Assembly: GCF_000312505.2 (NCBI RefSeq)
Contig: NZ_HG326226.1
Span: 1-64,000 of the forward strand
Origin: Fenollaria massiliensis
Lineage (GTDB): Bacteria; Bacillota; Clostridia; Tissierellales; Peptoniphilaceae
Length of the DNA stretch: 64,000 nucleotides
Reading direction: 5' to 3'
The translations under genes were made by a program, and so were the position numbers. Positions 1 to 64,000 of the stretch are shown piece by piece (position 1 is the first letter of the stretch; the number at the start of each line of letters is the position of its first letter). The notes under the pieces were generated by a model. The model was not told where the DNA came from. It saw only the letters and a list, made by a program, of their open reading frames with translations, and did not search any database.

Positions 1-13
1 AGTGTTTCTTGTT

Positions 14-204
14 AAAATTCGCCCTTACGCTCATTCGATTCTCGCCAATGCTCACGTACTCGCGTGTACGCTCCGCTTGTCTCGAATCTCCATTTCGCGT
101 AATCATCGAATTTTTCCTAAGAAACATGTTTGATCTAATCCAATTAAAACGAGCCCTTTAGTTTGCTCTGCGTAGCGCAAAGGTTCTCGTGCGATAAGTA
201 CGAG
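14..204 (+). repeat. M1 dispersed hairpin element, copy 1, with tail hairpin
   Basis: Copy of the intergenic element seen 11 times in this window. The terminal arms are AAAATTCG (14-21) and CGAATTTT (107-114), perfectly complementary. The conserved centre contains AATGCTCACGTAC and GTACGCTCCGCTTG around a short loop. A downstream tail holds a small hairpin, CTCGT (186-190) and ACGAG (200-204), between two GGTTCT direct repeats. The gene upstream lies outside the window. Confidence 0.75.
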
Positions 205-599
205 GTTCTTCAATCCCGCGTATATGTATTTTGTTACGATAGGCGATATGTATTTTGATCTAATTAAGAAACATGTTTGATCAGATACAATTGATGTAAA
301 TTTATATATTTATATAGACAATAATATGTTTTAATGTATACGGATGTAAATGCAATAAAGTTTTGATCTAATTAAGAAAAGTATGAAAAATTAATTTTCA
401 TCACTATATATGTATTTAAGCAAATAAGTTTTAATAATCAACTAAGATATTTTAATCAAAGTAATAAAAGTGAGAAAAATAATTTTTTAATGTGAAAGAA
501 AATGAGTAATCTAATCAAAATAAATATCGTGTCAATTATATAAACAAATTAAACAACTTTAATAAAATAAATACAAAGGAAGAAAACGATTTTGCGATG
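205..599. other. AT-rich intergenic stretch, no gene seen
   Basis: No coding region is supported. It carries imperfect direct repeats: TTTTGATCTAATTAAGAAA occurs near 252 and 361, and the related TAAGAAACATGTTTGATC near 119 and 265. These look like decayed tails of the M1 element. I see no promoter I would defend. Confidence 0.5.
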
Positions 600-699
600 A
601 AAATTGATGGATTACGCGAAGTGCAATTTTTTGGCAAGCGGAACGTACATATGGTACGTGAGCATTGACAAAAAACGAACGAGCGTAAGCCGCAATTTT
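600..699 (-). repeat. M1 dispersed hairpin element, copy 2
   Basis: Minus-strand copy. Terminal arms are AAAATTG (600-606) and CAATTTT (693-699). An inner stem pairs TTTTTTGGCAA (627-637) with TTGACAAAAAA (665-675), 10 of 11 positions. It lies downstream of tRNA-Pro and its terminator, in the same orientation as that gene. A short open frame reading through it (604-855 +) is not a gene. Confidence 0.75.
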
Positions 700-714
700 G
701 GCGCAAAAGAAATA

Positions 715-739
715 AGAGCTTATCTAAATGATAAGCTCT
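715..739. terminator. Intrinsic terminator after tRNA-Pro (works both ways)
   Basis: Perfect 10-bp stem AGAGCTTATC / GATAAGCTCT with a 5-nt loop. On the minus strand it follows the tRNA by a few bases and leads into a T-rich run; on the plus strand it is followed by TTTT. Confidence 0.8.
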
Positions 740-745
740 TTTTCA

Positions 746-822
746 TGGTCGGGGTGAGAAGGTTCGAACTCCCGGCCCCATGGTCCCAAACCACGTGCGC
801 TACCAAACTGCGCTACACCCCG
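746..822 (-). tRNA. tRNA-Pro (anticodon UGG)
   Basis: A 77-nt cloverleaf is readable on the minus strand. The 7-bp acceptor stem is CGGGGTG with CACCCCG, the T-loop carries GTTCGAA, and the anticodon loop reads TTTGGGA with anticodon TGG. The 3' CCA is encoded in the DNA. UGG reads all CCN proline codons by wobble. It is followed by the terminator at 715-739. Family identity rests on the visible fold and anticodon; no scan was run. Confidence 0.95.
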
Positions 823-995
823 CCGAAATATTACTTATCTATTATAACTTTCTAATAAGATTCTTGCAAGTGGAAATAAATCATATTTTCTTAATATATC
901 TATTATTATTATAGTTTTTCTTCTATTTTCTTAATTTTTCATAATTTTAAAAAATCTATCTCCAATATTTCAATATAGTTACAATTGCCATATTT

Positions 996-1026
996 TTAAC
1001 AAAAATTTTATATTTTGGTATATAAT
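996..1026 (+). promoter_or_regulatory. Promoter for the phosphodiester glycosidase gene
   Basis: TTAACA (996-1001), 19-nt spacer, TATAAT (1021-1026). The implied start point near 1033 lies after an upstream in-frame ATG at 1025, which supports the ATG at 1061 as the true start. The spacer is longer than ideal. Confidence 0.5.
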
Positions 1027-1060
1027 GGATGTGTATGAAATGAAAGGAAGGAAGGATATA

Positions 1061-3829
1061 ATGAAATTTAAACGCATCGCAAGTATTGCGCTAAGCGCTA
1101 CGCTTGCATTTTCGATTTTAAGTCAAAGTTCTTTAGCTTATATAATTAACGAAGAAAGAAAGGAAGAGTATCTAGCGAGTGGTGTGCATCGCGCGCACAT
1201 CGAGAGATTTACTTCTGAGGGCTGGCAAAACTTAAATGTTTTGACTATTGACACGACTAATCAAATGAATGAGATTAAGGCGATATTCAATACTGAGGGT
1301 GTTTCTCACAGATCGAATGTTAGGGACATGGTCAATGTTAGTGGCGCTATCGCTGGTGTTAACGGCGACTATTTTAACTATCAACCGCATCCATCGACTC
1401 TTGGTATGATTGTCAATGACGGCAAGCTTATCAGCTCGGCTCAAGAGGGCAAGAACAAATTGCCTGTATTTTATCAAAGCAGTGCTGGCGACTCGCAGCT
1501 TGGATATATCGATCAATCTGTTGATATCTTAAATCAATTAACTGGTGCAAAATACCACGTTAGCGGTTTTAACAAGGCTTACGGCGGATACAAATATTTA
1601 TCTCTACTAACAAGGGATTGGGGCAAGAAAAGTTTTGGAGCTAAGGCTGCGAATATGACTGAAGTTCTTGTGGAGAATGGTGTTGTCGCTGATATCAGAA
1701 CGAACGGAGAGCCTTTTGATATACCAGAGGATGGCTATGTGCTTAGCCAAAATAACTCGCCTCTAGCTAGTCTTACTTTGGGTACGCCTCTTGAATTACA
1801 GGTAACATCAAATGTTGACTACAAAGCGCTAAAATTTGCTATGGGTGGCGGCTCCATCATCTTGAAAAATGGTGTGGCTATGCAAACTAATATTGTTAAC
1901 AAAGGAAGACACCCAAGAACTGGCATCGGCGTTACGCAAGACGGCTCTAAGATAGTCATCATCACTGTTGACGGAAGGAATGGCTACGCTGGTCTTACTC
2001 AAAAGGAGTTTGGTGAAATATTTAAGAGCTTCGGCTGCTACAACGCGATGAATCTTGATGGCGGCGGATCGACTACCATGGTCAAAAAGACTAAGGCGAT
2101 GGATAAGGCTGAGATCATCAACAAGCCATCGGGCGGCACTCCAAGAGCGGTTGTATCGGGCGTTGGCGTTTTCTCGAGCGACAATCCAGGCGCGGTAGCA
2201 AGGATAGAGCTTGATCTTGATACTGATAAGGCTTTTCCTGGCGTTCCTGTAGCATTCAGCGTAAAAGCGTATGACGCAAGTAACAATCCAGTTAGAGTCG
2301 ATGCAAATGCGGTAAGTGCAAGCGCTACGAATGGTGCATCTTGTGCGAATGGCTCGTTCATCGGCGCAGCTGAAGGCGCTTCACAAGTAACAGTATCTTA
2401 TCAAGGTGCGAGTGACACTAAAAGCATCGAAGTATTTTCTGAACCGGTTGAGCTAAGGAGCTCCACTGAAAAGATAAACGCAAAACCTGGCGATAAATTC
2501 ACTATAAAGGATATTATTGGCCTAGATAATCAAGGCCGCAGCGCTAAAATTCCGAATTCGAGCATTAATTTCTCAATCTGGGGAACTGTTGGTGCTATGA
2601 GTGGAAATGTTTTCACTGCTTCAAATAATATTGGCTACGGCTACATCACCATGGGCTATAAAAATACTTATAAGAACATACCTGTAACTATTGGATTTAT
2701 TTCTAAGCCGCTTCTTGATTTTGAAAATTTAAATAATATCAAGGCATCGAGCTTCCCAGCAGATAAGGTATCTTCTAGCCTAAAAATTTCTAAGGTCGCT
2801 AAGCAAGGAAGCGGCGCTGTTGAGCTAAATTATGATTTTTCAAAGCTTGACGACTCGAGAGCTGCTTATATAAGTTTTAAGAAGGCTCCTGTTTTAGAAG
2901 GAAAGCCAAAGAGGCTTGGTATGTGGGTTAAGGGCGACGCAAAGGGCGCTATGCTTAAGGCAACTATCAAGGACAGCGAAGGTTTTGCCGAGCAAATCAC
3001 TTTCTCTGAAAAAATCAATTTTAATGATTATAGATATCTTGAGGCAGAAGTTCCTGACAACGAGGCATATCCATATACCCTTTTAAATATCTACGTTGGC
3101 AGCTCCAATAACTCTGCCATGGTTAAGTCAAAAATCTTAGTTGACGCGATCGATTTACTTTATGAACACAAATTTGAAAACGCCATAGACAATTCATCTG
3201 TATTAGCTGATGGTCAAAATGGCTTTGTTCAAAAAACTAGTGGCGGCGAATACCTTGTAGTTAGTGGATATGATGCTAATCAAGACAAAAATTTCGAAGG
3301 CGCCAAGACTGCCATCATCAACAAAGTGAACAAAGTTGACACAAGCATTTTACTAAATAACTATGACAATGATTTTAAAAAGGCTGTTTCGAAAAATCTT
3401 CTTAAAAATGCAAATGTTTTCTCGACAAGTGCGACAGCAAACGCATTTATACTAAATCTTAACACTAAGAAGAGATCTTTAAGACTATCGGACGCAAATG
3501 AGTGGAGCTACATCACATCAAATCTTAAGAATGTCACTCAAAATAACATTGTCGTGACTATGACAAGTCCAGTTTTTGGCAAGGGCGGCTTCACTGATAA
3601 GAAAGAGGCGGCACTTCTTCACGCGAAATTCAAGGAACTTGCCGATATGGGTAAAAATGTTTACGTTGTGGCTGGCTCAAATGAAACATCTGTTAAAATG
3701 CTTGACAAAGTTAGATATATAAATGTATTTAACAAGCCTATCAAGACTAAGGCTGATTTAGTTAAGAGGAACTACGTGCAATTCACTTTTAATCCAAATG
3801 CGAGCGCTTATGTAGTAACAAACTATTAA
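1061..3829 (+). CDS. Secreted phosphodiester glycosidase family protein
   Basis: A 922-residue exported protein. The start at 1061 is chosen because a good GGAAGGAAGG site precedes it and an N-terminal signal peptide (about residues 1-27, ending QSSLA) follows directly. Residues about 40-375 match the phosphodiester glycosidase (NAGPA-type, DUF2233) domain: VNGDYF, RHPRTGIGV and NLDGGGSTTM are visible. This family cleaves sugar-1-phosphodiesters on surface polymers or glycans. Next come Ig-like and jelly-roll-like segments (about 380-720). The C-terminal about 130 residues resemble a calcineurin-like phosphoesterase fold without its metal-binding His/Asp residues. It is monocistronic, with its own promoter and terminator. 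The substrate is unknown; a cell-wall glycopolymer is an inference. Confidence 0.85.
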   Translation: MKFKRIASIALSATLAFSILSQSSLAYIINEERKEEYLASGVHRAHIERFTSEGWQNLNVLTIDTTNQMNEIKAIFNTEGVSHRSNVRDMVNVSGAIAGVNGDYFNYQPHPSTLGMIVNDGKLISSAQEGKNKLPVFYQSSAGDSQLGYIDQSVDILNQLTGAKYHVSGFNKAYGGYKYLSLLTRDWGKKSFGAKAANMTEVLVENGVVADIRTNGEPFDIPEDGYVLSQNNSPLASLTLGTPLELQVTSNVDYKALKFAMGGGSIILKNGVAMQTNIVNKGRHPRTGIGVTQDGSKIVIITVDGRNGYAGLTQKEFGEIFKSFGCYNAMNLDGGGSTTMVKKTKAMDKAEIINKPSGGTPRAVVSGVGVFSSDNPGAVARIELDLDTDKAFPGVPVAFSVKAYDASNNPVRVDANAVSASATNGASCANGSFIGAAEGASQVTVSYQGASDTKSIEVFSEPVELRSSTEKINAKPGDKFTIKDIIGLDNQGRSAKIPNSSINFSIWGTVGAMSGNVFTASNNIGYGYITMGYKNTYKNIPVTIGFISKPLLDFENLNNIKASSFPADKVSSSLKISKVAKQGSGAVELNYDFSKLDDSRAAYISFKKAPVLEGKPKRLGMWVKGDAKGAMLKATIKDSEGFAEQITFSEKINFNDYRYLEAEVPDNEAYPYTLLNIYVGSSNNSAMVKSKILVDAIDLLYEHKFENAIDNSSVLADGQNGFVQKTSGGEYLVVSGYDANQDKNFEGAKTAIINKVNKVDTSILLNNYDNDFKKAVSKNLLKNANVFSTSATANAFILNLNTKKRSLRLSDANEWSYITSNLKNVTQNNIVVTMTSPVFGKGGFTDKKEAALLHAKFKELADMGKNVYVVAGSNETSVKMLDKVRYINVFNKPIKTKADLVKRNYVQFTFNPNASAYVVTNY

Positions 3830-3861
3830 TACTATTAAATGTAAGAATAATTTTATACAAG

Positions 3862-3885
3862 AAAGAACTGTGAGAGCAGTTCTTT
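3862..3885 (+). terminator. Intrinsic terminator after the glycosidase gene
   Basis: 9-bp stem AAAGAACTG / CAGTTCTTT with loop TGAGAG, running into a T tract. Confidence 0.85.
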
Positions 3886-3902
3886 TTTTATGCCCCGCTT
3901 TA

Positions 3903-3970
3903 TTGAAAAAAAACGATTTTTGTGTTAGAATTAAAGCAAGTAAGTATATGCACATGGGTATATATACTTA
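3903..3970 (+). promoter_or_regulatory. Promoter and 5' UTR inverted repeat of ftsH
   Basis: TTGAAA (3903-3908), 17-nt spacer, TAGAAT (3926-3931). The predicted leader contains the inverted repeat TAAGTATAT (3941-3949) / ATATACTTA (3962-3970), which ends just before the AAAGGAG ribosome site. It could be an operator or a leader hairpin; I do not recognise the motif. Confidence 0.55.
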
Positions 3971-3985
3971 TAAAGGAGTGAAGAA

Positions 3986-6082
3986 ATGAATAAGAACAAT
4001 AAAAATAAAAAGGGACCTAAAAAATCTCTTATATATTACTATTTAGTTATACTTATCATTGCCTACCTTTTCAACATCTTCTTCATGAAAGATTTTATGA
4101 AGCCAGAAGTTGAAAAAGTTACTTACGATGGTTTTTTGGAAGCAATCGACGAGGGCGTTGTTGATAGAGTACAAAAGATGGGCGGAAATATTGTATTTCA
4201 GCTAAAACCAGAATACGTGGCGATTCGTGATAAAAACAATGAAAAGAAATTAAAATTCGAAAAAGCAAAATTAGATAAAAATGGCAAGCCTATCATTAAT
4301 AGTGAAGACCAAGGCAAAGAGGTCAGAGTCTTTATCACAGGCGAGTGGGACTACGAGGGCCTTACTGAAAAACTTAAAGAAAAGGGCGTTCACTTCGGTA
4401 GCGAGATCATCGAAGAGCCATCGATATTAGTTAAAATTTTGGGCTTTTTACTTCCTATAGCAACATTCTTGATAATGGGACTGATATTATCAAAAATATT
4501 ATTTAAGGATATGGGAGGCGGACTTGATAAATTTGGCTTAGGTAAATCAGGCGCCAAAGTTTATGTAAAGGGCAAGCAAAAGAAAACTTTCCAAGACGTT
4601 GCCGGCCAAGAAGAAGCTAAGGAGATGCTTCTAGAGATAGTTGACTTCCTTCACTACCCAGAAAGATATGCCAAGATTGGCGCCAATCTGCCAAAGGGTG
4701 CGCTTCTTGTAGGACCACCGGGCACAGGTAAAACACTTCTTGCTCAAGCAGTTGCGGGCGAGGCTGACGTGCCATTCATCTCCATATCGGGTTCATCCTT
4801 CGTAGAGATGTTCGTGGGACTTGCAGCCAAGAGGGTTAGAGACTTATTCAAAGAGGCTCAAGAAAAAGCGCCTTGCATTATATTTATAGACGAGATAGAT
4901 GCCATAGGCAAGTCGCGTGAAGGCAGTTTTTCATCAAACGACGAGAGAGAGCAGGCTCTAAACCAATTGCTTACAGAGATGGACGGCTTTGACTCGAAAA
5001 AGGGTGTTGTGGTACTTGCGGCAACAAATAGGCCTGAAGTACTTGATCCAGCTTTATTACGTCCCGGTCGTTTCGACAGGCGTATACCAGTTGAGCTACC
5101 AGACCTTAATGGCAGAATCGCAGTACTTAAGGTTCACTCGAAAAACATCAAGATGTCAGACGATGTAGATTTCAAAAAGATTGGTCTACTAACAGCTGGT
5201 GCATCGGGCGCAGATCTTGCAAATATCGTGAACGAAGCGGCACTTAGAGCGGTTAGACATAAAAGAGATTTCGTTATACAAGAGGATTTACAAGAGTCGG
5301 TAGAAGTAGTTATAGTTGGATATCAAAGAAAAACTATGATTATATCAAAGAAAGAGCGTGAAATGATCAGCTACCACGAAGTTGGTCACGCGATAGTCGC
5401 AGCTGTTCAGAAAAAGAGCGCTCCAGTTGAAAAGATCACCATCATTCCAAGAACATCGGGCGCACTTGGCTATACACTTCAATCAGATACAGAAGAAAAA
5501 TTCCTTATGGATAAAGAAGAATTATTCAATATGATGGTTACTGCATCTGGCGGTAGAGCGGCTGAGGACCTAGTCTTTGGAGCGATTACAACTGGCGCAA
5601 GTAACGATATAGAGCAGATTACAAATATCGCAAGAAACATGGTTATGCGCTACGGTATGAGCGATGACTTCCCTATGATGAGCCTAATGAGCGAAGGAAA
5701 CCGCTACTTAGGCGGCGCTGGCGAATTCACTGCAAGTGAAGAAACCTTTGCCAAGGTCGATGCCATAGTCAAAGAGCTTATCGCAAAGGCCTATGATGAG
5801 GCAAAGCGCATACTTAGCGAGAACAGAACAAAACTTGACAAGATATCAAAATTCCTTATCGAGAAAGAAACCATTAGCGGAGAAGAATTTATGAAGATAT
5901 TTAATGAAGATGATATTGTCGATGCAAATATTTCTGCTGATGAAGATGATAAAAATATTGATACAGATGAAAATCATGAAAATATTGAAGAAAATAAAAA
6001 AATTGACGAAGAAAAAACAAAAGACGATACAGATGATGATGCCAAAGAGGGCATTATCATAGACGAAAATACTAAGTTATAA
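3986..6082 (+). CDS. ftsH: ATP-dependent zinc metalloprotease FtsH
   Basis: Membrane-anchored AAA+ protease that degrades misfolded or short-lived membrane and cytosolic proteins as a hexamer. Two membrane segments (about residues 14-33 and 149-170) flank a small external domain. The AAA module shows Walker A GPPGTGKT (about 242), pore loop FVG, Walker B FIDEIDAIGK and the second region of homology (ALLRPGRFDRR). The zinc site is HEVGH at about 463; most FtsH have HEAGH. The last 50 residues are an Asp/Glu/Asn/Lys-rich low-complexity tail. Only 15 bases separate it from walR, so it probably leads the wal operon. In many Firmicutes ftsH is elsewhere, so this linkage is notable. Confidence 0.97.
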   Translation: MNKNNKNKKGPKKSLIYYYLVILIIAYLFNIFFMKDFMKPEVEKVTYDGFLEAIDEGVVDRVQKMGGNIVFQLKPEYVAIRDKNNEKKLKFEKAKLDKNGKPIINSEDQGKEVRVFITGEWDYEGLTEKLKEKGVHFGSEIIEEPSILVKILGFLLPIATFLIMGLILSKILFKDMGGGLDKFGLGKSGAKVYVKGKQKKTFQDVAGQEEAKEMLLEIVDFLHYPERYAKIGANLPKGALLVGPPGTGKTLLAQAVAGEADVPFISISGSSFVEMFVGLAAKRVRDLFKEAQEKAPCIIFIDEIDAIGKSREGSFSSNDEREQALNQLLTEMDGFDSKKGVVVLAATNRPEVLDPALLRPGRFDRRIPVELPDLNGRIAVLKVHSKNIKMSDDVDFKKIGLLTAGASGADLANIVNEAALRAVRHKRDFVIQEDLQESVEVVIVGYQRKTMIISKKEREMISYHEVGHAIVAAVQKKSAPVEKITIIPRTSGALGYTLQSDTEEKFLMDKEELFNMMVTASGGRAAEDLVFGAITTGASNDIEQITNIARNMVMRYGMSDDFPMMSLMSEGNRYLGGAGEFTASEETFAKVDAIVKELIAKAYDEAKRILSENRTKLDKISKFLIEKETISGEEFMKIFNEDDIVDANISADEDDKNIDTDENHENIEENKKIDEEKTKDDTDDDAKEGIIIDENTKL

Positions 6083-6097
6083 TAAGGAGTAGAAGCT

Positions 6098-6784
6098 ATG
6101 GGTTATATACTAATTGTTGACGACGAAACAACGATAACTGATATTATTGAGTTTAATTTACAAAAGGAGGGTTTTGAGACAAAGGCGGTTCACGACGGGA
6201 AGGAAGCACTTTTAGCTGTGAACGAGCACGAGCCAGACCTAATGCTGCTAGACGTCATGATGCCTGAGATGGACGGTTTCAAGGCGCTTGAACTTTTAAG
6301 ACAAAAGTATAAGTTCCCTATACTTATGCTAACTGCTAAAGAAGAAGAAGCTGATAAAGTAAAGGGTCTAGAGCTTGGCGCGGATGATTACATCACTAAG
6401 CCATTCGGCATAAGAGAGTTAATTGCAAGGGTTGAGGCGAATCTTAGACGTGCGCCTAAAATAAAAACTACAGAAAACTCCATTGTCATAGGCGACATAA
6501 GGCTTGATCTGACTTTATTACAAGTATTCAAGAAGGAAAAGCCAGTTGAGCTAACTCTTCGTGAGTTTGAAGTGCTAAAGTATTTGATGCAGCACCCTAA
6601 CGAAGTATTCTCGAGAACTGATCTACTAAAAGACGTTTGGGGCTATGACTATATCGGAGACGTTAGGACTGTTGACGTAACAATCAGACGTGTTCGTGAA
6701 AAAGTTGACGAAAAATTATCAGACGACTACAAATACATCAAGACAAGAAGAAACATGGGTTATTACATCTCAAATGAAATTTAA
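6098..6784 (+). CDS. walR: Response regulator WalR (OmpR/PhoB family)
   Basis: 228 residues. The receiver domain has the acidic pair D8-D9, phosphoacceptor D52 in LLDVMMP and the conserved Lys in TKPFG. The C-terminal winged helix ends with DVTIRRVREKVD and GYYI. WalR controls cell-wall hydrolase and envelope genes in Firmicutes. The WalR identity, rather than another OmpR-type regulator, rests on synteny: walK, YycH-like, YycI-like, YycJ and rlmH follow in order. The walK start lies inside its last codons. Confidence 0.95.
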   Translation: MGYILIVDDETTITDIIEFNLQKEGFETKAVHDGKEALLAVNEHEPDLMLLDVMMPEMDGFKALELLRQKYKFPILMLTAKEEEADKVKGLELGADDYITKPFGIRELIARVEANLRRAPKIKTTENSIVIGDIRLDLTLLQVFKKEKPVELTLREFEVLKYLMQHPNEVFSRTDLLKDVWGYDYIGDVRTVDVTIRRVREKVDEKLSDDYKYIKTRRNMGYYISNEI

Positions 6785-8567
6785 TTCGATAAAGTTTAGA
6801 TTTGTAATCATCTATGCGTCGCTAGTACTCTTCGTTTTGGTGAGCGTCGCTGCCTTCATCGTCACAGGACTTGAAAATGAGCTGATGAAGGGACTTAAAG
6901 ACGACATCAAAAAGCAGGTCGAGACCATGACATCGACATCGAGGTACTTCACCAAAGAGAATTGGTCCGATGAAGAGACCATAGAGCACATACAAACCGT
7001 TATTAATGAGAATAGATTTAACGCGGACGAGCTTGTATACGTCATAAGCAATGACAGCTACCCATCAGTAATTGCGGGTAACGATGAGAAGACTAAATTA
7101 ATAGTTGGCAAAAATGCTTACGATGTCGATACCATCAACCAAGCGATGCTACTTGAGGCATTAAAGGGCAATTTAAGCGAAAAGATTATAGGCGATGGCA
7201 TTGACTCAGAAGTTCACTTAAGCTACCCAGTTGTGGCTGAGCGTGGACGTGTCAAGGGCGTTGTATATGTAATCAGCTCTACGAGGATGGTTGAAGCGAC
7301 TGTAAAAAAAGCGAGACAATTACTTACAGTGATCAGTATCGCGGCTATATTTGTTACCATACTTATCGCTTATCTACTAGCCGCATCAATAGTTTCGCCT
7401 ATCAGCAGCTTGACTGCGAAGGCCAAAAGGCTTGCCGAAGGGGACTTTACTCAAAGGGTTGAAGTAAGGACTAAGGACGAGATTGGTAAGCTTGCGTCCA
7501 TGTTTAATACGCTAACTGATGAGCTGAACAAGACCATTAGCGAGAAAGATTTGGAGCAAAAAAAGCTCGAGACCATATTTACCAACATGACAGAGGCCAT
7601 CATCGCTCTAAACAATCATGGCGAGCTTATTCACGCAAATTCTGTTGCGCAAAAACTTATTGACATCGACATAAAGAGGGACACGCAAAGGTATTTTAAT
7701 CTTGACAAAATTGGCCTTTCGTCGATTAATTTTGATAATCCATTTACCCTTGAAGGCGAAGAAGAGATAGAGCTTAAAGGCGGTGTCTACAAGATGACCT
7801 ATGCGCCTTTCGAAAACGAGGACTATAGTCTTGGAGGCATCATAATCATGTTTCAAGACATAACTAAGGAGCACAGGCTTGACAATATGCGTAAAGAGTT
7901 CGTTGCCAATGTTTCGCACGAGCTAAAAACGCCTATCACAGCGATAAGGTCTTACTCAGAGACGCTTCTTGAGGGAGGAGTGCCTGAGGAGATGCAAAAT
8001 AAATTCCTTGGAGTTATCGAGAAAGAAGCGGACAGGATGAACAGGCTTGTTCTTGATTTACTTTTATTATCAAATATCGATTACAAGGGCGGCGAAGATG
8101 TTAAGGTAACCGAGCTTAACGAAAAAGTTAAAGACGCCATAGATAAATTAAAGATACTTGCTGACGAAAAGAAGCAAAAACTTATTTATTCTATCGCAGA
8201 CGAGCCTCTTAAGGCGCTAATCGATCCGGATGCGCTTGAACAGATAATCACAAATCTTATTTCAAACGCGATTAAGTATACGAATGAAAACGGTACCATC
8301 GAGGTAAAACTATATTCAGTTCTTGGCAAGGTACACCTAGATGTTATTGACAATGGTATCGGTATACCAGAGAAGGACCAAAAAAGAATTTTCGAAAGAT
8401 TCTATAGAGTTGAGAAGGGCCGCTCGAGAAAGATGGGTGGAACAGGACTTGGTCTATCCATCGCTAAAGAGATGGCTAACGCGTACAAAGCTGATATAGT
8501 CTTCACTTCAAAGTTTGGCATAGGTACTACATTCACCTTCTTAATCGATGAATATAAAGAAAAATAA
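6774..8567 (+). CDS. walK: Sensor histidine kinase WalK
   Basis: I place the start at the ATG at 6774, overlapping walR by 11 bases; the open frame continues upstream inside walR but the membrane segment begins right after this ATG. The 597-residue protein has TM1 (about 9-30), an external sensor region, TM2 (about 183-205), HAMP (about 206-260), a cytoplasmic PAS domain (about 265-370), and the HisKA box NVSHELKTP with His382. The ATPase domain shows NLISNAIKYT, DNGIGIP and GGTGLGLSIAKEM. It phosphorylates WalR in response to the state of the cell wall. The ribosome site is weak, suggesting translational coupling to walR. Confidence 0.95.
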   Translation: MKFNSIKFRFVIIYASLVLFVLVSVAAFIVTGLENELMKGLKDDIKKQVETMTSTSRYFTKENWSDEETIEHIQTVINENRFNADELVYVISNDSYPSVIAGNDEKTKLIVGKNAYDVDTINQAMLLEALKGNLSEKIIGDGIDSEVHLSYPVVAERGRVKGVVYVISSTRMVEATVKKARQLLTVISIAAIFVTILIAYLLAASIVSPISSLTAKAKRLAEGDFTQRVEVRTKDEIGKLASMFNTLTDELNKTISEKDLEQKKLETIFTNMTEAIIALNNHGELIHANSVAQKLIDIDIKRDTQRYFNLDKIGLSSINFDNPFTLEGEEEIELKGGVYKMTYAPFENEDYSLGGIIIMFQDITKEHRLDNMRKEFVANVSHELKTPITAIRSYSETLLEGGVPEEMQNKFLGVIEKEADRMNRLVLDLLLLSNIDYKGGEDVKVTELNEKVKDAIDKLKILADEKKQKLIYSIADEPLKALIDPDALEQIITNLISNAIKYTNENGTIEVKLYSVLGKVHLDVIDNGIGIPEKDQKRIFERFYRVEKGRSRKMGGTGLGLSIAKEMANAYKADIVFTSKFGIGTTFTFLIDEYKEK

Positions 8568-8614
8568 TAAAAAAATAATAATAAAAATAATTTAATACAA
8601 CTGTAATATTAAAA

Positions 8615-8653
8615 CCCTCCTTACTATGTTATAATAGATGTAGATAAGGAGGG
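8615..8653 (+). promoter_or_regulatory. Internal promoter with an RBS/anti-RBS inverted repeat
   Basis: CCCTCCTTA (8615-8623) is the exact complement of TAAGGAGGG (8645-8653), which is the ribosome binding site of the next gene. A -10-like TATAAT (8630-8635) lies in the loop; the -35 is poor. Transcripts coming through from walK would contain both halves and could hide the ribosome site. Transcripts starting near 8642 would lack the blocking half. Confidence 0.5.
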
Positions 8654-8658
8654 AAGGT

Positions 8659-9162
8659 ATGAAAAAGAAAGTCTTAATCTTTATTTTATGCCTTTTCATA
8701 TTCACAATTGGATCAGTTTCTATTGCAAAGGATGCTTATGTATTTAGGGTTTCAAAACCTGATCAGGATATATACTCTACCATTGACGAAGCATTATTTA
8801 TCAATGGCAGTGCACCGAAGAATGCAAATGTCGAGATAAAACACTACTTAGCAAGCGTTAGCTACAAAGACTTTGAAAGCTACAAGGATAAGTACACTAA
8901 GTTTGAGGATTTCACAAAGCACTTCGAGGAAGAAATGATCAAAGAAGATGGATATGAAGAGCTATCAAAGACAAGTATAAGTGTTGGATCTTTAGGTATA
9001 TTCTCTAAAAAGCTTAATCTTATGGGCGGAGTTAACAAGATTGTCATAAGTGACGGAGCTAAGGCGGAGAAAGTTTTCTACATATACTTAAGCGATGCGG
9101 ATAATATTTCTAAGAGCATAAGTTTAATGAAAACCATTGATCTAATAAAAAATTTGAGATAG
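8659..9162 (+). CDS. Hypothetical secreted protein inside the wal operon
   Basis: 167 residues with a clear signal peptide (KKKVLIFILCLFIFTIGSVSIA) and a mature part of mixed charge; I recognise no family. It sits between walK and the walH homologue, where typical operons have no gene, and has a strong TAAGGAGGG ribosome site. Expression may be uncoupled from walK by the element at 8615-8653. A role in WalK sensing or envelope assembly is only suggested by position. Confidence 0.75.
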   Translation: MKKKVLIFILCLFIFTIGSVSIAKDAYVFRVSKPDQDIYSTIDEALFINGSAPKNANVEIKHYLASVSYKDFESYKDKYTKFEDFTKHFEEEMIKEDGYEELSKTSISVGSLGIFSKKLNLMGGVNKIVISDGAKAEKVFYIYLSDADNISKSISLMKTIDLIKNLR

Positions 9163-9173
9163 GAGGAGCTAGA

Positions 9174-10550
9174 TTGAGAGAAAGAATCAAGACAGCCCTT
9201 CTTTTTTTCTTGATTATTTTTGCCATATATTTAAGTTCAAAGCTATGGATAGACTTTTCTAGCGAGAGAAAAGTCGGCATTGAGGCAAAAGAGAAGGAGA
9301 AGGTGGAGCTAAAGGACTACATTAGCGCCGAGACTGCCATAGTCAATTTTTCAAAAGACAAGCACACTGTTTTAGACAACCCTGGGGAGCAAGGACTCTT
9401 CCAAAGTTTCAAAGGGTTCTTTTCTGATGTCTTTACGAAAAATGACTACAGAGTGAGTCTTATCGGCGAAGATGAGTACGAAAAAGCCATAGAAAGCTCT
9501 AGATCAGTTGTCTTCACTTTCATCGATAAGTTCCCTTTAAGACTAATCGCAAGAACTTTTAATATCATGGAGAAAAATAATTTTATTGGCGATGACGCCA
9601 ATCTTAAGGAAGTTGCTATACTTCTTTATAGTGGCAGCGCCATGTTCAAGACAGATGCGTCCATATACAAGATCACAGAGCTTAAGACATCGCTTTCACT
9701 TCCAAATTCAATAGTAAATAATCTTGAGCTAAAACCAAATTTAACTTATTACTATAACGCATCGACAATACTTGGCGAGAAAAGCCCCTTATATATACCT
9801 TATCAAGACGAGTATGCAAGCTACATCTTTGATAAATACACGGTTGCGCACGATTTCGACATACTTGACAGGGACAATGCAAGAAGCTTTGCACAAAGAT
9901 TTTTTAACAAAGAGTTTAAATATTTAAAAGAGCTTGAAGAGAAGGATTTCTCCAAGATATACAGCTACGACTCAGAAGTTATCAAGCTTAAGTACGACGG
10001 CTCCATCGAGTACTTCGATCCACTTAAAAAAATTTACAAGGAAAGAAATTTACTTAAATCAATCGAGGCAGCCATAGCCTTTCTTCAAGATGATATAGAT
10101 GAAGAGCAGCCACTAAAACTATCTAAGATAGAGGAAATTACTAGTGAAGACAGCCTTGGCTATAGAATAAGCTTTGACTATTACTTAGATGGTCTCAAGC
10201 TAAATTATGAAAAAGACTCCGACCACTACGCATCAGTAGATGTATTCATGGACGAAGTGCGCTTCGCCTCAGTTAATAAAGCAAGCTTCAATAAAGATTC
10301 GGCAGAAGCTTTTTATACTAAAAATATACTTGAATTAATCGATAAAAATGCTATACTATTCCACACAGGAACAGATGATAACCCGCTTAAGTCCATCGAC
10401 AAGATCAGTATAGTCTATCTTGTGATGAAAGACGAGGACGAGGCGATTACGCCAAAGATTCGTATTGACACGAAAAAAGGCTACTTCATATTTGACGCGA
10501 AAACATTTAGGCTGATAAAGGAGAGAGATTATGAACTGGAACAAAGCTAA
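9174..10550 (+). CDS. walH: WalH/YycH-like WalK regulatory membrane protein
   Basis: 458 residues starting at a TTG codon (9174) after AGGAGGAG. One N-terminal membrane segment (about 8-24) is followed by a long extracytoplasmic domain, matching the YycH layout. YycH and YycI bind WalK through their membrane helices and restrain or tune it, depending on species. Sequence similarity is weak by eye, so the name leans on its place before the YycI-like gene and walJ. Its end overlaps the next start by 20 bases. Confidence 0.75.
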   Translation: MRERIKTALLFFLIIFAIYLSSKLWIDFSSERKVGIEAKEKEKVELKDYISAETAIVNFSKDKHTVLDNPGEQGLFQSFKGFFSDVFTKNDYRVSLIGEDEYEKAIESSRSVVFTFIDKFPLRLIARTFNIMEKNNFIGDDANLKEVAILLYSGSAMFKTDASIYKITELKTSLSLPNSIVNNLELKPNLTYYYNASTILGEKSPLYIPYQDEYASYIFDKYTVAHDFDILDRDNARSFAQRFFNKEFKYLKELEEKDFSKIYSYDSEVIKLKYDGSIEYFDPLKKIYKERNLLKSIEAAIAFLQDDIDEEQPLKLSKIEEITSEDSLGYRISFDYYLDGLKLNYEKDSDHYASVDVFMDEVRFASVNKASFNKDSAEAFYTKNILELIDKNAILFHTGTDDNPLKSIDKISIVYLVMKDEDEAITPKIRIDTKKGYFIFDAKTFRLIKERDYELEQS

Positions 10551-11355
10551 ATCCATACTCTTAGTGTGCTTTTTGATTATAGATGCCGTACTATTAAGCA
10601 TGTATATGAAAAAAAATAAAGACGGCGGAAGTCTATCCATCAGCAAAGATGATGCAATCGAGATACTTAAAGCACAAGAAATAAATATAAACGAGAAAGA
10701 GCTCAAAAAAGGCGGCGAGTACAAGGGATATATACTTAAGTACTACGATTTTGATCTTGATAAGATTAATAAAAACTTTTTTAATGGCGAGGCAGAGCTT
10801 GATGACAGATACGATTTAAAACTACTCACAAAAGGCAAAAAAAGCGTCTCGCTATCGCAAGGAACGCTATTTAGCTACATGGACGCATCCGAAGAAGAAA
10901 AATATCCAGACATGAGCATGGATAAGGCCATAGAGCTTGCCAATGATTTTATGAGAGATAAAGAGCTCATGATTAGAGGCATGGTATTTGATGGCGCCTA
11001 CTTGGACGAAGATAGCTACCAAGTGCATTTCGCTGTCAAGCACGATGATATTTATTTAGAAAATTCATTTATTAATTTCACCATCGACAAAAGAGGTGTG
11101 AGGAGAGTCGACGCAATGTGCCTTGAATACATCAACACAGAGGACGAACTCTTTACACTTGCCGATGTGAAAGATAAAATTTTATCCATAATCGATAAAC
11201 CAGAGGTAAAGGGCAAAACCATTGACAAAGTTGATATGTGCTACTATCTAGACCAAGTTACGCTCGATCAAGCGAGTGAACTTAAGATTACAAGGCTTAG
11301 AGCCGTACCGCACTGGAGAATCACCTTTTCAGACGGTTACAAGATGATATTATAA
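10531..11355 (+). CDS. walI: WalI/YycI-like WalK regulatory membrane protein
   Basis: 274 residues. The N-terminus MNWNKAKSILLVCFLIIDA closely follows the YycI pattern of a short charged start then one membrane helix. The rest is an extracytoplasmic domain with a repeat-like fold shared by YycH and YycI. It should pair with the upstream protein to modulate WalK. It overlaps walH and is followed 13 bases later by walJ. Confidence 0.85.
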   Translation: MNWNKAKSILLVCFLIIDAVLLSMYMKKNKDGGSLSISKDDAIEILKAQEININEKELKKGGEYKGYILKYYDFDLDKINKNFFNGEAELDDRYDLKLLTKGKKSVSLSQGTLFSYMDASEEEKYPDMSMDKAIELANDFMRDKELMIRGMVFDGAYLDEDSYQVHFAVKHDDIYLENSFINFTIDKRGVRRVDAMCLEYINTEDELFTLADVKDKILSIIDKPEVKGKTIDKVDMCYYLDQVTLDQASELKITRLRAVPHWRITFSDGYKMIL

Positions 11356-11368
11356 TGAAGGGAAATAT

Positions 11369-12163
11369 ATGAAAGACTTATTAAAATTTTGTTCATTGAG
11401 CTCAGGAAGCTGTGGCAATGCGACCTACATCGAATATAAAGACAGCAAAATCTTGATAGATGCAGGGCTCAATGGCGTGACAACAGAAAACGCACTCAAA
11501 GAGATAGGTACAGACATCAAAGACCTAGATGCAGTTATTTTAACACACGAGCACAGAGACCACGTTCAAGGTGCAGGAATACTCTCAAGAAAGTATGGAG
11601 CTAAGCTATATGCCAACGAAAAAACCTATCTTGCATCACTACCACGCATTGGTTCAGTGAAAGAGAGTCACGTAAACATTTTTGATGGCGCATTTGAAGT
11701 GAAAGATCTTGTGATAAAGCCATTTAAAGTGTTTCATGATGCCTACGACCCAGTTGGCCTTGCCATATACGCAGGAAATAAAAAGGTCAGCATATTGACA
11801 GATACAGGCCTTGTTGATGATGGTATTAAAGAAGCAATCAAAGACTCAGACATTTATTACATCGAGAGCAATCACGACGAGCAAATGCTTGAGAACGGAC
11901 CATATAGCTACTACTTAAAGAGAAGAGTTAAAAGTTCAGAAGGACATCTGTCCAATGTTCAGGCAGCAGACCTGATTAAAAAGTCACTCAAAGACAAAAA
12001 CGAATTAGTTTTTCTAGCACATCTATCGCACGAGAACAACACAGAAAAACTTGCTTACATGACAGTTTATAAAGAATTGCTTCAGTCGGGAAGAAAGGCA
12101 GACGACTTTAGGCTAAGAGTAACACACAGATTAAAAAGAACACTTTTATACGAGATGGATTAA
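11369..12163 (+). CDS. walJ: MBL-fold hydrolase WalJ (YycJ)
   Basis: 264 residues of the metallo-beta-lactamase fold. It shows CSLSSGSCGN near the N-terminus, the metal motif THEHRDH (about residues 58-64), further His residues and DTG. YycJ proteins are thought to be nucleases linked to the coordination of cell division or DNA repair with the wall signal. It has no signal peptide. Its stop codon overlaps the rlmH start (TAATG). Confidence 0.93.
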   Translation: MKDLLKFCSLSSGSCGNATYIEYKDSKILIDAGLNGVTTENALKEIGTDIKDLDAVILTHEHRDHVQGAGILSRKYGAKLYANEKTYLASLPRIGSVKESHVNIFDGAFEVKDLVIKPFKVFHDAYDPVGLAIYAGNKKVSILTDTGLVDDGIKEAIKDSDIYYIESNHDEQMLENGPYSYYLKRRVKSSEGHLSNVQAADLIKKSLKDKNELVFLAHLSHENNTEKLAYMTVYKELLQSGRKADDFRLRVTHRLKRTLLYEMD

Positions 12164-12645
12164 TGCTAAAGATAGATCTCATAGTACTTGGGAAAATTAA
12201 GGAAAAATATTTAAACGAAGCCATAGACGAGTACAAAAAAAGAATTTCGCGCTTTGCCACTCTTAATATTATAGAACTCAAAGATAGAGACAAACCCGAT
12301 AAACTCTCAGACGCCGAGCTTGAAAAGATAGTGGATGAAGAATCAGAAGAAATACTTGCGAAAATAGATGAGACAAGCTTCGTCATCACTTTGGAAATAG
12401 CGGGGAAACTCTTAACAAGCGAAGAATTTGCAGAAAAAGTTAAAGAGATAGCAGTCAGCGGCTACTCCAAGATCACCTTGATTATAGGCGGGTCAAACGG
12501 CTTTAATAAAAAAGTTTCGAATAAAGCAGATTTAAAGCTAAGCTTCGGACGAATGACCATGAATCATAAACTCATGAGAGTGGTTTTGATGGAGCAAATA
12601 TTTCGCTGCTTCAAGATTATCAATAATGAAGCATATCATAAGTAG
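12163..12645 (+). CDS. rlmH: 23S rRNA (pseudouridine1915-N3)-methyltransferase RlmH
   Basis: 160 residues, the usual family length. The SPOUT-class SAM-binding knot shows LIIGGSNGF, and the C-terminus FGRMTMNHKLMRVVLMEQ...NEAYHK is diagnostic. It methylates a pseudouridine in helix 69 of 23S rRNA in assembled ribosomes. It is the last gene of the wal operon, and an M1 element follows the stop by 17 bases. Confidence 0.97.
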   Translation: MLKIDLIVLGKIKEKYLNEAIDEYKKRISRFATLNIIELKDRDKPDKLSDAELEKIVDEESEEILAKIDETSFVITLEIAGKLLTSEEFAEKVKEIAVSGYSKITLIIGGSNGFNKKVSNKADLKLSFGRMTMNHKLMRVVLMEQIFRCFKIINNEAYHK

Positions 12646-12662
12646 ATTATAAATAATTCTTA

Positions 12663-12862
12663 TCAAAATCGCGACTGGGACTTGTTCCTTCCTTAGCAAT
12701 GCTCACGTACCATTAGTACGCTGCGCTTGCTTCGTCAGTCCACTTCGTCCCATTCATCGATTTTGACTACAGAATTTGTTTGTTCTGGTTCATTTGAACG
12801 AGGCTATTTAATCATCTCAATGCGAAGCATCAAGGTTTCGGGACATATAGTCCTAAGTTCTT
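12663..12862 (+). repeat. M1 dispersed hairpin element, copy 3 (3' UTR of rlmH)
   Basis: Terminal arms TCAAAATCG (12663-12671) and CGATTTTGA (12758-12766) pair perfectly over 9 bp. The core reads CAATGCTCACGTAC, a short loop, then GTACGCTGCGCTTGCTTCG and CCACTTCGTCCC. The tail has a degenerate GGTTTC...GTTCTTC hairpin. It has the orientation of rlmH and lies between the stop codon and the hairpin at 12951. Confidence 0.8.
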
Positions 12863-12950
12863 CAATTAATGTGGCGAGGAATGTTTATAAACTTAAAAAA
12901 TTTTAATCAAAATAATTAAATAATTATATTAAAAAATGCAATTTGATATG

Positions 12951-12985
12951 TACCCTCTTTACTGGACAAACCAGCAAGGAGGGTA
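12951..12985 (+). terminator. Terminator-like hairpin of the ACTGGACAAA type
   Basis: TACCCTCTTTACTGG (12951-12965), loop ACAAA, CCAGCAAGGAGGGTA (12971-12985), then TTTTA. A near copy occurs at 18380-18414, where the one A/C mismatch here is restored to an A-T pair. I take it as the end of the wal transcript. Confidence 0.65.
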
Positions 12986-13009
12986 TTTTATGCGTTTTGA
13001 TAAAAAATC

Positions 13010-13038
13010 TTGAAAAACGCATGTTTTTATCGTATAAT
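13010..13038 (+). promoter_or_regulatory. Promoter of the first degV gene
   Basis: TTGAAA (13010-13015), 17-nt spacer, TATAAT (13033-13038). The second degV gene has a promoter of the same form (27853-27881). Confidence 0.75.
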
Positions 13039-13062
13039 ATCTGTTAGCAAAAAGGAGGCACT

Positions 13063-13923
13063 ATGAGTATTAAAATAATTACGGATTCTGGATCTGATTT
13101 AAACAAGGAGATCAGAGAAAATTTTAAGATTGACGTCATGCCCATCATTGTGACTCAGGGCGAAAAAACTTTTTTGGATGGCGTTAATATTGACAATAAA
13201 GAGCTATATAAAAATATGCGCGAGGGCATTGTTTACAAAACTGCGGCGCGTTCACCGATTGATTATGAGAATAAATTTACGGACGCTTTGAAGCAATACG
13301 ACAAAGCTATATACATCTCTTTATCGTCGAAGCTATCCTCGACTTATGAGTACGCTTCTTTAGCGAAAAAGACGCTTGAAATCTCGGATGATAGGCTTAT
13401 GATTATTGACTCGCTTAGCGCATCTGTTGGCGAAGGTCTAATTGTTTATTATCTAGCGAAGTTTTTGCAATGTGAGGACAAAAGTTTTGATGAGATTGAA
13501 ATTTTTGCTAAAAAGCTAAGGGACAATGTCGAGTGTGTTTTTTATGTTGACTCTTTGGAATATCTTAAAAGAGGTGGCCGTGTATCGAAGCTTGGTGCTG
13601 CTGTTGGTGGTCTTATCAAGCTTAAGGTTATTTTAGGCGTTGAAGATGAAGGCAAGATTGCTCCTGTGGATAAGGTGAGGGGTGAGGCAAAGGCTATTAA
13701 GAGGCTGGTGGATTTGTTTAAGGATAGGCTATATGGTGGCATTTATCAAGATAATATAGTAGTCGCTCACGCTGATGCGTTTGAGAGGGCAAAGGACCTT
13801 GCATCGCTTGTGAAAGAGGTCTACCCAAATAAAAATATATCCATAGCTGATATATCGTCAACCATCGGGGCACATTGCGGTCCAGGTACAGTAGCGTTGT
13901 TTGCTGTGAAAAATTTTGAATAG
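13063..13923 (+). CDS. DegV family fatty-acid-binding protein
   Basis: 286 residues. DegV signatures are visible: ITDSGSDL at the start, DVMPIIV, KTAARSP, YISLSSKLSSTYEYA, FYVDSLEYLKRGGRVSK and GAHCGPGT near the end. DegV/FakB proteins bind one fatty acid and can present it to the kinase FakA for phospholipid synthesis. No fakA is in the window. It is monocistronic. A paralogue of the same length lies at 27910-28770. Confidence 0.93.
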   Translation: MSIKIITDSGSDLNKEIRENFKIDVMPIIVTQGEKTFLDGVNIDNKELYKNMREGIVYKTAARSPIDYENKFTDALKQYDKAIYISLSSKLSSTYEYASLAKKTLEISDDRLMIIDSLSASVGEGLIVYYLAKFLQCEDKSFDEIEIFAKKLRDNVECVFYVDSLEYLKRGGRVSKLGAAVGGLIKLKVILGVEDEGKIAPVDKVRGEAKAIKRLVDLFKDRLYGGIYQDNIVVAHADAFERAKDLASLVKEVYPNKNISIADISSTIGAHCGPGTVALFAVKNFE

Positions 13924-13932
13924 ATGTGCAAA

Positions 13933-13958
13933 GGATAGAGAAAATAAAATCTCTATCC
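13933..13958 (+). terminator. Intrinsic terminator after degV
   Basis: Perfect 8-bp stem GGATAGAG / CTCTATCC, followed by TATATTTTTT. Confidence 0.85.
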
Positions 13959-13984
13959 TATATTTTTTCCAAATTTATAATTTT

Positions 13985-14330
13985 ATCAAATTATTACTCT
14001 TGTCAATGAACCACAGCAAATAAATTTCTTAGATAAAATGTGATGATTATGCGAAATGGAGCTTCGAGGCAAGCTTGGCCGTAAGTTTAATCAAAGCTAT
14101 GTTCGCTTCGCTCCATACCTTTGTAAACTCTGGCATAAGGCATGCATTGCCAATCGAACTTCGCTAACGCTCGTTCTCTTGGTGCATGGACTTAACTGTA
14201 CATACAAGTACTCGAGCATTGCCGAGAAGCGAATGAGCATAAGGGCGCATTTTAGAAGAACCTGACCCATCATCAAAACTTCGTTTTGGATGGGTCCCCA
14301 GAACCTTGGTACTTCGTACGAGCAAGAAAT
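13985..14330 (-). repeat. M1 dispersed element, copy 4 (composite, minus strand)
   Basis: Arms TAAAATG (14034-14040) and CATTTTA (14248-14254) bracket a core whose apex holds about 110 extra bases. The inner stem (CTTCTCGGCAA with TTGCCTCGAAG on the minus strand) pairs at 9 of 11 positions. Beyond the core, 14265-14330 carries two further hairpins (GACCCATC...GATGGGTC and GGTAC...GTACG) that recur in copy 6. The end near 13985-14010 has the family boundary TTGTCAATGA. Unlike the others, it has no gene directly upstream on its own strand. Short open frames in this stretch are not genes. Confidence 0.7.
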
Positions 14331-14377
14331 ATAAAAGTGTGTACATATATATTTTAATTCATATAAACCGCTAAATC

Positions 14378-14406
14378 TTGACATTCTTAAGACCTTGCTA
14401 TATAAT
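14378..14406 (+). promoter_or_regulatory. Consensus promoter of the zinc uptake operon
   Basis: TTGACA (14378-14383), exactly 17 bases, TATAAT (14401-14406): a perfect sigma-A-type promoter. I see no convincing Zur or AdcR palindrome around it. Confidence 0.85.
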
Positions 14407-14431
14407 AAGGCGTGTAAAAAGGAGGGGCAAA

Positions 14432-14725
14432 ATGCCAAAGCGTATCAAAATACTACTTTCTATACTTTGTATCATCTTAGTCGCAATGTCGCTACTAAGC
14501 TTTTTCGTCGCGGCTACAAGCGCCTTCCACATCTGCAAGCGTTCTGCTTGCCCGATTTGCCGCTTCATGGACATGGTCTCGGACCTTCAAAGGTCTTTGC
14601 ATCATTCAAATGCGGCTGTAATTATAATACTTTGGGTGCTAGTATCGATAAGGCTCACAAACATTGCCATGACTATGGCGAAGGTGAAGACACCTGTCGA
14701 TCTTATGGTGCGCATGAACGATTAG
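14432..14725 (+). CDS. Small membrane protein with an external Cys motif, zinc operon
   Basis: 97 residues starting at the ATG at 14432 behind GGAGGGG. Two predicted membrane helices (about 7-29 and 61-79) enclose a loop with H33, C35, C40, C43 (HICKRSACPIC) and H57-H58. I do not recognise the family. It is the first gene of the operon that encodes ZnuA/C/B-type proteins, so metal capture or redox sensing at the membrane is a reasonable guess. Another long frame on the same strand overlaps it but lacks a ribosome site. Confidence 0.7.
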   Translation: MPKRIKILLSILCIILVAMSLLSFFVAATSAFHICKRSACPICRFMDMVSDLQRSLHHSNAAVIIILWVLVSIRLTNIAMTMAKVKTPVDLMVRMND

Positions 14726-14769
14726 AGATTGCCCCCCCAAATATAATGACGGCAAAATTTAATATCGGT

Positions 14770-14820
14770 AAAATATACAAAATATACAAAATATACAAAA
14801 ATATAAATATATAAATATAA
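14770..14820 (+). repeat. Short tandem repeats upstream of znuA
   Basis: AAAATATAC-type units repeat about three times and run into ATAAATAT units, directly before the AAAGGAG ribosome site of the substrate-binding protein gene. A C7 run lies about 40 bases upstream (14732-14738). Such tracts vary in length by slippage. Confidence 0.7.
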
Positions 14821-14830
14821 AGGAGATAAA

Positions 14831-15910
14831 ATGAAGAATATAAATAAATTTTTAGCTTGCCTACTAGCAGTTGTTTTGCTAGTTGCTTGCAATTCAAATA
14901 AAGCGCCTGAAAAGGCAGAAGAACCAGCTACTGAGTCAATCCCAGCAAGTGAAGCTGACAGCATACAAAAGGACGGAGCTTTAAAAGTAGTTACTAACAT
15001 ATTCCCAGCTTATGATTGGGTTAAAAATATCACTGAAGGAACTGATGTAGAGGTACTTAACCTTACAGACAATGGTGTTAGCCTTCACAATTATGAGCCA
15101 TCTGCTCAAGACATAGAAGAGATTGCTAAATCAAATCTTTTCTTATATGTTGGAGGAGAATCTGATGAATGGGCTCCAGACGCTGCAAAACAAGCGCCTA
15201 ACGCAAAAGTTCTTAACATGCTTGAAATTTTAGGAGATACTGTTAAGGAAGAAGAAGTAAAAGAAGGTATGGAACACGAGCATGAACATGAACATGGTGA
15301 TGAAGATCATGAACATGAACATGGTGATGAAGATCATGAACATGAACATGACCATGAACACGACCATGAACATGAAGAAGTAGAATATGATGAACACGTT
15401 TGGTTATCTGTAAAGAACGCAAAAACTATTTCAAAGGCAATTGCTGACGCTCTTTGCGAAATCGATGCGAAAAACGCAGATACATTCAAGAAAAATTACG
15501 AAGCATACGCAGCAAAACTTGATGCTCTTCAAAATGAGTTTGACGAAGCAAGAAAAACTGCAAAAGTTGATACTATCTTAGTTGCAGACAGATTCCCATT
15601 CCGTTACTTAGTAAGTGACCTTGACCTTGATTATTTCGCTGCCTTTGTTGGCTGCTCAGCTGAATGTGAAGCAAGCTTTGAAACTATCAGCTTCTTAGCA
15701 CAAAAACTTGACGAACTTGGTTTAAAACACATAATCAAGTTAATGGGTTCAGACGGCAAAATCGCCGACACAGTAAAAAATTCTACAAAGACAAAAGACC
15801 AAGATATACTTGAGATGACATCTATGGAAAATGTTAGCTCAAAGGACGGCAAGTCATACATTGACTATATGCAAATGAACTTAGACGCTTTAAAGAAGGC
15901 TCTAAACTAA
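14831..15910 (+). CDS. znuA: Zinc ABC transporter substrate-binding lipoprotein (ZnuA/AdcA type)
   Basis: 359 residues. A lipoprotein signal ends LLVAC, giving C20 as the lipidated residue. The cluster A-I fold is recognised from VTNIFPAYDWVKNIT, NYEPSAQDIEEI and DEHVWLSVKNA. A long His/Glu/Asp-rich loop (about residues 148-185, HEHEHEHGDEDHEH and repeats) is the hallmark of zinc-specific members. It collects Zn2+ outside the cell and passes it to the ABC permease. It overlaps the ATPase gene by one base. Confidence 0.93.
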   Translation: MKNINKFLACLLAVVLLVACNSNKAPEKAEEPATESIPASEADSIQKDGALKVVTNIFPAYDWVKNITEGTDVEVLNLTDNGVSLHNYEPSAQDIEEIAKSNLFLYVGGESDEWAPDAAKQAPNAKVLNMLEILGDTVKEEEVKEGMEHEHEHEHGDEDHEHEHGDEDHEHEHDHEHDHEHEEVEYDEHVWLSVKNAKTISKAIADALCEIDAKNADTFKKNYEAYAAKLDALQNEFDEARKTAKVDTILVADRFPFRYLVSDLDLDYFAAFVGCSAECEASFETISFLAQKLDELGLKHIIKLMGSDGKIADTVKNSTKTKDQDILEMTSMENVSSKDGKSYIDYMQMNLDALKKALN

Positions 15911-16572
15911 TGAAATTAATATTAAAAGACTTAGGATTTGGCTATAAAGGTCAAGTCCTAAGTGATTTTATAAACCTAGAATTAAATGATTGTGACTACA
16001 TAGTCATCTTGGGCGAAAATGGTTCGGGAAAGTCTAGTTTAATCAAAACCATCTTAGGTTTAAATAAAAAAATATCTGGAGAGATAATTATGGAGGGCAT
16101 TTCAAAAGACGAGATTGCCTATCTACCACAGATACTCTCAATAGCAGCCGATTTTCCAACTTCGATTATGGAACTCGTTTTATCAGGCTTTAAGATTAAA
16201 AAAAGATTTTTCTACACAAAAGAAGAAAAGCGTAAAGCGCTTGAATGTTTAGAAAAATTTGGCATAGCGCATCTAAAAGACAGAAGATTTTCTTCTTTAT
16301 CGGGCGGTCAAAGGCAAAGAGTTTTGCTCGCAAGAAGCTTTGTAGAAGGAAAAAAACTTCTTATACTAGATGAGCCGCTTGCCGGACTCGACCCAGAGGC
16401 ACAAGATGGCCTTTACGAAATGCTTGAAAAAATAAACGAAAGTGGCACAGCCATCATCATGGTCTCACACGATAGCCAAAGAGCAGTTAAATACGCAAAC
16501 AAAGTCATTAAGCTTGACGGAAGACGTGTGATTTACGAGGAAGGAGGCAAAATGAATGGAATTAATCAATAA
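15910..16572 (+). CDS. znuC: Zinc ABC transporter ATP-binding protein
   Basis: 220 residues with Walker A GENGSGKSS, signature LSGGQRQR, Walker B LLILDEPLAGLD and the switch His in MVSHD. It powers metal import with the permease encoded by the next gene, whose start lies 17 bases inside this one. Assignment to zinc follows from the His-rich binding protein. Confidence 0.93.
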   Translation: MKLILKDLGFGYKGQVLSDFINLELNDCDYIVILGENGSGKSSLIKTILGLNKKISGEIIMEGISKDEIAYLPQILSIAADFPTSIMELVLSGFKIKKRFFYTKEEKRKALECLEKFGIAHLKDRRFSSLSGGQRQRVLLARSFVEGKKLLILDEPLAGLDPEAQDGLYEMLEKINESGTAIIMVSHDSQRAVKYANKVIKLDGRRVIYEEGGKMNGINQ

Positions 16573-17398
16573 ATTTGTCTTCTACCTAGGCTACCCCTTC
16601 GTGCGCTACGCACTTGTGTGCGCCTCACTCATAGCGCTTGCATCAGCATTTTTAGGCGTGATACTCGTTTTGAAACGCTACTCATACATCGCAAATTCAT
16701 TATCAAACGTAGCATTCGCGTCCCTATCAATCGCGACAGCCATCGGCTTTACACAAAAATTAGTATTAGCACTACCACTAACAATATTTTTTGCGCTAAT
16801 ACTTTTACAAGGAAATAATTCGAAGAAAATCATCTCAGACGCAGCCATCGCCATGGTTTCAGTATCAGCGCTAGCTATGGGCTACTTTGTTATGAACGTA
16901 TTTAGAGTCGGACCAAACGTCTCAGTTGACGTGTGCACAACACTTTTTGGCTCGACATCCATACTTACATTAACAAAGCTAGACGTCATCATATCCGTGG
17001 CACTATCGATACTCGTGATACTTTTCTTCATTTATTATTATAAAGAAATTTACATCACAGTCTTCGACGAAGACCTTGCAAACGCTTCAGGCATCAAGGT
17101 TGAAAGACTTAACACAGTTTTGTCCATGGTCGTCGCAGTCGTGATAACACTTGCAATTAGGCTAGTGGGCTCACTTTTAGTCGCAGCACTAATCGTTTTC
17201 CCAGCAGTCTCAGCGATGAAAGTTTTTCATTCATTTAGAAAGATTGCCTTCGCCTCAGCCATAATCTCGCTAGTATCAGCACTTGGAGGCGCGATATTTG
17301 CAATACTTGCGGCAACACCAGTTGGTTCTACCATCGTCGTGATGAATCTCGTAATATTTTTAATCATGTCAATAATTGGAGGTATGAAACGTGGATAA
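16556..17398 (+). CDS. znuB: Zinc ABC transporter permease (ZnuB type)
   Basis: 280 residues with about eight hydrophobic segments of the ABC-3 family; SLSNVAFASLS and VGSLLVAALIVFPA are typical. It forms the membrane channel for Zn2+. It overlaps the ATPase gene upstream and the next gene downstream by 8 bases, so all are translated as one unit. Confidence 0.92.
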   Translation: MELINKFVFYLGYPFVRYALVCASLIALASAFLGVILVLKRYSYIANSLSNVAFASLSIATAIGFTQKLVLALPLTIFFALILLQGNNSKKIISDAAIAMVSVSALAMGYFVMNVFRVGPNVSVDVCTTLFGSTSILTLTKLDVIISVALSILVILFFIYYYKEIYITVFDEDLANASGIKVERLNTVLSMVVAVVITLAIRLVGSLLVAALIVFPAVSAMKVFHSFRKIAFASAIISLVSALGGAIFAILAATPVGSTIVVMNLVIFLIMSIIGGMKRG

Positions 17399-18065
17399 AA
17401 CAAGAAAGAGAATTTTGGCCATAGTCGGCATATTGATTTTGGTTTTGATACTTGCATTTTTCACAAATAAAAAAGTTATATACCGTTATATGCCTAACAG
17501 CGCCGTGAATGAGACAGTTAAAAAGATGAAAGAAAGTTCAAAAGCTAAAAATGCTGATAATGCTGATGCCAATATTGAAAATATTGATGCAGACGAAAAT
17601 ATTGACCCAGAAGAAAATGCTAATTCAGATGAAAATATTGATACAAATGAAAATTCTGATGAAAATATTAACCCAGATACAAATGATAGTGCAGATGAAA
17701 GCGAAATCACAAACGAAAGCGGCCAATACTATGATTTAACAGGCAATGATCTAGACATGAACTACGTCATCGTCGCCATGATAGCTGAAGATCCAAAAAG
17801 CTTCGAAGGAGTCAAGATCAAGCTACAAGGCGTCGCCGTAGATCTAGAGACCACAGACACATCCGGCATGGACCACTACATCGTCATCAACGACCGCCAA
17901 GCCTGTTGTCAACAAGGCCTTCAATATATATTAAAAGATAAAACTCAAAAATATCCAAAACCACAAGAAATCATCACAGTAGAGGGAGAACTAACTGTTT
18001 TTAATAGTGAGGAGATTCCGTTTCCGTTAGCTGTGATTAAGAACGCACGCCTTATTTCGAATTAG
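17391..18065 (+). CDS. Membrane-anchored protein with a CC motif, zinc operon
   Basis: 224 residues from a GTG start that overlaps znuB. One N-terminal membrane helix (about 8-25) is followed by a low-complexity Asp/Glu/Asn-rich linker (about 50-115) and a compact domain of about 100 residues. That domain holds QACCQQGLQY (C172, C173) and beta-rich segments (KIKLQGVAV, EIITVEGELTV) suggesting an OB-like fold. Similar proteins occur beside metal ABC genes in Firmicutes, but I cannot name the family. A zinc-handling role is inferred from the operon. Confidence 0.75.
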   Translation: MDKTRKRILAIVGILILVLILAFFTNKKVIYRYMPNSAVNETVKKMKESSKAKNADNADANIENIDADENIDPEENANSDENIDTNENSDENINPDTNDSADESEITNESGQYYDLTGNDLDMNYVIVAMIAEDPKSFEGVKIKLQGVAVDLETTDTSGMDHYIVINDRQACCQQGLQYILKDKTQKYPKPQEIITVEGELTVFNSEEIPFPLAVIKNARLISN

Positions 18066-18230
18066 AGTCGCGCCTGGAACTCGTTACGAATAAGCCGCCT
18101 CCTCTACGTACCCCGTACGTACGACTGCGTCGGGGCTTATTCTAGACTTCGTCCCATCCATCGACTCTATCTTCGAACTAAGCTCGAGCAAAGATATAGA
18201 CGTGGTTCTTCTTTGCCCTGCAAAATTAGA
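18063..18230 (+). repeat. M1 dispersed hairpin element, copy 5 (3' UTR of the zinc operon)
   Basis: Terminal arms TAGAGTCG (18063-18070) and CGACTCTA (18162-18169) pair perfectly and the first includes the stop codon of the gene before it. The inner stem GAATAAGCC (18088-18096) / GGCTTATTC (18134-18142) is perfect, and the apex TACGTAC-CCC-GTACGTA is a 7-bp stem. It is followed by the hairpin at 18380. The rest of 18231-18379 is AT-rich without a gene. Confidence 0.85.
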
Positions 18231-18379
18231 AAAAGCGAAATTAATTAGTAAAATTGTTTATTAAAATTTAACAGCAAAATTAACGTGTATGGATTGATTA
18301 ATAAACAAAGAAAGTTCTAAATCAATTTAATTAAATAATTTAACACAATAACGATAAAGGATAGAGCGAATCTGATATG

Positions 18380-18414
18380 TACCCTCCTTACTGGACAAAG
18401 CAGTAAGGAGGGTA
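18380..18414 (+). terminator. Terminator-like hairpin of the ACTGGACAAA type, second copy
   Basis: Perfect 14-bp stem TACCCTCCTTACTG / CAGTAAGGAGGGTA with loop GACAAAG, then TTTTA. It shares flank and loop with 12951-12985, including TGATATG before the stem. It would end the zinc operon transcript. Confidence 0.7.
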
Positions 18415-18497
18415 TTTTAATGCAAAAAGTTATTAGTATAAAAATTATTTATACATACTGTACAAGAAACAAATATTTTAAAAAATATAAAAAAAGA

Positions 18498-18556
18498 TTG
18501 ACAACAAAACTTCGCTCTGATATACTATAGTTAGCAATTGCTAACTATAGTATATC
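18498..18556 (+). promoter_or_regulatory. Promoter with a 38-bp perfect palindromic operator, siderophore operon
   Basis: TTGACA (18498-18503), 17 bases, TATACT (18521-18526). A perfect palindrome spans 18519-18556, covering the -10 and the start point. Its centre is GTTAG-CAATTG-CTAAC (18530-18545). The same half-sites and spacing occur at 54993-55008 and 60076-60091. The half-site resembles operators of DtxR/IdeR-type iron repressors, but the regulator is not in the window. Confidence 0.8.
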
Positions 18557-18691
18557 TTTGCATTTGTATTGAATAATTATAGCATGTAAAAAATCTATAA
18601 AGAAAAGTGCTAAATCTTTCTATCTTATGCATATGTGCGAGCATTGCTATACGAGTATATTATTCAAAAATTTAAAACAAAGGAGAGTATT

Positions 18692-19735
18692 ATGGTTAAG
18701 AAAATTTCTTTAATTTTAATTTTATCTTTACTTTCATTTTCTTTATTTGCGTGTTCAGGAAATAAAACTAAGGAAGAAAGTAAAAGTGACGAGAAGAAAG
18801 TTGTAGAAGAGAGTCAAACTGATGAGAAGGAAGCTTCGGAAGATAACAAAAAAGACGGAGGCGAAGTTGTTATAGAAAACTTTGGCGTTACTACTGTATA
18901 TGACAAGGCACCTGAAAGGTTAGTTCCGCTTAGTTACGATGCCGCTCAAACATTAGTTGCGCTAGGACTCGAAGATAAAATTGTTGGAGTTGCAACAGCA
19001 GAGGGCAGTTACACAGACTGTTTACCAGAGTACCAAGAGAAGTTATCTAAATTAGATGTTATAGTAGATGGAACTCCTAATTTTGAAACATTACTATCTA
19101 AAAACCCTGATTTTGTTTATGCAACAATATATACTTTTGGGAAATATGGGGTCGCACCAGTTGAAGACTTCCAAAAAGAAAACATCAAGTTCTATTGCAT
19201 TAATGGTACTTATTCGGAAAAACCAAGTATAAATGATATTTATAAAGATATAGAAGATTTGGGAAAAATTTTCAGAAAAGAAGATGAAGCGAAAAAGCTT
19301 ATTGAGTCATTAAAAGAACGTGAAAAGGCATTAAAAGATAAGGCTGTAGCTACACCACTAAAAGTTATGGCGTTTGATGGTGGAGATAAAACTGCAATGA
19401 CTTGCGGTCAAGGCATAGAGAATGAAATTATTAAACTAGCTGGCGGGAACAACATTTTTTCTGATTTAGAGAATGCTTTTGAAGAAGTAAGCTGGGAAGA
19501 AGTTACGAAAAGAAACCCTGACATTATCTTAATTCATAGTTACGATCAAGGAGTTACAGCAGGAACAGTAGATGAAAAGATCAATAGCCTAAAAAACAAT
19601 CCTGCATTAAAGAATGTTACAGCAATAAAAGATGGCAATTTTGTAGTTGTAAAACTTACAGAAGTTTTCCCTAGTTTACAAGTTTTCGATGCTGCAGAAA
19701 GATTAAACGCTAAAATAATGGATTTGACAAAATAA
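18692..19735 (+). CDS. Iron/siderophore ABC transporter substrate-binding lipoprotein
   Basis: 347 residues from the ATG at 18692, which follows AAAGGAGAG; the frame extends further upstream without a ribosome site. The signal ends SLFAC with C21 as the lipid anchor. The body is FecB/BtuF-like: APERLVPLSYDAAQTLVALGLEDKIVGV, then NPDFVYA and NPDIILIHSYDQG. A Lys/Glu/Asp-rich linker follows the anchor. It delivers a ferric-siderophore, heme or corrinoid to the FecCD permease; iron is favoured by the operator shared with feoB. Confidence 0.88.
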   Translation: MVKKISLILILSLLSFSLFACSGNKTKEESKSDEKKVVEESQTDEKEASEDNKKDGGEVVIENFGVTTVYDKAPERLVPLSYDAAQTLVALGLEDKIVGVATAEGSYTDCLPEYQEKLSKLDVIVDGTPNFETLLSKNPDFVYATIYTFGKYGVAPVEDFQKENIKFYCINGTYSEKPSINDIYKDIEDLGKIFRKEDEAKKLIESLKEREKALKDKAVATPLKVMAFDGGDKTAMTCGQGIENEIIKLAGGNNIFSDLENAFEEVSWEEVTKRNPDIILIHSYDQGVTAGTVDEKINSLKNNPALKNVTAIKDGNFVVVKLTEVFPSLQVFDAAERLNAKIMDLTK

Positions 19736-19740
19736 AACTT

Positions 19741-19769
19741 AAGGATACCAAATTTTATTTGGTATCCTT
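19741..19769 (+). terminator. Attenuating terminator between binding protein and permease
   Basis: Perfect 12-bp stem AAGGATACCAAA / TTTGGTATCCTT with a 5-nt loop, then GTTTTA. Placed inside the operon, it should lower permease and ATPase expression relative to the binding protein and protect the upstream message. Confidence 0.75.
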
Positions 19770-19790
19770 GTTTTATAAATAGGAGTAATT

Positions 19791-20822
19791 ATGAAACAAT
19801 ACAAATTGATTTGTTTAATATTATTAATATTCATATTAGTATCTATTGTTTTAGCTACATTTATAGGTTCAGCTAATATAAATTTTGCTCAAGTTTTAGA
19901 TATTTATAAATACAAATTATCTTTTTTCGATGTTACAATTGATGACATGGGCTTATTTAGCATAATATGGAATATAAGATTACCAAGAGCTATTATTGCA
20001 GTTTTAGTAGGTGGTGGACTGGCTCTTACTGGCTGTATTATGCAAGCACTAACAGGAAATGTTATGGCAGAACCTTACACTTTAGGCATACAGTCAGGTG
20101 CAGGCATGTTTGCTGCATTTGGTATAGTCTTTTTTGCAAGGATTCCTGCGCTAAGCTTTATTGGTACAAATCTTTTTTCATTTATGGGAGCAATGGTGGC
20201 TATGGTTTTTGTATATACAATTGCATCAAAAGATGGAATGAAATCAAACTCTAGCTTAGTATTAACTGGTATATCTGTTGCTATGCTATGTAACGCAGTC
20301 ATACAGTTAATCATAGCTTTTGCACCAGATAATGCAAAGATGAGAGAAATTGTATTTTGGACCATGGGAGGCTTAGGAGGATCGCATTGGGAAGTCATTC
20401 CTTTCTTGCTTATTGTTGTTATCGCAGGCTTTATTATTACTTATTTATTGGCAGAGCAGTTAAATATAATATCAATGGGTGAAGAGACAGCTATAATACT
20501 AGGTATTTCTCTGGAAAAGTTAAATAAGATATTGCTTGTAACAGTTTCTGTAGTGGTTGGAACTATTGTTTCAATAAGCGGAAGCATAGGATTTGTAGGA
20601 TTGATTATACCTCACATTGTAAGAAAGATAACGGGATCAGATCATAAAAAATTAATACCCGTAGCCACACTAACAGGAGCGTTATTTTTAGTCTGGGCTG
20701 ACATTGTATCAAGAGTTATAGTTGCGCCTAAAGAATTACCTATAGGTGTGTTAACATCATTAGTTGGCGTTCCATTTTTCTTATATATAATAAAAAGAAA
20801 AAGCCAAGGAGTAAAAAAATAA
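19791..20822 (+). CDS. FecCD-type iron ABC transporter permease
   Basis: 343 residues with about nine to ten membrane helices. FecCD signatures include RLPRAIIAVLVGGGLALTGC near residue 65 and VGFVGLIIPHIVRKITGSDHK in the ATPase-coupling region. It likely works as a homodimer, since only one permease gene is present. It imports the ligand bound by the lipoprotein at 18692. Confidence 0.93.
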   Translation: MKQYKLICLILLIFILVSIVLATFIGSANINFAQVLDIYKYKLSFFDVTIDDMGLFSIIWNIRLPRAIIAVLVGGGLALTGCIMQALTGNVMAEPYTLGIQSGAGMFAAFGIVFFARIPALSFIGTNLFSFMGAMVAMVFVYTIASKDGMKSNSSLVLTGISVAMLCNAVIQLIIAFAPDNAKMREIVFWTMGGLGGSHWEVIPFLLIVVIAGFIITYLLAEQLNIISMGEETAIILGISLEKLNKILLVTVSVVVGTIVSISGSIGFVGLIIPHIVRKITGSDHKKLIPVATLTGALFLVWADIVSRVIVAPKELPIGVLTSLVGVPFFLYIIKRKSQGVKK

Positions 20823-20824
20823 GT

Positions 20825-21592
20825 ATGATAAAAATTGATAATTTAACTTATGCCATTGGGGACAATCTAATTAGCAATGATATAAATATTTTGTTTCAGG
20901 AAAATATTTTTACTGGAATTATAGGACCAAATGGCAGTGGAAAAAGCACTCTTCTTAAACAAATTTATAGGGTTATAAAACCAAATAAAGGTAAAATATA
21001 TTTAAAAAATGTAGATATTATGAAAATAAGTTCAAAAGAACTTGCAAGACAAATGGCGGTACTTCCACAAGAAAATCAAAGCGACTTTGACTATACTGTC
21101 AGAGAAATCGTTTTGATGGGAAGATATCCTTATCACGGAATTTTTAACAGAGGATACGACTATGAAAAAGATATTGAGCTTATGAAAAAATATCTAGAAA
21201 TTGTAGGCCTATCCGAACAAGAAAATCAATATTTTAAAACGCTATCTGGCGGAGAGAAGCAGAGGGTTTTATTGGCTAGAGCATTGGTTCAAGAGGGAAA
21301 TATATTGATACTCGACGAAGTAACTAATCATCTTGACATAGGATATCAGTACAAGGTTTTAGAAATATTAAAACGATTAGATATGACAATCATTTCTGCT
21401 ATCCACGATCTTAATTTAGCAATGAAATTTTGTGACCAAGTTGTACTTATCGACAAAGGAAAGGTCGTTATGCAAGGAAAACCAAAAGATATAATAACAA
21501 AGGAAAATTTGAAAGATATTTTTAAAATAGACGCGCAAATAATAGAAAAAGAAGACTCATGTGTAATTGATTATAGATATTCATATTATTAA
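20825..21592 (+). CDS. Iron/siderophore ABC transporter ATP-binding protein
   Basis: 255 residues of the FecE/FhuC type: Walker A GPNGSGKS, LSGGEKQRVLLARAL, Walker B ILILDEVTNHLD and AIHDLNLAM. It starts two bases after the permease stop. It completes a standard type II importer with the two genes before it. Confidence 0.93.
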   Translation: MIKIDNLTYAIGDNLISNDINILFQENIFTGIIGPNGSGKSTLLKQIYRVIKPNKGKIYLKNVDIMKISSKELARQMAVLPQENQSDFDYTVREIVLMGRYPYHGIFNRGYDYEKDIELMKKYLEIVGLSEQENQYFKTLSGGEKQRVLLARALVQEGNILILDEVTNHLDIGYQYKVLEILKRLDMTIISAIHDLNLAMKFCDQVVLIDKGKVVMQGKPKDIITKENLKDIFKIDAQIIEKEDSCVIDYRYSYY

Positions 21593-21609
21593 GAGGAGAG
21601 TGAAATTAA

Positions 21610-23400
21610 ATGTTTATTAATAAAGCATTAATAAAATTCGCCAAAGGATCTGAGATAAAAATTATAAAGGCAGTTTTGTTTCAATTACTAACAACAGTTA
21701 TTTTGTCAGCTATATCCTTATGCATGAGTTTTCTAATAAAACAATCGATATCAAACCAAGAACTTATAAATAAAGTAAGTTTATCGCTCGTATTGATTAT
21801 ATGTACTTTATATTTATTGTTAAAGTTATTAAGTAAAACAAATATAAAGATAGTAATAGATGCAGGTACTAGCATAAAAGATAATGTTAGAACCCAGATT
21901 ATGCAAAAACTATTTCTGCTAGGACCAGCATTTTCAAATACAATGAGGACAGGTTTTTTAACCTCTACATTTACAACAAGAGTCGAGTGGCTTATGAACT
22001 ATTACACAAAATATATGCCAGTCGTCTTAAGTGCGATAATAAATGCTGCTATTTTTATAGCATTTTTATCATATATTGATATATACGTTGGAGTTGTAGC
22101 ATTACTTTCAGTGATAATCATGATATTAATACCTATGTGCTTTTTCTTTTTGATGAAAGAAAGAGGCAAACAAGAGTGGGAAAATCATGCGAAATATTAC
22201 AGTGAGTGTTTAGACGGAATACAAGGCATGCAAAGCTTAAAAGCCTTTAATGCAGACAAAGAGTATCTAGAAGACATCAAACAGATTGGGGAGACTTATC
22301 GTAAGTCAGTTATGGCACATTTAAGCGTAACAATAATAGAAGGAACTTTTTCTGAATTTTTTGCTAGAGTAGGAACTGCACTTACTTTAGCTATTTTAGG
22401 CTGGAGGTGCGTGTACGGATTTGTTGATAAAGACTTGTTGATTGTTGCTTTTTTTGCAGTAGGAGCAACATTTTCACCAATGATTTCTTTAATTAATGCA
22501 TGGCATCTTGGTTTTCAAGGAGTTTCGGGCTCATACTCGATTAATGAATTTCTTGAAATTGATAGTAAAGACATTATATCGAATCACATATTACCAAGCA
22601 AAGTAATGCAACGTAACAATTTAGCACAATATATGGAAAACACAGACACTATAAAGAAATTAAGCCTAGAAAAAGACTTTAAGGTACAGTTTAAAAATGT
22701 TTCTTTTAAATATCCTGAAAGTGAAAAAAATGCTGTAGAAGATATTTCTTTTGAATTAGAAAAAGGGAAAATCATCGCTTTTATAGGTAATTCGGGTAGT
22801 GGTAAATCTACAATAGCAAACTTGCTTGCAGGATTTTATCGCCCACAAAGCGGAGATATTATTTTGAATGGAACTAAACTTTCTAATCAAACAATTGGCT
22901 TTTTTCACGACAATATATCTGCAGTATGGCAAGATAACCACTTATTTTCAGGATCAATATATGAAAACATTATGATTGGCAATAGCAACGCAAGTAAAGA
23001 TGAAGTATATAAAGCTTCGGAAGATGCCATGATTCACGAACTTATTGAGACTCTTCCAGGCAAATATGATACTAAGATTGATGAACTTAGTAGTAGATTT
23101 TCTATGGGTGAGCGTCAAAGAATAGCAATCGCAAGAGCCATTTTAAAGAATGCGCCTATTATTATTTTTGATGAGGCTACCTCTTCGCTTGACAGAAGAA
23201 ATGAAATGTATATACAAAAAATGGTGGAGACTCTAAAGGAAAAAAGAGCAATTTTTATCATTGCTCATAGAATATCCACAATACTTATGGCAGATGAGAT
23301 ATGCATTCTGGATAAAGGAAGGATTGTAGAAAGAGGAAAACATCAAGATTTATTAGCATCATCAGAAATATACAAGCATTTGTTGGGAGGTATCTTATAA
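21610..23400 (+). CDS. Exporter-fold ABC transporter, subunit 1 (siderophore operon)
   Basis: 596 residues: six membrane helices (about 1-310) then an ATPase domain. Walker A is GNSGSGKST, Walker B IIIFDEATSSLD and the His switch IIAHRIST. The signature is SMGERQR in place of LSGGQ, a degenerate form. It forms a heterodimer with the next gene, which starts four bases after this stop. Pairs of this type inside iron operons include the siderophore importers YbtPQ and IrtAB; export of a siderophore or drug is the alternative. Confidence 0.85.
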   Translation: MFINKALIKFAKGSEIKIIKAVLFQLLTTVILSAISLCMSFLIKQSISNQELINKVSLSLVLIICTLYLLLKLLSKTNIKIVIDAGTSIKDNVRTQIMQKLFLLGPAFSNTMRTGFLTSTFTTRVEWLMNYYTKYMPVVLSAIINAAIFIAFLSYIDIYVGVVALLSVIIMILIPMCFFFLMKERGKQEWENHAKYYSECLDGIQGMQSLKAFNADKEYLEDIKQIGETYRKSVMAHLSVTIIEGTFSEFFARVGTALTLAILGWRCVYGFVDKDLLIVAFFAVGATFSPMISLINAWHLGFQGVSGSYSINEFLEIDSKDIISNHILPSKVMQRNNLAQYMENTDTIKKLSLEKDFKVQFKNVSFKYPESEKNAVEDISFELEKGKIIAFIGNSGSGKSTIANLLAGFYRPQSGDIILNGTKLSNQTIGFFHDNISAVWQDNHLFSGSIYENIMIGNSNASKDEVYKASEDAMIHELIETLPGKYDTKIDELSSRFSMGERQRIAIARAILKNAPIIIFDEATSSLDRRNEMYIQKMVETLKEKRAIFIIAHRISTILMADEICILDKGRIVERGKHQDLLASSEIYKHLLGGIL

Positions 23401-23403
23401 AAT

Positions 23404-25158
23404 ATGGGACGTATTAAATATGTTTTTTTACTATCAAAATATATTAAAGATTACCGAAGTAAGCTACTTATAAGCACAATTATAAATGGCTTATATAAAA
23501 TTATGCCTATAGCATTGGGCTTTGAAACGGCATATATTATTTCAAAAGCGCTAAGCGGTAATTTATATAAGCCACAACTACACTTCTTTCTTGTCTTAGC
23601 TATGGTTATTGCAACAGCGATTTTGAACTACTTAGATATTTATATTTCACACGATGTTACCTATAAAATACTAACACAGTTAAGAGCGCTATCATATGAA
23701 AAGCTTGTAAACATCGCCCCAGCAGGACTTGAAGGAGAAAATAGCGGAAACATTATGTCCATAATATTAGAAGATATTGAGATACTAGAATGGTTTTATG
23801 CTCATACAATTATCCAGGTCTTTGTTGCACTGCTAGTGCCAGCTATTTCACTTTTTATTATAGGACGATTTTCGATTTGGCCGTCAATTGTAGTATTGTT
23901 ATTTATTCTACTAATGTTATTAGAGCCATGCTTATTAAGAAAAAAGTCGGACAAACAAGGATATAAGTTACAGCAAAAATTAGGAGAGCTAAACTCTATA
24001 ATAATAGATGGCATACAAGGAATAAAAGAGATAATAATTTTTCAATGGCAAAAAAAGTATTTTGAAAAAATGTATAGAGCAAATGATGAGTATAACGAAG
24101 CGTTCTATGAATACTCAAAGCGCTCAGTTCGCGAGGTGTCTACCGTCAACTTAATCATAGGTGTATCATCTGTAGTGTCAACAGTGTTGATTTTGTTCTT
24201 TGCTATACAAGGGAAATATTCATATGAAATGGTACTGCCACTAATATCACTGTCAACAATGGTGTATACCCCAATACAAGAGACATTAGTAATGAGTAGT
24301 AATTACGGAAGGATATTTGCTGCAGCAAAAAGAGTTTTTGATTTTTTTCAATTAGAAGGATCTATTCATGACGAAGGAAAACTTACATTAGAGGATATTG
24401 TTGAGAAGAATACTTGGGGGGTTACTTTTGACTCTGTAGAATTTAGTTATATAGATAAGGAGTGCAATGAGAGAAATTCTATATTGAAAGGTTTATCTTT
24501 TGATATAGCTAAGGATTCTACTACGGTTCTAGTTGGAAGCTCTGGATGCGGAAAATCAACTTGTAGCAAGCTCTTACAAAGATTCTGGGATGTAGATCAA
24601 GGTAAAATTTTAATTAACGGAGTGAATATTAAAGAAATAAAACTAGATGAGCTAAAAAAGCTAATCTCAGTTGTTCCGCAAGAAGTGTATCTTTTCAACA
24701 AAAGTATTAAAGACAATTTATTGTTAGCAAATAAAAATGCTAGCATGGAAGAGATTGAATTAGCATTAAAAAATGCAAACTTGAGTGAATTTATCAAAGG
24801 TTTAGACAAAGGTTTAGACACAGCTCTTGGAGAGAGAGGGACTAAAATTTCAGGTGGAGAGCGTCAGAGAATATCTATAGCACAAGCTTTTTTAAGAAAT
24901 TCCCCAATTCTTATTTTAGACGAAATAAATTCAAACTTAGACTCTAACAATGAGAAAGCAATCAATGAGGCTGTGAAAAAATTGAAAAAAGAAAAAATCA
25001 CACTAATGATTGCACATAGATTAGATACAATAAAAAGTGCGGATAAAATTGTATTTATACAAGATGGAGTATGTGCTGCAAGTGGTAAGTATGATGAGTT
25101 AATTAGCGAAAATGAAGATTTTAAAGAGTTTATTGGTGGAGAAATTTTAAAACAATAA
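23404..25158 (+). CDS. Exporter-fold ABC transporter, subunit 2 (siderophore operon)
   Basis: 584 residues with six membrane helices and an ATPase domain. Walker A GSSGCGKST and signature ISGGERQR are canonical; Walker B is ILILDEINSNLD, where ATSALD is usual. With the degenerate signature in its partner, the two nucleotide sites should be unequal. It is the last gene of the operon that starts at 18692. No siderophore synthesis gene is nearby, so uptake of foreign siderophores is the simplest role. Confidence 0.85.
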   Translation: MGRIKYVFLLSKYIKDYRSKLLISTIINGLYKIMPIALGFETAYIISKALSGNLYKPQLHFFLVLAMVIATAILNYLDIYISHDVTYKILTQLRALSYEKLVNIAPAGLEGENSGNIMSIILEDIEILEWFYAHTIIQVFVALLVPAISLFIIGRFSIWPSIVVLLFILLMLLEPCLLRKKSDKQGYKLQQKLGELNSIIIDGIQGIKEIIIFQWQKKYFEKMYRANDEYNEAFYEYSKRSVREVSTVNLIIGVSSVVSTVLILFFAIQGKYSYEMVLPLISLSTMVYTPIQETLVMSSNYGRIFAAAKRVFDFFQLEGSIHDEGKLTLEDIVEKNTWGVTFDSVEFSYIDKECNERNSILKGLSFDIAKDSTTVLVGSSGCGKSTCSKLLQRFWDVDQGKILINGVNIKEIKLDELKKLISVVPQEVYLFNKSIKDNLLLANKNASMEEIELALKNANLSEFIKGLDKGLDTALGERGTKISGGERQRISIAQAFLRNSPILILDEINSNLDSNNEKAINEAVKKLKKEKITLMIAHRLDTIKSADKIVFIQDGVCAASGKYDELISENEDFKEFIGGEILKQ

Positions 25159-25174
25159 TAACGGCAAGATATAA

Positions 25175-25219
25175 ATATGTATCTTCTTCACTATTATATC
25201 CAGTGAAGAGGATACATAT
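25175..25219. terminator. Terminator between the siderophore operon and pdxS (both directions)
   Basis: 18-bp stem ATATGTATCTTCTTCACT / AGTGAAGAGGATACATAT (one G-T pair) with a 9-nt loop. It closes the plus-strand operon, and on the minus strand it follows the M1 copy behind pdxS. Confidence 0.8.
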
Positions 25220-25269
25220 CTAATAAAATCTCTATCCTTTATTTTTGCCTAAAAATATAATTTTCACAA

Positions 25270-25525
25270 ATTAATTATCCTTGTCAATGAGTCATCACCA
25301 AACAAATTGAAGAACCTCGTCCTTATGGCCGAGAACCTTTACGCTACGCCGGAAAAGAAGAACCTCACCCATCATCAAAGCATAGCTTTGGATGGGTCCC
25401 CTAGAACCTTGGTGCTTCGCACTCGTGATGATTTAGCGTTGTACAGAATTTTTTGGAGTGAGTCGTATGAATATACGTCGCAGCGACAAAAAATTCGAAA
25501 CTAGCTAAAGGGCACGTTTTAACAA
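25270..25525 (-). repeat. M1 dispersed element, copy 6 (3' UTR of pdxS)
   Basis: Minus-strand element beginning seven bases after the pdxS stop. Its inner stem GAATTTTTTG (25446-25455) / CAAAAAATTC (25487-25496) is a perfect 10 bp. Additional hairpins match those of copy 4 with paired changes: CAAAGC-ATA-GCTTTG here, CAAAAC-TTC-GTTTTG there. The tail hairpin CTCGTCC / GGCCGAG (25316-25333) and the boundary CTTGTCAATGA near 25280 follow. A 65-codon open frame here is not a gene. Confidence 0.75.
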
Positions 25526-25531
25526 GAAATT

Positions 25532-26389
25532 TTATCTGTCAGCCATGTGAACAGCAAGTTCATCTTCATTAATCCCAAACATAGCCTTACCTAATCCAGT
25601 CGCTGCCTCAGCTATAATCTTATTATCTTCATAATTTTTCACTGCCTTAACTATTGCCTTAGCTCTTCTCTCTGGGTCTTCGCTCTTAAATATACCGCTT
25701 CCAACGAAGACACCTTCAGCACCAAGTCTTCTCATTAGTGCTGCGTCTTGAGGTGTTGCGACACCGCCAGCTGAGAAGTTAAGTACAGGTAGTCTTTTGT
25801 TGTCGTGAACGTATTTTACTATATCGTAGCTAACTCTATATTCTTTTGCAAAAGTATATAGCTCGTCTTCTCTTTTTGAAACAAGTAGCGAGATACCGCC
25901 AAGTATTTGTCTTAAGTGGCTTACAGCTTGTACAACGTCGCCTGTACCTGCTTCACCCTTGCTTCTAATCATCGATGCACCTTCTTCGATCCTTCTAAGT
26001 GCTTCGCCAAGATCTCTTGCACCGCAAACAAATGGCACGTCGAATTGGTATTTGTCTATGTGATTGTCGTTATCAGCCTTTGACAAAACTTCTGATTCAT
26101 CGACGTAGTCAATGCCAAGCGCTTCCAAAACCCCTGCTTCAACAAAGTGACCGATTCTGCACTTCGCCATAACAGGGATTTTAACAGCTTTTTTTATCTC
26201 CAAAATCATTTTAGGGTCGCTCATTCTAGCAACGCCGCCTTCGCGTCTGATGTCTGCAGGTACCCTCTCAAGTGCCATGACAGCGCATGCTCCAGCACTT
26301 TCGGCAATCTTCGCTTCCTCAGGATTAGTAACGTCCATGATGACGCCGCCCTTAAGTGTATTTGTAAAGTCTAAAAATTTTTTATTCAT
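25532..26389 (-). CDS. pdxS: Pyridoxal 5'-phosphate synthase subunit PdxS
   Basis: 285 residues. PdxS makes PLP from ribose 5-phosphate, glyceraldehyde 3-phosphate and ammonia. Visible motifs are [13 protein letters not shown], the imine-forming Lys in [14 protein letters not shown] (K76), [11 protein letters not shown], and [13 protein letters not shown]. The glutaminase partner PdxT, usually encoded next to it, is absent here. The divergent gene pdxR is its likely activator. Confidence 0.97.
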
Positions 26390-26410
26390 AATATTCCTCC
26401 TCTTTTATAG

Positions 26411-26468
26411 CAATTATACTTGAATTATGGTATAATTAAAAGTACCAATTATGATTATTTTGATGGTA
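26411..26468. promoter_or_regulatory. pdxS-pdxR divergent control region
   Basis: The 95-base gap holds repeated GGTAC/TGGTA half-sites: TGGTATAATTAAAAGTACCA (26428-26447) is an interrupted inverted repeat, and TGGTACCA follows near 26463. MocR-type PdxR regulators bind repeated sites between pdxR and pdxS, so these are the candidates. A TATAAT-like sequence for pdxS lies on the minus strand near 26414-26419. Confidence 0.5.
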
Positions 26469-26484
26469 CCAGATAGGAGGAGCT

Positions 26485-27867
26485 ATGCAAATAGATTTAA
26501 AAAGCGATAGGCCTATTTATGAACAGATATATGAATATTTTAAGGATGCAATACTTGAAGGACGCTTCAAAAAAGGAGAGAAACTGCCTTCGAAGAGGAC
26601 TCTTGCAAGGGACATATCTGTTGCGGTGAACACGGTGACAAGTGCGTACGAGATGCTGATCTCTGAAGGCTACATAAGGAGCGAGGAGAAGCGTGGCTAC
26701 TTCGTCAATGACATAGGAACTATATACACTCTTAAGCATGATGATGTAGAGATAAGCACGCGTAAGGAGAAGAAGTCTTATAAGTACTCATTTTTAATTA
26801 CACAGGGCGATCCTGAGTCCTACCCTATAGATAGATTTAGAAAGATATTTACTCAGGAGCTCATCTATGACACTGAGTTCTACGAAAGAGACTACCAAGG
26901 GCTCTATGGTCTTAGGCACGAGATTAAAAACTATCTATTCAAGGCGAGGGGCATCAAGACTAATGAAGACAATATCATTATAAGTTCGGGTCTTGAGTAC
27001 CTACTTATGACTCTCTTTTTAATCTTGCAAAACAAGGTGAAGCTTGCTTTGGAGAACCCGGGCTACAAGGTTTTGGAGACGCTTTTACGGGTCAATGGTA
27101 TAGCCTACGAGCCGATTGACATCGATGAAAGTGGTATGAGCTTTGAAAACTTTCTAAAGGCGGACTGCGAGCTTGCATTACTTACGCCATCTAACCAGTT
27201 TCCAACTGCGACTGTCATGCCTATCAAAAGAAGGCTGGAGTTCTTAAACTGGGCGAATGCTGCAAGTGGCCGCTACATTATTGAGGACGACTACGACAGT
27301 GAATTTCGTTATGCACCCAGAGCCATATCCCCAATAAAGAGCCTTGATGAGATGGATAGGGTAATCTACATAGGAAACTTTTCTAAGTCCATAAGCCCAC
27401 TTCTAAGACTTAGTTACATGGTCTTACCAAACGCACTTTTGCACGAGTACCATGGCATAAGGCCACTCATGAACTCGCCTGTTTCAAACATTGTCCAAAT
27501 TCTCGTGAAGGACTTTATGAAGGAGGGCCACTTTGAAAGGCAGCTCAACAGAATGAAGGGTATCTACAACAGAAAGAGGCTTACGCTCTTAGACGCTCTC
27601 AAGGACGCTTCTGGTATTAGGCTTGTGGACTCCATGGCTGGTATGCACCTTAAGCTTTATATGAGTGGTCTTGAAGATTACAGTAGGCTAGTTCAAATGC
27701 TTGACAAGAGAAGTGTCAAGGCTGAAACTATATCGAGCTACACTTTTGGCAAAAAAAGCGTAAGTGAAGATGCTCTTTTACTTGGCTATGGCCTTATGAG
27801 TGAGAAAGAGCTTGAGTCTGCTGCGGCTATAGTTCTTGATACAATTAAAAACTTGAAAAATCTATAA
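26485..27867 (+). CDS. pdxR: MocR-type GntR/aminotransferase regulator PdxR
   Basis: 460 residues: an N-terminal GntR winged helix (YEQIYEYFKDAILEGRFKKGEKLPSKR) and a C-terminal class I aminotransferase-like domain. The PLP-binding signature is YIGNFSKSISPLLRLSYM, with the Schiff-base Lys in FSKS, plus EDDYDSEFRY. Such proteins sense PLP and control PLP synthesis. Position opposite pdxS supports the PdxR name. Confidence 0.9.
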   Translation: MQIDLKSDRPIYEQIYEYFKDAILEGRFKKGEKLPSKRTLARDISVAVNTVTSAYEMLISEGYIRSEEKRGYFVNDIGTIYTLKHDDVEISTRKEKKSYKYSFLITQGDPESYPIDRFRKIFTQELIYDTEFYERDYQGLYGLRHEIKNYLFKARGIKTNEDNIIISSGLEYLLMTLFLILQNKVKLALENPGYKVLETLLRVNGIAYEPIDIDESGMSFENFLKADCELALLTPSNQFPTATVMPIKRRLEFLNWANAASGRYIIEDDYDSEFRYAPRAISPIKSLDEMDRVIYIGNFSKSISPLLRLSYMVLPNALLHEYHGIRPLMNSPVSNIVQILVKDFMKEGHFERQLNRMKGIYNRKRLTLLDALKDASGIRLVDSMAGMHLKLYMSGLEDYSRLVQMLDKRSVKAETISSYTFGKKSVSEDALLLGYGLMSEKELESAAAIVLDTIKNLKNL

Positions 27868-27881
27868 TTTTATCATATAAT
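27853..27881 (+). promoter_or_regulatory. Promoter of the second degV gene
   Basis: TTGAAA (27853-27858), 17 bases, TATAAT (27876-27881). The -35 lies inside the last codons of pdxR. Form and spacing match the first degV promoter. Confidence 0.75.
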
Positions 27882-27909
27882 ATATTTAGTTAAAGCTAAG
27901 GAGGATACC

Positions 27910-28770
27910 ATGAGCATCAAAATTATAACGGATTCAGCTTCGGACATAAGCTATGAATTAGCAAGTGAATATGACATAGACATCATGCCCATAGTCATCA
28001 TGAAGGGTGACGAAACTTACCTTGATGGTGTGGACATAAGTGGCAAGATGATATATGACGATATGAGGCAGGGGACTGTTTACAAAACTGGTGCCATATC
28101 TCCCAATGAGTATGAGGAGAAATTCAAGGAAGTTTTGGAAAAGTATGACAAGGCTATATACGTATCTTTGTCGACTGGCATGTCTTCTACATATAATAAC
28201 GCTGTGCTTGCGAAGAACTCGCTTGGTATAGGTGACGATAGGCTTATGCTTGTTGACTCGCGTGGCGCTTCTATGGGCCAAGGCTTGCAGGTTTTATCTT
28301 TAGCAAAGATTAATCAAGAAGGCAAGACTTTTGATGAGCTTAAGGCTTATGCACATGGCTTTGTCAAGAATACAAGGTATGTATTCTTCGTGGACTCGCT
28401 TGAGTACTTGCAAAGGGGCGGCAGGGTTTCAAAGCTAAGTGCTGCAATTGGTAACTTGATCAATATGAAGGTTGTGCTTGATGTGCACTCTGATGGTGTG
28501 ATTTACACTGAAGACAAGGTTAGAGGTACTAAGAGAGCCATTGCAAGGACTGTTGATTTTTTCGAAAATGAAGTGGGTCATGACTTGTACGCTAACACGA
28601 TATACGTATGTCATGCGGACTGCGAAGACCTTGCAAATAAGGTAAAGGAGCTACTCGTAGAAAAGTATCCAGACATGGAGATAAAGCTAAACCAATTTGC
28701 GGTATGCATAGGCGCTCATACAGGACCTGGTACGGTGCATATATGTACTATAAAGAATTTTGAACTATAG
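27910..28770 (+). CDS. DegV family fatty-acid-binding protein (second paralogue)
   Basis: 286 residues, the same length as the protein at 13063 and clearly its paralogue: ITDSASDIS, DIMPIVI, KTGAISP, YVSLSTGMSSTYNNA, FFVDSLEYLQRGGRVSK and GAHTGPGT. Paralogous FakB proteins usually prefer different fatty acids (saturated or unsaturated). It has its own promoter and terminator. Confidence 0.93.
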   Translation: MSIKIITDSASDISYELASEYDIDIMPIVIMKGDETYLDGVDISGKMIYDDMRQGTVYKTGAISPNEYEEKFKEVLEKYDKAIYVSLSTGMSSTYNNAVLAKNSLGIGDDRLMLVDSRGASMGQGLQVLSLAKINQEGKTFDELKAYAHGFVKNTRYVFFVDSLEYLQRGGRVSKLSAAIGNLINMKVVLDVHSDGVIYTEDKVRGTKRAIARTVDFFENEVGHDLYANTIYVCHADCEDLANKVKELLVEKYPDMEIKLNQFAVCIGAHTGPGTVHICTIKNFEL

Positions 28771-28793
28771 TTAATAGGTTTATAAGATATAAG

Positions 28794-28818
28794 AAGGGAC
28801 AGAGCAAATCTGTCCCTT
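28794..28818. terminator. Terminator between degV and lrgB
   Basis: 10-bp stem AAGGGACAGA / TCTGTCCCTT with loop GCAAA. It is followed by TGTCGTTT on the plus strand, and by a CTTCTTATATC tract on the minus strand after the M1 copy behind lrgB. Confidence 0.8.
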
Positions 28819-28899
28819 TGTCGTTTGAATTTAATTGTAGGTGCGAATGAACTCACCCAGTATAATTAGTTTTGCAGAGAAAATTCTAGCATAAGGCGA

Positions 28900-29048
28900 A
28901 GCAATTTTACCCTTGTTAATGAATCATCGCCAAACAAATTTTTTGTAGCAAGCGTGATGATTGGGCGAAGTGGACCGACGAGGCAAGCGGAGCGTATATG
29001 CAATACGTGAGCATTGCCGAGGAAGGAACGAGCCCAAGGGCGCGCTTG
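28900..29048 (-). repeat. M1 dispersed hairpin element, copy 7 (3' UTR of lrgB)
   Basis: Arms CAAGCG (28949-28954) and CGCTTG (29043-29048); inner GGCAA / TTGCC and apical CGTAT / ATACG pairs are visible. It starts ten bases after the lrgB stop, on the same strand. Its tail ends with CCTTGTTAATGA near 28912 (plus-strand reading), the family boundary. Confidence 0.75.
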
Positions 29049-29057
29049 AACAAAAAA

Positions 29058-29723
29058 TCATACAAAGAAAGGAAGGATTATTACACTTAGTATCCCGCTA
29101 ATCACTAAACTCATCGAGCTCGCCGCCCCAGTCAATTCATTCATATTATTTGCCTTCGCTGTGCCTATCGCGTGCGATGCGCTTCCCAAGGCAACTCCCT
29201 TAGCAACGTCTGATTTAATTTTCATAATTTTAAAAACAGCATCACTCACCATGGCTCCGAATATGCCTGTAAATATTATCGTAAATACTGTAATTGAAAC
29301 GATGCCGCCCATCGATCTAGAAACGTCTATGCCTATCGCTGTGGTGATGGACTTTGGCAAAAGCGTTGCAAAATGCACTTTCTCAAGCACAAATATCTTA
29401 TAAATTGCAAAAACTGTCAAAACTGAAGAGAATACGCCGAAGACTATGCTCATAAGTATTGGAACTATGTCTTTTTTTATGGTTTTTAGCTCTTCATACA
29501 AGGGAAAGGCTAGGGCAATGGTTGCCGGTGTTAGTAATAGCGAAACATATTTTGCGCCCGATGCATAAGTTTTGCTGTCAATTTTAAAACTCAAAAGCAC
29601 AGCCATATCGACTGCTATTGCAAATAGAAGTGGATTGATAAAAGACCACTTAAGCTTCTTTTTTATGTAAACAAAGAAAAAATATGGCACTACTGTTAGT
29701 AACAGCATGAAAATGGCTGTCAT
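29058..29723 (-). CDS. lrgB: LrgB family membrane protein
   Basis: 222 residues from the ATG whose first base overlaps the lrgA stop (TGATG). It has several membrane helices and the conserved SVTTAIGID-like segment (here PKSITTAIGIDVSRSMGG) and GSASHAIGTAKA. LrgA/LrgB proteins influence murein hydrolase activity, lysis and export of small metabolites such as pyruvate. No LytTR or LysR regulator gene is adjacent. Confidence 0.92.
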   Translation of the reverse strand: MTAIFMLLLTVVPYFFFVYIKKKLKWSFINPLLFAIAVDMAVLLSFKIDSKTYASGAKYVSLLLTPATIALAFPLYEELKTIKKDIVPILMSIVFGVFSSVLTVFAIYKIFVLEKVHFATLLPKSITTAIGIDVSRSMGGIVSITVFTIIFTGIFGAMVSDAVFKIMKIKSDVAKGVALGSASHAIGTAKANNMNELTGAASSMSLVISGILSVIILPFFV

Positions 29724-30076
29724 CACTTCACCTTCCTTATCTTTAATAGCGTTTCGCAAAATTTTCCTGTCGTTGCCATAACGAAAATTGTTGAGAAAAC
29801 GATTGCGACTAGAACTGGGACTATGATGACTTTAAGGTCTATGAAGCTGTCAATAAGTGCAACTGCGCTCGGTATGAAAGTTAGCGGCATTATTTTAATC
29901 AAAAATTTACAAACGCCTTCAACTTTTTCTTTTTTAACGAGACCCATTTGTAGAAGCAAAAAAAGTATTATTATACCGTAAATGCTTGCTGGCATCGAGA
30001 CTGGCAAGGTTTTTGAGAGATAGTCGCTCACAAGTGTCACCGCCGCCACGATTATTATTCCAAATATTGTATTCAA
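29723..30076 (-). CDS. lrgA: LrgA/CidA family holin-like protein
   Basis: About 118 residues from a TTG at 30076, placed eight bases after AGGAG; the open frame continues upstream without a ribosome site. Four membrane segments and the motif SMPASIYGIIILFLLLQ match the LrgA/CidA family. A promoter TTTTCA-17-TATACT can be read upstream on the minus strand. It is co-transcribed with lrgB. Confidence 0.88.
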   Translation of the reverse strand: MNTIFGIIIVAAVTLVSDYLSKTLPVSMPASIYGIIILFLLLQMGLVKKEKVEGVCKFLIKIMPLTFIPSAVALIDSFIDLKVIIVPVLVAIVFSTIFVMATTGKFCETLLKIRKVK

Positions 30077-30222
30077 AAAAATCACTCCTATTCTTAAATA
30101 GTATACCATTAATATGCGTTTATGAAAAGTAAAAATTTTTTACTATAATTATAAATTTTATCTATACTAAGTGGGCCATGTATTGCAATTTATTATACAA
30201 GTGAGTAATTTAGCTAAATCCA

Positions 30223-30251
30223 TTGACATTTCAAGAATTATGTTCTATATT
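30223..30251 (+). promoter_or_regulatory. Promoter of a candidate small RNA
   Basis: TTGACA (30223-30228), 17 bases, TATATT (30246-30251). No reading frame follows, but a strong terminator does. Confidence 0.6.
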
Positions 30252-30257
30252 ATAATT

Positions 30258-30329
30258 AATTGTAAGAATAATCTTGGACACATAATTTACACCACCTAAA
30301 AAAACGTTCATTGGCCGAGCGTTTTTTTG
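30258..30329 (+). ncRNA. Candidate small RNA (about 72 nt) between lrgA and tpx
   Basis: A consensus-like promoter is followed by about 40 bases without an open frame and then a 12-bp terminator stem, AAAAAAACGTTC (30299-30310) / GAGCGTTTTTTT (30318-30329). The unpaired part contains ACACCACCT, which could pair with GGTGG-like ribosome sites. The same hairpin could also serve minus-strand transcripts of tpx that pass the terminator at 30355. No known family recognised. Confidence 0.45.
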
Positions 30330-30354
30330 TTTGCAAAAACTATTTTCAAAAATA

Positions 30355-30382
30355 ATAGCTGGACCTCGTGGCCCAGCTATTG
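30355..30382 (-). terminator. Terminator of tpx
   Basis: 9-bp stem AATAGCTGG / CCAGCTATT, followed on the minus strand by ATTTTTG. It lies about 20 bases after the tpx stop. Confidence 0.8.
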
Positions 30383-30402
30383 TCATATAAAAAGATATTT
30401 GC

Positions 30403-30915
30403 TTAAATAAGTTTCTTTGCTTCTTCCAAAGCTTTGTCATAGTCAGGATGTTTAGTAACTTCACTAACAATTTCTTGATACTTGATAGTGCCGTCCTTAT
30501 CTATGATAGTGATTGCTCTTGCAAGTAGACGAAGCTCTTTGATCACAAGACCGTATTTTGTACCAAAATCAAGGTCTCTGTGGTCTGATAAAACTATAAC
30601 CTTGTCAATGCCGTCTGCAGCGCAAAATCTTGATTGAGCAAATGGTAGGTCGCAGCTAAGTGTTAAAACAACTGCATCACCAAGCTTAGCAGCTTCTTCG
30701 TTGAATCTCTTAGTTTGTAATTCACAAACAGGTGTGTCAATTGAAGGAACTGAGCTGATGATAACTACTTTACCTTTCACTTCGTCAAGAGAAAACTCAG
30801 ATAAGTCATTCTTAAGAGCCTTAAAATCAGGCGCCTTGCTGCCTACCTTTGTTTCTTCACCAATTAAAGTTACAGGTGAACCGCCAAATGTTATTATACC
30901 TTTTCTTTCTTCCAT
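30403..30915 (-). CDS. tpx: Thiol peroxidase Tpx (atypical 2-Cys peroxiredoxin)
   Basis: 170 residues. Peroxidatic C64 lies in SVPSIDTPVCELQT and resolving C98 in SRFCAA; the 34-residue spacing equals that of the E. coli enzyme. It reduces H2O2 and organic peroxides with thioredoxin. The ribosome site AGGGGG is strong. Upstream, GTAAATTATTTAC (30933-30945) is a short inverted repeat that may be an operator, though it is not a clear PerR box. Confidence 0.96.
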   Translation of the reverse strand: MEERKGIITFGGSPVTLIGEETKVGSKAPDFKALKNDLSEFSLDEVKGKVVIISSVPSIDTPVCELQTKRFNEEAAKLGDAVVLTLSCDLPFAQSRFCAADGIDKVIVLSDHRDLDFGTKYGLVIKELRLLARAITIIDKDGTIKYQEIVSEVTKHPDYDKALEEAKKLI

Positions 30916-31083
30916 ATTTATTACCCCCTAGTGTAAATTATTTACCCTAAATGAAAAATTTTAAACGATTTATTTAATTTCTTCTTCATCAATAGGCTCA
31001 ATCTTATCAAAGACTATATTAATATCTGGAAATTTATGCTCTTTCGTGTTATAATATAGATACTTATAAGCGAGGTGAATCTT

Positions 31084-32259
31084 ATGCAGCTTGAAATATA
31101 TAAGGAGCCGCTTCAATTCGAGGCGAGTGCTTCCGAGAAAAAGCTTAATGCATTTAAACAATTTCATACGAAATATGCGTCTGACTGGATTAGGCTTGAT
31201 TATTTGAACGAAGCCTTTATTAGTGATGTCAAAAAAACAGCTGATTACATACGCAAATCTTTTGATGCTCTTGTAGTTATCGGGATCGGCGGATCTTTTA
31301 TCGGTGCAAAGGCATTCATCGACGCTTTAGGAAATGATTTCCCAATATATTTCACCGGAAATAATCTTGATGGAGAGTGCCTTATTAATTTAATTAATGA
31401 ACTCAAAGATAAGCGCTACGCGATAAACGTTATAAGCAAGTCAGGAACAACTATGGAGACAAAGCTTGTATTCGAAATTTTCCTTAACGATATGATGAAA
31501 AAAGGCATTGACCTTAAGAATAGCGTTATAGTGACTAGCTCAGAAACTAGTGAATTAGCAAATTTTGCTCTATTACATAAGATGAAAACTTTTATAATAC
31601 CCGAAGATATAGGTGGACGCTACAGCGTTTTCACTGCAGTTGGCCTTTTGCCAATGGCGGCCAGTGGTCTTGATATAGAAAAAGTAATTATGGGTATAAA
31701 AAGTGCAAAGGAAGAATATTTTGAAAGCGATGGAGCCATAAACACAGCTCTTGATTACGCTTACTATAGGCATCTAGCTGGAAAGACTTATGCGCTTGAG
31801 TTTATCAGCGTTTACGAGGAAAGGCTTGCTTCATTTACTGAGTGGATAAAGCAGCTTCTTTGCGAATCGCTTGCCAAGGACGGCAAGGGACTCATTGTTT
31901 CTAATCTTAAGTATACACAGGATTTGCACTCTATGGGTCAGCTTTTGCAAGAGGGCAGGCGCAATATAATCGAGACGCATTTATTTGCGGAGGCGAAAAA
32001 AACTCAAGATGAGGCTATCATGAATATAAATAAGATTAATGAAATTGCCTTCAAAGCGACTGTTAAGGCGCATCACATGGGCGGCGTGCCAAGCTGCGTG
32101 ATTAAGCTAAAGACCATTAGCGAAGAAAGCCTTGCAAAGCTCTCTATATTTTACATGGCATCTTGCGTTTATAACGCTGTTATGGATGAGGTAGAGCCTT
32201 ATGGTCAGCCGGGTGTAGAAGTTTACAAAGAAAAAATCAGAAATATATTAGAGGAGTGA
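31084..32259 (+). CDS. pgi: Glucose-6-phosphate isomerase (short form)
   Basis: 391 residues from the ATG at 31084; an in-frame GTG nine bases upstream is the ribosome site itself. Family motifs are present: VVIGIGGSFIGAKA, VISKSGTTMETK, GGRYSVFTAVGLLP and the C-terminal GQPGVEVYKEKI. Most bacterial enzymes have 440-550 residues, so this is a compact version, but the motifs are intact. It interconverts glucose 6-phosphate and fructose 6-phosphate. A TATAAT lies at 31050-31055. The cupin gene follows closely. Confidence 0.9.
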   Translation: MQLEIYKEPLQFEASASEKKLNAFKQFHTKYASDWIRLDYLNEAFISDVKKTADYIRKSFDALVVIGIGGSFIGAKAFIDALGNDFPIYFTGNNLDGECLINLINELKDKRYAINVISKSGTTMETKLVFEIFLNDMMKKGIDLKNSVIVTSSETSELANFALLHKMKTFIIPEDIGGRYSVFTAVGLLPMAASGLDIEKVIMGIKSAKEEYFESDGAINTALDYAYYRHLAGKTYALEFISVYEERLASFTEWIKQLLCESLAKDGKGLIVSNLKYTQDLHSMGQLLQEGRRNIIETHLFAEAKKTQDEAIMNINKINEIAFKATVKAHHMGGVPSCVIKLKTISEESLAKLSIFYMASCVYNAVMDEVEPYGQPGVEVYKEKIRNILEE

Positions 32260-32263
32260 TAAG

Positions 32264-32548
32264 ATGTTAGCAAAAGTATTAAAAGATGAAGGCTTAATAA
32301 AAAGCATAAATGGGGTTAATTTTGTTCACAAAATTTTGAAAAAGGGCGATGTAATTGATAAACACAATCATCCAGATAAGGAAATAGTTTTCGCTGTGAT
32401 GAAGGGCTCTTTCGAGATTACTATTGGCGAAGAAGAAAAACACCTTGTAAAGGCTGGAGAAGCGCTTAATTTCGATGGCACTAATACTATAAGCGCAGTG
32501 GCTTTGGACGATAGTGAAAGCCTTGTTGTGCTAGTTAATAAAGAATAA
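32264..32548 (+). CDS. Small cupin-domain protein
   Basis: 94 residues forming a single cupin barrel: KHNHPDKEIVFAVMKGSFEITIG carries the His/Glu metal-binding set, and VKAGEALNFDG the second motif. Function unknown; small cupins bind metal or sugar ligands. It lies four bases after pgi and one base before a Crp-like regulator, so it may supply a signal to that regulator or act on a sugar. Confidence 0.8.
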   Translation: MLAKVLKDEGLIKSINGVNFVHKILKKGDVIDKHNHPDKEIVFAVMKGSFEITIGEEEKHLVKAGEALNFDGTNTISAVALDDSESLVVLVNKE

Positions 32549-32549
32549 A

Positions 32550-33242
32550 ATGCTTAATAAATTTCCAGAAAGCATCGATTTAAAGAAGATACCATTATTC
32601 TCATATTTTTCAGACGAAGAACTTAACGAGATCAGAAAAGGTCTTAAGCTTGAGACACTTAAGCGTGGCGACGCCATATTCTCATCAGGCGACAGCGCGG
32701 ATAGGATGTTCATCGTCTATGAAGGATTTATGAAGATATCTATGTATCTTTCGGACGGTAGAGAGCAAATTCTCTACATCTACAAAAAAGACGACTTCGT
32801 TGGCGGCTTCAACATACTTTATCAGGACAAATATGTCTACAATGCTGCTGCCACAACGAACGCAAAGATCATAGTTATAAATAAGTATGACTTCGAAAAT
32901 ATCATGCTAAAGAACAAGGATTTCGTTTTGAAGGTTTTGGAAGAAGCCTACTACAGAATCAGAAAGTCAGAAGAGCTTATTGACAGGCTCTCAGTTATAA
33001 ACGCGGATATGAAGGTTGCTAAGGCCCTTATCAATCTGATTAAAATATCGGGCTCAATCAAGGATGGCGTCATCACAGTTGACCTTAAGATCAATCGCGA
33101 GGAGATGGGCTCTTTCACAGGACTTACGCGCGAAACTATCTCGAGAAAGCTTAGCCAATTTCAAGATGAGGGCATAATCACGCTCGAACGTAACAAGATT
33201 ATTATTAACGATATTAGAAAACTTTCAGACAAAACTATATGA
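32550..33242 (+). CDS. Crp/Fnr family transcription regulator
   Basis: 230 residues: a cyclic-nucleotide-like sensor domain (about 15-130, RGDAIFSSGDSADRMFIVYEGFMKI), a dimer helix, and a winged helix (INREEMGSFTGLTRETISRKLSQFQDEGII). No N-terminal Cys cluster for an Fe-S centre is visible, so it is not a classic Fnr oxygen sensor. It ends the pgi-cupin operon; targets are unknown. Confidence 0.9.
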   Translation: MLNKFPESIDLKKIPLFSYFSDEELNEIRKGLKLETLKRGDAIFSSGDSADRMFIVYEGFMKISMYLSDGREQILYIYKKDDFVGGFNILYQDKYVYNAAATTNAKIIVINKYDFENIMLKNKDFVLKVLEEAYYRIRKSEELIDRLSVINADMKVAKALINLIKISGSIKDGVITVDLKINREEMGSFTGLTRETISRKLSQFQDEGIITLERNKIIINDIRKLSDKTI

Positions 33243-33248
33243 TGAACT

Positions 33249-33282
33249 TGGACAAAGGCGCGTAAATAGAGGTCTTTGTCCA
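33249..33282 (+). terminator. Terminator after the Crp-like gene
   Basis: 9-bp stem TGGACAAAG (33249-33257) / CTTTGTCCA (33274-33282) with a 16-nt loop, then TTTTAAA. Confidence 0.65.
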
Positions 33283-33306
33283 TTTTAAATATTTAGGAGA
33301 ATATAT

Positions 33307-34744
33307 ATGCTATTTAATTCAGCTGGCTACCTTGTGTTTTTCACAATCGTTTGCCTAGTTTATTTCATATTGCCCAAAAAAAGTCAAGAGAGCCTTTTTG
33401 CTTTTGGCAAGCTATTTCTTTTATTCATGCTGGAACCTTAAGTACTCACTACTAATGCTCTTTAGCACAGTAGCGACATACTTAACAGCCATCGCCATGG
33501 ACATGGTGGGAGCGAAACAAAAGAAAAAAATCTATCTCGGACTTTGTTTCTTTGTCAATTTGGCGATACTTTTCGTCTTTAAGTACTACGGCTTCACAGT
33601 TAATTTTTTAAAAAAAATACTTGGACTTGTGGGAGGGAGCTTAAATCTGCCACTGATCAATGTTTTACTTCCAGTCGGCATTTCATTCTACACTTTTCAA
33701 GCGCTTGGCTACATCGTTGACGTTTACAGAGGCGAGATTAAGGCTGAGAGAAATTTTATCAATTACGCTCTCTTCGTCTCATTCTTCCCACAATTAGTCG
33801 CTGGACCTATAGAGAGATCAAAAAATCTTTTAACGCAGATAGATAATTTAGGACACAGACGCTATGAAAATTTATCAAAGGGACTTCTTTACATACTTTG
33901 GGGCTTTTTCCTAAAGCTAGTCATTGCAGATAGAGCAGCAATATTCGTAAATCAAGTCTATGACAGCTACCAAGGCTACTCATACGTATTTTTATGCTAC
34001 GCCGCTTTACTCTTCGCGGTGCAAATCTATTGCGATTTTTATTCATATTCAATCATCGCAAAGGGCTCTGCCAAAATTTTGGGCTACGATCTTATGGACA
34101 ATTTTAAAGCGCCCTATCTTTCGAAATCAATCACAGAATTTTGGAGACGCTGGCACATCTCGCTATCAACTTGGTTTAAGGACTATTTATACATCCCTTT
34201 AGGGGGGAATAGAAAAGGAGCTTTCAGAAAGCATTTAAACGTTTTGATAGTTTTTTTGGTGAGCGGTCTTTGGCACGGAGCGAACTACACCTTCGTTCTT
34301 TGGGGTTTAATTCATGGTATTTTCAATATTTTGGAAGATAGTTTTAAAGGCATTACAAAAAATATTAGCAATAATTTAATTTATAAAAATATTCGCAGGC
34401 TTATTACCTTTGTCGTTGCAGTCATAAGTTTTGTCATCTTTAGAAGCAAAAATATTGGTGCGGCAAAGGCCTTTATACTTGGCATACTTAAGAGGCAGGC
34501 AGGAACTTTGGATGCGTCAATCGCCTTTCCATACGAAGACACAGTCATCTTACTCATTGCGATAGCCATTCTTATAGTAATTGACATACTTATTTACAAT
34601 AAAGTGAACATGGTTGAAAGAATTGAAAAGAGAAGCCTGATTATAAGATGGCCGATATATATATTTTTACTAGTAGTAATACTAATTTTTGGCATATATG
34701 GACCGGGTTACAGCGAAGCGCAGTTCATTTATTTCCAGTTCTAA
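33307..34744 (+). pseudogene. MBOAT family O-acyltransferase, interrupted by an A7-tract frameshift
   Basis: A start at 33307 (after AGGAG) gives MLFNSAGYLVFFTIVCLVYFILPKK, the normal N-terminus of DltB/AlgI-like proteins, but the frame stops at 33441. The rest, from VKRAFLLLASYFFY onward, continues in another frame to 34744. The two join if one A is removed from the A7 run at 33376-33382. The remainder is intact and has multiple membrane helices with the catalytic His in SGLWHGANYTFVLWG. Such enzymes O-acetylate or alanylate surface polymers, here with the SGNH protein downstream. It may be a phase-variable gene, a true pseudogene or a sequencing error. Confidence 0.85.
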
Positions 34745-34755
34745 GGGTGAGTCAG

Positions 34756-35697
34756 ATGAAATATATTAAGAGAATTTTAAAAATCGCGGGCTTTGTTATA
34801 ATTCTGAGCCTTGTGCTTGCAAAATTAAATATCATCTTCATCAGAAAATCCGATGTGAAGCCTTGGGACATGATTAACAAGATTTCGGGATATTTCAACG
34901 AGGACAAGCCTTATGACGTCATCTTCTTCGGCACTTCGCACGCATATTGCTCTTTTGATACAGAATATTTGGCGGAGCATGGCATTAGTTCATATATACT
35001 AGCGAGCCAAAAACAGCCACTTGAGGCGACATACTACTACATCAAAGAAGCGATTAAGAGGTCAAAGCCAAAGGCCATCTACGTCGACGTGCTCGATGCC
35101 TTGGCTATGAATGACGTAGATGAAGGAAGCGTCCACACCTACACCGACTACTTCCCCATGGGCATAAATAAGGCTATGATGATTAAGGATAGCCTTCCTC
35201 CTGAAGAATGGGCGGAGAATGTGATGCCTTTAATCAAGTACCACACAAGATGGAGGGCACTTGAAGAAAAAGATTACAAGGCCAAGTGGAAGGACTACCA
35301 CGATGACTTGAATGGTTTTGTGAAGCTCGAACGTCAAAGCAAAGAATTTGTTAAAAATCCTGAGCTAAGCAAGGAAAACCTTGATAATATCACAAAAGCG
35401 CGTGATAAGGACTTTAGAGAGAAAAAATACGCCGCACTTAAGAGGATAAATGAACTTGCTAAGAAAAATGGTGTTGAAGTGCATTTTATAAAGACGCCGA
35501 TTTTTACAAAAGATGTCTACGATGAGAACATCGCTGCACTTGAGAGCTACGCTCATAGTATAGGCGCGGATTTTATAGATTTTACTAAGGCTATGGATGA
35601 TTTAGGTTTTGATGATTATTACGATGCGTCGCATTTGAATAGTATGGGAGCAAAAAAATTTACTGGGTACTTTATTAAGAATGTTCTGAATAAATAA
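34756..35697 (+). CDS. SGNH-hydrolase-like membrane protein, MBOAT partner
   Basis: 314 residues from the ATG at 34756; longer upstream frames overlap the MBOAT gene. An N-terminal membrane helix (about 7-27) precedes an SGNH fold: GTSHAYCSFD holds the nucleophile Ser region, and DASHLNSMGAKKF the Asp-x-x-His pair. It should complete acyl transfer to an external polymer after the MBOAT protein moves acyl groups across the membrane. An M1 element follows the stop by about 12 bases. Confidence 0.8.
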   Translation: MKYIKRILKIAGFVIILSLVLAKLNIIFIRKSDVKPWDMINKISGYFNEDKPYDVIFFGTSHAYCSFDTEYLAEHGISSYILASQKQPLEATYYYIKEAIKRSKPKAIYVDVLDALAMNDVDEGSVHTYTDYFPMGINKAMMIKDSLPPEEWAENVMPLIKYHTRWRALEEKDYKAKWKDYHDDLNGFVKLERQSKEFVKNPELSKENLDNITKARDKDFREKKYAALKRINELAKKNGVEVHFIKTPIFTKDVYDENIAALESYAHSIGADFIDFTKAMDDLGFDDYYDASHLNSMGAKKFTGYFIKNVLNK

Positions 35698-35708
35698 GTT
35701 TTTTCGCA

Positions 35709-36012
35709 TTTAAGTTGCGCCTGGAACTAATAGTGAGAAAATTGATTTTCACGAGCGCAGCATTCGGAGAAAACTGTTTTAATTTCTTTGCGAAGTGAGC
35801 CGCCCGTGAGACCATCTAGCTGAGCGAAGCGAACGAATATGGGCTCACAGGTGAACAAGCTTAGAAATTATCAGTTTTCGTAGACTAGCAAGCGAAGGAA
35901 AACAATTTTCGATGTGCAATGCTCGAGTACATTTGTACACCGCTTGCTTCGTCAGTCCACATCGTCCCATGCATCATAGCGCAAAGGTTCTCGGACGTTT
36001 ATGTCCGAGGTT
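35709..36012 (+). repeat. M1 dispersed element, copy 8, split by an M2 element
   Basis: The 5' part (TTGCGCCTGGAACT near 35714) and the rest (CAATGCTCGAGTAC...CGCTTGCTTCGTCAGTCC, from about 35916) belong to one M1 core, separated by the M2 element. The tail hairpin CTCGGAC (35990-35996) / GTCCGAG (36003-36009) is perfect. It has the orientation of the gene before it. No further gene or terminator is seen up to 36096. Confidence 0.75.
35732..35913 (+). repeat. M2 long-hairpin element, copy 1 (nested in M1)
   Basis: Nested stems: GAAAATTG (35737-35744) / CAATTTTC (35903-35910); GAAAACTG (35769-35776) / CAGTTTTC (35872-35879); AATTTCT (35781-35787) / AGAAATT (35863-35869); GTGAGACCAT (35806-35815) / ATGGGCTCAC (35839-35848, one mismatch). 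The boundaries ATAGTGAGAAAA and TTTTCGATGTGCAA are shared with copy 2 at 41906, whose stems pair with different bases. Confidence 0.8.
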
Positions 36013-36096
36013 CTTCCTTATTCTGTGAAAAATAGTTTGTGTTAATTGTGAATAAATAAAATTTTGATTAAAGATAAGAAATAGGAGGTTTTATCT

Positions 36097-36372
36097 ATGT
36101 GGTTCGCATTTGGAATCATGGCAGTAATATTTGCCATATTAAATTTGATTTTCGCATTTAAGGGGAAAGAGGCAAAATATTTTAGATTTATGAGCATGGC
36201 TCTAACTATACTTACTTTGTGGGTGGCTCTTAAAGAGGAGCTTAATCTATTCTTTATAAAGGATTTCACTGCACTTGAAGACACTGCTCCAACATTGATA
36301 AATGGCCTTTTTGTTTGCTCAGCAGGATCGATTATTATTAATAGCATATCTTTATTTAAAGAAAAGAAATAA
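36097..36372 (+). CDS. Small hypothetical membrane protein
   Basis: 91 residues with about three hydrophobic segments (residues 2-21, 28-45, 66-85) and a charged end (FKEKK). It is preceded by AGGAGG. No family recognised. The next gene starts 30 bases later, so they probably form one unit. Confidence 0.7.
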   Translation: MWFAFGIMAVIFAILNLIFAFKGKEAKYFRFMSMALTILTLWVALKEELNLFFIKDFTALEDTAPTLINGLFVCSAGSIIINSISLFKEKK

Positions 36373-36402
36373 TTTGGGTAAATATATATAGAGGTGAAAA
36401 CC

Positions 36403-36831
36403 ATGGATAAGGAAAAGGAAATAAAAGAAGCAAAGGCCGCTGCGGTCGAGGTCTTGTTAAGGCTTGATGAGGCGGTGAAGTCTCTTGATGGTGCGTCAAA
36501 GATGAGCATGATTGATATCTTTGGAGGCGCCTTCTTCAGCGTGATTAAGAGAAAGCACATACAAGAAGCGAACCTTAGTATAAAGGAAGCTGGCATATAC
36601 CTAAAGAGCCTTAATAAGGAGCTCGGCGACATTGGCATGAAGCTTCCTAAGGAGATTAGCGACACCATGAGTGACAATGTCATGGATATATACTTTGATA
36701 ACATTTTTACGGACATAAGAGTAGCTGGCGAGATTAAGGAAAAACTTGATGAGTTAAAGAACTTTAGAACGAGCATAGAAAATTTAATAATAAAGCTTGA
36801 TGCTGAGCTTGACGAATTAAAAGAATGCTAG
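36403..36831 (+). CDS. Hypothetical helical protein
   Basis: 142 residues from the ATG at 36403, preceded by GAGGTG; an in-frame GTG lies in that ribosome site. It is rich in Lys/Glu/Asp/Leu with heptad-like stretches at both ends (about 2-30 and 105-140), suggesting coiled coil, and a less charged middle. No signal peptide. I recognise no family. Confidence 0.7.
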   Translation: MDKEKEIKEAKAAAVEVLLRLDEAVKSLDGASKMSMIDIFGGAFFSVIKRKHIQEANLSIKEAGIYLKSLNKELGDIGMKLPKEISDTMSDNVMDIYFDNIFTDIRVAGEIKEKLDELKNFRTSIENLIIKLDAELDELKEC

Positions 36832-36847
36832 AGATGTCTCTAGCATT
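36824..36847. terminator. Convergent terminator (hypothetical gene / abrB-like gene)
   Basis: 11-bp stem AATGCTAGAGA / TCTCTAGCATT with a 2-nt nominal loop, overlapping the stop codon of the gene at 36403. It is flanked by TTTTA on the plus strand and by a T-rich stretch on the minus strand. Confidence 0.8.
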
Positions 36848-36852
36848 TTATA

Positions 36853-37110
36853 TTACTTGTCAAGTTCTTCAAACAAGGCATCTATCGAGTCAAAGACAGG
36901 TCTTTCACCATTGTCAATACTTGCCTTTATCTCTTCAACTGAGGCCTTTAGTTCATCTATCACGTTCTTTGGGTAGACTTCAAGTGGGATCAAAACTATC
37001 CTGCCACTTTCTTCGATAATTTCAAATTTATCTCCTTGATTTAAATTCATCAAGCTCACTATTTCCTTAGGTATAGTCACTTGCGACTTAGCTTTTAACT
37101 CAACTAACAT
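36853..37110 (-). CDS. AbrB/MazE-type DNA-binding protein
   Basis: 85 residues. The N-terminal swapped-hairpin domain reads LKAKSQVTIPKEIVSLMNLNQGDKFEI, typical of antitoxins and AbrB-type regulators; the C-terminal half is an acidic helix that in antitoxins wraps a toxin. No toxin gene lies on either side. It has a perfect promoter that shares a palindrome with the opposite hyd operon, so it may be a local regulator. Confidence 0.85.
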   Translation of the reverse strand: MLVELKAKSQVTIPKEIVSLMNLNQGDKFEIIEESGRIVLIPLEVYPKNVIDELKASVEEIKASIDNGERPVFDSIDALFEELDK

Positions 37111-37151
37111 AGCCTTACCTCCTTAGTTAGAATTTCTTACTTTCTGATTAT

Positions 37152-37220
37152 ATTATATATTTTTATAAAGTTTATGTCAATACATATTTATTGACAATAA
37201 TCCTTCATTAGTTATATAAT
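37152..37220. promoter_or_regulatory. Back-to-back promoters sharing a palindrome (abrB-like / hyd operon)
   Basis: Minus strand: TTGACA (37175-37180), 17 bases, TATAAT (37152-37157). Plus strand: TTGACA (37191-37196), 18 bases, TATAAT (37215-37220). The two -35 boxes are the arms of TGTCAATA (37175-37182) / TATTGACA (37189-37196). A protein bound there would block both promoters. The plus-strand start point would be only about 6 bases from the first ATG, so that transcript is nearly leaderless. Confidence 0.75.
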
Positions 37221-37232
37221 ATTCTTGGTGAT

Positions 37233-38120
37233 ATGATGTATATATGTAATTTATGTCCGCGCAAGTGCGGCATAGACAGAGATGAAAAACTTGGTGTTTG
37301 CAAAATGAAGAATGAACTTGCAGTTTCAAAGGCAAGTGTTCATGTCTTTGAAGAGCCTGTCATCTCGGGCACACGCGGTTCGGGAACAGTTTTTTTCGCA
37401 GGATGCAATCTATCTTGCGTCTTCTGCCAAAATTATGAAATTTCTCAAAATAAGGACGCTATATTTAAGTACATAAGCAAAGAAAGGCTCGTAGAAATAT
37501 TTTTCGAGCTAAAAGCAAAGGGTGTTCACAATATCAATTTGGTCTCGCCAATGCACTTTAGTCATCTTATCAAGGACGCCATCATTCTGGCTAAGGAAAA
37601 GGGCTTTGATCTGCCATTCGTCTACAACACAAACAGCTACGAGCTCAAAGAGGCAATCAAAAATCTTGATGGTCTCATCGACATCTACTTAGCTGATTTC
37701 AAGTACTTTTCAGACACTTATGCCAATGAGTTTTCACACGCGCCTAATTATAGGAAGTATGCTCTTGAGGCAATTGACGAGATGCATAGACAAGTCTCTG
37801 AGGTAATTATCGAGGACGGGATCATGAAGAAAGGAGTCATTATACGTATACTTTTGCTACCAAATTTATATTTTGATGCGAAAAAGATAGTTCGTCTTCT
37901 TTATGGCAAATATGGCGATAGCGTGATATTTTCACTGATGAATCAATATCAGCCAATGCATTTAGCTAAAAATTATAAGAAGATCAATAGGACTGTTAGC
38001 GACCTAGAATACGATAGCTTCGTCGACTATGCGGCGGACCTTGGCATATCGAAGGCCTTCGTTCAAGATAAGCAAGATGGCAAGAATTACACGCCAAACT
38101 TTGATTTGGAGGGGGTTTAA
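37233..38120 (+). CDS. PflA-like radical SAM protein in the hyd operon
   Basis: 295 residues. The N-terminus carries CNLCPRKCGIDRDEKLGVCK, a Cys-rich segment, followed by the radical SAM motif CNLSCVFCQN (C-x3-C-x2-C). It resembles the PflX/AmmeMemoRadiSam-like group of pyruvate formate-lyase activase homologues. Its last base overlaps the hydE start. The link with H-cluster assembly is from position; its substrate is unknown. The Cys-rich start fixes the ATG at 37233 or 37236. Confidence 0.85.
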   Translation: MMYICNLCPRKCGIDRDEKLGVCKMKNELAVSKASVHVFEEPVISGTRGSGTVFFAGCNLSCVFCQNYEISQNKDAIFKYISKERLVEIFFELKAKGVHNINLVSPMHFSHLIKDAIILAKEKGFDLPFVYNTNSYELKEAIKNLDGLIDIYLADFKYFSDTYANEFSHAPNYRKYALEAIDEMHRQVSEVIIEDGIMKKGVIIRILLLPNLYFDAKKIVRLLYGKYGDSVIFSLMNQYQPMHLAKNYKKINRTVSDLEYDSFVDYAADLGISKAFVQDKQDGKNYTPNFDLEGV

Positions 38121-39121
38121 TGCTTTTTTCTGATAAGGAGCTTAGAGAAATACTTTTAAGCGAGGATCAAGATTTTTTAGAAGAGCTATATGAAAAAGCG
38201 CGCGAAACGGCCAAAGCCACTTTCTCGAACAAGATTTACATAAGGGCTTTGATCGAATTTTCAAACTATTGCAAAGAGGGCTGCTATTACTGCGGCATAA
38301 ACAGGAATAAATCCTCTGTCCATAGATTTCGCTTGAGTAAAGAAGAGATTTATTCTGCGGCTGAGTCGGCTTATGAAGCAGGTTTTAGAACCTTTGTTCT
38401 ACAAGGCGGGGAAGATACTCATTTCACGGACGAAATTTTTTCTGAAATTATTTCTCATTTAAAGAAAAACTATGATGCAGCCATCACTTTATCCTTAGGA
38501 GTGAGAAGCTATGAGTCTTACAAGATGTTTAAAGATGCTGGTGCAGATAGATTTTTATTAAGACACGAAACGGCAGATAAAAATATATTTCAAAAGCTTC
38601 ATCCTGCTGAGCAAAGCTTAGATAGGAGACTTAAAGCAATCTATGATTTAAAGGAGCTTGGCTACCAAGTCGGAACGGGTTTCATGGTCGGAGCGCCATT
38701 TACAAATATAGAGAGCTTTATAAAAGATATAAAATTAATTAGAGAGATAGACCCAGCTATGATAGGCATGGGACCCTTCATCCCATCGAAGGGAACGCGC
38801 TTTGAGTCGTGTCCAGCTGGAACGCTTGAAATAACGCGAAAACTACTCGCAATACTTAGACTTGAGCATCCTAAAGCACTAATACCATCGACGACAGCTT
38901 TAAATACTATTGTTGAAAATGGCAGAAAATTGGGTATATTATCAGGGGCGAATGTAATCATGCCAAACGTGTCACCAAAATTTGCACGCGAGAGCTATAA
39001 CCTATATGACGGAAAGAAGTCATCAGGCCTTGAGGCGATCGAGGGCGTTCGCGAACTAAACGAGTATTTGAAAGAATTTGGATATGAGATTGAATTTACG
39101 AGAGGAGACTACAATGTATAA
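38120..39121 (+). CDS. hydE: [FeFe] hydrogenase maturase HydE (radical SAM)
   Basis: 333 residues. The radical SAM motif is SNYCKEGCYYCGINR, followed by RFRLSKEEI, FVLQGGED and the HETAD segment typical of HydE. It builds part of the dithiolate bridge of the hydrogenase H-cluster. It overlaps hydG by 8 bases. Confidence 0.93.
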   Translation: MLFSDKELREILLSEDQDFLEELYEKARETAKATFSNKIYIRALIEFSNYCKEGCYYCGINRNKSSVHRFRLSKEEIYSAAESAYEAGFRTFVLQGGEDTHFTDEIFSEIISHLKKNYDAAITLSLGVRSYESYKMFKDAGADRFLLRHETADKNIFQKLHPAEQSLDRRLKAIYDLKELGYQVGTGFMVGAPFTNIESFIKDIKLIREIDPAMIGMGPFIPSKGTRFESCPAGTLEITRKLLAILRLEHPKALIPSTTALNTIVENGRKLGILSGANVIMPNVSPKFARESYNLYDGKKSSGLEAIEGVRELNEYLKEFGYEIEFTRGDYNV

Positions 39122-40541
39122 ATACGATGTTAATTCTGAAAAAGCAGATGAATTTATTAATCACGAGGAGATTCTTGCCTCGCTTGAGTACGGTAGGGCG
39201 AATAAGCACAACAGAGAGCTGATTAAGGCTGCGATTGATAAGGCGAAGGAAGTTAAGGGACTTTCGCACAGAGAAGCATTTCTTTTGTTGTCGTCTGAAG
39301 AAGAGGATTTAAACGAAGAAGTTTACAAGCTTGCAAACGATATCAAGCGTAAATTTTATGGCAATAGAATAGTTTTATTCGCGCCGCTATATTTATCAAA
39401 CTACTGTGTCAATGGCTGTGTTTATTGTCCATATCACTTAAAGAACAAAACTATTCGCAGAAGAAAATTAACTCAAGAAGAGATAAAAAATGAGGTAATC
39501 GCTCTTCAAGACATGGGACACAAGAGACTTGCGCTTGAAACAGGCGAAGACCCAGTCAATAACCCGATTGAGTACATACTTGAGTCTATCAAAACCATTT
39601 ACTCCGTTCATCACAAAGCTGGTGACATAAGAAGGGTCAATGTTAATATAGCTGCGACAACCATTGAAAATTACAAGAAATTAAAGGATGTCGGTATAGG
39701 AACATATATTTTGTTTCAAGAGACATATCATAGAAAAAATTACGAAGCACTTCATCCAACAGGACCAAAGCATGACTACGCTTATCACACAGAGGCCATG
39801 GACAGAGCACAATTAGGCGGCATAGACGATGTTGGCTGCGGCGTTTTATTTGGACTAAATAATTACGAATACGATTTCGTGGGTCTTTTGATGCATGCAG
39901 AGCACCTTGAAGCGCGCTTTGGCGTTGGACCGCACACAATTAGCGTGCCAAGAATCAGACCAGCAGACGACATAGACCCAGAAACTTTTGAAAATGCAAT
40001 TTCTGACGATATATTTAAAAAGATAGTAGCCTGCATCAGAGTTTCTGTGCCATACACAGGCATGATTATCTCAACAAGAGAGTCAGTAGAGACTAGAGCA
40101 AGGATAATCGACTTTGGTATAAGCCAAATTAGTGGCGGCTCAAAAACATCAGTAGGCGGCTACGCGCACGAGGAAGAAGAGTCCTCAGCCGATACAGAGC
40201 AGTTCTTTACATCAGACCAAAGAACACTTGATGAGGTAGTTTCATGGCTGATGGATACAAACCACATACCATCATTCTGCACAGCTTGTTACAGAGCGGG
40301 CAGGACAGGCGATAGATTCATGAGCCTTGTTAAAGCAGGACAAATCGGCAACATCTGTCAACCGAACGCACTTATGACACTTAAAGAATATTTAATGGAT
40401 TATGCATCGCCAGAAACAAGAAAAAAGGGCGAAGCACTTATCGAAAGAGAAATAAATAACATTGGCAAGGAAAAAGTTAAAGAGATAGTTAGAGACAATC
40501 TTAAAAAGATTGAAAATGGCGAGAGAGACTTCAGACTATGA
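39114..40541 (+). CDS. hydG: [FeFe] hydrogenase maturase HydG (tyrosine lyase)
   Basis: 475 residues from the ATG at 39114 (the frame extends a few codons upstream inside hydE). The radical SAM cluster is CVNGCVYCPYH; the C-terminal second cluster is CTACYRAGRTG...GNICQPN. HydG splits tyrosine to give CO and cyanide for the H-cluster iron. Both clusters are complete. Its stop overlaps the hydF start (ATGA). Confidence 0.95.
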   Translation: MYKYDVNSEKADEFINHEEILASLEYGRANKHNRELIKAAIDKAKEVKGLSHREAFLLLSSEEEDLNEEVYKLANDIKRKFYGNRIVLFAPLYLSNYCVNGCVYCPYHLKNKTIRRRKLTQEEIKNEVIALQDMGHKRLALETGEDPVNNPIEYILESIKTIYSVHHKAGDIRRVNVNIAATTIENYKKLKDVGIGTYILFQETYHRKNYEALHPTGPKHDYAYHTEAMDRAQLGGIDDVGCGVLFGLNNYEYDFVGLLMHAEHLEARFGVGPHTISVPRIRPADDIDPETFENAISDDIFKKIVACIRVSVPYTGMIISTRESVETRARIIDFGISQISGGSKTSVGGYAHEEEESSADTEQFFTSDQRTLDEVVSWLMDTNHIPSFCTACYRAGRTGDRFMSLVKAGQIGNICQPNALMTLKEYLMDYASPETRKKGEALIEREINNIGKEKVKEIVRDNLKKIENGERDFRL

Positions 40542-41656
40542 TGGCGCGTTCATTGCAAAAACACGTTGTCATCGCAGGCAGAGTAAACGCAGGCAAATCA
40601 ACGCTTTTTAACTCCATCATGGGCTCAGATGCTGCCATAGTCTCAGACAAACGAGGTACGACGACAGATGCAGTTCGTAAATCCATCGAAGTTCCGGGAC
40701 TTGGACCAGTCGTATTCATTGATACAGCTGGATTTGGCGACGACACAGCCCTTTCAGATGAGAGACTAAAAAAGACACGCGCCGAATTTTCTAAAGCCGA
40801 TGCCTTTATATATATAGGTGATAATGATGATGAAGCGATTTTATCAGAGCTAGAAAAATACAATAAGCCAGTCATCAAAGTTATTATGGCGATCGATAGA
40901 GACGTGAGCTATGATAATGGAGATGCAATTGTTTATAGAGATGACTCATCACGAGAAAAAATATTTTCAGCGCTTAAAAAAGTTTTAGATACAAAAGAAG
41001 AGTCCTTACTAGATGGTCTTGTTGATAGCAAAGCGACCATCATCATGGTTATGCCGCAAGATGCAGCAGCACCAAAGGGAAGACTGATAAAAGCGCAAGT
41101 TGAAGCCATAAGAGAAGCACTTGACAAGGGCATGACAAGCATAGTCGTGGGCGACGAGGACCTTGAGAGCGTGAGAGATAGATTTCACGGCGCAGACCTT
41201 GTGATCTGCGACTCAAGAGTTTTTAAAAAAGTTTATGACGTTTTTGGGGGAATAACAAAAGTCACTTCATTTTCGGTACTTTTTTCAAAAATGAAAGGCG
41301 ATATAGCTTATTTCATCGAGTCAGCGAAAAAATTCGATAATTTTAAGGGCAATGAAAAAATTCTGATAGCCGAGGCTTGTACACATCCACCCATTAACGA
41401 AGATATCGGAACCGTGAAAATTCCTGCCATGCTTAAGAAACGCTTCGGCGATGGACTTCAGTTTACATTTACAAGAGCCGACGACTTTGATGATATTGAA
41501 AAATATGACATGATTATTCATTGTGGTGCTTGTATGTTTAATAAAACACTTGTTTTTAATCGTGTTATGAAGGCGAAGGATAAAAATGTGCCGATGACTA
41601 ACTACGGGATTACTATTGCTTACTTAAATGGTATATTAGACAAAATTTCGCTGTAA
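40538..41656 (+). CDS. hydF: [FeFe] hydrogenase maturation GTPase HydF
   Basis: 372 residues: GTPase domain with GRVNAGKSTLFNS and DTAGFGDD, a dimer domain, and an Fe-S scaffold domain with EACTHPPINEDIG and HCGACMFNK. It carries the precursor cluster to HydA. HydE, HydG and HydF are all here but no hydA, so the hydrogenase is encoded elsewhere. An M1 element begins 12 bases after the stop. Confidence 0.94.
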   Translation: MMARSLQKHVVIAGRVNAGKSTLFNSIMGSDAAIVSDKRGTTTDAVRKSIEVPGLGPVVFIDTAGFGDDTALSDERLKKTRAEFSKADAFIYIGDNDDEAILSELEKYNKPVIKVIMAIDRDVSYDNGDAIVYRDDSSREKIFSALKKVLDTKEESLLDGLVDSKATIIMVMPQDAAAPKGRLIKAQVEAIREALDKGMTSIVVGDEDLESVRDRFHGADLVICDSRVFKKVYDVFGGITKVTSFSVLFSKMKGDIAYFIESAKKFDNFKGNEKILIAEACTHPPINEDIGTVKIPAMLKKRFGDGLQFTFTRADDFDDIEKYDMIIHCGACMFNKTLVFNRVMKAKDKNVPMTNYGITIAYLNGILDKISL

Positions 41657-41668
41657 TTCAAAATTCTT

Positions 41669-41840
41669 AAAAAAATTTCGCCTAAGGCTCGTTCGATTTT
41701 TGTCAATACTCGAGTACTTCGTGTACACTCCGTTTGACAAAAATCTCCACTTCGCCTTATCCATAAATTTTTTTTGAAGAATGGCTTTAGGTTTAAACTA
41801 AAGTTTAAACACTAAAACCTTAATTGACACGGGGTAAAAA
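41669..41840 (+). repeat. M1 dispersed hairpin element, copy 9 (3' UTR of hydF)
   Basis: Terminal arms AAAAAAATTT (41669-41678) / AAATTTTTTT (41765-41774). The inner stem GATTTTTGTCAA (41695-41706) / TTGACAAAAATC (41734-41745) is a perfect 12 bp. The tail ends with AATTGACACGGGGTAAAAA, the family 3' boundary. Confidence 0.85.
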
Positions 41841-41862
41841 TTTGATTTTATAAATATTTTAG

Positions 41863-41884
41863 TGGATACATTTTTTTGTATCCA
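41863..41884 (+). terminator. Terminator of the hyd operon
   Basis: 8-bp stem TGGATACA / TGTATCCA with a T6 loop, then TTTTTATTTTT. It lies after the M1 element. Confidence 0.75.
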
Positions 41885-41905
41885 TTTTTATTTTTGAGAA
41901 TATAT

Positions 41906-42178
41906 AGTGAGAAAAGATATGTTCCAAAAGCAGCGCATTGAGAAAAATTGCTTCAATTGCTTGGCGCAGGACGACGGCCATAAATCCATCTAGTGAAGCG
42001 TAGCGGAACGAATATGGATTTATAGTCGGACAAGCTTAGCAATTGTCAATTTGTTGAACTAAGCTGCGTGGAAATATCTTTTCGATGTGCAAGCTTAGAA
42101 ATTAACAATTTATGTAGACGTAGCAAGCGAAGGAAAACACTTTTCGATGTGTGAAGTAAAATACTTTTCGATGTGCAA
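41906..42178 (+). repeat. M2 long-hairpin element, copy 2, with repeated 3' ends
   Basis: Nested stems: GAAAAGATAT (41911-41920) / ATATCTTTTC (42074-42083); AAATTG (41945-41950) / CAATTT (42047-42052); CAATTGCT (41954-41961) / AGCAATTG (42038-42045); ATAAATCCAT (41980-41989) / ATGGATTTAT (42014-42023). All are perfect. TTTTCGATGTG recurs three times between 42079 and 42178, as if the 3' arm had been duplicated. No coding region is seen. Confidence 0.8.
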
Positions 42179-42234
42179 TTGTCAAGACGCATACTCTCTA
42201 TGTATCTATTTCTATTTATACAATCACATTTCAA

Positions 42235-42263
42235 TTGACTAAATTTAATCTCTGTAGTATAAT
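42235..42263 (+). promoter_or_regulatory. Promoter of the riboswitch-controlled ABC operon
   Basis: TTGACT (42235-42240), 17 bases, TATAAT (42258-42263). The start point would be near 42270, just before the riboswitch. Confidence 0.8.
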
Positions 42264-42271
42264 CATCTTAG

Positions 42272-42357
42272 ATAGAATATAACAAGGAAGTGGGTTAGAG
42301 TCCTACACAGTGCCGCTACGGTATTTGCACTACGCATAAGTCCGATACTTGTATTTG
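42272..42357 (+). ncRNA. Cobalamin riboswitch (short form)
   Basis: The segment reads AAGGAAGTGGGTTAGAGTCC, then TACACAGTGCCGCTACGGTA, then CATAAGTCCGATACTT. This follows the B12 riboswitch core pattern: GGAA, GGT-A-AGTCC, the (G)CCGC-AC-GT box and the closing AAGTC-GA-AC. The usual P1 partner and some peripheral helices are short or unclear. It sits between promoter and terminator in front of an uptake operon, the expected layout. Identification is by eye. Confidence 0.75.
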
Positions 42358-42358
42358 A

Positions 42359-42390
42359 GTTTTGCTCCGGTTCAGAGCAAGGCTAGTTTT
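42359..42390 (+). terminator. Riboswitch expression platform (terminator)
   Basis: Stem GTTTTGCTC (42359-42367) / GAGCAAGGC (42375-42383) with two G-T pairs, then TAG and T7. Ligand-bound RNA would be expected to let this form and stop the operon. Confidence 0.7.
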
Positions 42391-42439
42391 TTTAGCACAG
42401 TTAATTCTATACTATAGTATATTAAAGGAGAAAGATTTT

Positions 42440-43984
42440 ATGAAAAAAATTATTTTCTTGGCGGTCATCTTATCATTATTATTCACATTTGGCTGCAAAA
42501 CTAACGACACAGGCGCAGACAAGAACGAAAAGACTGCCTCTGGAGAAAAAACAGAAACTACTGAAAAGTCTGATGTTAAAGAGATAACTGTTGGTCAAAC
42601 TTGGGTTATTACAAGTGATGACCCACTTGATGGATCTAACGGCTGGAGCATAACAAACCACGGTATCAGTGAGTACGTATACACTCTTCAAGCTGATGGT
42701 ACTTTAAAATCAAGATTTGTTAAATCAATCGAGGCTCAAGACGAGACTCACTTTACTGCTGAATTAAACGAAGGCGTTAAGTTCGCTGATGGCAGTGAGG
42801 TTGATGCTAAGGCATTTTGTGAAGCAATGAACATGATCATGGAAAATAATGAATTTGCTCGCGCTTCTGCTGGCAAGATAGTTTTCACTCCAGTAGAAGA
42901 TTACAAAGTAGAGATAGTTACTGAGCTACCTGCAGTTAATCTTGAATCAATTTTCGCTGAGTGGACTAACGTTATGTTCAAGAAAGATGGTGACAAATAC
43001 ATCTTCACAGGCGCTTACAAGATTAAAGAGCTTAAACCAGGCGCTGAAGTAGTTTTAGAGAGAAACGAATATTACGATGGTTTTGAAGATAGACCTGAAA
43101 CTGTTATTATCAAGGCTTTCAAAGACGGCAACGCGCTTAAGCTTGCTTATGAAAGCGGTGAAGTGGACCTAGCTTTCGGCCTTACAAACGATGTAGCTGT
43201 AGGATTAAAAGACAAGGGCTTCAAAGCGCTTGATTACAATGCTGGCTACCAATACTACTGCTTCTTAAATCTTAAGAGAGATCACTTAAACGACCTTCAC
43301 TTCAGAAAGGCACTTGACCTTCTTGTTAATAGACAAGAGATTATCGATGCACTTGGCGGAGGAGACATGCCTACAGGACTATTTGCGAAGAACTTCAGCT
43401 TCAATGGCGATCAAAAATTAACTTTTGATGTAGACAAGGCTAAAGAAGAATTTAAGGCTGCTGGCTACACTTATGAAGGCGACAAGCTTATGGATAAAAA
43501 CGGTAATCCTGTTAAATTAACTATATTAACATACTCTGCTAAACCAGATCTACCAGTTATTGGCCAAGTACTTGTATCTGATCTAGAACAAGTGGGCATA
43601 GAAGCAAGCGTTTCACTAGCTGACAGCATCGACGAAGAAGCTGCTAAGGGCAATCACGATATATTATTATACGCTCAAAACCCAACAGCAAGCGGCAACC
43701 CACACTATTTCTTCGCTCAACACTTTAAGACAGACGCTGTTAAGAACCACAGCTACTATGCTAATGCTGAAGTTGATAAATTAATCGATGAACTTGGCGT
43801 AACAGCTGATATTGCTAAGAGAGACGAGCTTTCAAAAGAAATTCAAACAAAGATCTATGAAGATCTTCCAATACTATACACAGTTGATCCGCACTGGTTT
43901 GTAATGCTTTCTGATAATATTAAGAATTATGAAATCTGGAACGGAGACTATTTTGTAACAAATCCAACACTAACAGTTAGATAA
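42440..43984 (+). CDS. Nickel/cobalt/peptide-type ABC substrate-binding lipoprotein
   Basis: 514 residues from the ATG at 42440 behind AAAGGAG. The lipoprotein signal ends LFTFGC (C19). The body is an SBP family 5 protein: FVKSIEAQDETHFTAELNEGVKFADGSEVDAKAF, then TGAYKIKELKPGAEVVLERNEYY, and HFRKALDLLVNRQEII. Members bind peptides, nickel or cobalt chelates. The riboswitch upstream favours cobalt, or another ligand tied to B12 supply. The exact ligand cannot be read from the sequence. Confidence 0.87.
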   Translation: MKKIIFLAVILSLLFTFGCKTNDTGADKNEKTASGEKTETTEKSDVKEITVGQTWVITSDDPLDGSNGWSITNHGISEYVYTLQADGTLKSRFVKSIEAQDETHFTAELNEGVKFADGSEVDAKAFCEAMNMIMENNEFARASAGKIVFTPVEDYKVEIVTELPAVNLESIFAEWTNVMFKKDGDKYIFTGAYKIKELKPGAEVVLERNEYYDGFEDRPETVIIKAFKDGNALKLAYESGEVDLAFGLTNDVAVGLKDKGFKALDYNAGYQYYCFLNLKRDHLNDLHFRKALDLLVNRQEIIDALGGGDMPTGLFAKNFSFNGDQKLTFDVDKAKEEFKAAGYTYEGDKLMDKNGNPVKLTILTYSAKPDLPVIGQVLVSDLEQVGIEASVSLADSIDEEAAKGNHDILLYAQNPTASGNPHYFFAQHFKTDAVKNHSYYANAEVDKLIDELGVTADIAKRDELSKEIQTKIYEDLPILYTVDPHWFVMLSDNIKNYEIWNGDYFVTNPTLTVR

Positions 43985-44902
43985 ATGAAAGTCATAAACT
44001 TTTTTTTCAAATGGCTTTTGATATTCATAGTAGGTTCACTGATTGCCTTTGGCATCGTTAGGCTTATGAGCGGCGATCCAGTTATGATGGCGCTTAGCGA
44101 GAGAAACCTCCCTGCGACTGAAGAAAATATTAGCTATTTGAAAAAAGAATTCGGCCTTGATAAATCACTTAGCATGCAGTATTTTGAGTGGATAAGTGAT
44201 TTTATCAAAGGCGATTGGGGCAAGAGCTACATGACAGACGTCGATTTGAAGCCTGAAATATTAAGGAGAGCTCCTGTTTCACTTATGCTTGGCTTATTAG
44301 GGCTAATATATGCGAGTATATTAGCCTTTTGGCTAGGCTATTTGTCAAGCCTTAAAGATGGCTTTTTTGATAAATTCACAAGGGCACTCGCTCTTTTCAC
44401 TCAAACCGTTCCGGTCTTTATACTTATTGTTCTATTTGTATATTTTTTCGGAGTGAAATACAGATTCATCAGGTTCTTCAAAACCGGCTCAATCGCAAGC
44501 CTAGCAGTTGGGACGTTTTTTGTAGGTCTTCCACTTATTGGACCTATGTCCAGAACGGTTAGGATATATTTTTTAGAAGTGATGAAAAAACCATTCTTCC
44601 GTTTTTATATTGAAAGAGGCTACAAAAGAGAAAAGGCTCTTTTAAAGTACTGCTACCACGAGCCCTTGCAAGGCCTTTCCGGTTTACTTATCAGTCAAAG
44701 TGCTTACGTGATAGGCGCCAGCTCAGTTGTAGAGTTCGCTTTATCAATACAAGGACTATCGACATTCTTGATCGAGTCCATCGCCCACAGAGATTATCTA
44801 ATCATACAAACATATATCATGATGATAATTATATGGATGTTCTTTGTACACTTAATTTTTAGTGTATTTTCGAAATTTGTGATAAAGAGGGGAAGCGCAT
44901 AA
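43985..44902 (+). CDS. ABC transporter permease (DppB/NikB type)
   Basis: 305 residues starting right after the binding-protein stop. Six membrane helices and the family start (GIVRLMSGDPVMMALSERN, FGLDKSLSMQYFEWI, GDWGKSYM) are typical. The coupling helix region reads RGYKREKALLKYCYHEPL. It forms the channel with the next gene. Confidence 0.92.
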   Translation: MKVINFFFKWLLIFIVGSLIAFGIVRLMSGDPVMMALSERNLPATEENISYLKKEFGLDKSLSMQYFEWISDFIKGDWGKSYMTDVDLKPEILRRAPVSLMLGLLGLIYASILAFWLGYLSSLKDGFFDKFTRALALFTQTVPVFILIVLFVYFFGVKYRFIRFFKTGSIASLAVGTFFVGLPLIGPMSRTVRIYFLEVMKKPFFRFYIERGYKREKALLKYCYHEPLQGLSGLLISQSAYVIGASSVVEFALSIQGLSTFLIESIAHRDYLIIQTYIMMIIIWMFFVHLIFSVFSKFVIKRGSA

Positions 44903-45669
44903 TGAAAAAGATGATAATATCAGTAGTCATAATACTTTTGGTAGCGATAGTCCTCACAATAATTCCGACACAAAACCCAAAATTCGTTGACATCAAAAAT
45001 AAATTCTTGCCGCCATCGGCTGAACACTTCATGGGCACAGATCACTTGGGACGTGATATCTTCTCGCTTATGGCACAAGGCTTTTTAAGAACCTTATGCG
45101 TTGTTTTGATAGCGAGCGCCGTCTCATACGCAGCTGGGCTTGCACTTGGCATAGTAGCTGGCTTTTATGGCGGGGCTGCTTTAAGCGTCATACGTTTTTT
45201 AACAGACTTAACCTTGATTATACCAACCTTTATAGTTGCCTTGATCGCGTCAATCATCTTCTCGGACACGGTTTTAGCCGTTGGTCTTGCACTAGGCTTT
45301 TCAAATATAGGTTTCTTCGCAAACCAAAGCTATAAACTTAGCGAAATTATCCTTAGAGACCCTTATGTTGATACGCTTAGAATGCTGCAAGCACCAAACT
45401 CATACATCATGAGAAAGTTTTTGCTGCCAGAGCTTCTTGCACCGAGCCTAAATCTTATGGGCAATAAAGCCTCAAACCATATACTAGCTTACGCTTCACT
45501 AACATTTATCGGTTTAGGCGCAGACATCACAGCGCCAGATTTTGGAACCATGCTATATCAGTATAGAGGCTACATCATTGACAAACCGCTTATAGTTTTG
45601 TGGCCAGCACTTGGAATATTTTTCCTAAGCTTAATTTTTCACTACACATTTGATGAGGTGAACGTATGA
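44902..45669 (+). CDS. ABC transporter permease (DppC/NikC type)
   Basis: 255 residues with the DppC hallmark HFMGTDHLGRDIFSLMAQG and about five to six membrane helices. It overlaps both neighbours by 1-4 bases. It is slightly short for the family, lacking a long N-terminal extension. Confidence 0.92.
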   Translation: MKKMIISVVIILLVAIVLTIIPTQNPKFVDIKNKFLPPSAEHFMGTDHLGRDIFSLMAQGFLRTLCVVLIASAVSYAAGLALGIVAGFYGGAALSVIRFLTDLTLIIPTFIVALIASIIFSDTVLAVGLALGFSNIGFFANQSYKLSEIILRDPYVDTLRMLQAPNSYIMRKFLLPELLAPSLNLMGNKASNHILAYASLTFIGLGADITAPDFGTMLYQYRGYIIDKPLIVLWPALGIFFLSLIFHYTFDEVNV

Positions 45670-46421
45670 TTGAGCTAAGAAATTATTCAGTGAGCATAGC
45701 TGGCAAATCCATAATCAAAGATATAAACCTTTTAATTGATGATGGCAAGTCCATGAGCATTATTGGTGTTTCAGGAGCAGGTAAGAGCATGACCTTTAGG
45801 TCAGCGCTTGGCTTGGTCCGCAAGGCACAAATAGATGGCGAGATATATTACAAAGGTGAAAGAGTAAAAACTTTAAAAGATAAATTAAAAAATGAAATCG
45901 GCTATATCACGCAAGACGTACAAAACTCGCTAAATCCTTACATCAAAGTCATTGATCAGATGACGAGCGATTTAGTTTTTGCAAAAGGCATTCCTAAAGC
46001 GGAAGCAAAAGAGAAGGCAATTGAGTCCTTGGAAGCGATTGGAATCAGTAAAGACAAGGCAAAGAAGTACCCAGATGAGTTTTCAGGCGGCATGCAGCAA
46101 AGAGTTGTCATCGCCATGATATTAAACAGAGGGCCAGAGCTTTTGATTGCGGACGAAATTTCGAGCGCGCTTGACAGAGAATCGACTGATATGGCGATAA
46201 ATATGATTAAAAATCACATGGACAAAAACAAGATGAGCCTTATCTATATCACACATAACCCCTTTGACGGCATAGCGCTTACAGATAGGATTTGCGTTTT
46301 TAAAGACGGACGAATCATTGAGAATAGAGCGTCAGACGAGATTTTTGAAAGCGAAGAAGAGAATACGAAATTACTTTTAGATGCGGCAGGGAAAATATAT
46401 GGAAAAAATTTTAGAGATTAA
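45666..46421 (+). CDS. ABC transporter ATP-binding protein (DppD/NikD type)
   Basis: 251 residues: Walker A GVSGAGKSM, QDVQNSLNPYIKV, signature FSGGMQQR and Walker B LLIADEISSALD. It lacks the C-terminal Cys-rich oligopeptide-transporter tail of longer DppD proteins, as is common in nickel-type members. The next gene starts inside its end. Confidence 0.9.
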   Translation: MIELRNYSVSIAGKSIIKDINLLIDDGKSMSIIGVSGAGKSMTFRSALGLVRKAQIDGEIYYKGERVKTLKDKLKNEIGYITQDVQNSLNPYIKVIDQMTSDLVFAKGIPKAEAKEKAIESLEAIGISKDKAKKYPDEFSGGMQQRVVIAMILNRGPELLIADEISSALDRESTDMAINMIKNHMDKNKMSLIYITHNPFDGIALTDRICVFKDGRIIENRASDEIFESEEENTKLLLDAAGKIYGKNFRD

Positions 46422-47094
46422 AAATTTAAAAAAGACATTTAAAATGTCAGACGCACCGACCATTTCCGATTTAAATTTAGATTTATACGAGAATGAATTT
46501 TTAGGCATCATCGGTCCATCAGGTAGCGGCAAGACAACCCTTCTTAGGCTCATAGCTGGTCTCATAGTTCTTGACAAAGGTGAAATTCTCTACAAGGGAC
46601 GCGATTTGCCCATAGTTGGCGATAAAAGAAGGAACCTCGATGATTTTCCAGTACAGCTAATATTTCAAAACGCTGTCTCATCCTTCGATGCAAAAAAAAC
46701 TATCTTAGCTAGCTTTAAAGAGGCGCTTCACTTTTCGAAAAAAGATTTTAACGAAGAAGAGCTTGAAAAACTCATGGATGACTTCGAGCTAGATAGAAGC
46801 TCTTTACAAAAGCTTCCAAATGAATTATCAGGCGGCATGATTAGCCGTGCGCAAATAATTAGGGCACTACTAACACAGCCAAAGGTTTTACTAGCAGACG
46901 AGATTACATCGCCACTTGATGTTAATCTGAAGCTCAAGATTACAGAGCTACTTGATGCGTATAGAAAAACACATGGGATGAGCATTATATTGGTTAGTCA
47001 TGATGTGGAGCTGCTTGAACATGTATGCGACCGTGTGATTGATATCAATGACATAATGATTAGAGATATTAATTCTTATAAGATTTCGCGCTAA
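46399..47094 (+). CDS. ABC transporter ATP-binding protein (DppF/NikE type)
   Basis: About 231 residues from the ATG at 46399, inside the end of the previous gene. Walker A GPSGSGKTT, IFQNAVSSFDAKKT, signature LSGGMISRAQ and Walker B VLLADEITSPLD. The signature lacks the usual QR pair. It is the last gene of the riboswitch operon; its stop codon lies inside the first arm of an M1 element. Confidence 0.9.
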   Translation: MEKILEIKNLKKTFKMSDAPTISDLNLDLYENEFLGIIGPSGSGKTTLLRLIAGLIVLDKGEILYKGRDLPIVGDKRRNLDDFPVQLIFQNAVSSFDAKKTILASFKEALHFSKKDFNEEELEKLMDDFELDRSSLQKLPNELSGGMISRAQIIRALLTQPKVLLADEITSPLDVNLKLKITELLDAYRKTHGMSIILVSHDVELLEHVCDRVIDINDIMIRDINSYKISR

Positions 47095-47360
47095 AACGCG
47101 CCCTTGAACTTGTTCCTTCCTCAGCAATGCTCACGTACTTCGTGTACGCTCCGCTTGCTTCGTCAGTCCACTTCGTCCAATCATCGCGTTTTATCTGCGA
47201 AATTTGGTTTGGGCGATTTTGTGTAATCTTATAAAAACTGCTTCGCCTTATCCATCATAGCGCAAAGGTTCTCGTCCGTATGGACGAGGTTCTTCTTCTG
47301 CTTGAAGAATGACTTAAACTTAAAATTAAAATTTTAAGCTTAAGTCTTAATTGACACGGA
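47092..47360 (+). repeat. M1 dispersed hairpin element, copy 10 (best preserved)
   Basis: Terminal arms TAAAACGCG (47092-47100) / CGCGTTTTA (47185-47193), perfect, the first overlapping the stop codon. Flanking TTTCGC and GCGAAA extend the symmetry. The core reads AGCAATGCTCACGTAC, TTC, GTGTACGCTCCGCTTGCTTCG and CCACTTCGTCC. The tail hairpin CTCGTCC-GTAT-GGACGAG (47271-47288) is perfect, and the 3' end is AATTGACACGGAGTAAAAG. Confidence 0.88.
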
Positions 47361-47404
47361 GTAAAAGAAAGTTTTTATAAAAAATAATTTAATAAATATA
47401 TTGA

Positions 47405-47440
47405 TGGATATATATCGTTTGATGTGTATCCATTTTTTTT
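47405..47440 (+). terminator. Terminator after M1 copy 10
   Basis: 12-bp stem TGGATATATATC (47405-47416) / GATGTGTATCCA (47421-47432) with G-T pairs, then T8. It would end the riboswitch operon. Confidence 0.75.
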
Positions 47441-47477
47441 GCGACGCTTGAATGCAAATCGTTCGAATGCAAATATT

Positions 47478-47506
47478 TTGACAAGTGTGATAATAAGTAG
47501 TATAAT
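47478..47506 (+). promoter_or_regulatory. Consensus promoter of the exporter pair
   Basis: TTGACA (47478-47483), 17 bases, TATAAT (47501-47506). The start codon follows at 47535 after GAGGTG. Confidence 0.85.
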
Positions 47507-47534
47507 AATACCATTGGCAAAATGAGGTGATACA

Positions 47535-49310
47535 ATGAAAAAATATTCTCTAGTTAAAAAATACATACAGCCATACATATTTATTTATTTTTTAGCATTT
47601 TTATTTGAAATTCTATCGAGCGCATTGCAAATGCTTATACCTATAATCCTCGGTACAACTATTGACAGCATAATTGGCAGTGAGGAGCCGACTAATAAAA
47701 TCATGATATCTTTCATAAACTTTTTAGGCGGCAGGGACTTAGTTAGAGAGCGTCTTGGCATCATAGCTGCGGCTTTCATCTTAATTAGTTTTTCAATCGC
47801 TCTGTTAAATTTTTTAAGGCCATACATTAGTGGCAAGGCGACTTACACCATTAGCAAGGGCATTCGTGACAATATTTACGCGAAGATTTCGTCACTAAGC
47901 ATCAAAGACATGGCGTCAATCACAACTGGTGACATGCTTCAAAGGGCATCGAGCGACATCACTCAATTCGAAACGATTATTTCTACTACCATGATGGCGC
48001 TACTAGGAAACATCTCCTACATCGTCATCTCTTTAATCACGCTATTTACAATTAATGCGAAGCTTGCACTTGCATCCATATCCTTGATGCCCTTCCTTCT
48101 CATAGGAACATATCTTTTTGATAGAAGCGTGGTCAAGGTCTTCGACGAGTTCGAGCAGTCGGAGGCGAGACTAACTGCGACTGTGCAAGAAAATTTATCT
48201 TCATACAAGGTAGTTAGAGCATTTTTCAAACAAAAGCACGAGATCAATAAATTTGAAGAGGCAAGCATGGACCTTGCGAACAAGGACTACAAGATCATGA
48301 AGTATTTCGCATACTTTTGGTCAGTAGCTGAATTTCTTTGCTTCTTGCAAATAGCTTTGATTGCGATATTTGGGGTTCTTATGCACAAAAATGGAGCTGT
48401 TTCCGTTGGTGAGTTTACAGCAGTCTTTGCTGTTGCCTTGAATATGGTTTGGGTTGTCTTAGGAACAGGCAGAATGCTTTCAAGATTTACAAGAGTAACT
48501 GTTGCCATCAGACGTTTCGACGAAGTTTTACAGATGGACTCTGAAGACCTTGACAAGGGCATCAAAGACATGAACATCAAGGGAGCTATAGACTTTGACA
48601 AGGTGTCTTTCACTTATGATGGGGTACATGATGCAGTTAAGGACCTATCCTTTAGCATAGGTGCTGGCAAGACACTTGGAGTGCTTGGCCTAACTGGTTC
48701 TGGCAAGTCTACACTAGTTTCGCTTATACCAAGGCTTATGGACTACGAAGGATCTATTAAAATTGACGGTGTGGAGCTAAATACCATTGCTAAGCGCAAG
48801 ATTAGAGAGAACACGTCCATAGTTTTGCAAGAGCCATACCTTTTTAACAAGAGTATAAAAGAAAATATTGCATATAGAAATCCTGACGCGAGCGATGAGG
48901 ACATCATTAAGGCGGCTAAAATTGCGGATATTCACGATGACATTATGAATTTTCCTGATGGCTACGACACAATTGTCGGAGAGAGGGGCGTGAGTCTATC
49001 GGGCGGACAAAAGCAAAGGCTTGCCATAGCAAGAACCATACTTGTTCACACGCCTATAATTATCTTTGACGATGCACTTTCTGCAGTTGATACGCAAACA
49101 GACATCAACATAAGAACTGCACTTAGTCAAAGCGAAGAGACTCAAACGAAGATCATCATCTCGCACAGAATTTCAACTCTTATGAACGCTGACAAAATCA
49201 TCGTTATGAAGAGGGGCAAGAAAATTCAAGAAGGCACTCATGATGAACTTATTCACGAGGACGGTCTTTATAAGACGATTTATGAGATACAAAACATCGA
49301 GGTGGACTAG
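47535..49310 (+). CDS. Heterodimeric multidrug-type ABC exporter, subunit 1
   Basis: 591 residues: six membrane helices (about 1-320) and an ATPase domain with GLTGSGKST, LSGGQKQR and Walker B IIIFDDALSAVD. The catalytic Glu after Walker B is replaced by Asp (FDD), marking a degenerate site as in BmrC/LmrC/TM287-type subunits. The next gene starts right after the stop. The likely role is export of drugs or lipids. Confidence 0.93.
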   Translation: MKKYSLVKKYIQPYIFIYFLAFLFEILSSALQMLIPIILGTTIDSIIGSEEPTNKIMISFINFLGGRDLVRERLGIIAAAFILISFSIALLNFLRPYISGKATYTISKGIRDNIYAKISSLSIKDMASITTGDMLQRASSDITQFETIISTTMMALLGNISYIVISLITLFTINAKLALASISLMPFLLIGTYLFDRSVVKVFDEFEQSEARLTATVQENLSSYKVVRAFFKQKHEINKFEEASMDLANKDYKIMKYFAYFWSVAEFLCFLQIALIAIFGVLMHKNGAVSVGEFTAVFAVALNMVWVVLGTGRMLSRFTRVTVAIRRFDEVLQMDSEDLDKGIKDMNIKGAIDFDKVSFTYDGVHDAVKDLSFSIGAGKTLGVLGLTGSGKSTLVSLIPRLMDYEGSIKIDGVELNTIAKRKIRENTSIVLQEPYLFNKSIKENIAYRNPDASDEDIIKAAKIADIHDDIMNFPDGYDTIVGERGVSLSGGQKQRLAIARTILVHTPIIIFDDALSAVDTQTDINIRTALSQSEETQTKIIISHRISTLMNADKIIVMKRGKKIQEGTHDELIHEDGLYKTIYEIQNIEVD

Positions 49311-51080
49311 ATGAGGATAAGTTTAATTAATTTAGTGAAAAAATTTAAAAAAGATGCTGCCATCGTTGCGGTACTTAATATGATATATGCGATGCTTCTT
49401 GCGTTTTGGCCGCTATTAACAAAATTTATCATCGATAATTATATTTATAAAAATGATATTGATAATTTCCCAAAATTTATCATCGTGATGCTACTTTTTG
49501 TGGTGATGATATCGCTTACCGAGCTTTCTTACTGCTTTATGGCGGGAAAATTCGAAAAAAAGGTCATACTTTACCTAAGAAGCGAAACTTTTTTGAAAAC
49601 GCAAAAACTTTCCGCTAAGTACATGGATACACACCAAGTTGGTTGGATGGTCTCAAGGCTTGTTCACGACACGATGTCAATTAAAGAATCAGTTGCTTGG
49701 AACCTCTTCGATATGGCAGATGGTTTATCGAGGCTAGTCATCATATTTATAACTATGTACTTACTTAATGCAAGGCTAAGTCTTTATGTTCTAGCAAGTA
49801 TGCCATTCATAGCCATATTTACCTACATTTTCCAAGATAAGATGATGAAGGCACAAAAGGAGATAAAGGCAGCATCGTCAGACCTTACAAGCAAGCTAAA
49901 TGAAGACATACAAGGACAAAAAACTATCAAGACCCTTCTTAGAGAAAAGGAAAATCTTGAAGAGTTCAAAGAAATATCAAAAAGATACGAAAGACGCAGC
50001 AAACACTCAGTTACGCTTCAAAGTCTATATATTCCGTCCTTAACATTCTTAGGCTCAATCGCCACAGCTTTTATTCTTAAAGATGGTGGGGTAGCAGCCA
50101 TAGCAGGCACTTTGACAGTGGGTACGCTCTTTGCTATGGTTCAGTACTCAACTGAGATTTACGAGCCCATTAGGCAAGTTGCCTCGGTTTTGAAAGAGCT
50201 TATATCGATGCAAGCGTCAATGGACAGGGTCAACAGCATTTTAGAAGCAGATGTCGATGTCTATGACACGAAAGAGATAGAAGAAGTTTATGGCGATGCG
50301 CTTGATGCGCCTAAAAAGTCGCTTCCTGCGATGAAGGGCGAGATTGAGTTTAAAGATGTGTATTTTGCATATAAAGATGATGACTATATATTAAAGGATT
50401 TTTCTCTAAAAATAAAAGATGGCGAAAGACTTGCTCTAGTTGGAGAAACTGGCGGAGGTAAGTCGACCATCATTAACATAGCATCAAGATTTTACGAACC
50501 AACAAAGGGCGAGGTTTTTATCGATGGTATTAATTATAAAGAGATGCCGCTTAAGTGGGTGCAAATGAATTTGGGCTATGTTTTGCAAACGCCATATCTT
50601 TTTAGAGGAAGCATAAGAGAAAATATTTTATATGGCAAGGACGATGCGACAGAAGAGGAGATGCTAAGGGCAGCTGAAGTTGTTGGGCTAGATGAGATTG
50701 TAAAGTCATTCAAAGATGGCTACGACACAGACGTCGGTGAAGGCGGAGGAAAATTATCACAAGGCGAAAAGCAATTAGTGAGCTTCGCAAGAGCCTTGAT
50801 CAAGGACCCAGCTATATTGATACTAGACGAGGCGACATCATCAGTTGATACCTATCAAGAAAAGAGGATACAAGATGCAATCGAGAAACTTCTTGAGGGA
50901 AGAACTTCAATCACCGTTGCTCACAGATTATCGACCATAGTTACTAGCGATAGAATTTTATATATACATCAAGGACGTATAGCTGAGATGGGTACGCATA
51001 AAGAGCTAATCGCTAAAAAAGGAATGTATTATAATTTGTATAGGAAGCAGTATATTGAATCGCAATTAAATAATATTTAA
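49311..51080 (+). CDS. Heterodimeric multidrug-type ABC exporter, subunit 2
   Basis: 589 residues: six membrane helices and an ATPase domain with GETGGGKST, signature LSQGEKQ and an intact Walker B Glu (ILILDEATSSVD), then TVAHRLST. Together with subunit 1 it makes a pump with one active and one weakened ATP site. It is followed by a terminator. Confidence 0.93.
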   Translation: MRISLINLVKKFKKDAAIVAVLNMIYAMLLAFWPLLTKFIIDNYIYKNDIDNFPKFIIVMLLFVVMISLTELSYCFMAGKFEKKVILYLRSETFLKTQKLSAKYMDTHQVGWMVSRLVHDTMSIKESVAWNLFDMADGLSRLVIIFITMYLLNARLSLYVLASMPFIAIFTYIFQDKMMKAQKEIKAASSDLTSKLNEDIQGQKTIKTLLREKENLEEFKEISKRYERRSKHSVTLQSLYIPSLTFLGSIATAFILKDGGVAAIAGTLTVGTLFAMVQYSTEIYEPIRQVASVLKELISMQASMDRVNSILEADVDVYDTKEIEEVYGDALDAPKKSLPAMKGEIEFKDVYFAYKDDDYILKDFSLKIKDGERLALVGETGGGKSTIINIASRFYEPTKGEVFIDGINYKEMPLKWVQMNLGYVLQTPYLFRGSIRENILYGKDDATEEEMLRAAEVVGLDEIVKSFKDGYDTDVGEGGGKLSQGEKQLVSFARALIKDPAILILDEATSSVDTYQEKRIQDAIEKLLEGRTSITVAHRLSTIVTSDRILYIHQGRIAEMGTHKELIAKKGMYYNLYRKQYIESQLNNI

Positions 51081-51147
51081 TTTAAATGCAGTTACTTACT
51101 GATGTGTACCTAGAAAACTGGACACATTAATATTTAGTTTACATTCA

Positions 51148-51181
51148 TGGATGCTAACCTATAAAAAGTAGGTGGCATCCA
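51148..51181. terminator. Terminator between convergent transporter genes
   Basis: Stem TGGATGC...ACCT / AGGT...GCATCCA with small internal bulges, then TTTTGTTTT on the plus strand. Confidence 0.7.
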
Positions 51182-51197
51182 TTTTGTTTTCTTCACA

Positions 51198-52745
51198 TTA
51201 CTTGCAAAAATTTATAGATAGACTAACTCTATATAATTTTTGACAATCAATAAGCATTAAGGTGCATATTATAAGCATTGTTACTTGATATGACAAATGC
51301 AAGAAAATCATCATTATAACAGGAACTGCAATCATCAAGATTGCAATAAGATTTGTTAGTATGGATGCTGTACTATGCTTAATTACACTTATCTCATCAT
51401 TCCATTTAAGTTTCATGTATCGCATGTTTAGATAAAGACCTACAACAGAAATAAATAATGAATAACATATCGGAACAATCAATACAAAACTCATTTGAAT
51501 CACATTCAATTTAGTTTTCAAAAGAATCATCATTACTGCAAGTACATATCCAACAAAGTGTATTGAAACATTAACCGCTATTTTACTATTTATGATTTTC
51601 CTTGTAGACACTGGTGATGATTGCAATATCCATAGGTTATTGCCTTCCAATGATATGGACGATGATGTAGTGCAAGACATTATTAAAAATGAAGCAATAA
51701 ACAATGAACCATATTGAGTAAGTATTGATTCCAATGAGCTTATTCCTAACAGATTTTCTATATTAGAAATTCCAAATATAATACATCCACATGATACAAA
51801 ACACAAAATCATAATGCCCAAAGAAGTATTTATCACATAACTACTTGAGCCTAAATACCTCCTCAATTCTTTTTCAAACAACGCTCTAAATGGTGTTTTT
51901 GTTTTAAATATTAAGTTACTCTCTCTTTTCCCTTGAAAACTTCTATTTAGAAATAGATGTATTTTATCGTAATTTTTCATTGAGAAAGTGAAATACAAGC
52001 TAAATATCGCAACCGAAATCAACAAGAAAATAACAAGTCTAATTTGTAAACTTTCTCCGATATAAAATAGCTTTGCAAAAGGAAATATTTTTATAAGTTT
52101 ATTCTCAATAATTTTTTCTAACGCTGAATATTTCGCCCCACGATTTATTGATATAACTATAAAATATCCCATGAAAAGCAAAAATGATAATGTGATGTTC
52201 ACAATATTTTTTCTTTTACATAAACTACCTAACATCTCAATTAAAATCGCCAAGCCAGAAGCCACACACATAGGAATAATAGGGACAATTATGCTTGCTA
52301 CTAAAAAAATCAAAAATAGTTCAATTGAAATGTATTGTTTTAATAATAATAAAATTACATCTGGTAGCAGTACGCTTTCACATATAATTAAGTCTATTAA
52401 ATATAATAGAAAAAACTTACTTGCAATGATTTCAGATTTTTTTACCGGAAAAGAACTAAGCATTTCAAAATCTTTGTTATAAAAGAAAATAGAATTACTT
52501 CTAAAAATCGTTGCTAAAACCACAAAGAAAAACGATATGGAAACTCCATACGATACAGCATACTTATATAACCCAATTTCTGTAATTGATTTTATTGAAA
52601 AGAAATTGTACAAGCAAACCAACATAAATACAGAAAATAGACTCAATGAAGTATATATCAATGTTTCTTTTTTGTTTTTCTCTCCATTACCGATATTAAG
52701 GAGATTGATCACTTGATTTTTTACAAGTATGATAGTATTTTTCAT
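51198..52745 (-). CDS. ABC transporter permease (large ABC-2-like)
   Basis: 515 residues with about twelve hydrophobic segments. It starts four bases inside the end of the ATPase gene. It resembles the long permeases that pair with CcmA-type ATPases in Firmicutes export systems; I see no further motif. Since it follows the SdpRI-like genes on the same strand, removal of a peptide or lipid compound is a plausible role. Base composition is more A+T rich than the wal region. Confidence 0.82.
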   Translation of the reverse strand: MKNTIILVKNQVINLLNIGNGEKNKKETLIYTSLSLFSVFMLVCLYNFFSIKSITEIGLYKYAVSYGVSISFFFVVLATIFRSNSIFFYNKDFEMLSSFPVKKSEIIASKFFLLYLIDLIICESVLLPDVILLLLKQYISIELFLIFLVASIIVPIIPMCVASGLAILIEMLGSLCKRKNIVNITLSFLLFMGYFIVISINRGAKYSALEKIIENKLIKIFPFAKLFYIGESLQIRLVIFLLISVAIFSLYFTFSMKNYDKIHLFLNRSFQGKRESNLIFKTKTPFRALFEKELRRYLGSSSYVINTSLGIMILCFVSCGCIIFGISNIENLLGISSLESILTQYGSLFIASFLIMSCTTSSSISLEGNNLWILQSSPVSTRKIINSKIAVNVSIHFVGYVLAVMMILLKTKLNVIQMSFVLIVPICYSLFISVVGLYLNMRYMKLKWNDEISVIKHSTASILTNLIAILMIAVPVIMMIFLHLSYQVTMLIICTLMLIDCQKLYRVSLSINFCK

Positions 52746-53452
52746 TTTTTAATCATCTCCATAAAATATTGCTCTAATCCATCAGAGGTTTTTAATATTT
52801 CTGTTGTTTTACCCTCAAAAATCAAATGTCCATTATCTATCATGGCAATTTTATTACAAAGCTTTTCTGCAACTTCTAAAACATGTGTTGAAAAGAAAAT
52901 TGCTCCACCATTTCTCGCTAACTTTCTCATTTCTTCTTTTAGCAAATATGATGATTTGGGATCTAATCCCACGAAAGGCTCATCCATTACTAATAACTTA
53001 GGGGAATGAATCAATGCTGAGATAATCACAATTTTTTGTTTCATACCATGTGAATAAGATGAAATTGTATTGTTTAGAAAGGATTTCATTTCAAACAAGT
53101 TTGAGAAATAATCTAACTTTTCCTCTCTTACATTTTTTGCGACTTCGTATAAATCAGATACAAAATTGACATATTGAAAGCCTGTCAAATTTTCATATAC
53201 ATCAGGATTATCCGGTATATAAGCAATATCTTTTTTATAAGTTTCATTTTTTCTGCTTACTTTTTTACCATTAACAATGATTTCACCATCAAAATCATGT
53301 ATTCCCACGATAGCCTTTATAGTTGATGTCTTACCTGAACCATTAGAACCGATAAACGCATATATATCACCTGCTTCTACCGTTAAATTTAAGTTAGCAA
53401 TTGCAACATGACCATTACTATAGATTTTCGAAAAATTATTTATTTTCAGCAT
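52742..53452 (-). CDS. ABC transporter ATP-binding protein (CcmA type)
   Basis: 236 residues: Walker A GSNGSGKTS, signature SYSHGMKQK (in place of LSGGQ), Walker B LLVMDEPFVGLDP, and STHVLEVAEKL. The SHGMKQ form is usual in antibiotic-type exporters. It energises the permease encoded next. Confidence 0.92.
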   Translation of the reverse strand: MLKINNFSKIYSNGHVAIANLNLTVEAGDIYAFIGSNGSGKTSTIKAIVGIHDFDGEIIVNGKKVSRKNETYKKDIAYIPDNPDVYENLTGFQYVNFVSDLYEVAKNVREEKLDYFSNLFEMKSFLNNTISSYSHGMKQKIVIISALIHSPKLLVMDEPFVGLDPKSSYLLKEEMRKLARNGGAIFFSTHVLEVAEKLCNKIAMIDNGHLIFEGKTTEILKTSDGLEQYFMEMIKK

Positions 53453-53463
53453 AATTCCTCCTA

Positions 53464-53501
53464 AAAATAGCCCAGCAGAATAATCTGTCTGGAGCTATTT
53501 T
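53464..53501 (-). terminator. Hairpin between the sdpRI-like genes and the ABC pair
   Basis: Stem AAAATAGC + CCAG / CTGG + GCTATTTT, followed on the minus strand by TTTTTAGG. It may partly end the sdpRI-like transcript just before the ATPase ribosome site. Confidence 0.6.
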
Positions 53502-53517
53502 ACTCTGCACTATGTTC

Positions 53518-53826
53518 TTATCTCAAAGCTAAAAATATTACCAAGAAACTAATTGCTATTACACTTAATGGTACAAGATAGTATTTCCATGTTGCTTTTT
53601 CACTTCCTTGAAACTTTGCAAATGCAATAAAGTTAATAAGTAAATATGCAAATGGTGCTCCGTAAGTTAAGTAGGTTTTGGCGATAGTACCATTAACATT
53701 TCCAGATGAATCCCAATGTACTGGTACTATATCTGGTAAATTCTTACCAAATACCAAGAAAATGCCAACTGTAGCTAAGCATAAAATACTACTAATAATT
53801 AGGTGCTTAATCTTTGATGATTTCAT
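53518..53826 (-). CDS. DUF1648-domain small membrane protein
   Basis: 102 residues with three to four membrane helices and the DUF1648 motif DIVPVHWDSSGNVNG. In many SdpI proteins this domain is fused at the N-terminus of the immunity domain; here it is a separate gene overlapping the SdpI-like gene by 20 bases. Confidence 0.85.
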   Translation of the reverse strand: MKSSKIKHLIISSILCLATVGIFLVFGKNLPDIVPVHWDSSGNVNGTIAKTYLTYGAPFAYLLINFIAFAKFQGSEKATWKYYLVPLSVIAISFLVIFLALR

Positions 53827-54406
53827 TTTTCTCCTCCTTTTCTTTTTTTAATAACACAATGGAATATATCAATGGAATGACATATAGCAGCATTGCATAA
53901 CTAATCATCCAAAACCATTTATTTGAAACTCCAAGAGAGAGAATCAAAATACCAGATATAATCCACAAATATCCCGCTAACCTATGAACTTTAAACCATA
54001 ATACTGGTTTATCTAAAAGCCAAAAGAATTTCAGTCCAACAAATCGACTTGGATTTGTCTTTGGCAAATAATTTCCAACAGCGATGATAATTAGAGCTAC
54101 TAATACGTGTATTATTTTCTGAGTATAGTTCTCGTTTGCTTGATTAAAAACATATTTTCCATATTGTGATATGGAAAATAACACAGGAACACTCATTGCA
54201 ATAGGCAATACTAATTTATGTGGCAATCTATCTCTTTTCGCCAGCATCCCACCAATTATATCTAAGCATATGCTAAATACCGAAATTATCATTGGTAGTA
54301 TATACAACTTATAGAAACTAATTTCTCCATTTCCGATAGTTAATAGGTATATACTTGCTGAAAAACTAAGTAGTATTATTACCACATACCATTTTTTATT
54401 CTTCAT
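53807..54406 (-). CDS. sdpI: SdpI-like immunity membrane protein
   Basis: 199 residues with about six membrane helices. The SdpI signature is visible in NYLPKTNPSRFVGLKFFW and WFKVHRLAGYLWIISG. In Bacillus subtilis SdpI protects against the SDP cannibalism peptide and also signals to SdpR at the membrane. No toxin-producing sdpABC genes are present here. It overlaps sdpR by 11 bases. Confidence 0.87.
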   Translation of the reverse strand: MKNKKWYVVIILLSFSASIYLLTIGNGEISFYKLYILPMIISVFSICLDIIGGMLAKRDRLPHKLVLPIAMSVPVLFSISQYGKYVFNQANENYTQKIIHVLVALIIIAVGNYLPKTNPSRFVGLKFFWLLDKPVLWFKVHRLAGYLWIISGILILSLGVSNKWFWMISYAMLLYVIPLIYSIVLLKKEKEEKNEIIKD

Positions 54407-54671
54407 TTTCCACTCCTTGAAACTGTGATAACCAAATTATCATTTCCTCAAATACGGATATATTTATGTCATAGTATATAAAATTCTTATACTTCCTCTC
54501 CGTTACTAATTCTGCTTTTTTTAGCAAGGATAAATGATAAGAAATGGTTGAATTAGATAAATCATATTTTTTAGCAATCTCTCCTGCTGTAAGTGATTTT
54601 TGCTTCAAGGAAAGTAAAATATCACGCCTCACAGGATCTGCTAATGCCTTAAATGTATTCGGAAATCCCAC
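54396..54671 (-). CDS. sdpR: ArsR-type autorepressor, SdpR-like
   Basis: 91 residues. The winged helix reads TFKALADPVRRDILLSLKQKSLTAGEIAKKYDLSNSTISYHLSLL, without Cys pairs for metal binding. Together with the SdpI-like gene this is the SdpRI layout, where SdpR represses its own operon until SdpI, bound to a toxin, captures it. Confidence 0.9.
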   Translation of the reverse strand: MGFPNTFKALADPVRRDILLSLKQKSLTAGEIAKKYDLSNSTISYHLSLLKKAELVTERKYKNFIYYDINISVFEEMIIWLSQFQGVENEE

Positions 54672-54710
54672 TAAAATTACCTCGTCTACTCTATTTTAAA
54701 CTTCAAAATT

Positions 54711-54763
54711 CTATTTCGATATATTTCTAAATAGATTATACTACCACAAGCAAAATATGTCAA
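54711..54763 (-). promoter_or_regulatory. sdpR-like promoter and likely operator
   Basis: On the minus strand TTGACA (54758-54763), 17 bases, TATAAT (54735-54740). Directly after the -10 comes CTATTT (54711-54716)...AAATAG (54729-54734), an inverted repeat fit for an ArsR-type dimer. Confidence 0.7.
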
Positions 54764-54905
54764 GTCTATTTTGAAAATATTCGAATTTTCATTTGCTAAA
54801 AGCTGTTAAATAAATTTCAAACATTTCATATATTATGTTACAATATCTATGAACTTAATATTATCTTAATGCTTGTTATGTTAATCATTCTTTTGAGCAA
54901 GCACA

Positions 54906-54966
54906 GTAAGTGTACGTACACTTACGAAAAAATTAATGGAGCAGACCTTAACGGGTCTCTTTTTTG
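54906..54966 (+). terminator. 20-bp palindrome and terminator-like hairpin upstream of the LolD-type gene
   Basis: GTAAGTGTACGTACACTTAC (54906-54925) is a perfect palindrome; the later stem AGACC (54943-54947) / GGTCT (54954-54958) is followed by C and T6. The same GACCTTAA...GGTCTC form ends other units (58025, 59915). No gene precedes it on this strand, so a short untranslated transcript or a decayed unit is possible. The rest of 54764-54905 shows nothing I can name. Confidence 0.5.
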
Positions 54967-54992
54967 TGGAAAAAATAAAAAATATTAAAAAA

Positions 54993-55026
54993 GTTAGTTG
55001 ACGCTAACAAAAAATTGTGCTATTAT
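54993..55026 (+). promoter_or_regulatory. Promoter with iron-type operator, LolD/FtsX-type transporter
   Basis: GTTAG (54993-54997), TTGACG, CTAAC (55004-55008): the inverted repeat wraps exactly around the -35 TTGACG (54998-55003). The -10 TATTAT (55021-55026) follows after 17 bases. Same half-sites and spacing as at the siderophore and feoB promoters. Confidence 0.75.
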
Positions 55027-55081
55027 TATCTTGAAAGGTTATTTCAATAATTATAATACTATATTGAAATGAGGTGTTTAT

Positions 55082-55777
55082 ATGATAAAAATTTCAAATT
55101 TGCATAAGTACTACGGCACAAAAGACAATAGGGTGGAGGTATTAAAGGGCATAGACCTTGAACTTGAAGATGGCAAGATCATCTGCGTCTTAGGTCCATC
55201 TGGCTCTGGCAAGTCAACTTTATTAAATATTTTAGGTGGGATCGAAACTATTGACGAAGGCGATGTAAGTGTATTTGATAAGGATCTTAAATCTATGTCA
55301 AAGAAGGCACTTGAAAATTATAGGCGCGATTACCTTGGTTTTGTTTTTCAATTCTATAATCTAATCAGCGACCTCAATCTTCTTGAGAATGTTCAAGTGG
55401 GCGAGTATCTATCGAAGGAACCGCTTGATATAGATGAGCTTCTAAAGGACTTGGGACTTGATGAGCACAAGTACAAGTACCCAAACGAAATTTCTGGTGG
55501 TCAAGCGCAAAGAGCATCGATTGCAAGAGCTATGATTAAGAGCCCGAAATTACTTATCTGCGACGAACCAACTGGAGCACTTGATTATGAGAGCGCAAAA
55601 GATGTTTTGTGTTTAATCGAAAAACTTAATCAAAAATATGGCGCAACAGTCATCATCGCGAGCCACAACACACAAATTGCCAAGATGAGCGACGTAATTT
55701 TGTCCTTGCATAACGGCAGCATCAAGAGCGTAGAGAGAAATACAGAGAAAATCTCTGCAAAGGAAGTGACTTGGTAG
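55082..55777 (+). CDS. ABC transporter ATP-binding protein (LolD/MacB type)
   Basis: 231 residues: Walker A GPSGSGKST, LGFVFQFYNLISDLNLLENV, signature ISGGQAQR, Walker B LLICDEPTGALD. It pairs with the FtsX-type permease that starts right after its stop. Such pairs act as mechanotransmitters or remove antimicrobial peptides; no two-component genes of the Bce type are adjacent. Confidence 0.93.
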   Translation: MIKISNLHKYYGTKDNRVEVLKGIDLELEDGKIICVLGPSGSGKSTLLNILGGIETIDEGDVSVFDKDLKSMSKKALENYRRDYLGFVFQFYNLISDLNLLENVQVGEYLSKEPLDIDELLKDLGLDEHKYKYPNEISGGQAQRASIARAMIKSPKLLICDEPTGALDYESAKDVLCLIEKLNQKYGATVIIASHNTQIAKMSDVILSLHNGSIKSVERNTEKISAKEVTW

Positions 55778-58018
55778 ATGAGATGTCCTATTAATAAACG
55801 TATTTACAGGCAGTTTAAATACAAGCCTTTAAAAGTCATACCCATCTTGCTAGCACTTACTTTTATAGTTGTCTTCGCATCGTCATTCTTCATTTCACAA
55901 GAATCAGTTGAAAAGCTTTATAATAAGCAAATAATTAATGGAAAAGTTGAAGATGGAGAGTTTGAAGCGATTTATGCGCTTAGCGATGAGGCAAAAGATG
56001 AGATAGAGGGTCTTGGCGTAAAACTTTATGAGAATTATTATTTTGAATATGAAAATGATGACGAAAGAGCCTTAAGAATTTTTAAAAATAGAAAAGATAT
56101 CAACGAAGCACAAATTTTTGAAGGAAATTTACCAGAAAAATCAGACGAGATAAACATCTCCGCTTATTATGCAAGAAATAATAAAATAAATATTGGCGAT
56201 GAAATCACTATACAAAATAAAAAATTTAAAGTGTCTTCACTAGCATCCTTCCCTGATTACTCCTCAGCACTTAGAAATAGAAATGACTTGACTATGGACA
56301 CAGGTCACTTCGGCATAGCGACTATATCTGAAGAAGCCTTTGACGATATGAAGGACGCTAAAGTGAAATATCTTTACTCTTATCACACAGATGAGGCTTT
56401 AAATAAAAAAGATGCGAGAGAAAAATTAAAAGATATAGTCAAGATAGTTAACAAGGATAATCTTGTGGTTGACGCTGTCACACGCTTTGACAACAAGTGC
56501 ATCACCTTCATTGCAGATGACATGAGCGGCGACGTACCTACAATGAGCATAGTTACAGCACTTCTCTTCATTGCAATAGCTTTCATTTCGAGCGCAGAAG
56601 TTAAATCCATCATCGAAGAAGAAGCGCCAATCATCGGAACTTTGCTTGCTTCAGGCTATAAAAAGAGAGAGCTTCTTTTAAATTACATGGCAATGCCACT
56701 ATTCATAGTAATAATTGCGTCAATAGCGGGAAATTCGATAAGTTATCTTCATGCGTACAAAATATATGCAAACGTTTATTATCAATCCTATGATTTACCA
56801 GTATTTGAGCCATATATCACACTTCGCTCCTTCTTAATAACATCGATTATGCCACTAGTTTTGTATCTTGTGATCAACTACATCATCATAGCAAAGAGTC
56901 TTAAGATGAGACCAGTTGATTTCTTGAGAAAAAACTTTAAAAAGGCAAAAACAAGAAGTAGATTTAAGCTAAAAAATATGAATTTTATAAATAAATTTAA
57001 ATTAAGAGTTATATTTGCAAATAAATTTAGCTACGTTTCTTTGCTTTTTGGCGTTTTTATAGCAAATTTATTACTCATCTTTGGCGTTTCAGCCAAACCC
57101 ATATTTACAAAATATGCTGATGATATGCAAAATCAGATGAAATACGCCCACACCTACATTGTCAAGAGCGATATGGATGATTTAGATGCGAGCAAGGCAA
57201 GTATAGTCAGTTTAGAATTAGTCGATAGAGATGAGGAAAAAGTCCAAACTTATGGCATAGACGCTGATACAAAATATGATGAGATTGATGTAAAAAGCCT
57301 TAAAGGTGATGAGGTAGTTATCAGCCTTGGTCTTTCAAAGAGATTTAACTACGAAATAGGCGATAAAATCAAGATTAGAGAGCCATACAATACAGAAGAA
57401 AAATATCTTATGGTCAAGGACATAGATAAGACCAATAATTATTTCCAAATTTTTACAAAAAGAGAGATTTTAAATAAAATTATCGGTAAAGACAGTGATT
57501 ATTACAACGCTTATCTTAGCGATAAAGAGTTAAAAATTACTAAAGAAAATCTACTTACACATATAGACAGAAAAGAAATGTCAAGATTCATGAGACACTT
57601 TTTAGATTCATTCTCAGCAGTTTTCATCATGATTCAGCTCGTTGCCGTAGCATTCTTCTTTATATTGATACTCTTGGTAACAGAGCTCATCATAGACAAA
57701 GCCAAACTCAATATGACCTATCTAAAAGTTTTTGGATATAAAGATAAAGAAGTCGCGAAATTTTATGTAAACACAAGCTTTGCCATGCTAATAATATTTC
57801 AAATAATACTAATTCCAATCCTAGATAAACTCGTTAAATATTTTTATTTTATAGCAATGCAAAAATTTGACGCATATTTAGAAGTAACAGTACCAGTGAG
57901 AGTTTTTGTAACAAGCTATTTGATGACAGTTGTAGTCTTTATACTTTGTCAATGGATTGAGAGAAGGAAGATTGCTAAGATTGATATGGTGAAGGAGTTG
58001 AAAACAATAGCTGGATAA
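55778..58018 (+). CDS. FtsX-like ABC transporter permease
   Basis: 746 residues: N-terminal helix (about 17-37), a large external domain (about 40-245), three helices (about 248-380), a second external domain (about 430-590), and three final helices. This is the two-fold FtsX/MacB-type topology. The substrate is unknown; control by an iron-type operator suggests a metal-linked stress or an envelope role. Confidence 0.87.
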   Translation: MRCPINKRIYRQFKYKPLKVIPILLALTFIVVFASSFFISQESVEKLYNKQIINGKVEDGEFEAIYALSDEAKDEIEGLGVKLYENYYFEYENDDERALRIFKNRKDINEAQIFEGNLPEKSDEINISAYYARNNKINIGDEITIQNKKFKVSSLASFPDYSSALRNRNDLTMDTGHFGIATISEEAFDDMKDAKVKYLYSYHTDEALNKKDAREKLKDIVKIVNKDNLVVDAVTRFDNKCITFIADDMSGDVPTMSIVTALLFIAIAFISSAEVKSIIEEEAPIIGTLLASGYKKRELLLNYMAMPLFIVIIASIAGNSISYLHAYKIYANVYYQSYDLPVFEPYITLRSFLITSIMPLVLYLVINYIIIAKSLKMRPVDFLRKNFKKAKTRSRFKLKNMNFINKFKLRVIFANKFSYVSLLFGVFIANLLLIFGVSAKPIFTKYADDMQNQMKYAHTYIVKSDMDDLDASKASIVSLELVDRDEEKVQTYGIDADTKYDEIDVKSLKGDEVVISLGLSKRFNYEIGDKIKIREPYNTEEKYLMVKDIDKTNNYFQIFTKREILNKIIGKDSDYYNAYLSDKELKITKENLLTHIDRKEMSRFMRHFLDSFSAVFIMIQLVAVAFFFILILLVTELIIDKAKLNMTYLKVFGYKDKEVAKFYVNTSFAMLIIFQIILIPILDKLVKYFYFIAMQKFDAYLEVTVPVRVFVTSYLMTVVVFILCQWIERRKIAKIDMVKELKTIAG

Positions 58019-58024
58019 TTATAT

Positions 58025-58050
58025 AAGAGACCTTAAGTGGTCTCTTTTTA
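58025..58050 (+). terminator. Terminator of the LolD/FtsX-type operon
   Basis: 8-bp stem AAGAGACC / GGTCTCTT with loop TTAAGT, running into TTTTT. The following 58051-58320 is AT-rich and I see no gene in it. Confidence 0.85.
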
Positions 58051-58326
58051 TTAGGAAGTCTTTATCATCGCCACCATATCCATATCAGAAAAGAGGATTA
58101 ACACAGGTAAATAAGAAAGAGTTAGAGGTATAAAATTCGAATAAAATTAAAATAATAGTATGATACTAAACGAATTTTTGAGTGAAGAAATATGAATAAA
58201 TATTGCGTGCATGGTGAAAAAATAATATTGACATTTTGTATATAAAGATATATAATTTATACGTAATTTTGTGCTTAAAATTAGATATACGTTAGTATCA
58301 TTATTGTACTTTAAGGACGGTTGATT

Positions 58327-58770
58327 TTGGAGAAAATATATAGAAGAAGCCTAGTTGCGTTTATTTATAATTTAATAATAATGATTTTTGGAGCGCTTGT
58401 TGCATTTTTAATTTCCGGAGTAATTGGAGGATATAAAGTTGCAATTATTATATCTTCTATCATCATTATTTTGGTTGTAAAAAGTATATTTAGGCAATTG
58501 AGAACTAAAATAATTATAAATGGAAATGATTTATCGATAAACGATGGGAAAAAGGAATTTAACTATAATCTAAATGAAGTTCATATTTCTTCAGAACAAA
58601 GAAACAATGACTCGTTTTTCTTATATATTTATACAGAAGATGGTAATAAGGAAATGTTTGATTTATCTTCGCTAGGAAAAAGAAAATATAATGAACTTAT
58701 TGGAGATTTAGGAGTGGTTGGAGTAAAAAGCAAAACAATTAAGTTAAATGATGTTAATAAAAATAATTAA
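58327..58770 (+). CDS. Hypothetical membrane protein, two helices plus beta domain
   Basis: About 147 residues. I prefer the TTG at 58327, seven bases after AAGGACGG; the frame is open two codons further to another TTG at 58321. Two membrane helices (about 10-30 and 34-52) are followed by a beta-rich domain (KIIINGNDLSINDGKKEFNYNLNEV) like a bacterial PH domain. No family named. The next gene follows by 14 bases. Confidence 0.65.
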   Translation: MEKIYRRSLVAFIYNLIIMIFGALVAFLISGVIGGYKVAIIISSIIIILVVKSIFRQLRTKIIINGNDLSINDGKKEFNYNLNEVHISSEQRNNDSFFLYIYTEDGNKEMFDLSSLGKRKYNELIGDLGVVGVKSKTIKLNDVNKNN

Positions 58771-58784
58771 AAAGGAGAATGAAA

Positions 58785-59228
58785 ATGGAGAAATATTTAG
58801 AAGCATTTTTTTCAATGGGGGTATATGCCTATGTTGTGATTGCAATTTTTATATTAGCGGCTGTTTTTTCGTTTGTGTCAATTAAAATGAACAAAAATGC
58901 CTTGACTAAATGGTTAGCTGTACATCCTAATGCGGTGAAAATTGAGCTTTCTTCCGGAAATAATGTAATCACTCAAAAACAATTATATGCTAGAGTAATC
59001 AGTGGTGAAGCTGCTATTTTTAATGAAAAAGCAAAGTATATAGTTTGTGCAGATCCAGGAGATATTGTTTTAGAAGTAACTTACACATATACTAGACCTG
59101 GAGTGTTACATAAAAATGTTACTACAACATGGGGACCTGCAAAAGTGGAGCTTAATGTTGAAAGAGGAAAAGACTATTTACTAAGTTTTGATAAGAAAGA
59201 AGAACAATTTAAGTTATCTAGTAAATAA
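58785..59228 (+). CDS. Hypothetical membrane-anchored protein
   Basis: About 147 residues from the ATG at 58785 (spacing 7 from AAGGAG; an ATG two codons earlier is too close). One membrane helix (about 11-32) is followed by a beta-rich soluble part with AKYIVCADPGDIVLEVTYTYTRPG. It probably forms an operon with the gene before it. No family recognised. Confidence 0.7.
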   Translation: MEKYLEAFFSMGVYAYVVIAIFILAAVFSFVSIKMNKNALTKWLAVHPNAVKIELSSGNNVITQKQLYARVISGEAAIFNEKAKYIVCADPGDIVLEVTYTYTRPGVLHKNVTTTWGPAKVELNVERGKDYLLSFDKKEEQFKLSSK

Positions 59229-59320
59229 TTATTTGATTGACTTGAGTTGAAGAAATAGCTATCGTTCAAAAATTTTGTATTAAAGATAGTTATCATTTAA
59301 TATTATGTATCGGTTTAATT

Positions 59321-59347
59321 AACAGCAAATCAAACAGGTTTGCTGTT
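59321..59347 (+). terminator. Terminator after the two hypothetical genes
   Basis: 9-bp stem AACAGCAAA / TTTGCTGTT with a 9-nt loop, then TTTTG. Confidence 0.8.
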
Positions 59348-59394
59348 TTTTGCTGTTCAAAATAAGGCGTCAATAAATAAGAAAAGGTACTTGA

Positions 59395-59736
59395 CAAAAC
59401 GCTTCATGGGGAGAGTTTCCAGATGTAGAAGGCTGTCATGCACAAGGCGACACTATAGATGAAATTATTGAAGATGCTACTTTAGCTTTAGAGCTGCATT
59501 TATCTGAGATGCTTAAAGATGGTGAAAAACTTAATCCACCAAGCGATATAAAATCAATTAAAACTGATAAAAATTCTTTTGTGAGTATAATTAGAGCAGA
59601 TGTCAACCTTAACAAAGGCAATAAATCTGTTAGAAAAACGCTTACTATACCATCTTGGTTAAATGACAGAGCCGTAGAGATGAATATTAATTTTTCGAAG
59701 ACATTGCAGGAGGCACTAACTAGAAAAATAATTTAG
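59395..59736 (+). pseudogene. HicB antitoxin remnant (5' end missing)
   Basis: From just after a TGA at 59392 the frame reads SWGEFPDVEGCHAQGDTIDEIIEDATLALELHL, the HicB RNase-H-like core, then a basic region and a C-terminal DNA-binding segment (KTLTIPSWLNDRAVEMNINFSKTLQEALTRK). The first about 15-20 residues normally before EFPD are absent and there is no start codon before an internal ATG at 59509. No hicA toxin gene is adjacent. A shorter product from 59509 is possible but would lack the fold's core. Confidence 0.8.
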
Positions 59737-59745
59737 TTTCACGTT

Positions 59746-59845
59746 AAAGTCGCGCCTAAGGCTCGTTCGCTCTTCGGTAATGCTCAAGTATTGCATATAC
59801 ATTCCGCTTACCTCAGAGCTCCACATCGCCTTATCCATCGACTTT
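59746..59845 (+). repeat. M1 dispersed hairpin element, copy 11
   Basis: Terminal arms AAAGTCG (59746-59752) / CGACTTT (59839-59845). Inner stem GCTCTTCGGTAA (59769-59780) / TTACCTCAGAGC (59808-59819), 10 of 12 paired. It lies nine bases after the hicB-remnant stop, same strand, and is followed by the hairpin at 59915. Confidence 0.8.
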
Positions 59846-59914
59846 TCCAGTGAAATTAGTGAATAAATTAATTTTGCAAATGTATCAAATCGTTCAAAAA
59901 AATCTAAATTATCA

Positions 59915-59937
59915 AGGGGACCTTAATTGGGTCTCTT
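59915..59937 (+). terminator. Terminator after M1 copy 11
   Basis: Stem AAGGGGACC / GGTCTCTT with a G-T pair, loop of about seven bases, then TTTTT. From here to the feoB promoter nothing coding is seen. Confidence 0.7.
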
Positions 59938-60040
59938 TTTATATGAAAATTTTATATTAACATGCAATACTATATTAACATGCAATACTATAAATAAAAT
60001 TTATAAATTCTTGTTATAAGAATATATTTGCGAAATACTA

Positions 60041-60091
60041 TTGACATTTACAAGTTAGCGGTGTATAATTTAATAGTTAGCATAGACTAAC
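60041..60091 (+). promoter_or_regulatory. feoB promoter with iron-type operator
   Basis: TTGACA (60041-60046), exactly 17 bases, TATAAT (60064-60069). The operator GTTAG (60076-60080), CATAGA, CTAAC (60087-60091) covers the start point; another GTTAG half-site lies in the spacer (60053). The frame of FeoB opens immediately after the operator. Confidence 0.85.
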
Positions 60092-60168
60092 AATATCATT
60101 TTCAAAAAGATGATGATGACTCTGAATCAATCATCACAAGTGAAAGATATAAAAATATTCAAAAGGAT

Positions 60169-61521
60169 ATGAAAGGAATTGTTAAAAAGTCAAGCGAAAA
60201 GAAGCTTACTTTATCTGACAAGATTGACAGAATTGTTACAAACAGATTCCTAGCTATCCCAATATTCATGGCTATTATGTGGTTTATATATTATGTATCA
60301 ATCTCTACCCTAGGAGATTATTGCATAGGCTTCATCGAAACTACTTTTGAAAACATTGGCGATTTCATAACTACAAAGCTTCCTGAATTAGGCGATTCTG
60401 AAGTAGTTACATCGCTTGTCAATGACGGTATCGTTCAACCTATAGGTTCGATATTTACATTTGTTCCGCAACTAATGCTGCTTTTCTTCTTCCTTTCTTT
60501 ATTAGAAGACTCAGGTTATATGGCGAGAGTTGCCTTTATCATGGACAAGTTATTTAGAAAATTCGGCCTATCTGGTAAGAGTTTCATCCCTATGCTTATA
60601 GGTACGCTCTGTTCAATCCCTGGCGTTATGGCTACTAGAACCATTGAGTCTGACGCAGACAGACGTATGACTATACTATTAACACCATTTATTCCATGTG
60701 GAGCAAAATTACCAATATTCGCTATGTTTATATCCCTAGTATTCAATAACGCATCTTGGATCGCCCCACTTATCTATCTTATTTCAATAGTGGTTGTTAT
60801 TATAGCAGGCATAATTTTAAAACGCACTAATAGATTTAAAGGCGACCCTGCTCCTTTAGTTATGGAACTTCCTCCATATAGGATACCAACATTTAAGAAT
60901 GTTGTTATTCACATGTGGGAAAAGGGCAGAAGCTTTATTATCAAAGCCGGAACAGTTATCTTACTTGCTTGCTTAACACTTTGGTTCCTACAAAGCTTTA
61001 GCTTCAGACTTGAGTTCTTAGGAGACGCAATCGAAGACTCAATGCTAGCTAAGATCGGTAGTGCATTAAGATACATTTTCGTTCCTCTAGGTTTTGGTGA
61101 TTCGTGGGCACCAGCTGTTGCTTCTATAACTGGCCTTGTTGCGAAGGAAGTTGTAGTTGCTACATTTGCAACTGTTGGTTCCAAGGCACCTATCTACTTC
61201 AGCTACGTTAGCGCTTTTGCATTCATTATCTTTACAATGTTTGCAGCCCCTTGTTTTGCAGCTATCGGTGCAATGAAAAGAGAGCTTGGTAACACTAAGG
61301 ACACATTATTCACAGCAGGCTTCCAAACAGGACTTGCTTATGTCTTAGCGTTAATCGTTAACCAAGTTGGTAACTTGATCTTCCGCGGTACTAAGCTTAC
61401 TGAAAAAGTTATGCTTGACTACGGTGCCGCTGAAGAGGCCTCAGAAGCAATTGATATAATTATAGTTGCTCTTGTTTTATTTTTTGCTTTCTTGGGTATA
61501 AAGAGAGTGAAAATTCAATAA
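60169..61521 (+). CDS. feoB: FeoB ferrous iron transporter, membrane part only (N-truncated)
   Basis: 450 residues matching only the C-terminal permease of FeoB: LTLSDKIDRIVTNRFLAIPIF, SGYMARVAFIMDKLFRKFGLSGKSFIPML, LTPFIPCGAKLPIF and AKEVVVATF. The N-terminal G protein (about 250 residues) and feoA are missing. In-frame FeoB-like sequence (DDDDSESIITSERYKNIQKD) extends upstream to 60091 with no start codon, directly abutting the operator. This looks like an internal deletion that joined the promoter to mid-feoB. ATG 60169 has only a close AAAGG ribosome site. It may be inactive or poorly active. Confidence 0.88.
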   Translation: MKGIVKKSSEKKLTLSDKIDRIVTNRFLAIPIFMAIMWFIYYVSISTLGDYCIGFIETTFENIGDFITTKLPELGDSEVVTSLVNDGIVQPIGSIFTFVPQLMLLFFFLSLLEDSGYMARVAFIMDKLFRKFGLSGKSFIPMLIGTLCSIPGVMATRTIESDADRRMTILLTPFIPCGAKLPIFAMFISLVFNNASWIAPLIYLISIVVVIIAGIILKRTNRFKGDPAPLVMELPPYRIPTFKNVVIHMWEKGRSFIIKAGTVILLACLTLWFLQSFSFRLEFLGDAIEDSMLAKIGSALRYIFVPLGFGDSWAPAVASITGLVAKEVVVATFATVGSKAPIYFSYVSAFAFIIFTMFAAPCFAAIGAMKRELGNTKDTLFTAGFQTGLAYVLALIVNQVGNLIFRGTKLTEKVMLDYGAAEEASEAIDIIIVALVLFFAFLGIKRVKIQ

Positions 61522-61637
61522 AACACGGCACATGCGCTTGCTGTTCAGAGAAATGCGAGTGCGAAAAGAAAAACGCAGAGCTTCAAAAAGGCTACGAAGA
61601 GTGGCTTAAGAAGAAAAATGAAAATAAAGAAGCTTAA
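61522..61637 (+). pseudogene. Cys-rich tail of FeoB, out of frame
   Basis: Directly after the feoB stop, the +2 frame reads KHGTCACCSEKCECEKKNAELQ and ends at 61635-61637. There is no start codon or ribosome site for it. FeoB proteins often end in such Cys-rich tails, so a single-base shift near the AATAAAAC stretch at 61517-61524 may have cut it off. Confidence 0.55.
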
Positions 61638-61648
61638 TTAAATATCAT

Positions 61649-61684
61649 ATATGAAGAGCCGGTTTGAGCCGGCTTTCTTCATAT
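61649..61684 (+). terminator. Terminator after feoB
   Basis: Outer stem ATATGAAG / CTTCATAT and inner stem AGCCGG / CCGGCT. The T content after it is modest. Confidence 0.75.
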
Positions 61685-61741
61685 AATTATTTTGTTGTTC
61701 GGCCGTATAATTAAAAAATCTTTTGAAAGAGGGAAAAAGAA

Positions 61742-62224
61742 ATGAAGAAAGAAGTATTAAACGCATTAAACGAACAAATTAACTTTGAGTTATACTCAGG
61801 TTATATTTATCTAAACCTTTCCATCGCTATGGAAAGAGAAAACTACAAAGGTTATGCAAAATGGCTTGCTAATCACTACAAAGAAGAATTAGCTCATGCT
61901 GATCAATTCATCGAGTTTATTCAAAAACGTGATGCAAAACCAGAATTAATGCCTATCGAAATGAAAAACTTTGATGTAAAAGAACCTTTAGAAGTAGCTA
62001 AGATCATCTTAGATCATGAAAAGAAAGTAACTGAAAGAATTTACAAGATTCATGACGTGGCTAAGAAGAGCGATGACTATGCAACTGAAATCTTTATGCA
62101 TCAATTTATCAACGAACAAATCGAAGAAGAAGAACTTGCTCTTGATATCGTAGATAATTTCACACTTGCTAAGGATAACATCGCAGCAAAGATTACTATA
62201 GACAGAGAACTAGGATCTAAATAG
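61742..62224 (+). CDS. ftnA: Ferritin (bacterial, non-heme)
   Basis: 160 residues of the four-helix ferritin fold. Ferroxidase residues are visible: E in INFELYSGYIYL, E-x2-H in KEELAHADQF, and FINEQIEEEE. The shell of 24 subunits stores iron as ferric mineral. It follows feoB with its own -10-like TATAAT near 61706, and its ribosome site is AAAGAGGG. I see no GTTAG operator in front of it. Confidence 0.96.
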   Translation: MKKEVLNALNEQINFELYSGYIYLNLSIAMERENYKGYAKWLANHYKEELAHADQFIEFIQKRDAKPELMPIEMKNFDVKEPLEVAKIILDHEKKVTERIYKIHDVAKKSDDYATEIFMHQFINEQIEEEELALDIVDNFTLAKDNIAAKITIDRELGSK

Positions 62225-62249
62225 TTTTATTTATACGGCTGGATATATA

Positions 62250-62270
62250 GGGGGGACTTATGGTCCCTCC
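62250..62270 (+). terminator. Terminator after ferritin
   Basis: 8-bp stem GGGGGGAC / GTCCCTCC (one G-T pair), loop TTATG, then ATTTTT. Confidence 0.85.
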
Positions 62271-62308
62271 ATTTTTAAAATTAAATATGCTCTTTTATTG
62301 TAATTATC

Positions 62309-62337
62309 TTGCAAAAAATATTTTAAAGAGTTATAAT
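62309..62337 (+). promoter_or_regulatory. Promoter of the pepC genes
   Basis: TTGCAA (62309-62314), 17 bases, TATAAT (62332-62337). Confidence 0.7.
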
Positions 62338-62380
62338 TATTACGAGAGATGAAATATTTTTATATATAAAGGAGGACAAT

Positions 62381-63691
62381 ATGCAAAAATCAATTACAAA
62401 AGATGTTCTTGCTAAGTTCAAAAAGTCTTATGATGAAGATTTTAGCAAGGCAGCACAAAATATGATAGCATCTGCTGGCATTATGGACGCTTCCATAAAT
62501 TATGCAAAGCTTAACAAAAACCCAGATGTTTTCAAAAAAACTATCAAGATAGGTAAGATGACTAATCAAAGACAATCTGGCAGATGCTGGATGTTTGCTG
62601 GTCTTAACACTATCAGAGTAAATATGATGAAGAAGTTTAAGCTTGGTGATATTGAATTTTCACACAAGTATCTATGCTTCTTCGATAAGCTTGAAAGAGC
62701 TAATCAATATCTTGAAGACGTTATCGCACTTAAGGATAAAGACCTTGACGATAGGCTAAATAGAGGCGTTGTCTTCTATGCTGCTGATGACGGAGCTTGG
62801 TGGACAACATTTGCAAGACTAATCAGCAAATACGGTATAGTGCCTGAATATGTTTATCCAGATACAGCTGATGTTATGAGAACTGATAGCTTAATCTTTG
62901 TTTTAGACAAAAGATTAAAGATAGCTGCTAAAGACATTAGAAATGCAAAGACTGATGAAGAGATAGACGAGATTAAAGACAAGGCACTTAAAGATGTTTA
63001 TAAGATCACAGCCATTGCCTTAGGTGTACCTCCAAAGAGATTCGATCTTATATTAAGAGATAAAGACAACGAGCTTATTGAGAGAAGAAATATCACAGCT
63101 ATTGATTTCTACAGAGAATTTATGGCTGATGATATGAATGAATACGTTGAATTAGGTAACTATCCTGGCAAGGGCAAGGAAGAAAACAAGGTTTATGAAA
63201 GAGATTTCATTCAACAAAGAATTGGTGGTTCACTAAAATATCTAAACGTTTCAATGCAAAGAATGAAGGACATAGTCCTATCTATGCTTGATGAAGACGA
63301 AGTTATATGGTTTGCATGTGACGTTGGTAAGGATTCATTCGTATCACGTGACGGCGACGGAACTGGTCACCTTGTATATAATTTACTTGACAGAGACAGT
63401 TTATTTAATATTGACACAAAGCAAACAAAGGTAGAACGCATGGAAACTGAAGAAAGTGCTGCCACTCACGCCATGGTTATAGTTGGCTACGACAGAACTG
63501 ATGAAGGACTTAAATTTAGAGTAGAAAACTCTTGGGGCGAAAAAGCAGGCATCAGAGGCTACCTAGTTATGGATGAAGCTTGGTTTGATAACTATGCATT
63601 CGAAATCATTCCAAAGAAAAAATACCTAAACGCACAAGAGCTTGCAGCACTTGATGAAGAAGCAATCAAGCTAATGCCATGGGAGCTATAG
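62381..63691 (+). CDS. pepC: Aminopeptidase C (bleomycin hydrolase family)
   Basis: 436 residues of peptidase family C1B. The active-site Cys is in NQRQSGRCWMFAGLN (about residue 68), the His in ATHAMVIVGYD, and the Asn in VENSWGE. It is a cytosolic hexameric enzyme that removes N-terminal residues from peptides. A second copy starts ten bases after the stop. Confidence 0.95.
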   Translation: MQKSITKDVLAKFKKSYDEDFSKAAQNMIASAGIMDASINYAKLNKNPDVFKKTIKIGKMTNQRQSGRCWMFAGLNTIRVNMMKKFKLGDIEFSHKYLCFFDKLERANQYLEDVIALKDKDLDDRLNRGVVFYAADDGAWWTTFARLISKYGIVPEYVYPDTADVMRTDSLIFVLDKRLKIAAKDIRNAKTDEEIDEIKDKALKDVYKITAIALGVPPKRFDLILRDKDNELIERRNITAIDFYREFMADDMNEYVELGNYPGKGKEENKVYERDFIQQRIGGSLKYLNVSMQRMKDIVLSMLDEDEVIWFACDVGKDSFVSRDGDGTGHLVYNLLDRDSLFNIDTKQTKVERMETEESAATHAMVIVGYDRTDEGLKFRVENSWGEKAGIRGYLVMDEAWFDNYAFEIIPKKKYLNAQELAALDEEAIKLMPWEL

Positions 63692-63701
63692 GAGGTAGAA
63701 G

Positions 63702-64000
63702 ATGAGACAATTAAGCACAGATAAATTATATGAATTAGAAAAAGAATTTTTAGCTGACAAGAAGAATATCGTTGCAATGAACGCTGCCGTTCAAAGCGGT
63801 ATCAGAAAAGTAGCGACAGACATTAACAAAATTAAAGAAAATCCATATAAGTTTAATATTGATATCAATAACGGTGACGTATGTAACCAAAAAGCATCAG
63901 GCAGATGCTGGATGTTTGCTTCACTAAACTTTATGAGAAATGTCATCATTAAAAAATATAAATTAGAAAATTTTGAATTATCACAAAGCTATCCATTCTT
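63702..64000 (+). CDS. pepC: Second aminopeptidase C, cut by the window end
   Basis: The first about 99 residues are present, starting at ATG 63702 after GGAGG. It shows CNQKASGRCWMFASLNFMRN with the catalytic Cys. It is related to but clearly different from the gene before it, so an older tandem duplication. The rest lies beyond 64000. Confidence 0.93.
   Translation, partial: MRQLSTDKLYELEKEFLADKKNIVAMNAAVQSGIRKVATDINKIKENPYKFNIDINNGDVCNQKASGRCWMFASLNFMRNVIIKKYKLENFELSQSYPF

Follow-up and report, generated by a model that had tools for sequence, protein, structure and literature searches.

The window analysed here, the first 64,000 nucleotides of a Fenollaria massiliensis contig (NZ_HG326226.1), carries repeated hairpin elements that often stand straight after the stop codons of genes. 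The elements are roughly 130 bases long (about 125–135 bp) and form a family in the genus Fenollaria that we call M1. The copy treated in the preliminary description occupies positions 47079–47206 of the plus strand. Its outer stem, P1, joins 47081–47090 to 47196–47205 in the single-sequence fold, and a second stem, P2, joins 47092–47100 (TAAAACGCG) to 47185–47193 (CGCGTTTTA), both in the fold and as exact complements. The TAA within the 5' arm of P2 is at the same time the stop codon of the ORF at 46381–47094. At 47126–47157 a pattern match identifies the apical motif (AATGCTC..GTAC..GTAC..CTCCGCTTG), which a genome scan also finds in Proteobacterial hairpins. The copy scores 132.3 bits with the covariance model R1, built from eight singly folded window copies, and 128.3 bits with R2, built from 111 matches, 103 of them distinct; its fold reaches −33.1 kcal/mol (z −3.1).

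Seven other copies with R2 scores above 80 bits are spread along the window. On the plus strand lie a copy near the contig end (5–128, R2 112.5 bits); one that begins 5 nt past the ORF at 12163–12645, with a block edge at 12654 (12651–12778, 117.5 bits); one with a different apical module that provides the end of the ORF at 17391–18065 (18050–18182, 82.8 bits); one behind the ORF at 40538–41656, with a block edge at 41651 (41658–41785, 119.3 bits); and one that starts straight after a TAG (59732–59859, 127.1 bits). On the minus strand, a copy at 586–713 (124.7 bits) follows a terminator-like hairpin and T-run 3' of a tRNA gene (749–822, minus strand), and another at 28935–29062 (124.6 bits) overlaps the end of the minus-strand ORF at 29058–29759. 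Lower scores go to two further minus-strand copies: one at 25411–25534 (64.1 bits), also with a different apical module and with a synteny block edge at 25518, and one at 14021–14266 (77.5 bits), whose sequence shows another repeat inserted in its apex. Finally, a plus-strand fragment comprising the apex and 3' half (35916–35975, nhmmer E 3.9e-8) adjoins a different long-hairpin repeat. In the window, R1 recovers eight complete copies plus a weak one, and R2 recovers ten; together with the nhmmer fragment these give the eleven copies counted earlier.

Among the genomes searched, M1 is confined to Fenollaria. R1 matches number 43, 19, and 40 in the three Fenollaria genomes G000, G001, and G002, and none occurs in 38 genomes of other genera. 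The genome of the window, G000 (1.71 Mb), thus holds 43 matches (41 under stricter filters), 34 of them on the window's own 411 kb contig (C3); the extrapolation to hundreds per genome in the preliminary description is wrong. At the gathering threshold, Rfam has no family for M1; its matches in the window are one tRNA and one cobalamin riboswitch. The riboswitch (42240–42370) scores just over gathering and precedes a gene for an ABC-transporter substrate-binding protein.

Three other repeats keep company with M1. M2 (GCGCAAAGGTTCT-hairpin-AGGTTCTTC) lies at 47258–47295 on the plus strand, joined to an apparent 3' remnant of M1, and occurs again at about 14250–14320 (minus) and at the loci L079, L086, and L032; by eye, its hairpin arms vary between copies and pair inside each, and it recurs in or next to the P1/P2 region of M1. 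M3 is a further long palindrome, marked by GTTAAGTCCATGCA; it occupies about 14075–14200 (minus), inside an M1 apex, and is found in G002 at about 442.4 kb. M4, another long hairpin with CTGAGCGAAGCGAAC, lies at about 35700–35915, beside the M1 fragment, and in G002 at about 442.5 kb.

The architecture of M1 is that of a rod read from the outside in. P1 (6–10 bp) is followed by a loop of 2/3 nt, P2 (7–9 bp), a loop (GCGC / ATCCA), and P3 (6 bp). Inside P3, loops surround a 2-bp helix (GT/AC), followed by P5 and an apex, which is either CAATGCTC..GTAC..GTAC..CTCCGCTTG or one of several other apical modules. Copies L013 and L069 share an identical P1–P3 and carry different apices, so apical modules seem to be exchanged. 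Copy-specific complementarity extends 3–4 bp beyond P1 and then drops to background (87 copies); the end of the element is therefore sharp, even though the sequence at that end is variable.

The stems had been reported to differ in sequence between copies while remaining complementary within each. All six of the outer-arm pairs cited for this (14/107, 12663/12758, 18063/18162, 41669/41765, 47092/47185, and 59746/59839) are exact reverse complements, and the three inner stems are present as well (GAATAAGCC/GGCTTATTC at 18088/18134, GATTTTTGTCAA/TTGACAAAAATC at 41695/41734, and GAATTTTTTG/CAAAAAATTC at 25446/25487). The accompanying statement that loop-side sequences stay constant holds for some copies, where the strings are exact (AATGCTCACGTAC in 4 places, GTACGCTCCGCTTG in 2, CCACTTCG in 4), but not for those with a different apical module. 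Folded singly, each of eight window copies beats its dinucleotide shuffles (z −3.1 to −6.4; at most 1 in 200 shuffles folds as stably). RNAalifold on these eight yields 36 pairs, 23 of which show at least one double change that keeps the pair.

The wider alignment, which is fitted to the model's own structure and so favours pairing figures, bears this out: across 103 distinct copies, 88.1% of cells are paired and double changes occur in 35 of the 36 structure pairs. Shuffles give 67.5% pairing, and none of 500 reaches the observed value. Sliding one arm by 1–3 columns lowers pairing from 88.1% to 32–44%. We also applied a tree-based null, using our own code in the style of R-scape rather than R-scape itself, to 93 distinct rows of 105–150 letters drawn from 111 alignment rows (128 columns, 100 simulations). 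Significantly covarying pairs were found: 15 of 7750 column pairs reach E < 0.05, 13 of them among the 36 structure pairs, while the remaining two (22/232 and 23/230) sit beside P2. These results support the conclusion that pairing, and not the letters, is maintained, by selection or by another structure-keeping process.

Covariation of this kind has another potential source. Long palindromes are prone to arm-to-arm correction, and M1 could be ordinary MITE debris whose stems covary through template switching between the arms (quasi-palindrome correction) and not through selection. Such correction would erase the loops, yet the loop columns of M1 stay unpaired and recognisable across different stems; we accordingly reject it as the sole source of the covariation. 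Nor does M1 have the fixed terminal repeats of a MITE, as its ends vary from copy to copy. Y1 transposase genes, which are present in these genomes (see below), speak for this explanation; overall we regard the debris explanation as very improbable.

Where the neighbour of M1 is known (98 copies, 5 being unknown), the upstream ORF lies on the strand of the element in 76. In 59 of 103 copies, an open frame of 90 codons or longer terminates within M1 or no more than 60 nt ahead of it. Within these 59, the stop begins at model positions −1 to 4 in 35 copies, just outside P1 (which starts at 7), and at position 14, inside the element, in 6. The site at 59732 illustrates the arrangement: by eye, the window frame and its G002 counterpart share their final codon, after which the window has M1 ahead of a terminator-like hairpin, and G002 has a terminator-like hairpin at once, as expected of an empty site. 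Since M1 stands between stop codon and terminator at the sites read, it is probably transcribed, and a role in the mRNA is possible.

One rival explanation is that M1 is a 3' untranslated RNA structure, selected at mRNA ends for exonuclease protection, as an RNase III site, or as an aid to termination, with recombination spreading and exchanging the copies. Both the shared strand of the upstream gene and the location between stop and terminator at filled and empty sites speak for such a role. The identity of the imperfect pairs provides a way to discriminate. A structure formed by one RNA strand should accept G·U and not A·C, whereas a DNA hairpin should treat both alike. In M1, G·U and U·G together number 109, and A·C and C·A 117; the 47 best rows give 32:51. 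Misaligned columns inflate both counts. By comparison, tRNA stems give 25 G·U to 2 A·C in a control of 348 cells from 30 tRNAs of Fenollaria and named loci (arithmetically 29, as one fails the stem filter). A ratio near one favours a DNA hairpin, and the data lean towards M1 being a DNA hairpin over a one-strand folded RNA. The preliminary description had offered selection on either a folded RNA or a DNA hairpin; the part of that reading that stands is a process, selective or otherwise structure-keeping, that acts on pairing and not on letters, and between its two carriers the evidence inclines to DNA.

Two gammaproteobacterial families of hairpins with the same apex, the only two aligned for this comparison, give different pictures. 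Twenty-seven Lysobacterales relatives show 79 G·U against 22 A·C, which would fit selection on RNA in those relatives and counts in favour of the RNA explanation; five Pseudomonas copies show 11 against 9, in a family too uniform to inform. Weighing these observations with the absence of any G·U excess in M1, and with the turnover at gene ends described next, we consider a selected 3' RNA structure unlikely for M1, though it is the least unlikely of the rival explanations.

Orthologous sites differ in whether they hold M1. Comparison of contig C3 of G000 with the fetched parts of G002 gives 43 collinear gaps no longer than 4 kb, of which 17 hold an element and 26 do not; 6 of the 17 are filled in both species, 7 in G000 only, and 4 in G002 only. 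At the 12651 site, G002 lacks the element and has a terminator-like hairpin behind the same stop. By eye, three gene ends (18050, 47079, and the tRNA at 586) are filled in both species with different variants. That orthologous gene ends are often without an element, or carry a different variant, stands against a selected role in the mRNA. Turnover is not fast everywhere: for six G000 elements inside blocks aligned to G002, the other species has an element in or close to the corresponding position, and one of these six is already included in the gaps filled in both. Near 665.2 kb in G002, one M1 is, by eye, nested within the apex of another. No fixed target duplication was seen in seven site alignments, in which the flanks of the compared species are too diverged to read one.

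M1 is also enriched where the chromosome has been rearranged. An element is present at ten of 18 short breaks, compared with 22 of 136 other intergenic regions; eight breaks have none, and some breaks may stem from paralogous matches or from unfetched parts of G002. The 18 are drawn from 23 breaks, after exclusion of 5 with gaps of at least 3 kb (3 of which hold an element).

No transposase could be linked to M1. Y1_Tnp matches number 12 across the three Fenollaria genomes, several of them with equal scores within one genome, and no RAYT was identified among them. Three equal-scoring Y1 transposase matches in G000 (C3:112515, C3:399810, and C4:158772) have 159-aa frames and are probably IS200-like copies. 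An IS200 enzyme is a possible mobiliser of M1; the Y1 matches look like multi-copy IS200, and two G000 places are on contigs C1 and C4, both of which are without R1 matches. A reverse transcriptase as mobiliser, which would make M1 a reverse-transcribed element of SINE-like, group II intron, or retron descent, was rejected, RVT_1 being found in just one of the three genomes.

The distribution of M1 along the chromosome is heavily skewed towards the origin. G002 is a single contig in which GC skew changes sign at about 510–520 kb, where dnaA lies, and at about 1260–1270 kb. Within a quarter chromosome of dnaA lie 37 of its 40 R1 matches; three lie outside. R2, run over 1.2 Mb of this genome, finds 39 copies in the stretch around dnaA (380–780 kb) and 0 in the terminus stretch (1130–1530 kb), two 400-kb stretches picked after the hits were known; twenty 20-kb samples elsewhere yield 8 copies. 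A binomial on the 39:0 contrast treats the copies as independent. Intergenic DNA is similar in the two stretches (58.8 and 56.4 kb). The other repeats follow suit, with origin to terminus pattern matches of 16:0 for M2, 4:0 for M3, and 2:0 for M4, the last two having few copies. Of the 19 matches in G001, 14 fall on C7 (0.68 Mb), the contig with dnaA, and 5 on C8 (1.05 Mb). In G000, beside the 34 on C3, 4 matches lie on the dnaA contig C6, in an assembly where contig order relative to dnaA is not established.

Such a bias could itself be the function, if M1 copies were DNA sites that serve the origin-proximal chromosome, as supercoil-absorbing cruciforms or as binding sites for gyrase, HU, or proteins of the SMC type. 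The contrast of 39 to 0 in equal lengths of G002, the matching skew of M2, M3, and M4, and the concentration on C7 in G001 all agree with this proposal. However, M1 nests in M1 and is absent at individual orthologous sites, and GC3 in G002 declines, with scatter, between the oriC region (about 0.45) and the terminus region (about 0.25), so that a general gradient of composition or recombination may explain the bias. We judge a chromosomal service role improbable.

The apex of M1 extends well beyond Fenollaria. A scan of the named genome collection for the apical pattern returned at least 104 stretches; among the 80 listed, 5 are from Fenollaria, and the rest from Pseudomonas, Providencia, Lysobacterales, Microbulbifer, other Proteobacteria, Desulfobacterales, Arcobacter, and two entries named only "bacterium". 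In 291 sampled genomes of the window's class, the motif occurs only in the two that belong to Fenollaria and the reversed pattern in none; viral contigs give 0 matches to the apical pattern. Among the at least 99 non-Fenollaria matches, 92 folded with the motif enclosed by pairs, and 7 were dropped for short flanks or for lack of enclosing pairs. A same-strand stop lies within −80 to +40 in 44 of the 92, a weak measure given that free folds run into the flanks. By eye, the outer arms of these relatives vary between copies yet pair within each, and the 27 Lysobacterales copies show double changes in 17 of 41 pairs. R1 scores the relatives weakly (42 bits at best), which indicates that the part they have in common with M1 is mainly the apex. 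At the gathering threshold, Rfam gave no family for M1 in 18 loci of relatives. In Providencia (L105, L113, L153) and Arsenophonus (L145), the motif lies in 16S–23S rRNA spacers. In the three Providencia loci, StyR-44 matches adjoin the motif and do not cover it.

Enterobacteria provide relatives in familiar gene neighbourhoods. In Klebsiella aerogenes and Salmonella (L304 and L306, about 1447–1580), dnaN and recF are separated by a hairpin that has the M1 apex and starts just past the dnaN stop, while in E. coli K-12 dnaN and recF overlap with no hairpin between them, as in an empty site. The Klebsiella record LR134132.1 is titled plasmid 12 but is probably chromosomal, given that it contains dnaA-dnaN-recF-gyrB. 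Weak BLAST matches (80–90% identity over part of a 49-base query), one per genome, occur in 330 of 5426 E. coli genomes. Three such matches were opened; two lie between pyrH and frr and one elsewhere. By eye, the pyrH-frr hairpin is also present in K-12.

These relatives bear on an existing annotation. A relative in a Yersinia phage (L305, 1513–1579) aligns, over its apex and 3' side, with the consensus of the Rfam family RF02228 (sX9) at 39.1 bits, below the family's gathering cut-off of 44; one in E. coli aligns weakly, at 29.3 bits. The sX9 model differs from M1 in having 76 positions and another structure, and it does not match M1 itself at the gathering threshold. In the part consulted of a survey of small RNAs, sX9, a Xanthomonas sRNA, is placed among the top 20 most prevalent (PMC9029176). 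That a listed sRNA aligns with the apex of a relative lends something to the RNA explanation; the sX9 model itself looks like a fragment of one of these long mobile hairpins related to M1.

Dispersed palindromes come in several described forms. REP sequences and REPINs are dispersed hairpins kept in trans by a Y1 enzyme (RAYT), and they have conserved ends with a GTAG tag; M1 has the reverse arrangement of variable ends and a conserved apex. A close parallel is YPAL/RU-2, described in the parts consulted of two reports as a long palindrome without TA ends that has many intergenic copies, occupied as well as empty sites, targets lying across or next to dyad symmetries, and reported co-translation with upstream genes (Delihas 2007, PMC2229807; PMC2759123). 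Target duplications in YPAL/RU-2 are given as variable, 3–26 bp (PMC2229807), and copy numbers of YPAL, about 168 bp in Yersinia, are found in Cozzuto 2008 (PMC2267715), as far as these sources were consulted. M1 is likewise a single long imperfect palindrome with many intergenic copies and with filled and empty orthologous sites, the latter including dnaN-recF for its relatives in Enterobacteriaceae. Unlike M1, the RU-2 sequence in the consulted part of PMC2759123 is, by eye, without the AATGCTC..CGCTTG apex, and neither covarying stems around constant loops nor a bias towards the origin comes up in the portions consulted of the YPAL accounts.

Two other elements invite comparison. BOX of Streptococcus pneumoniae is a modular stem-loop, 36 copies of which provide the stop codon of the upstream gene, according to the part consulted of Croucher 2011 (PMC3049150); going by its description, BOX is set apart from M1 by being built of boxA, boxB, and boxC modules, whereas M1 is one rod with exchangeable helices and apex. 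BoxC, or the intrastrand triplex motif, is an intergenic repeat of enterobacteria that, in the consulted part of Holder 2015 (PMC4666352), clusters near the origin in E. coli K-12 and not in other strains or bacteria, and is associated with more rearranged loci. The same source describes a G/C-rich triplex of 37 nt that precedes ORFs more often than it follows them. Its stems are conserved and its loops less so; in M1 this is reversed.

The claim that no described family has this form is not supported: long palindromes inserted near the ends of genes are a known kind (YPAL/RU-2, BOX), the same apex is present in many Proteobacteria, and sX9 is apparently a fragment of a relative. Small palindromic mobile elements at gene ends are known; a description of the M1 variant was not found in the literature searched, six apical strings were not found in print there, and none of the titles listed on Fenollaria repeats or genomes concerns such repeats. 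What seems new is the design, defined by loops and free in its stems, together with an apex common across phyla and the origin bias.

We favour, with a probability of roughly 60%, the reading that the M1 copies are mobile elements, small and non-autonomous, in a family of the YPAL/BOX kind. The element can be pictured as a rod in which internal loops divide six to seven short helices. Recognisable sequence resides in the loops and in the apical CGTAC/GTACG hairpin, and the helices would need only to pair. Landing at the 3' ends of genes, often at or near the stop codon and ahead of the native terminator, M1 would do little harm. The form that is copied or recognised may be a DNA hairpin, extruded or single-stranded, moved by an enzyme that presumably acts in trans. 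Recombination between copies could help to reshuffle the origin half of the chromosome and to swap apical modules, and the Proteobacterial hairpins with the same apex may belong to the same class of element, carried between phyla.

A bolder version of this mobile-element reading is more tentative, and we offer it as possible only. M1 and its relatives would form a hairpin class that crosses phyla, set by internal loops and apex with helices free to change; it would travel as a folded DNA strand aimed behind stop codons. The Fenollaria families would be nearly barred from the terminus half by their mode of copying, coupled to replication or recombination near oriC, and sX9 would be a fragment of the class.

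Small palindromic repeats are usually seen as drifting debris or as RNA structures. M1 preserves its pairing as the letters change and gives no indication of G·U tolerance, which suggests that the maintained entity is a folded DNA strand. The contrast between origin and terminus, along with the coincidence with rearrangement breaks, makes spread by replication-coupled copying a testable idea. Annotations of sX9 as an sRNA may need to be re-read. Finally, since Pseudomonas, Providencia, and Salmonella carry this apex as well, and E. coli K-12 a near relative, the question can be taken to laboratory strains.
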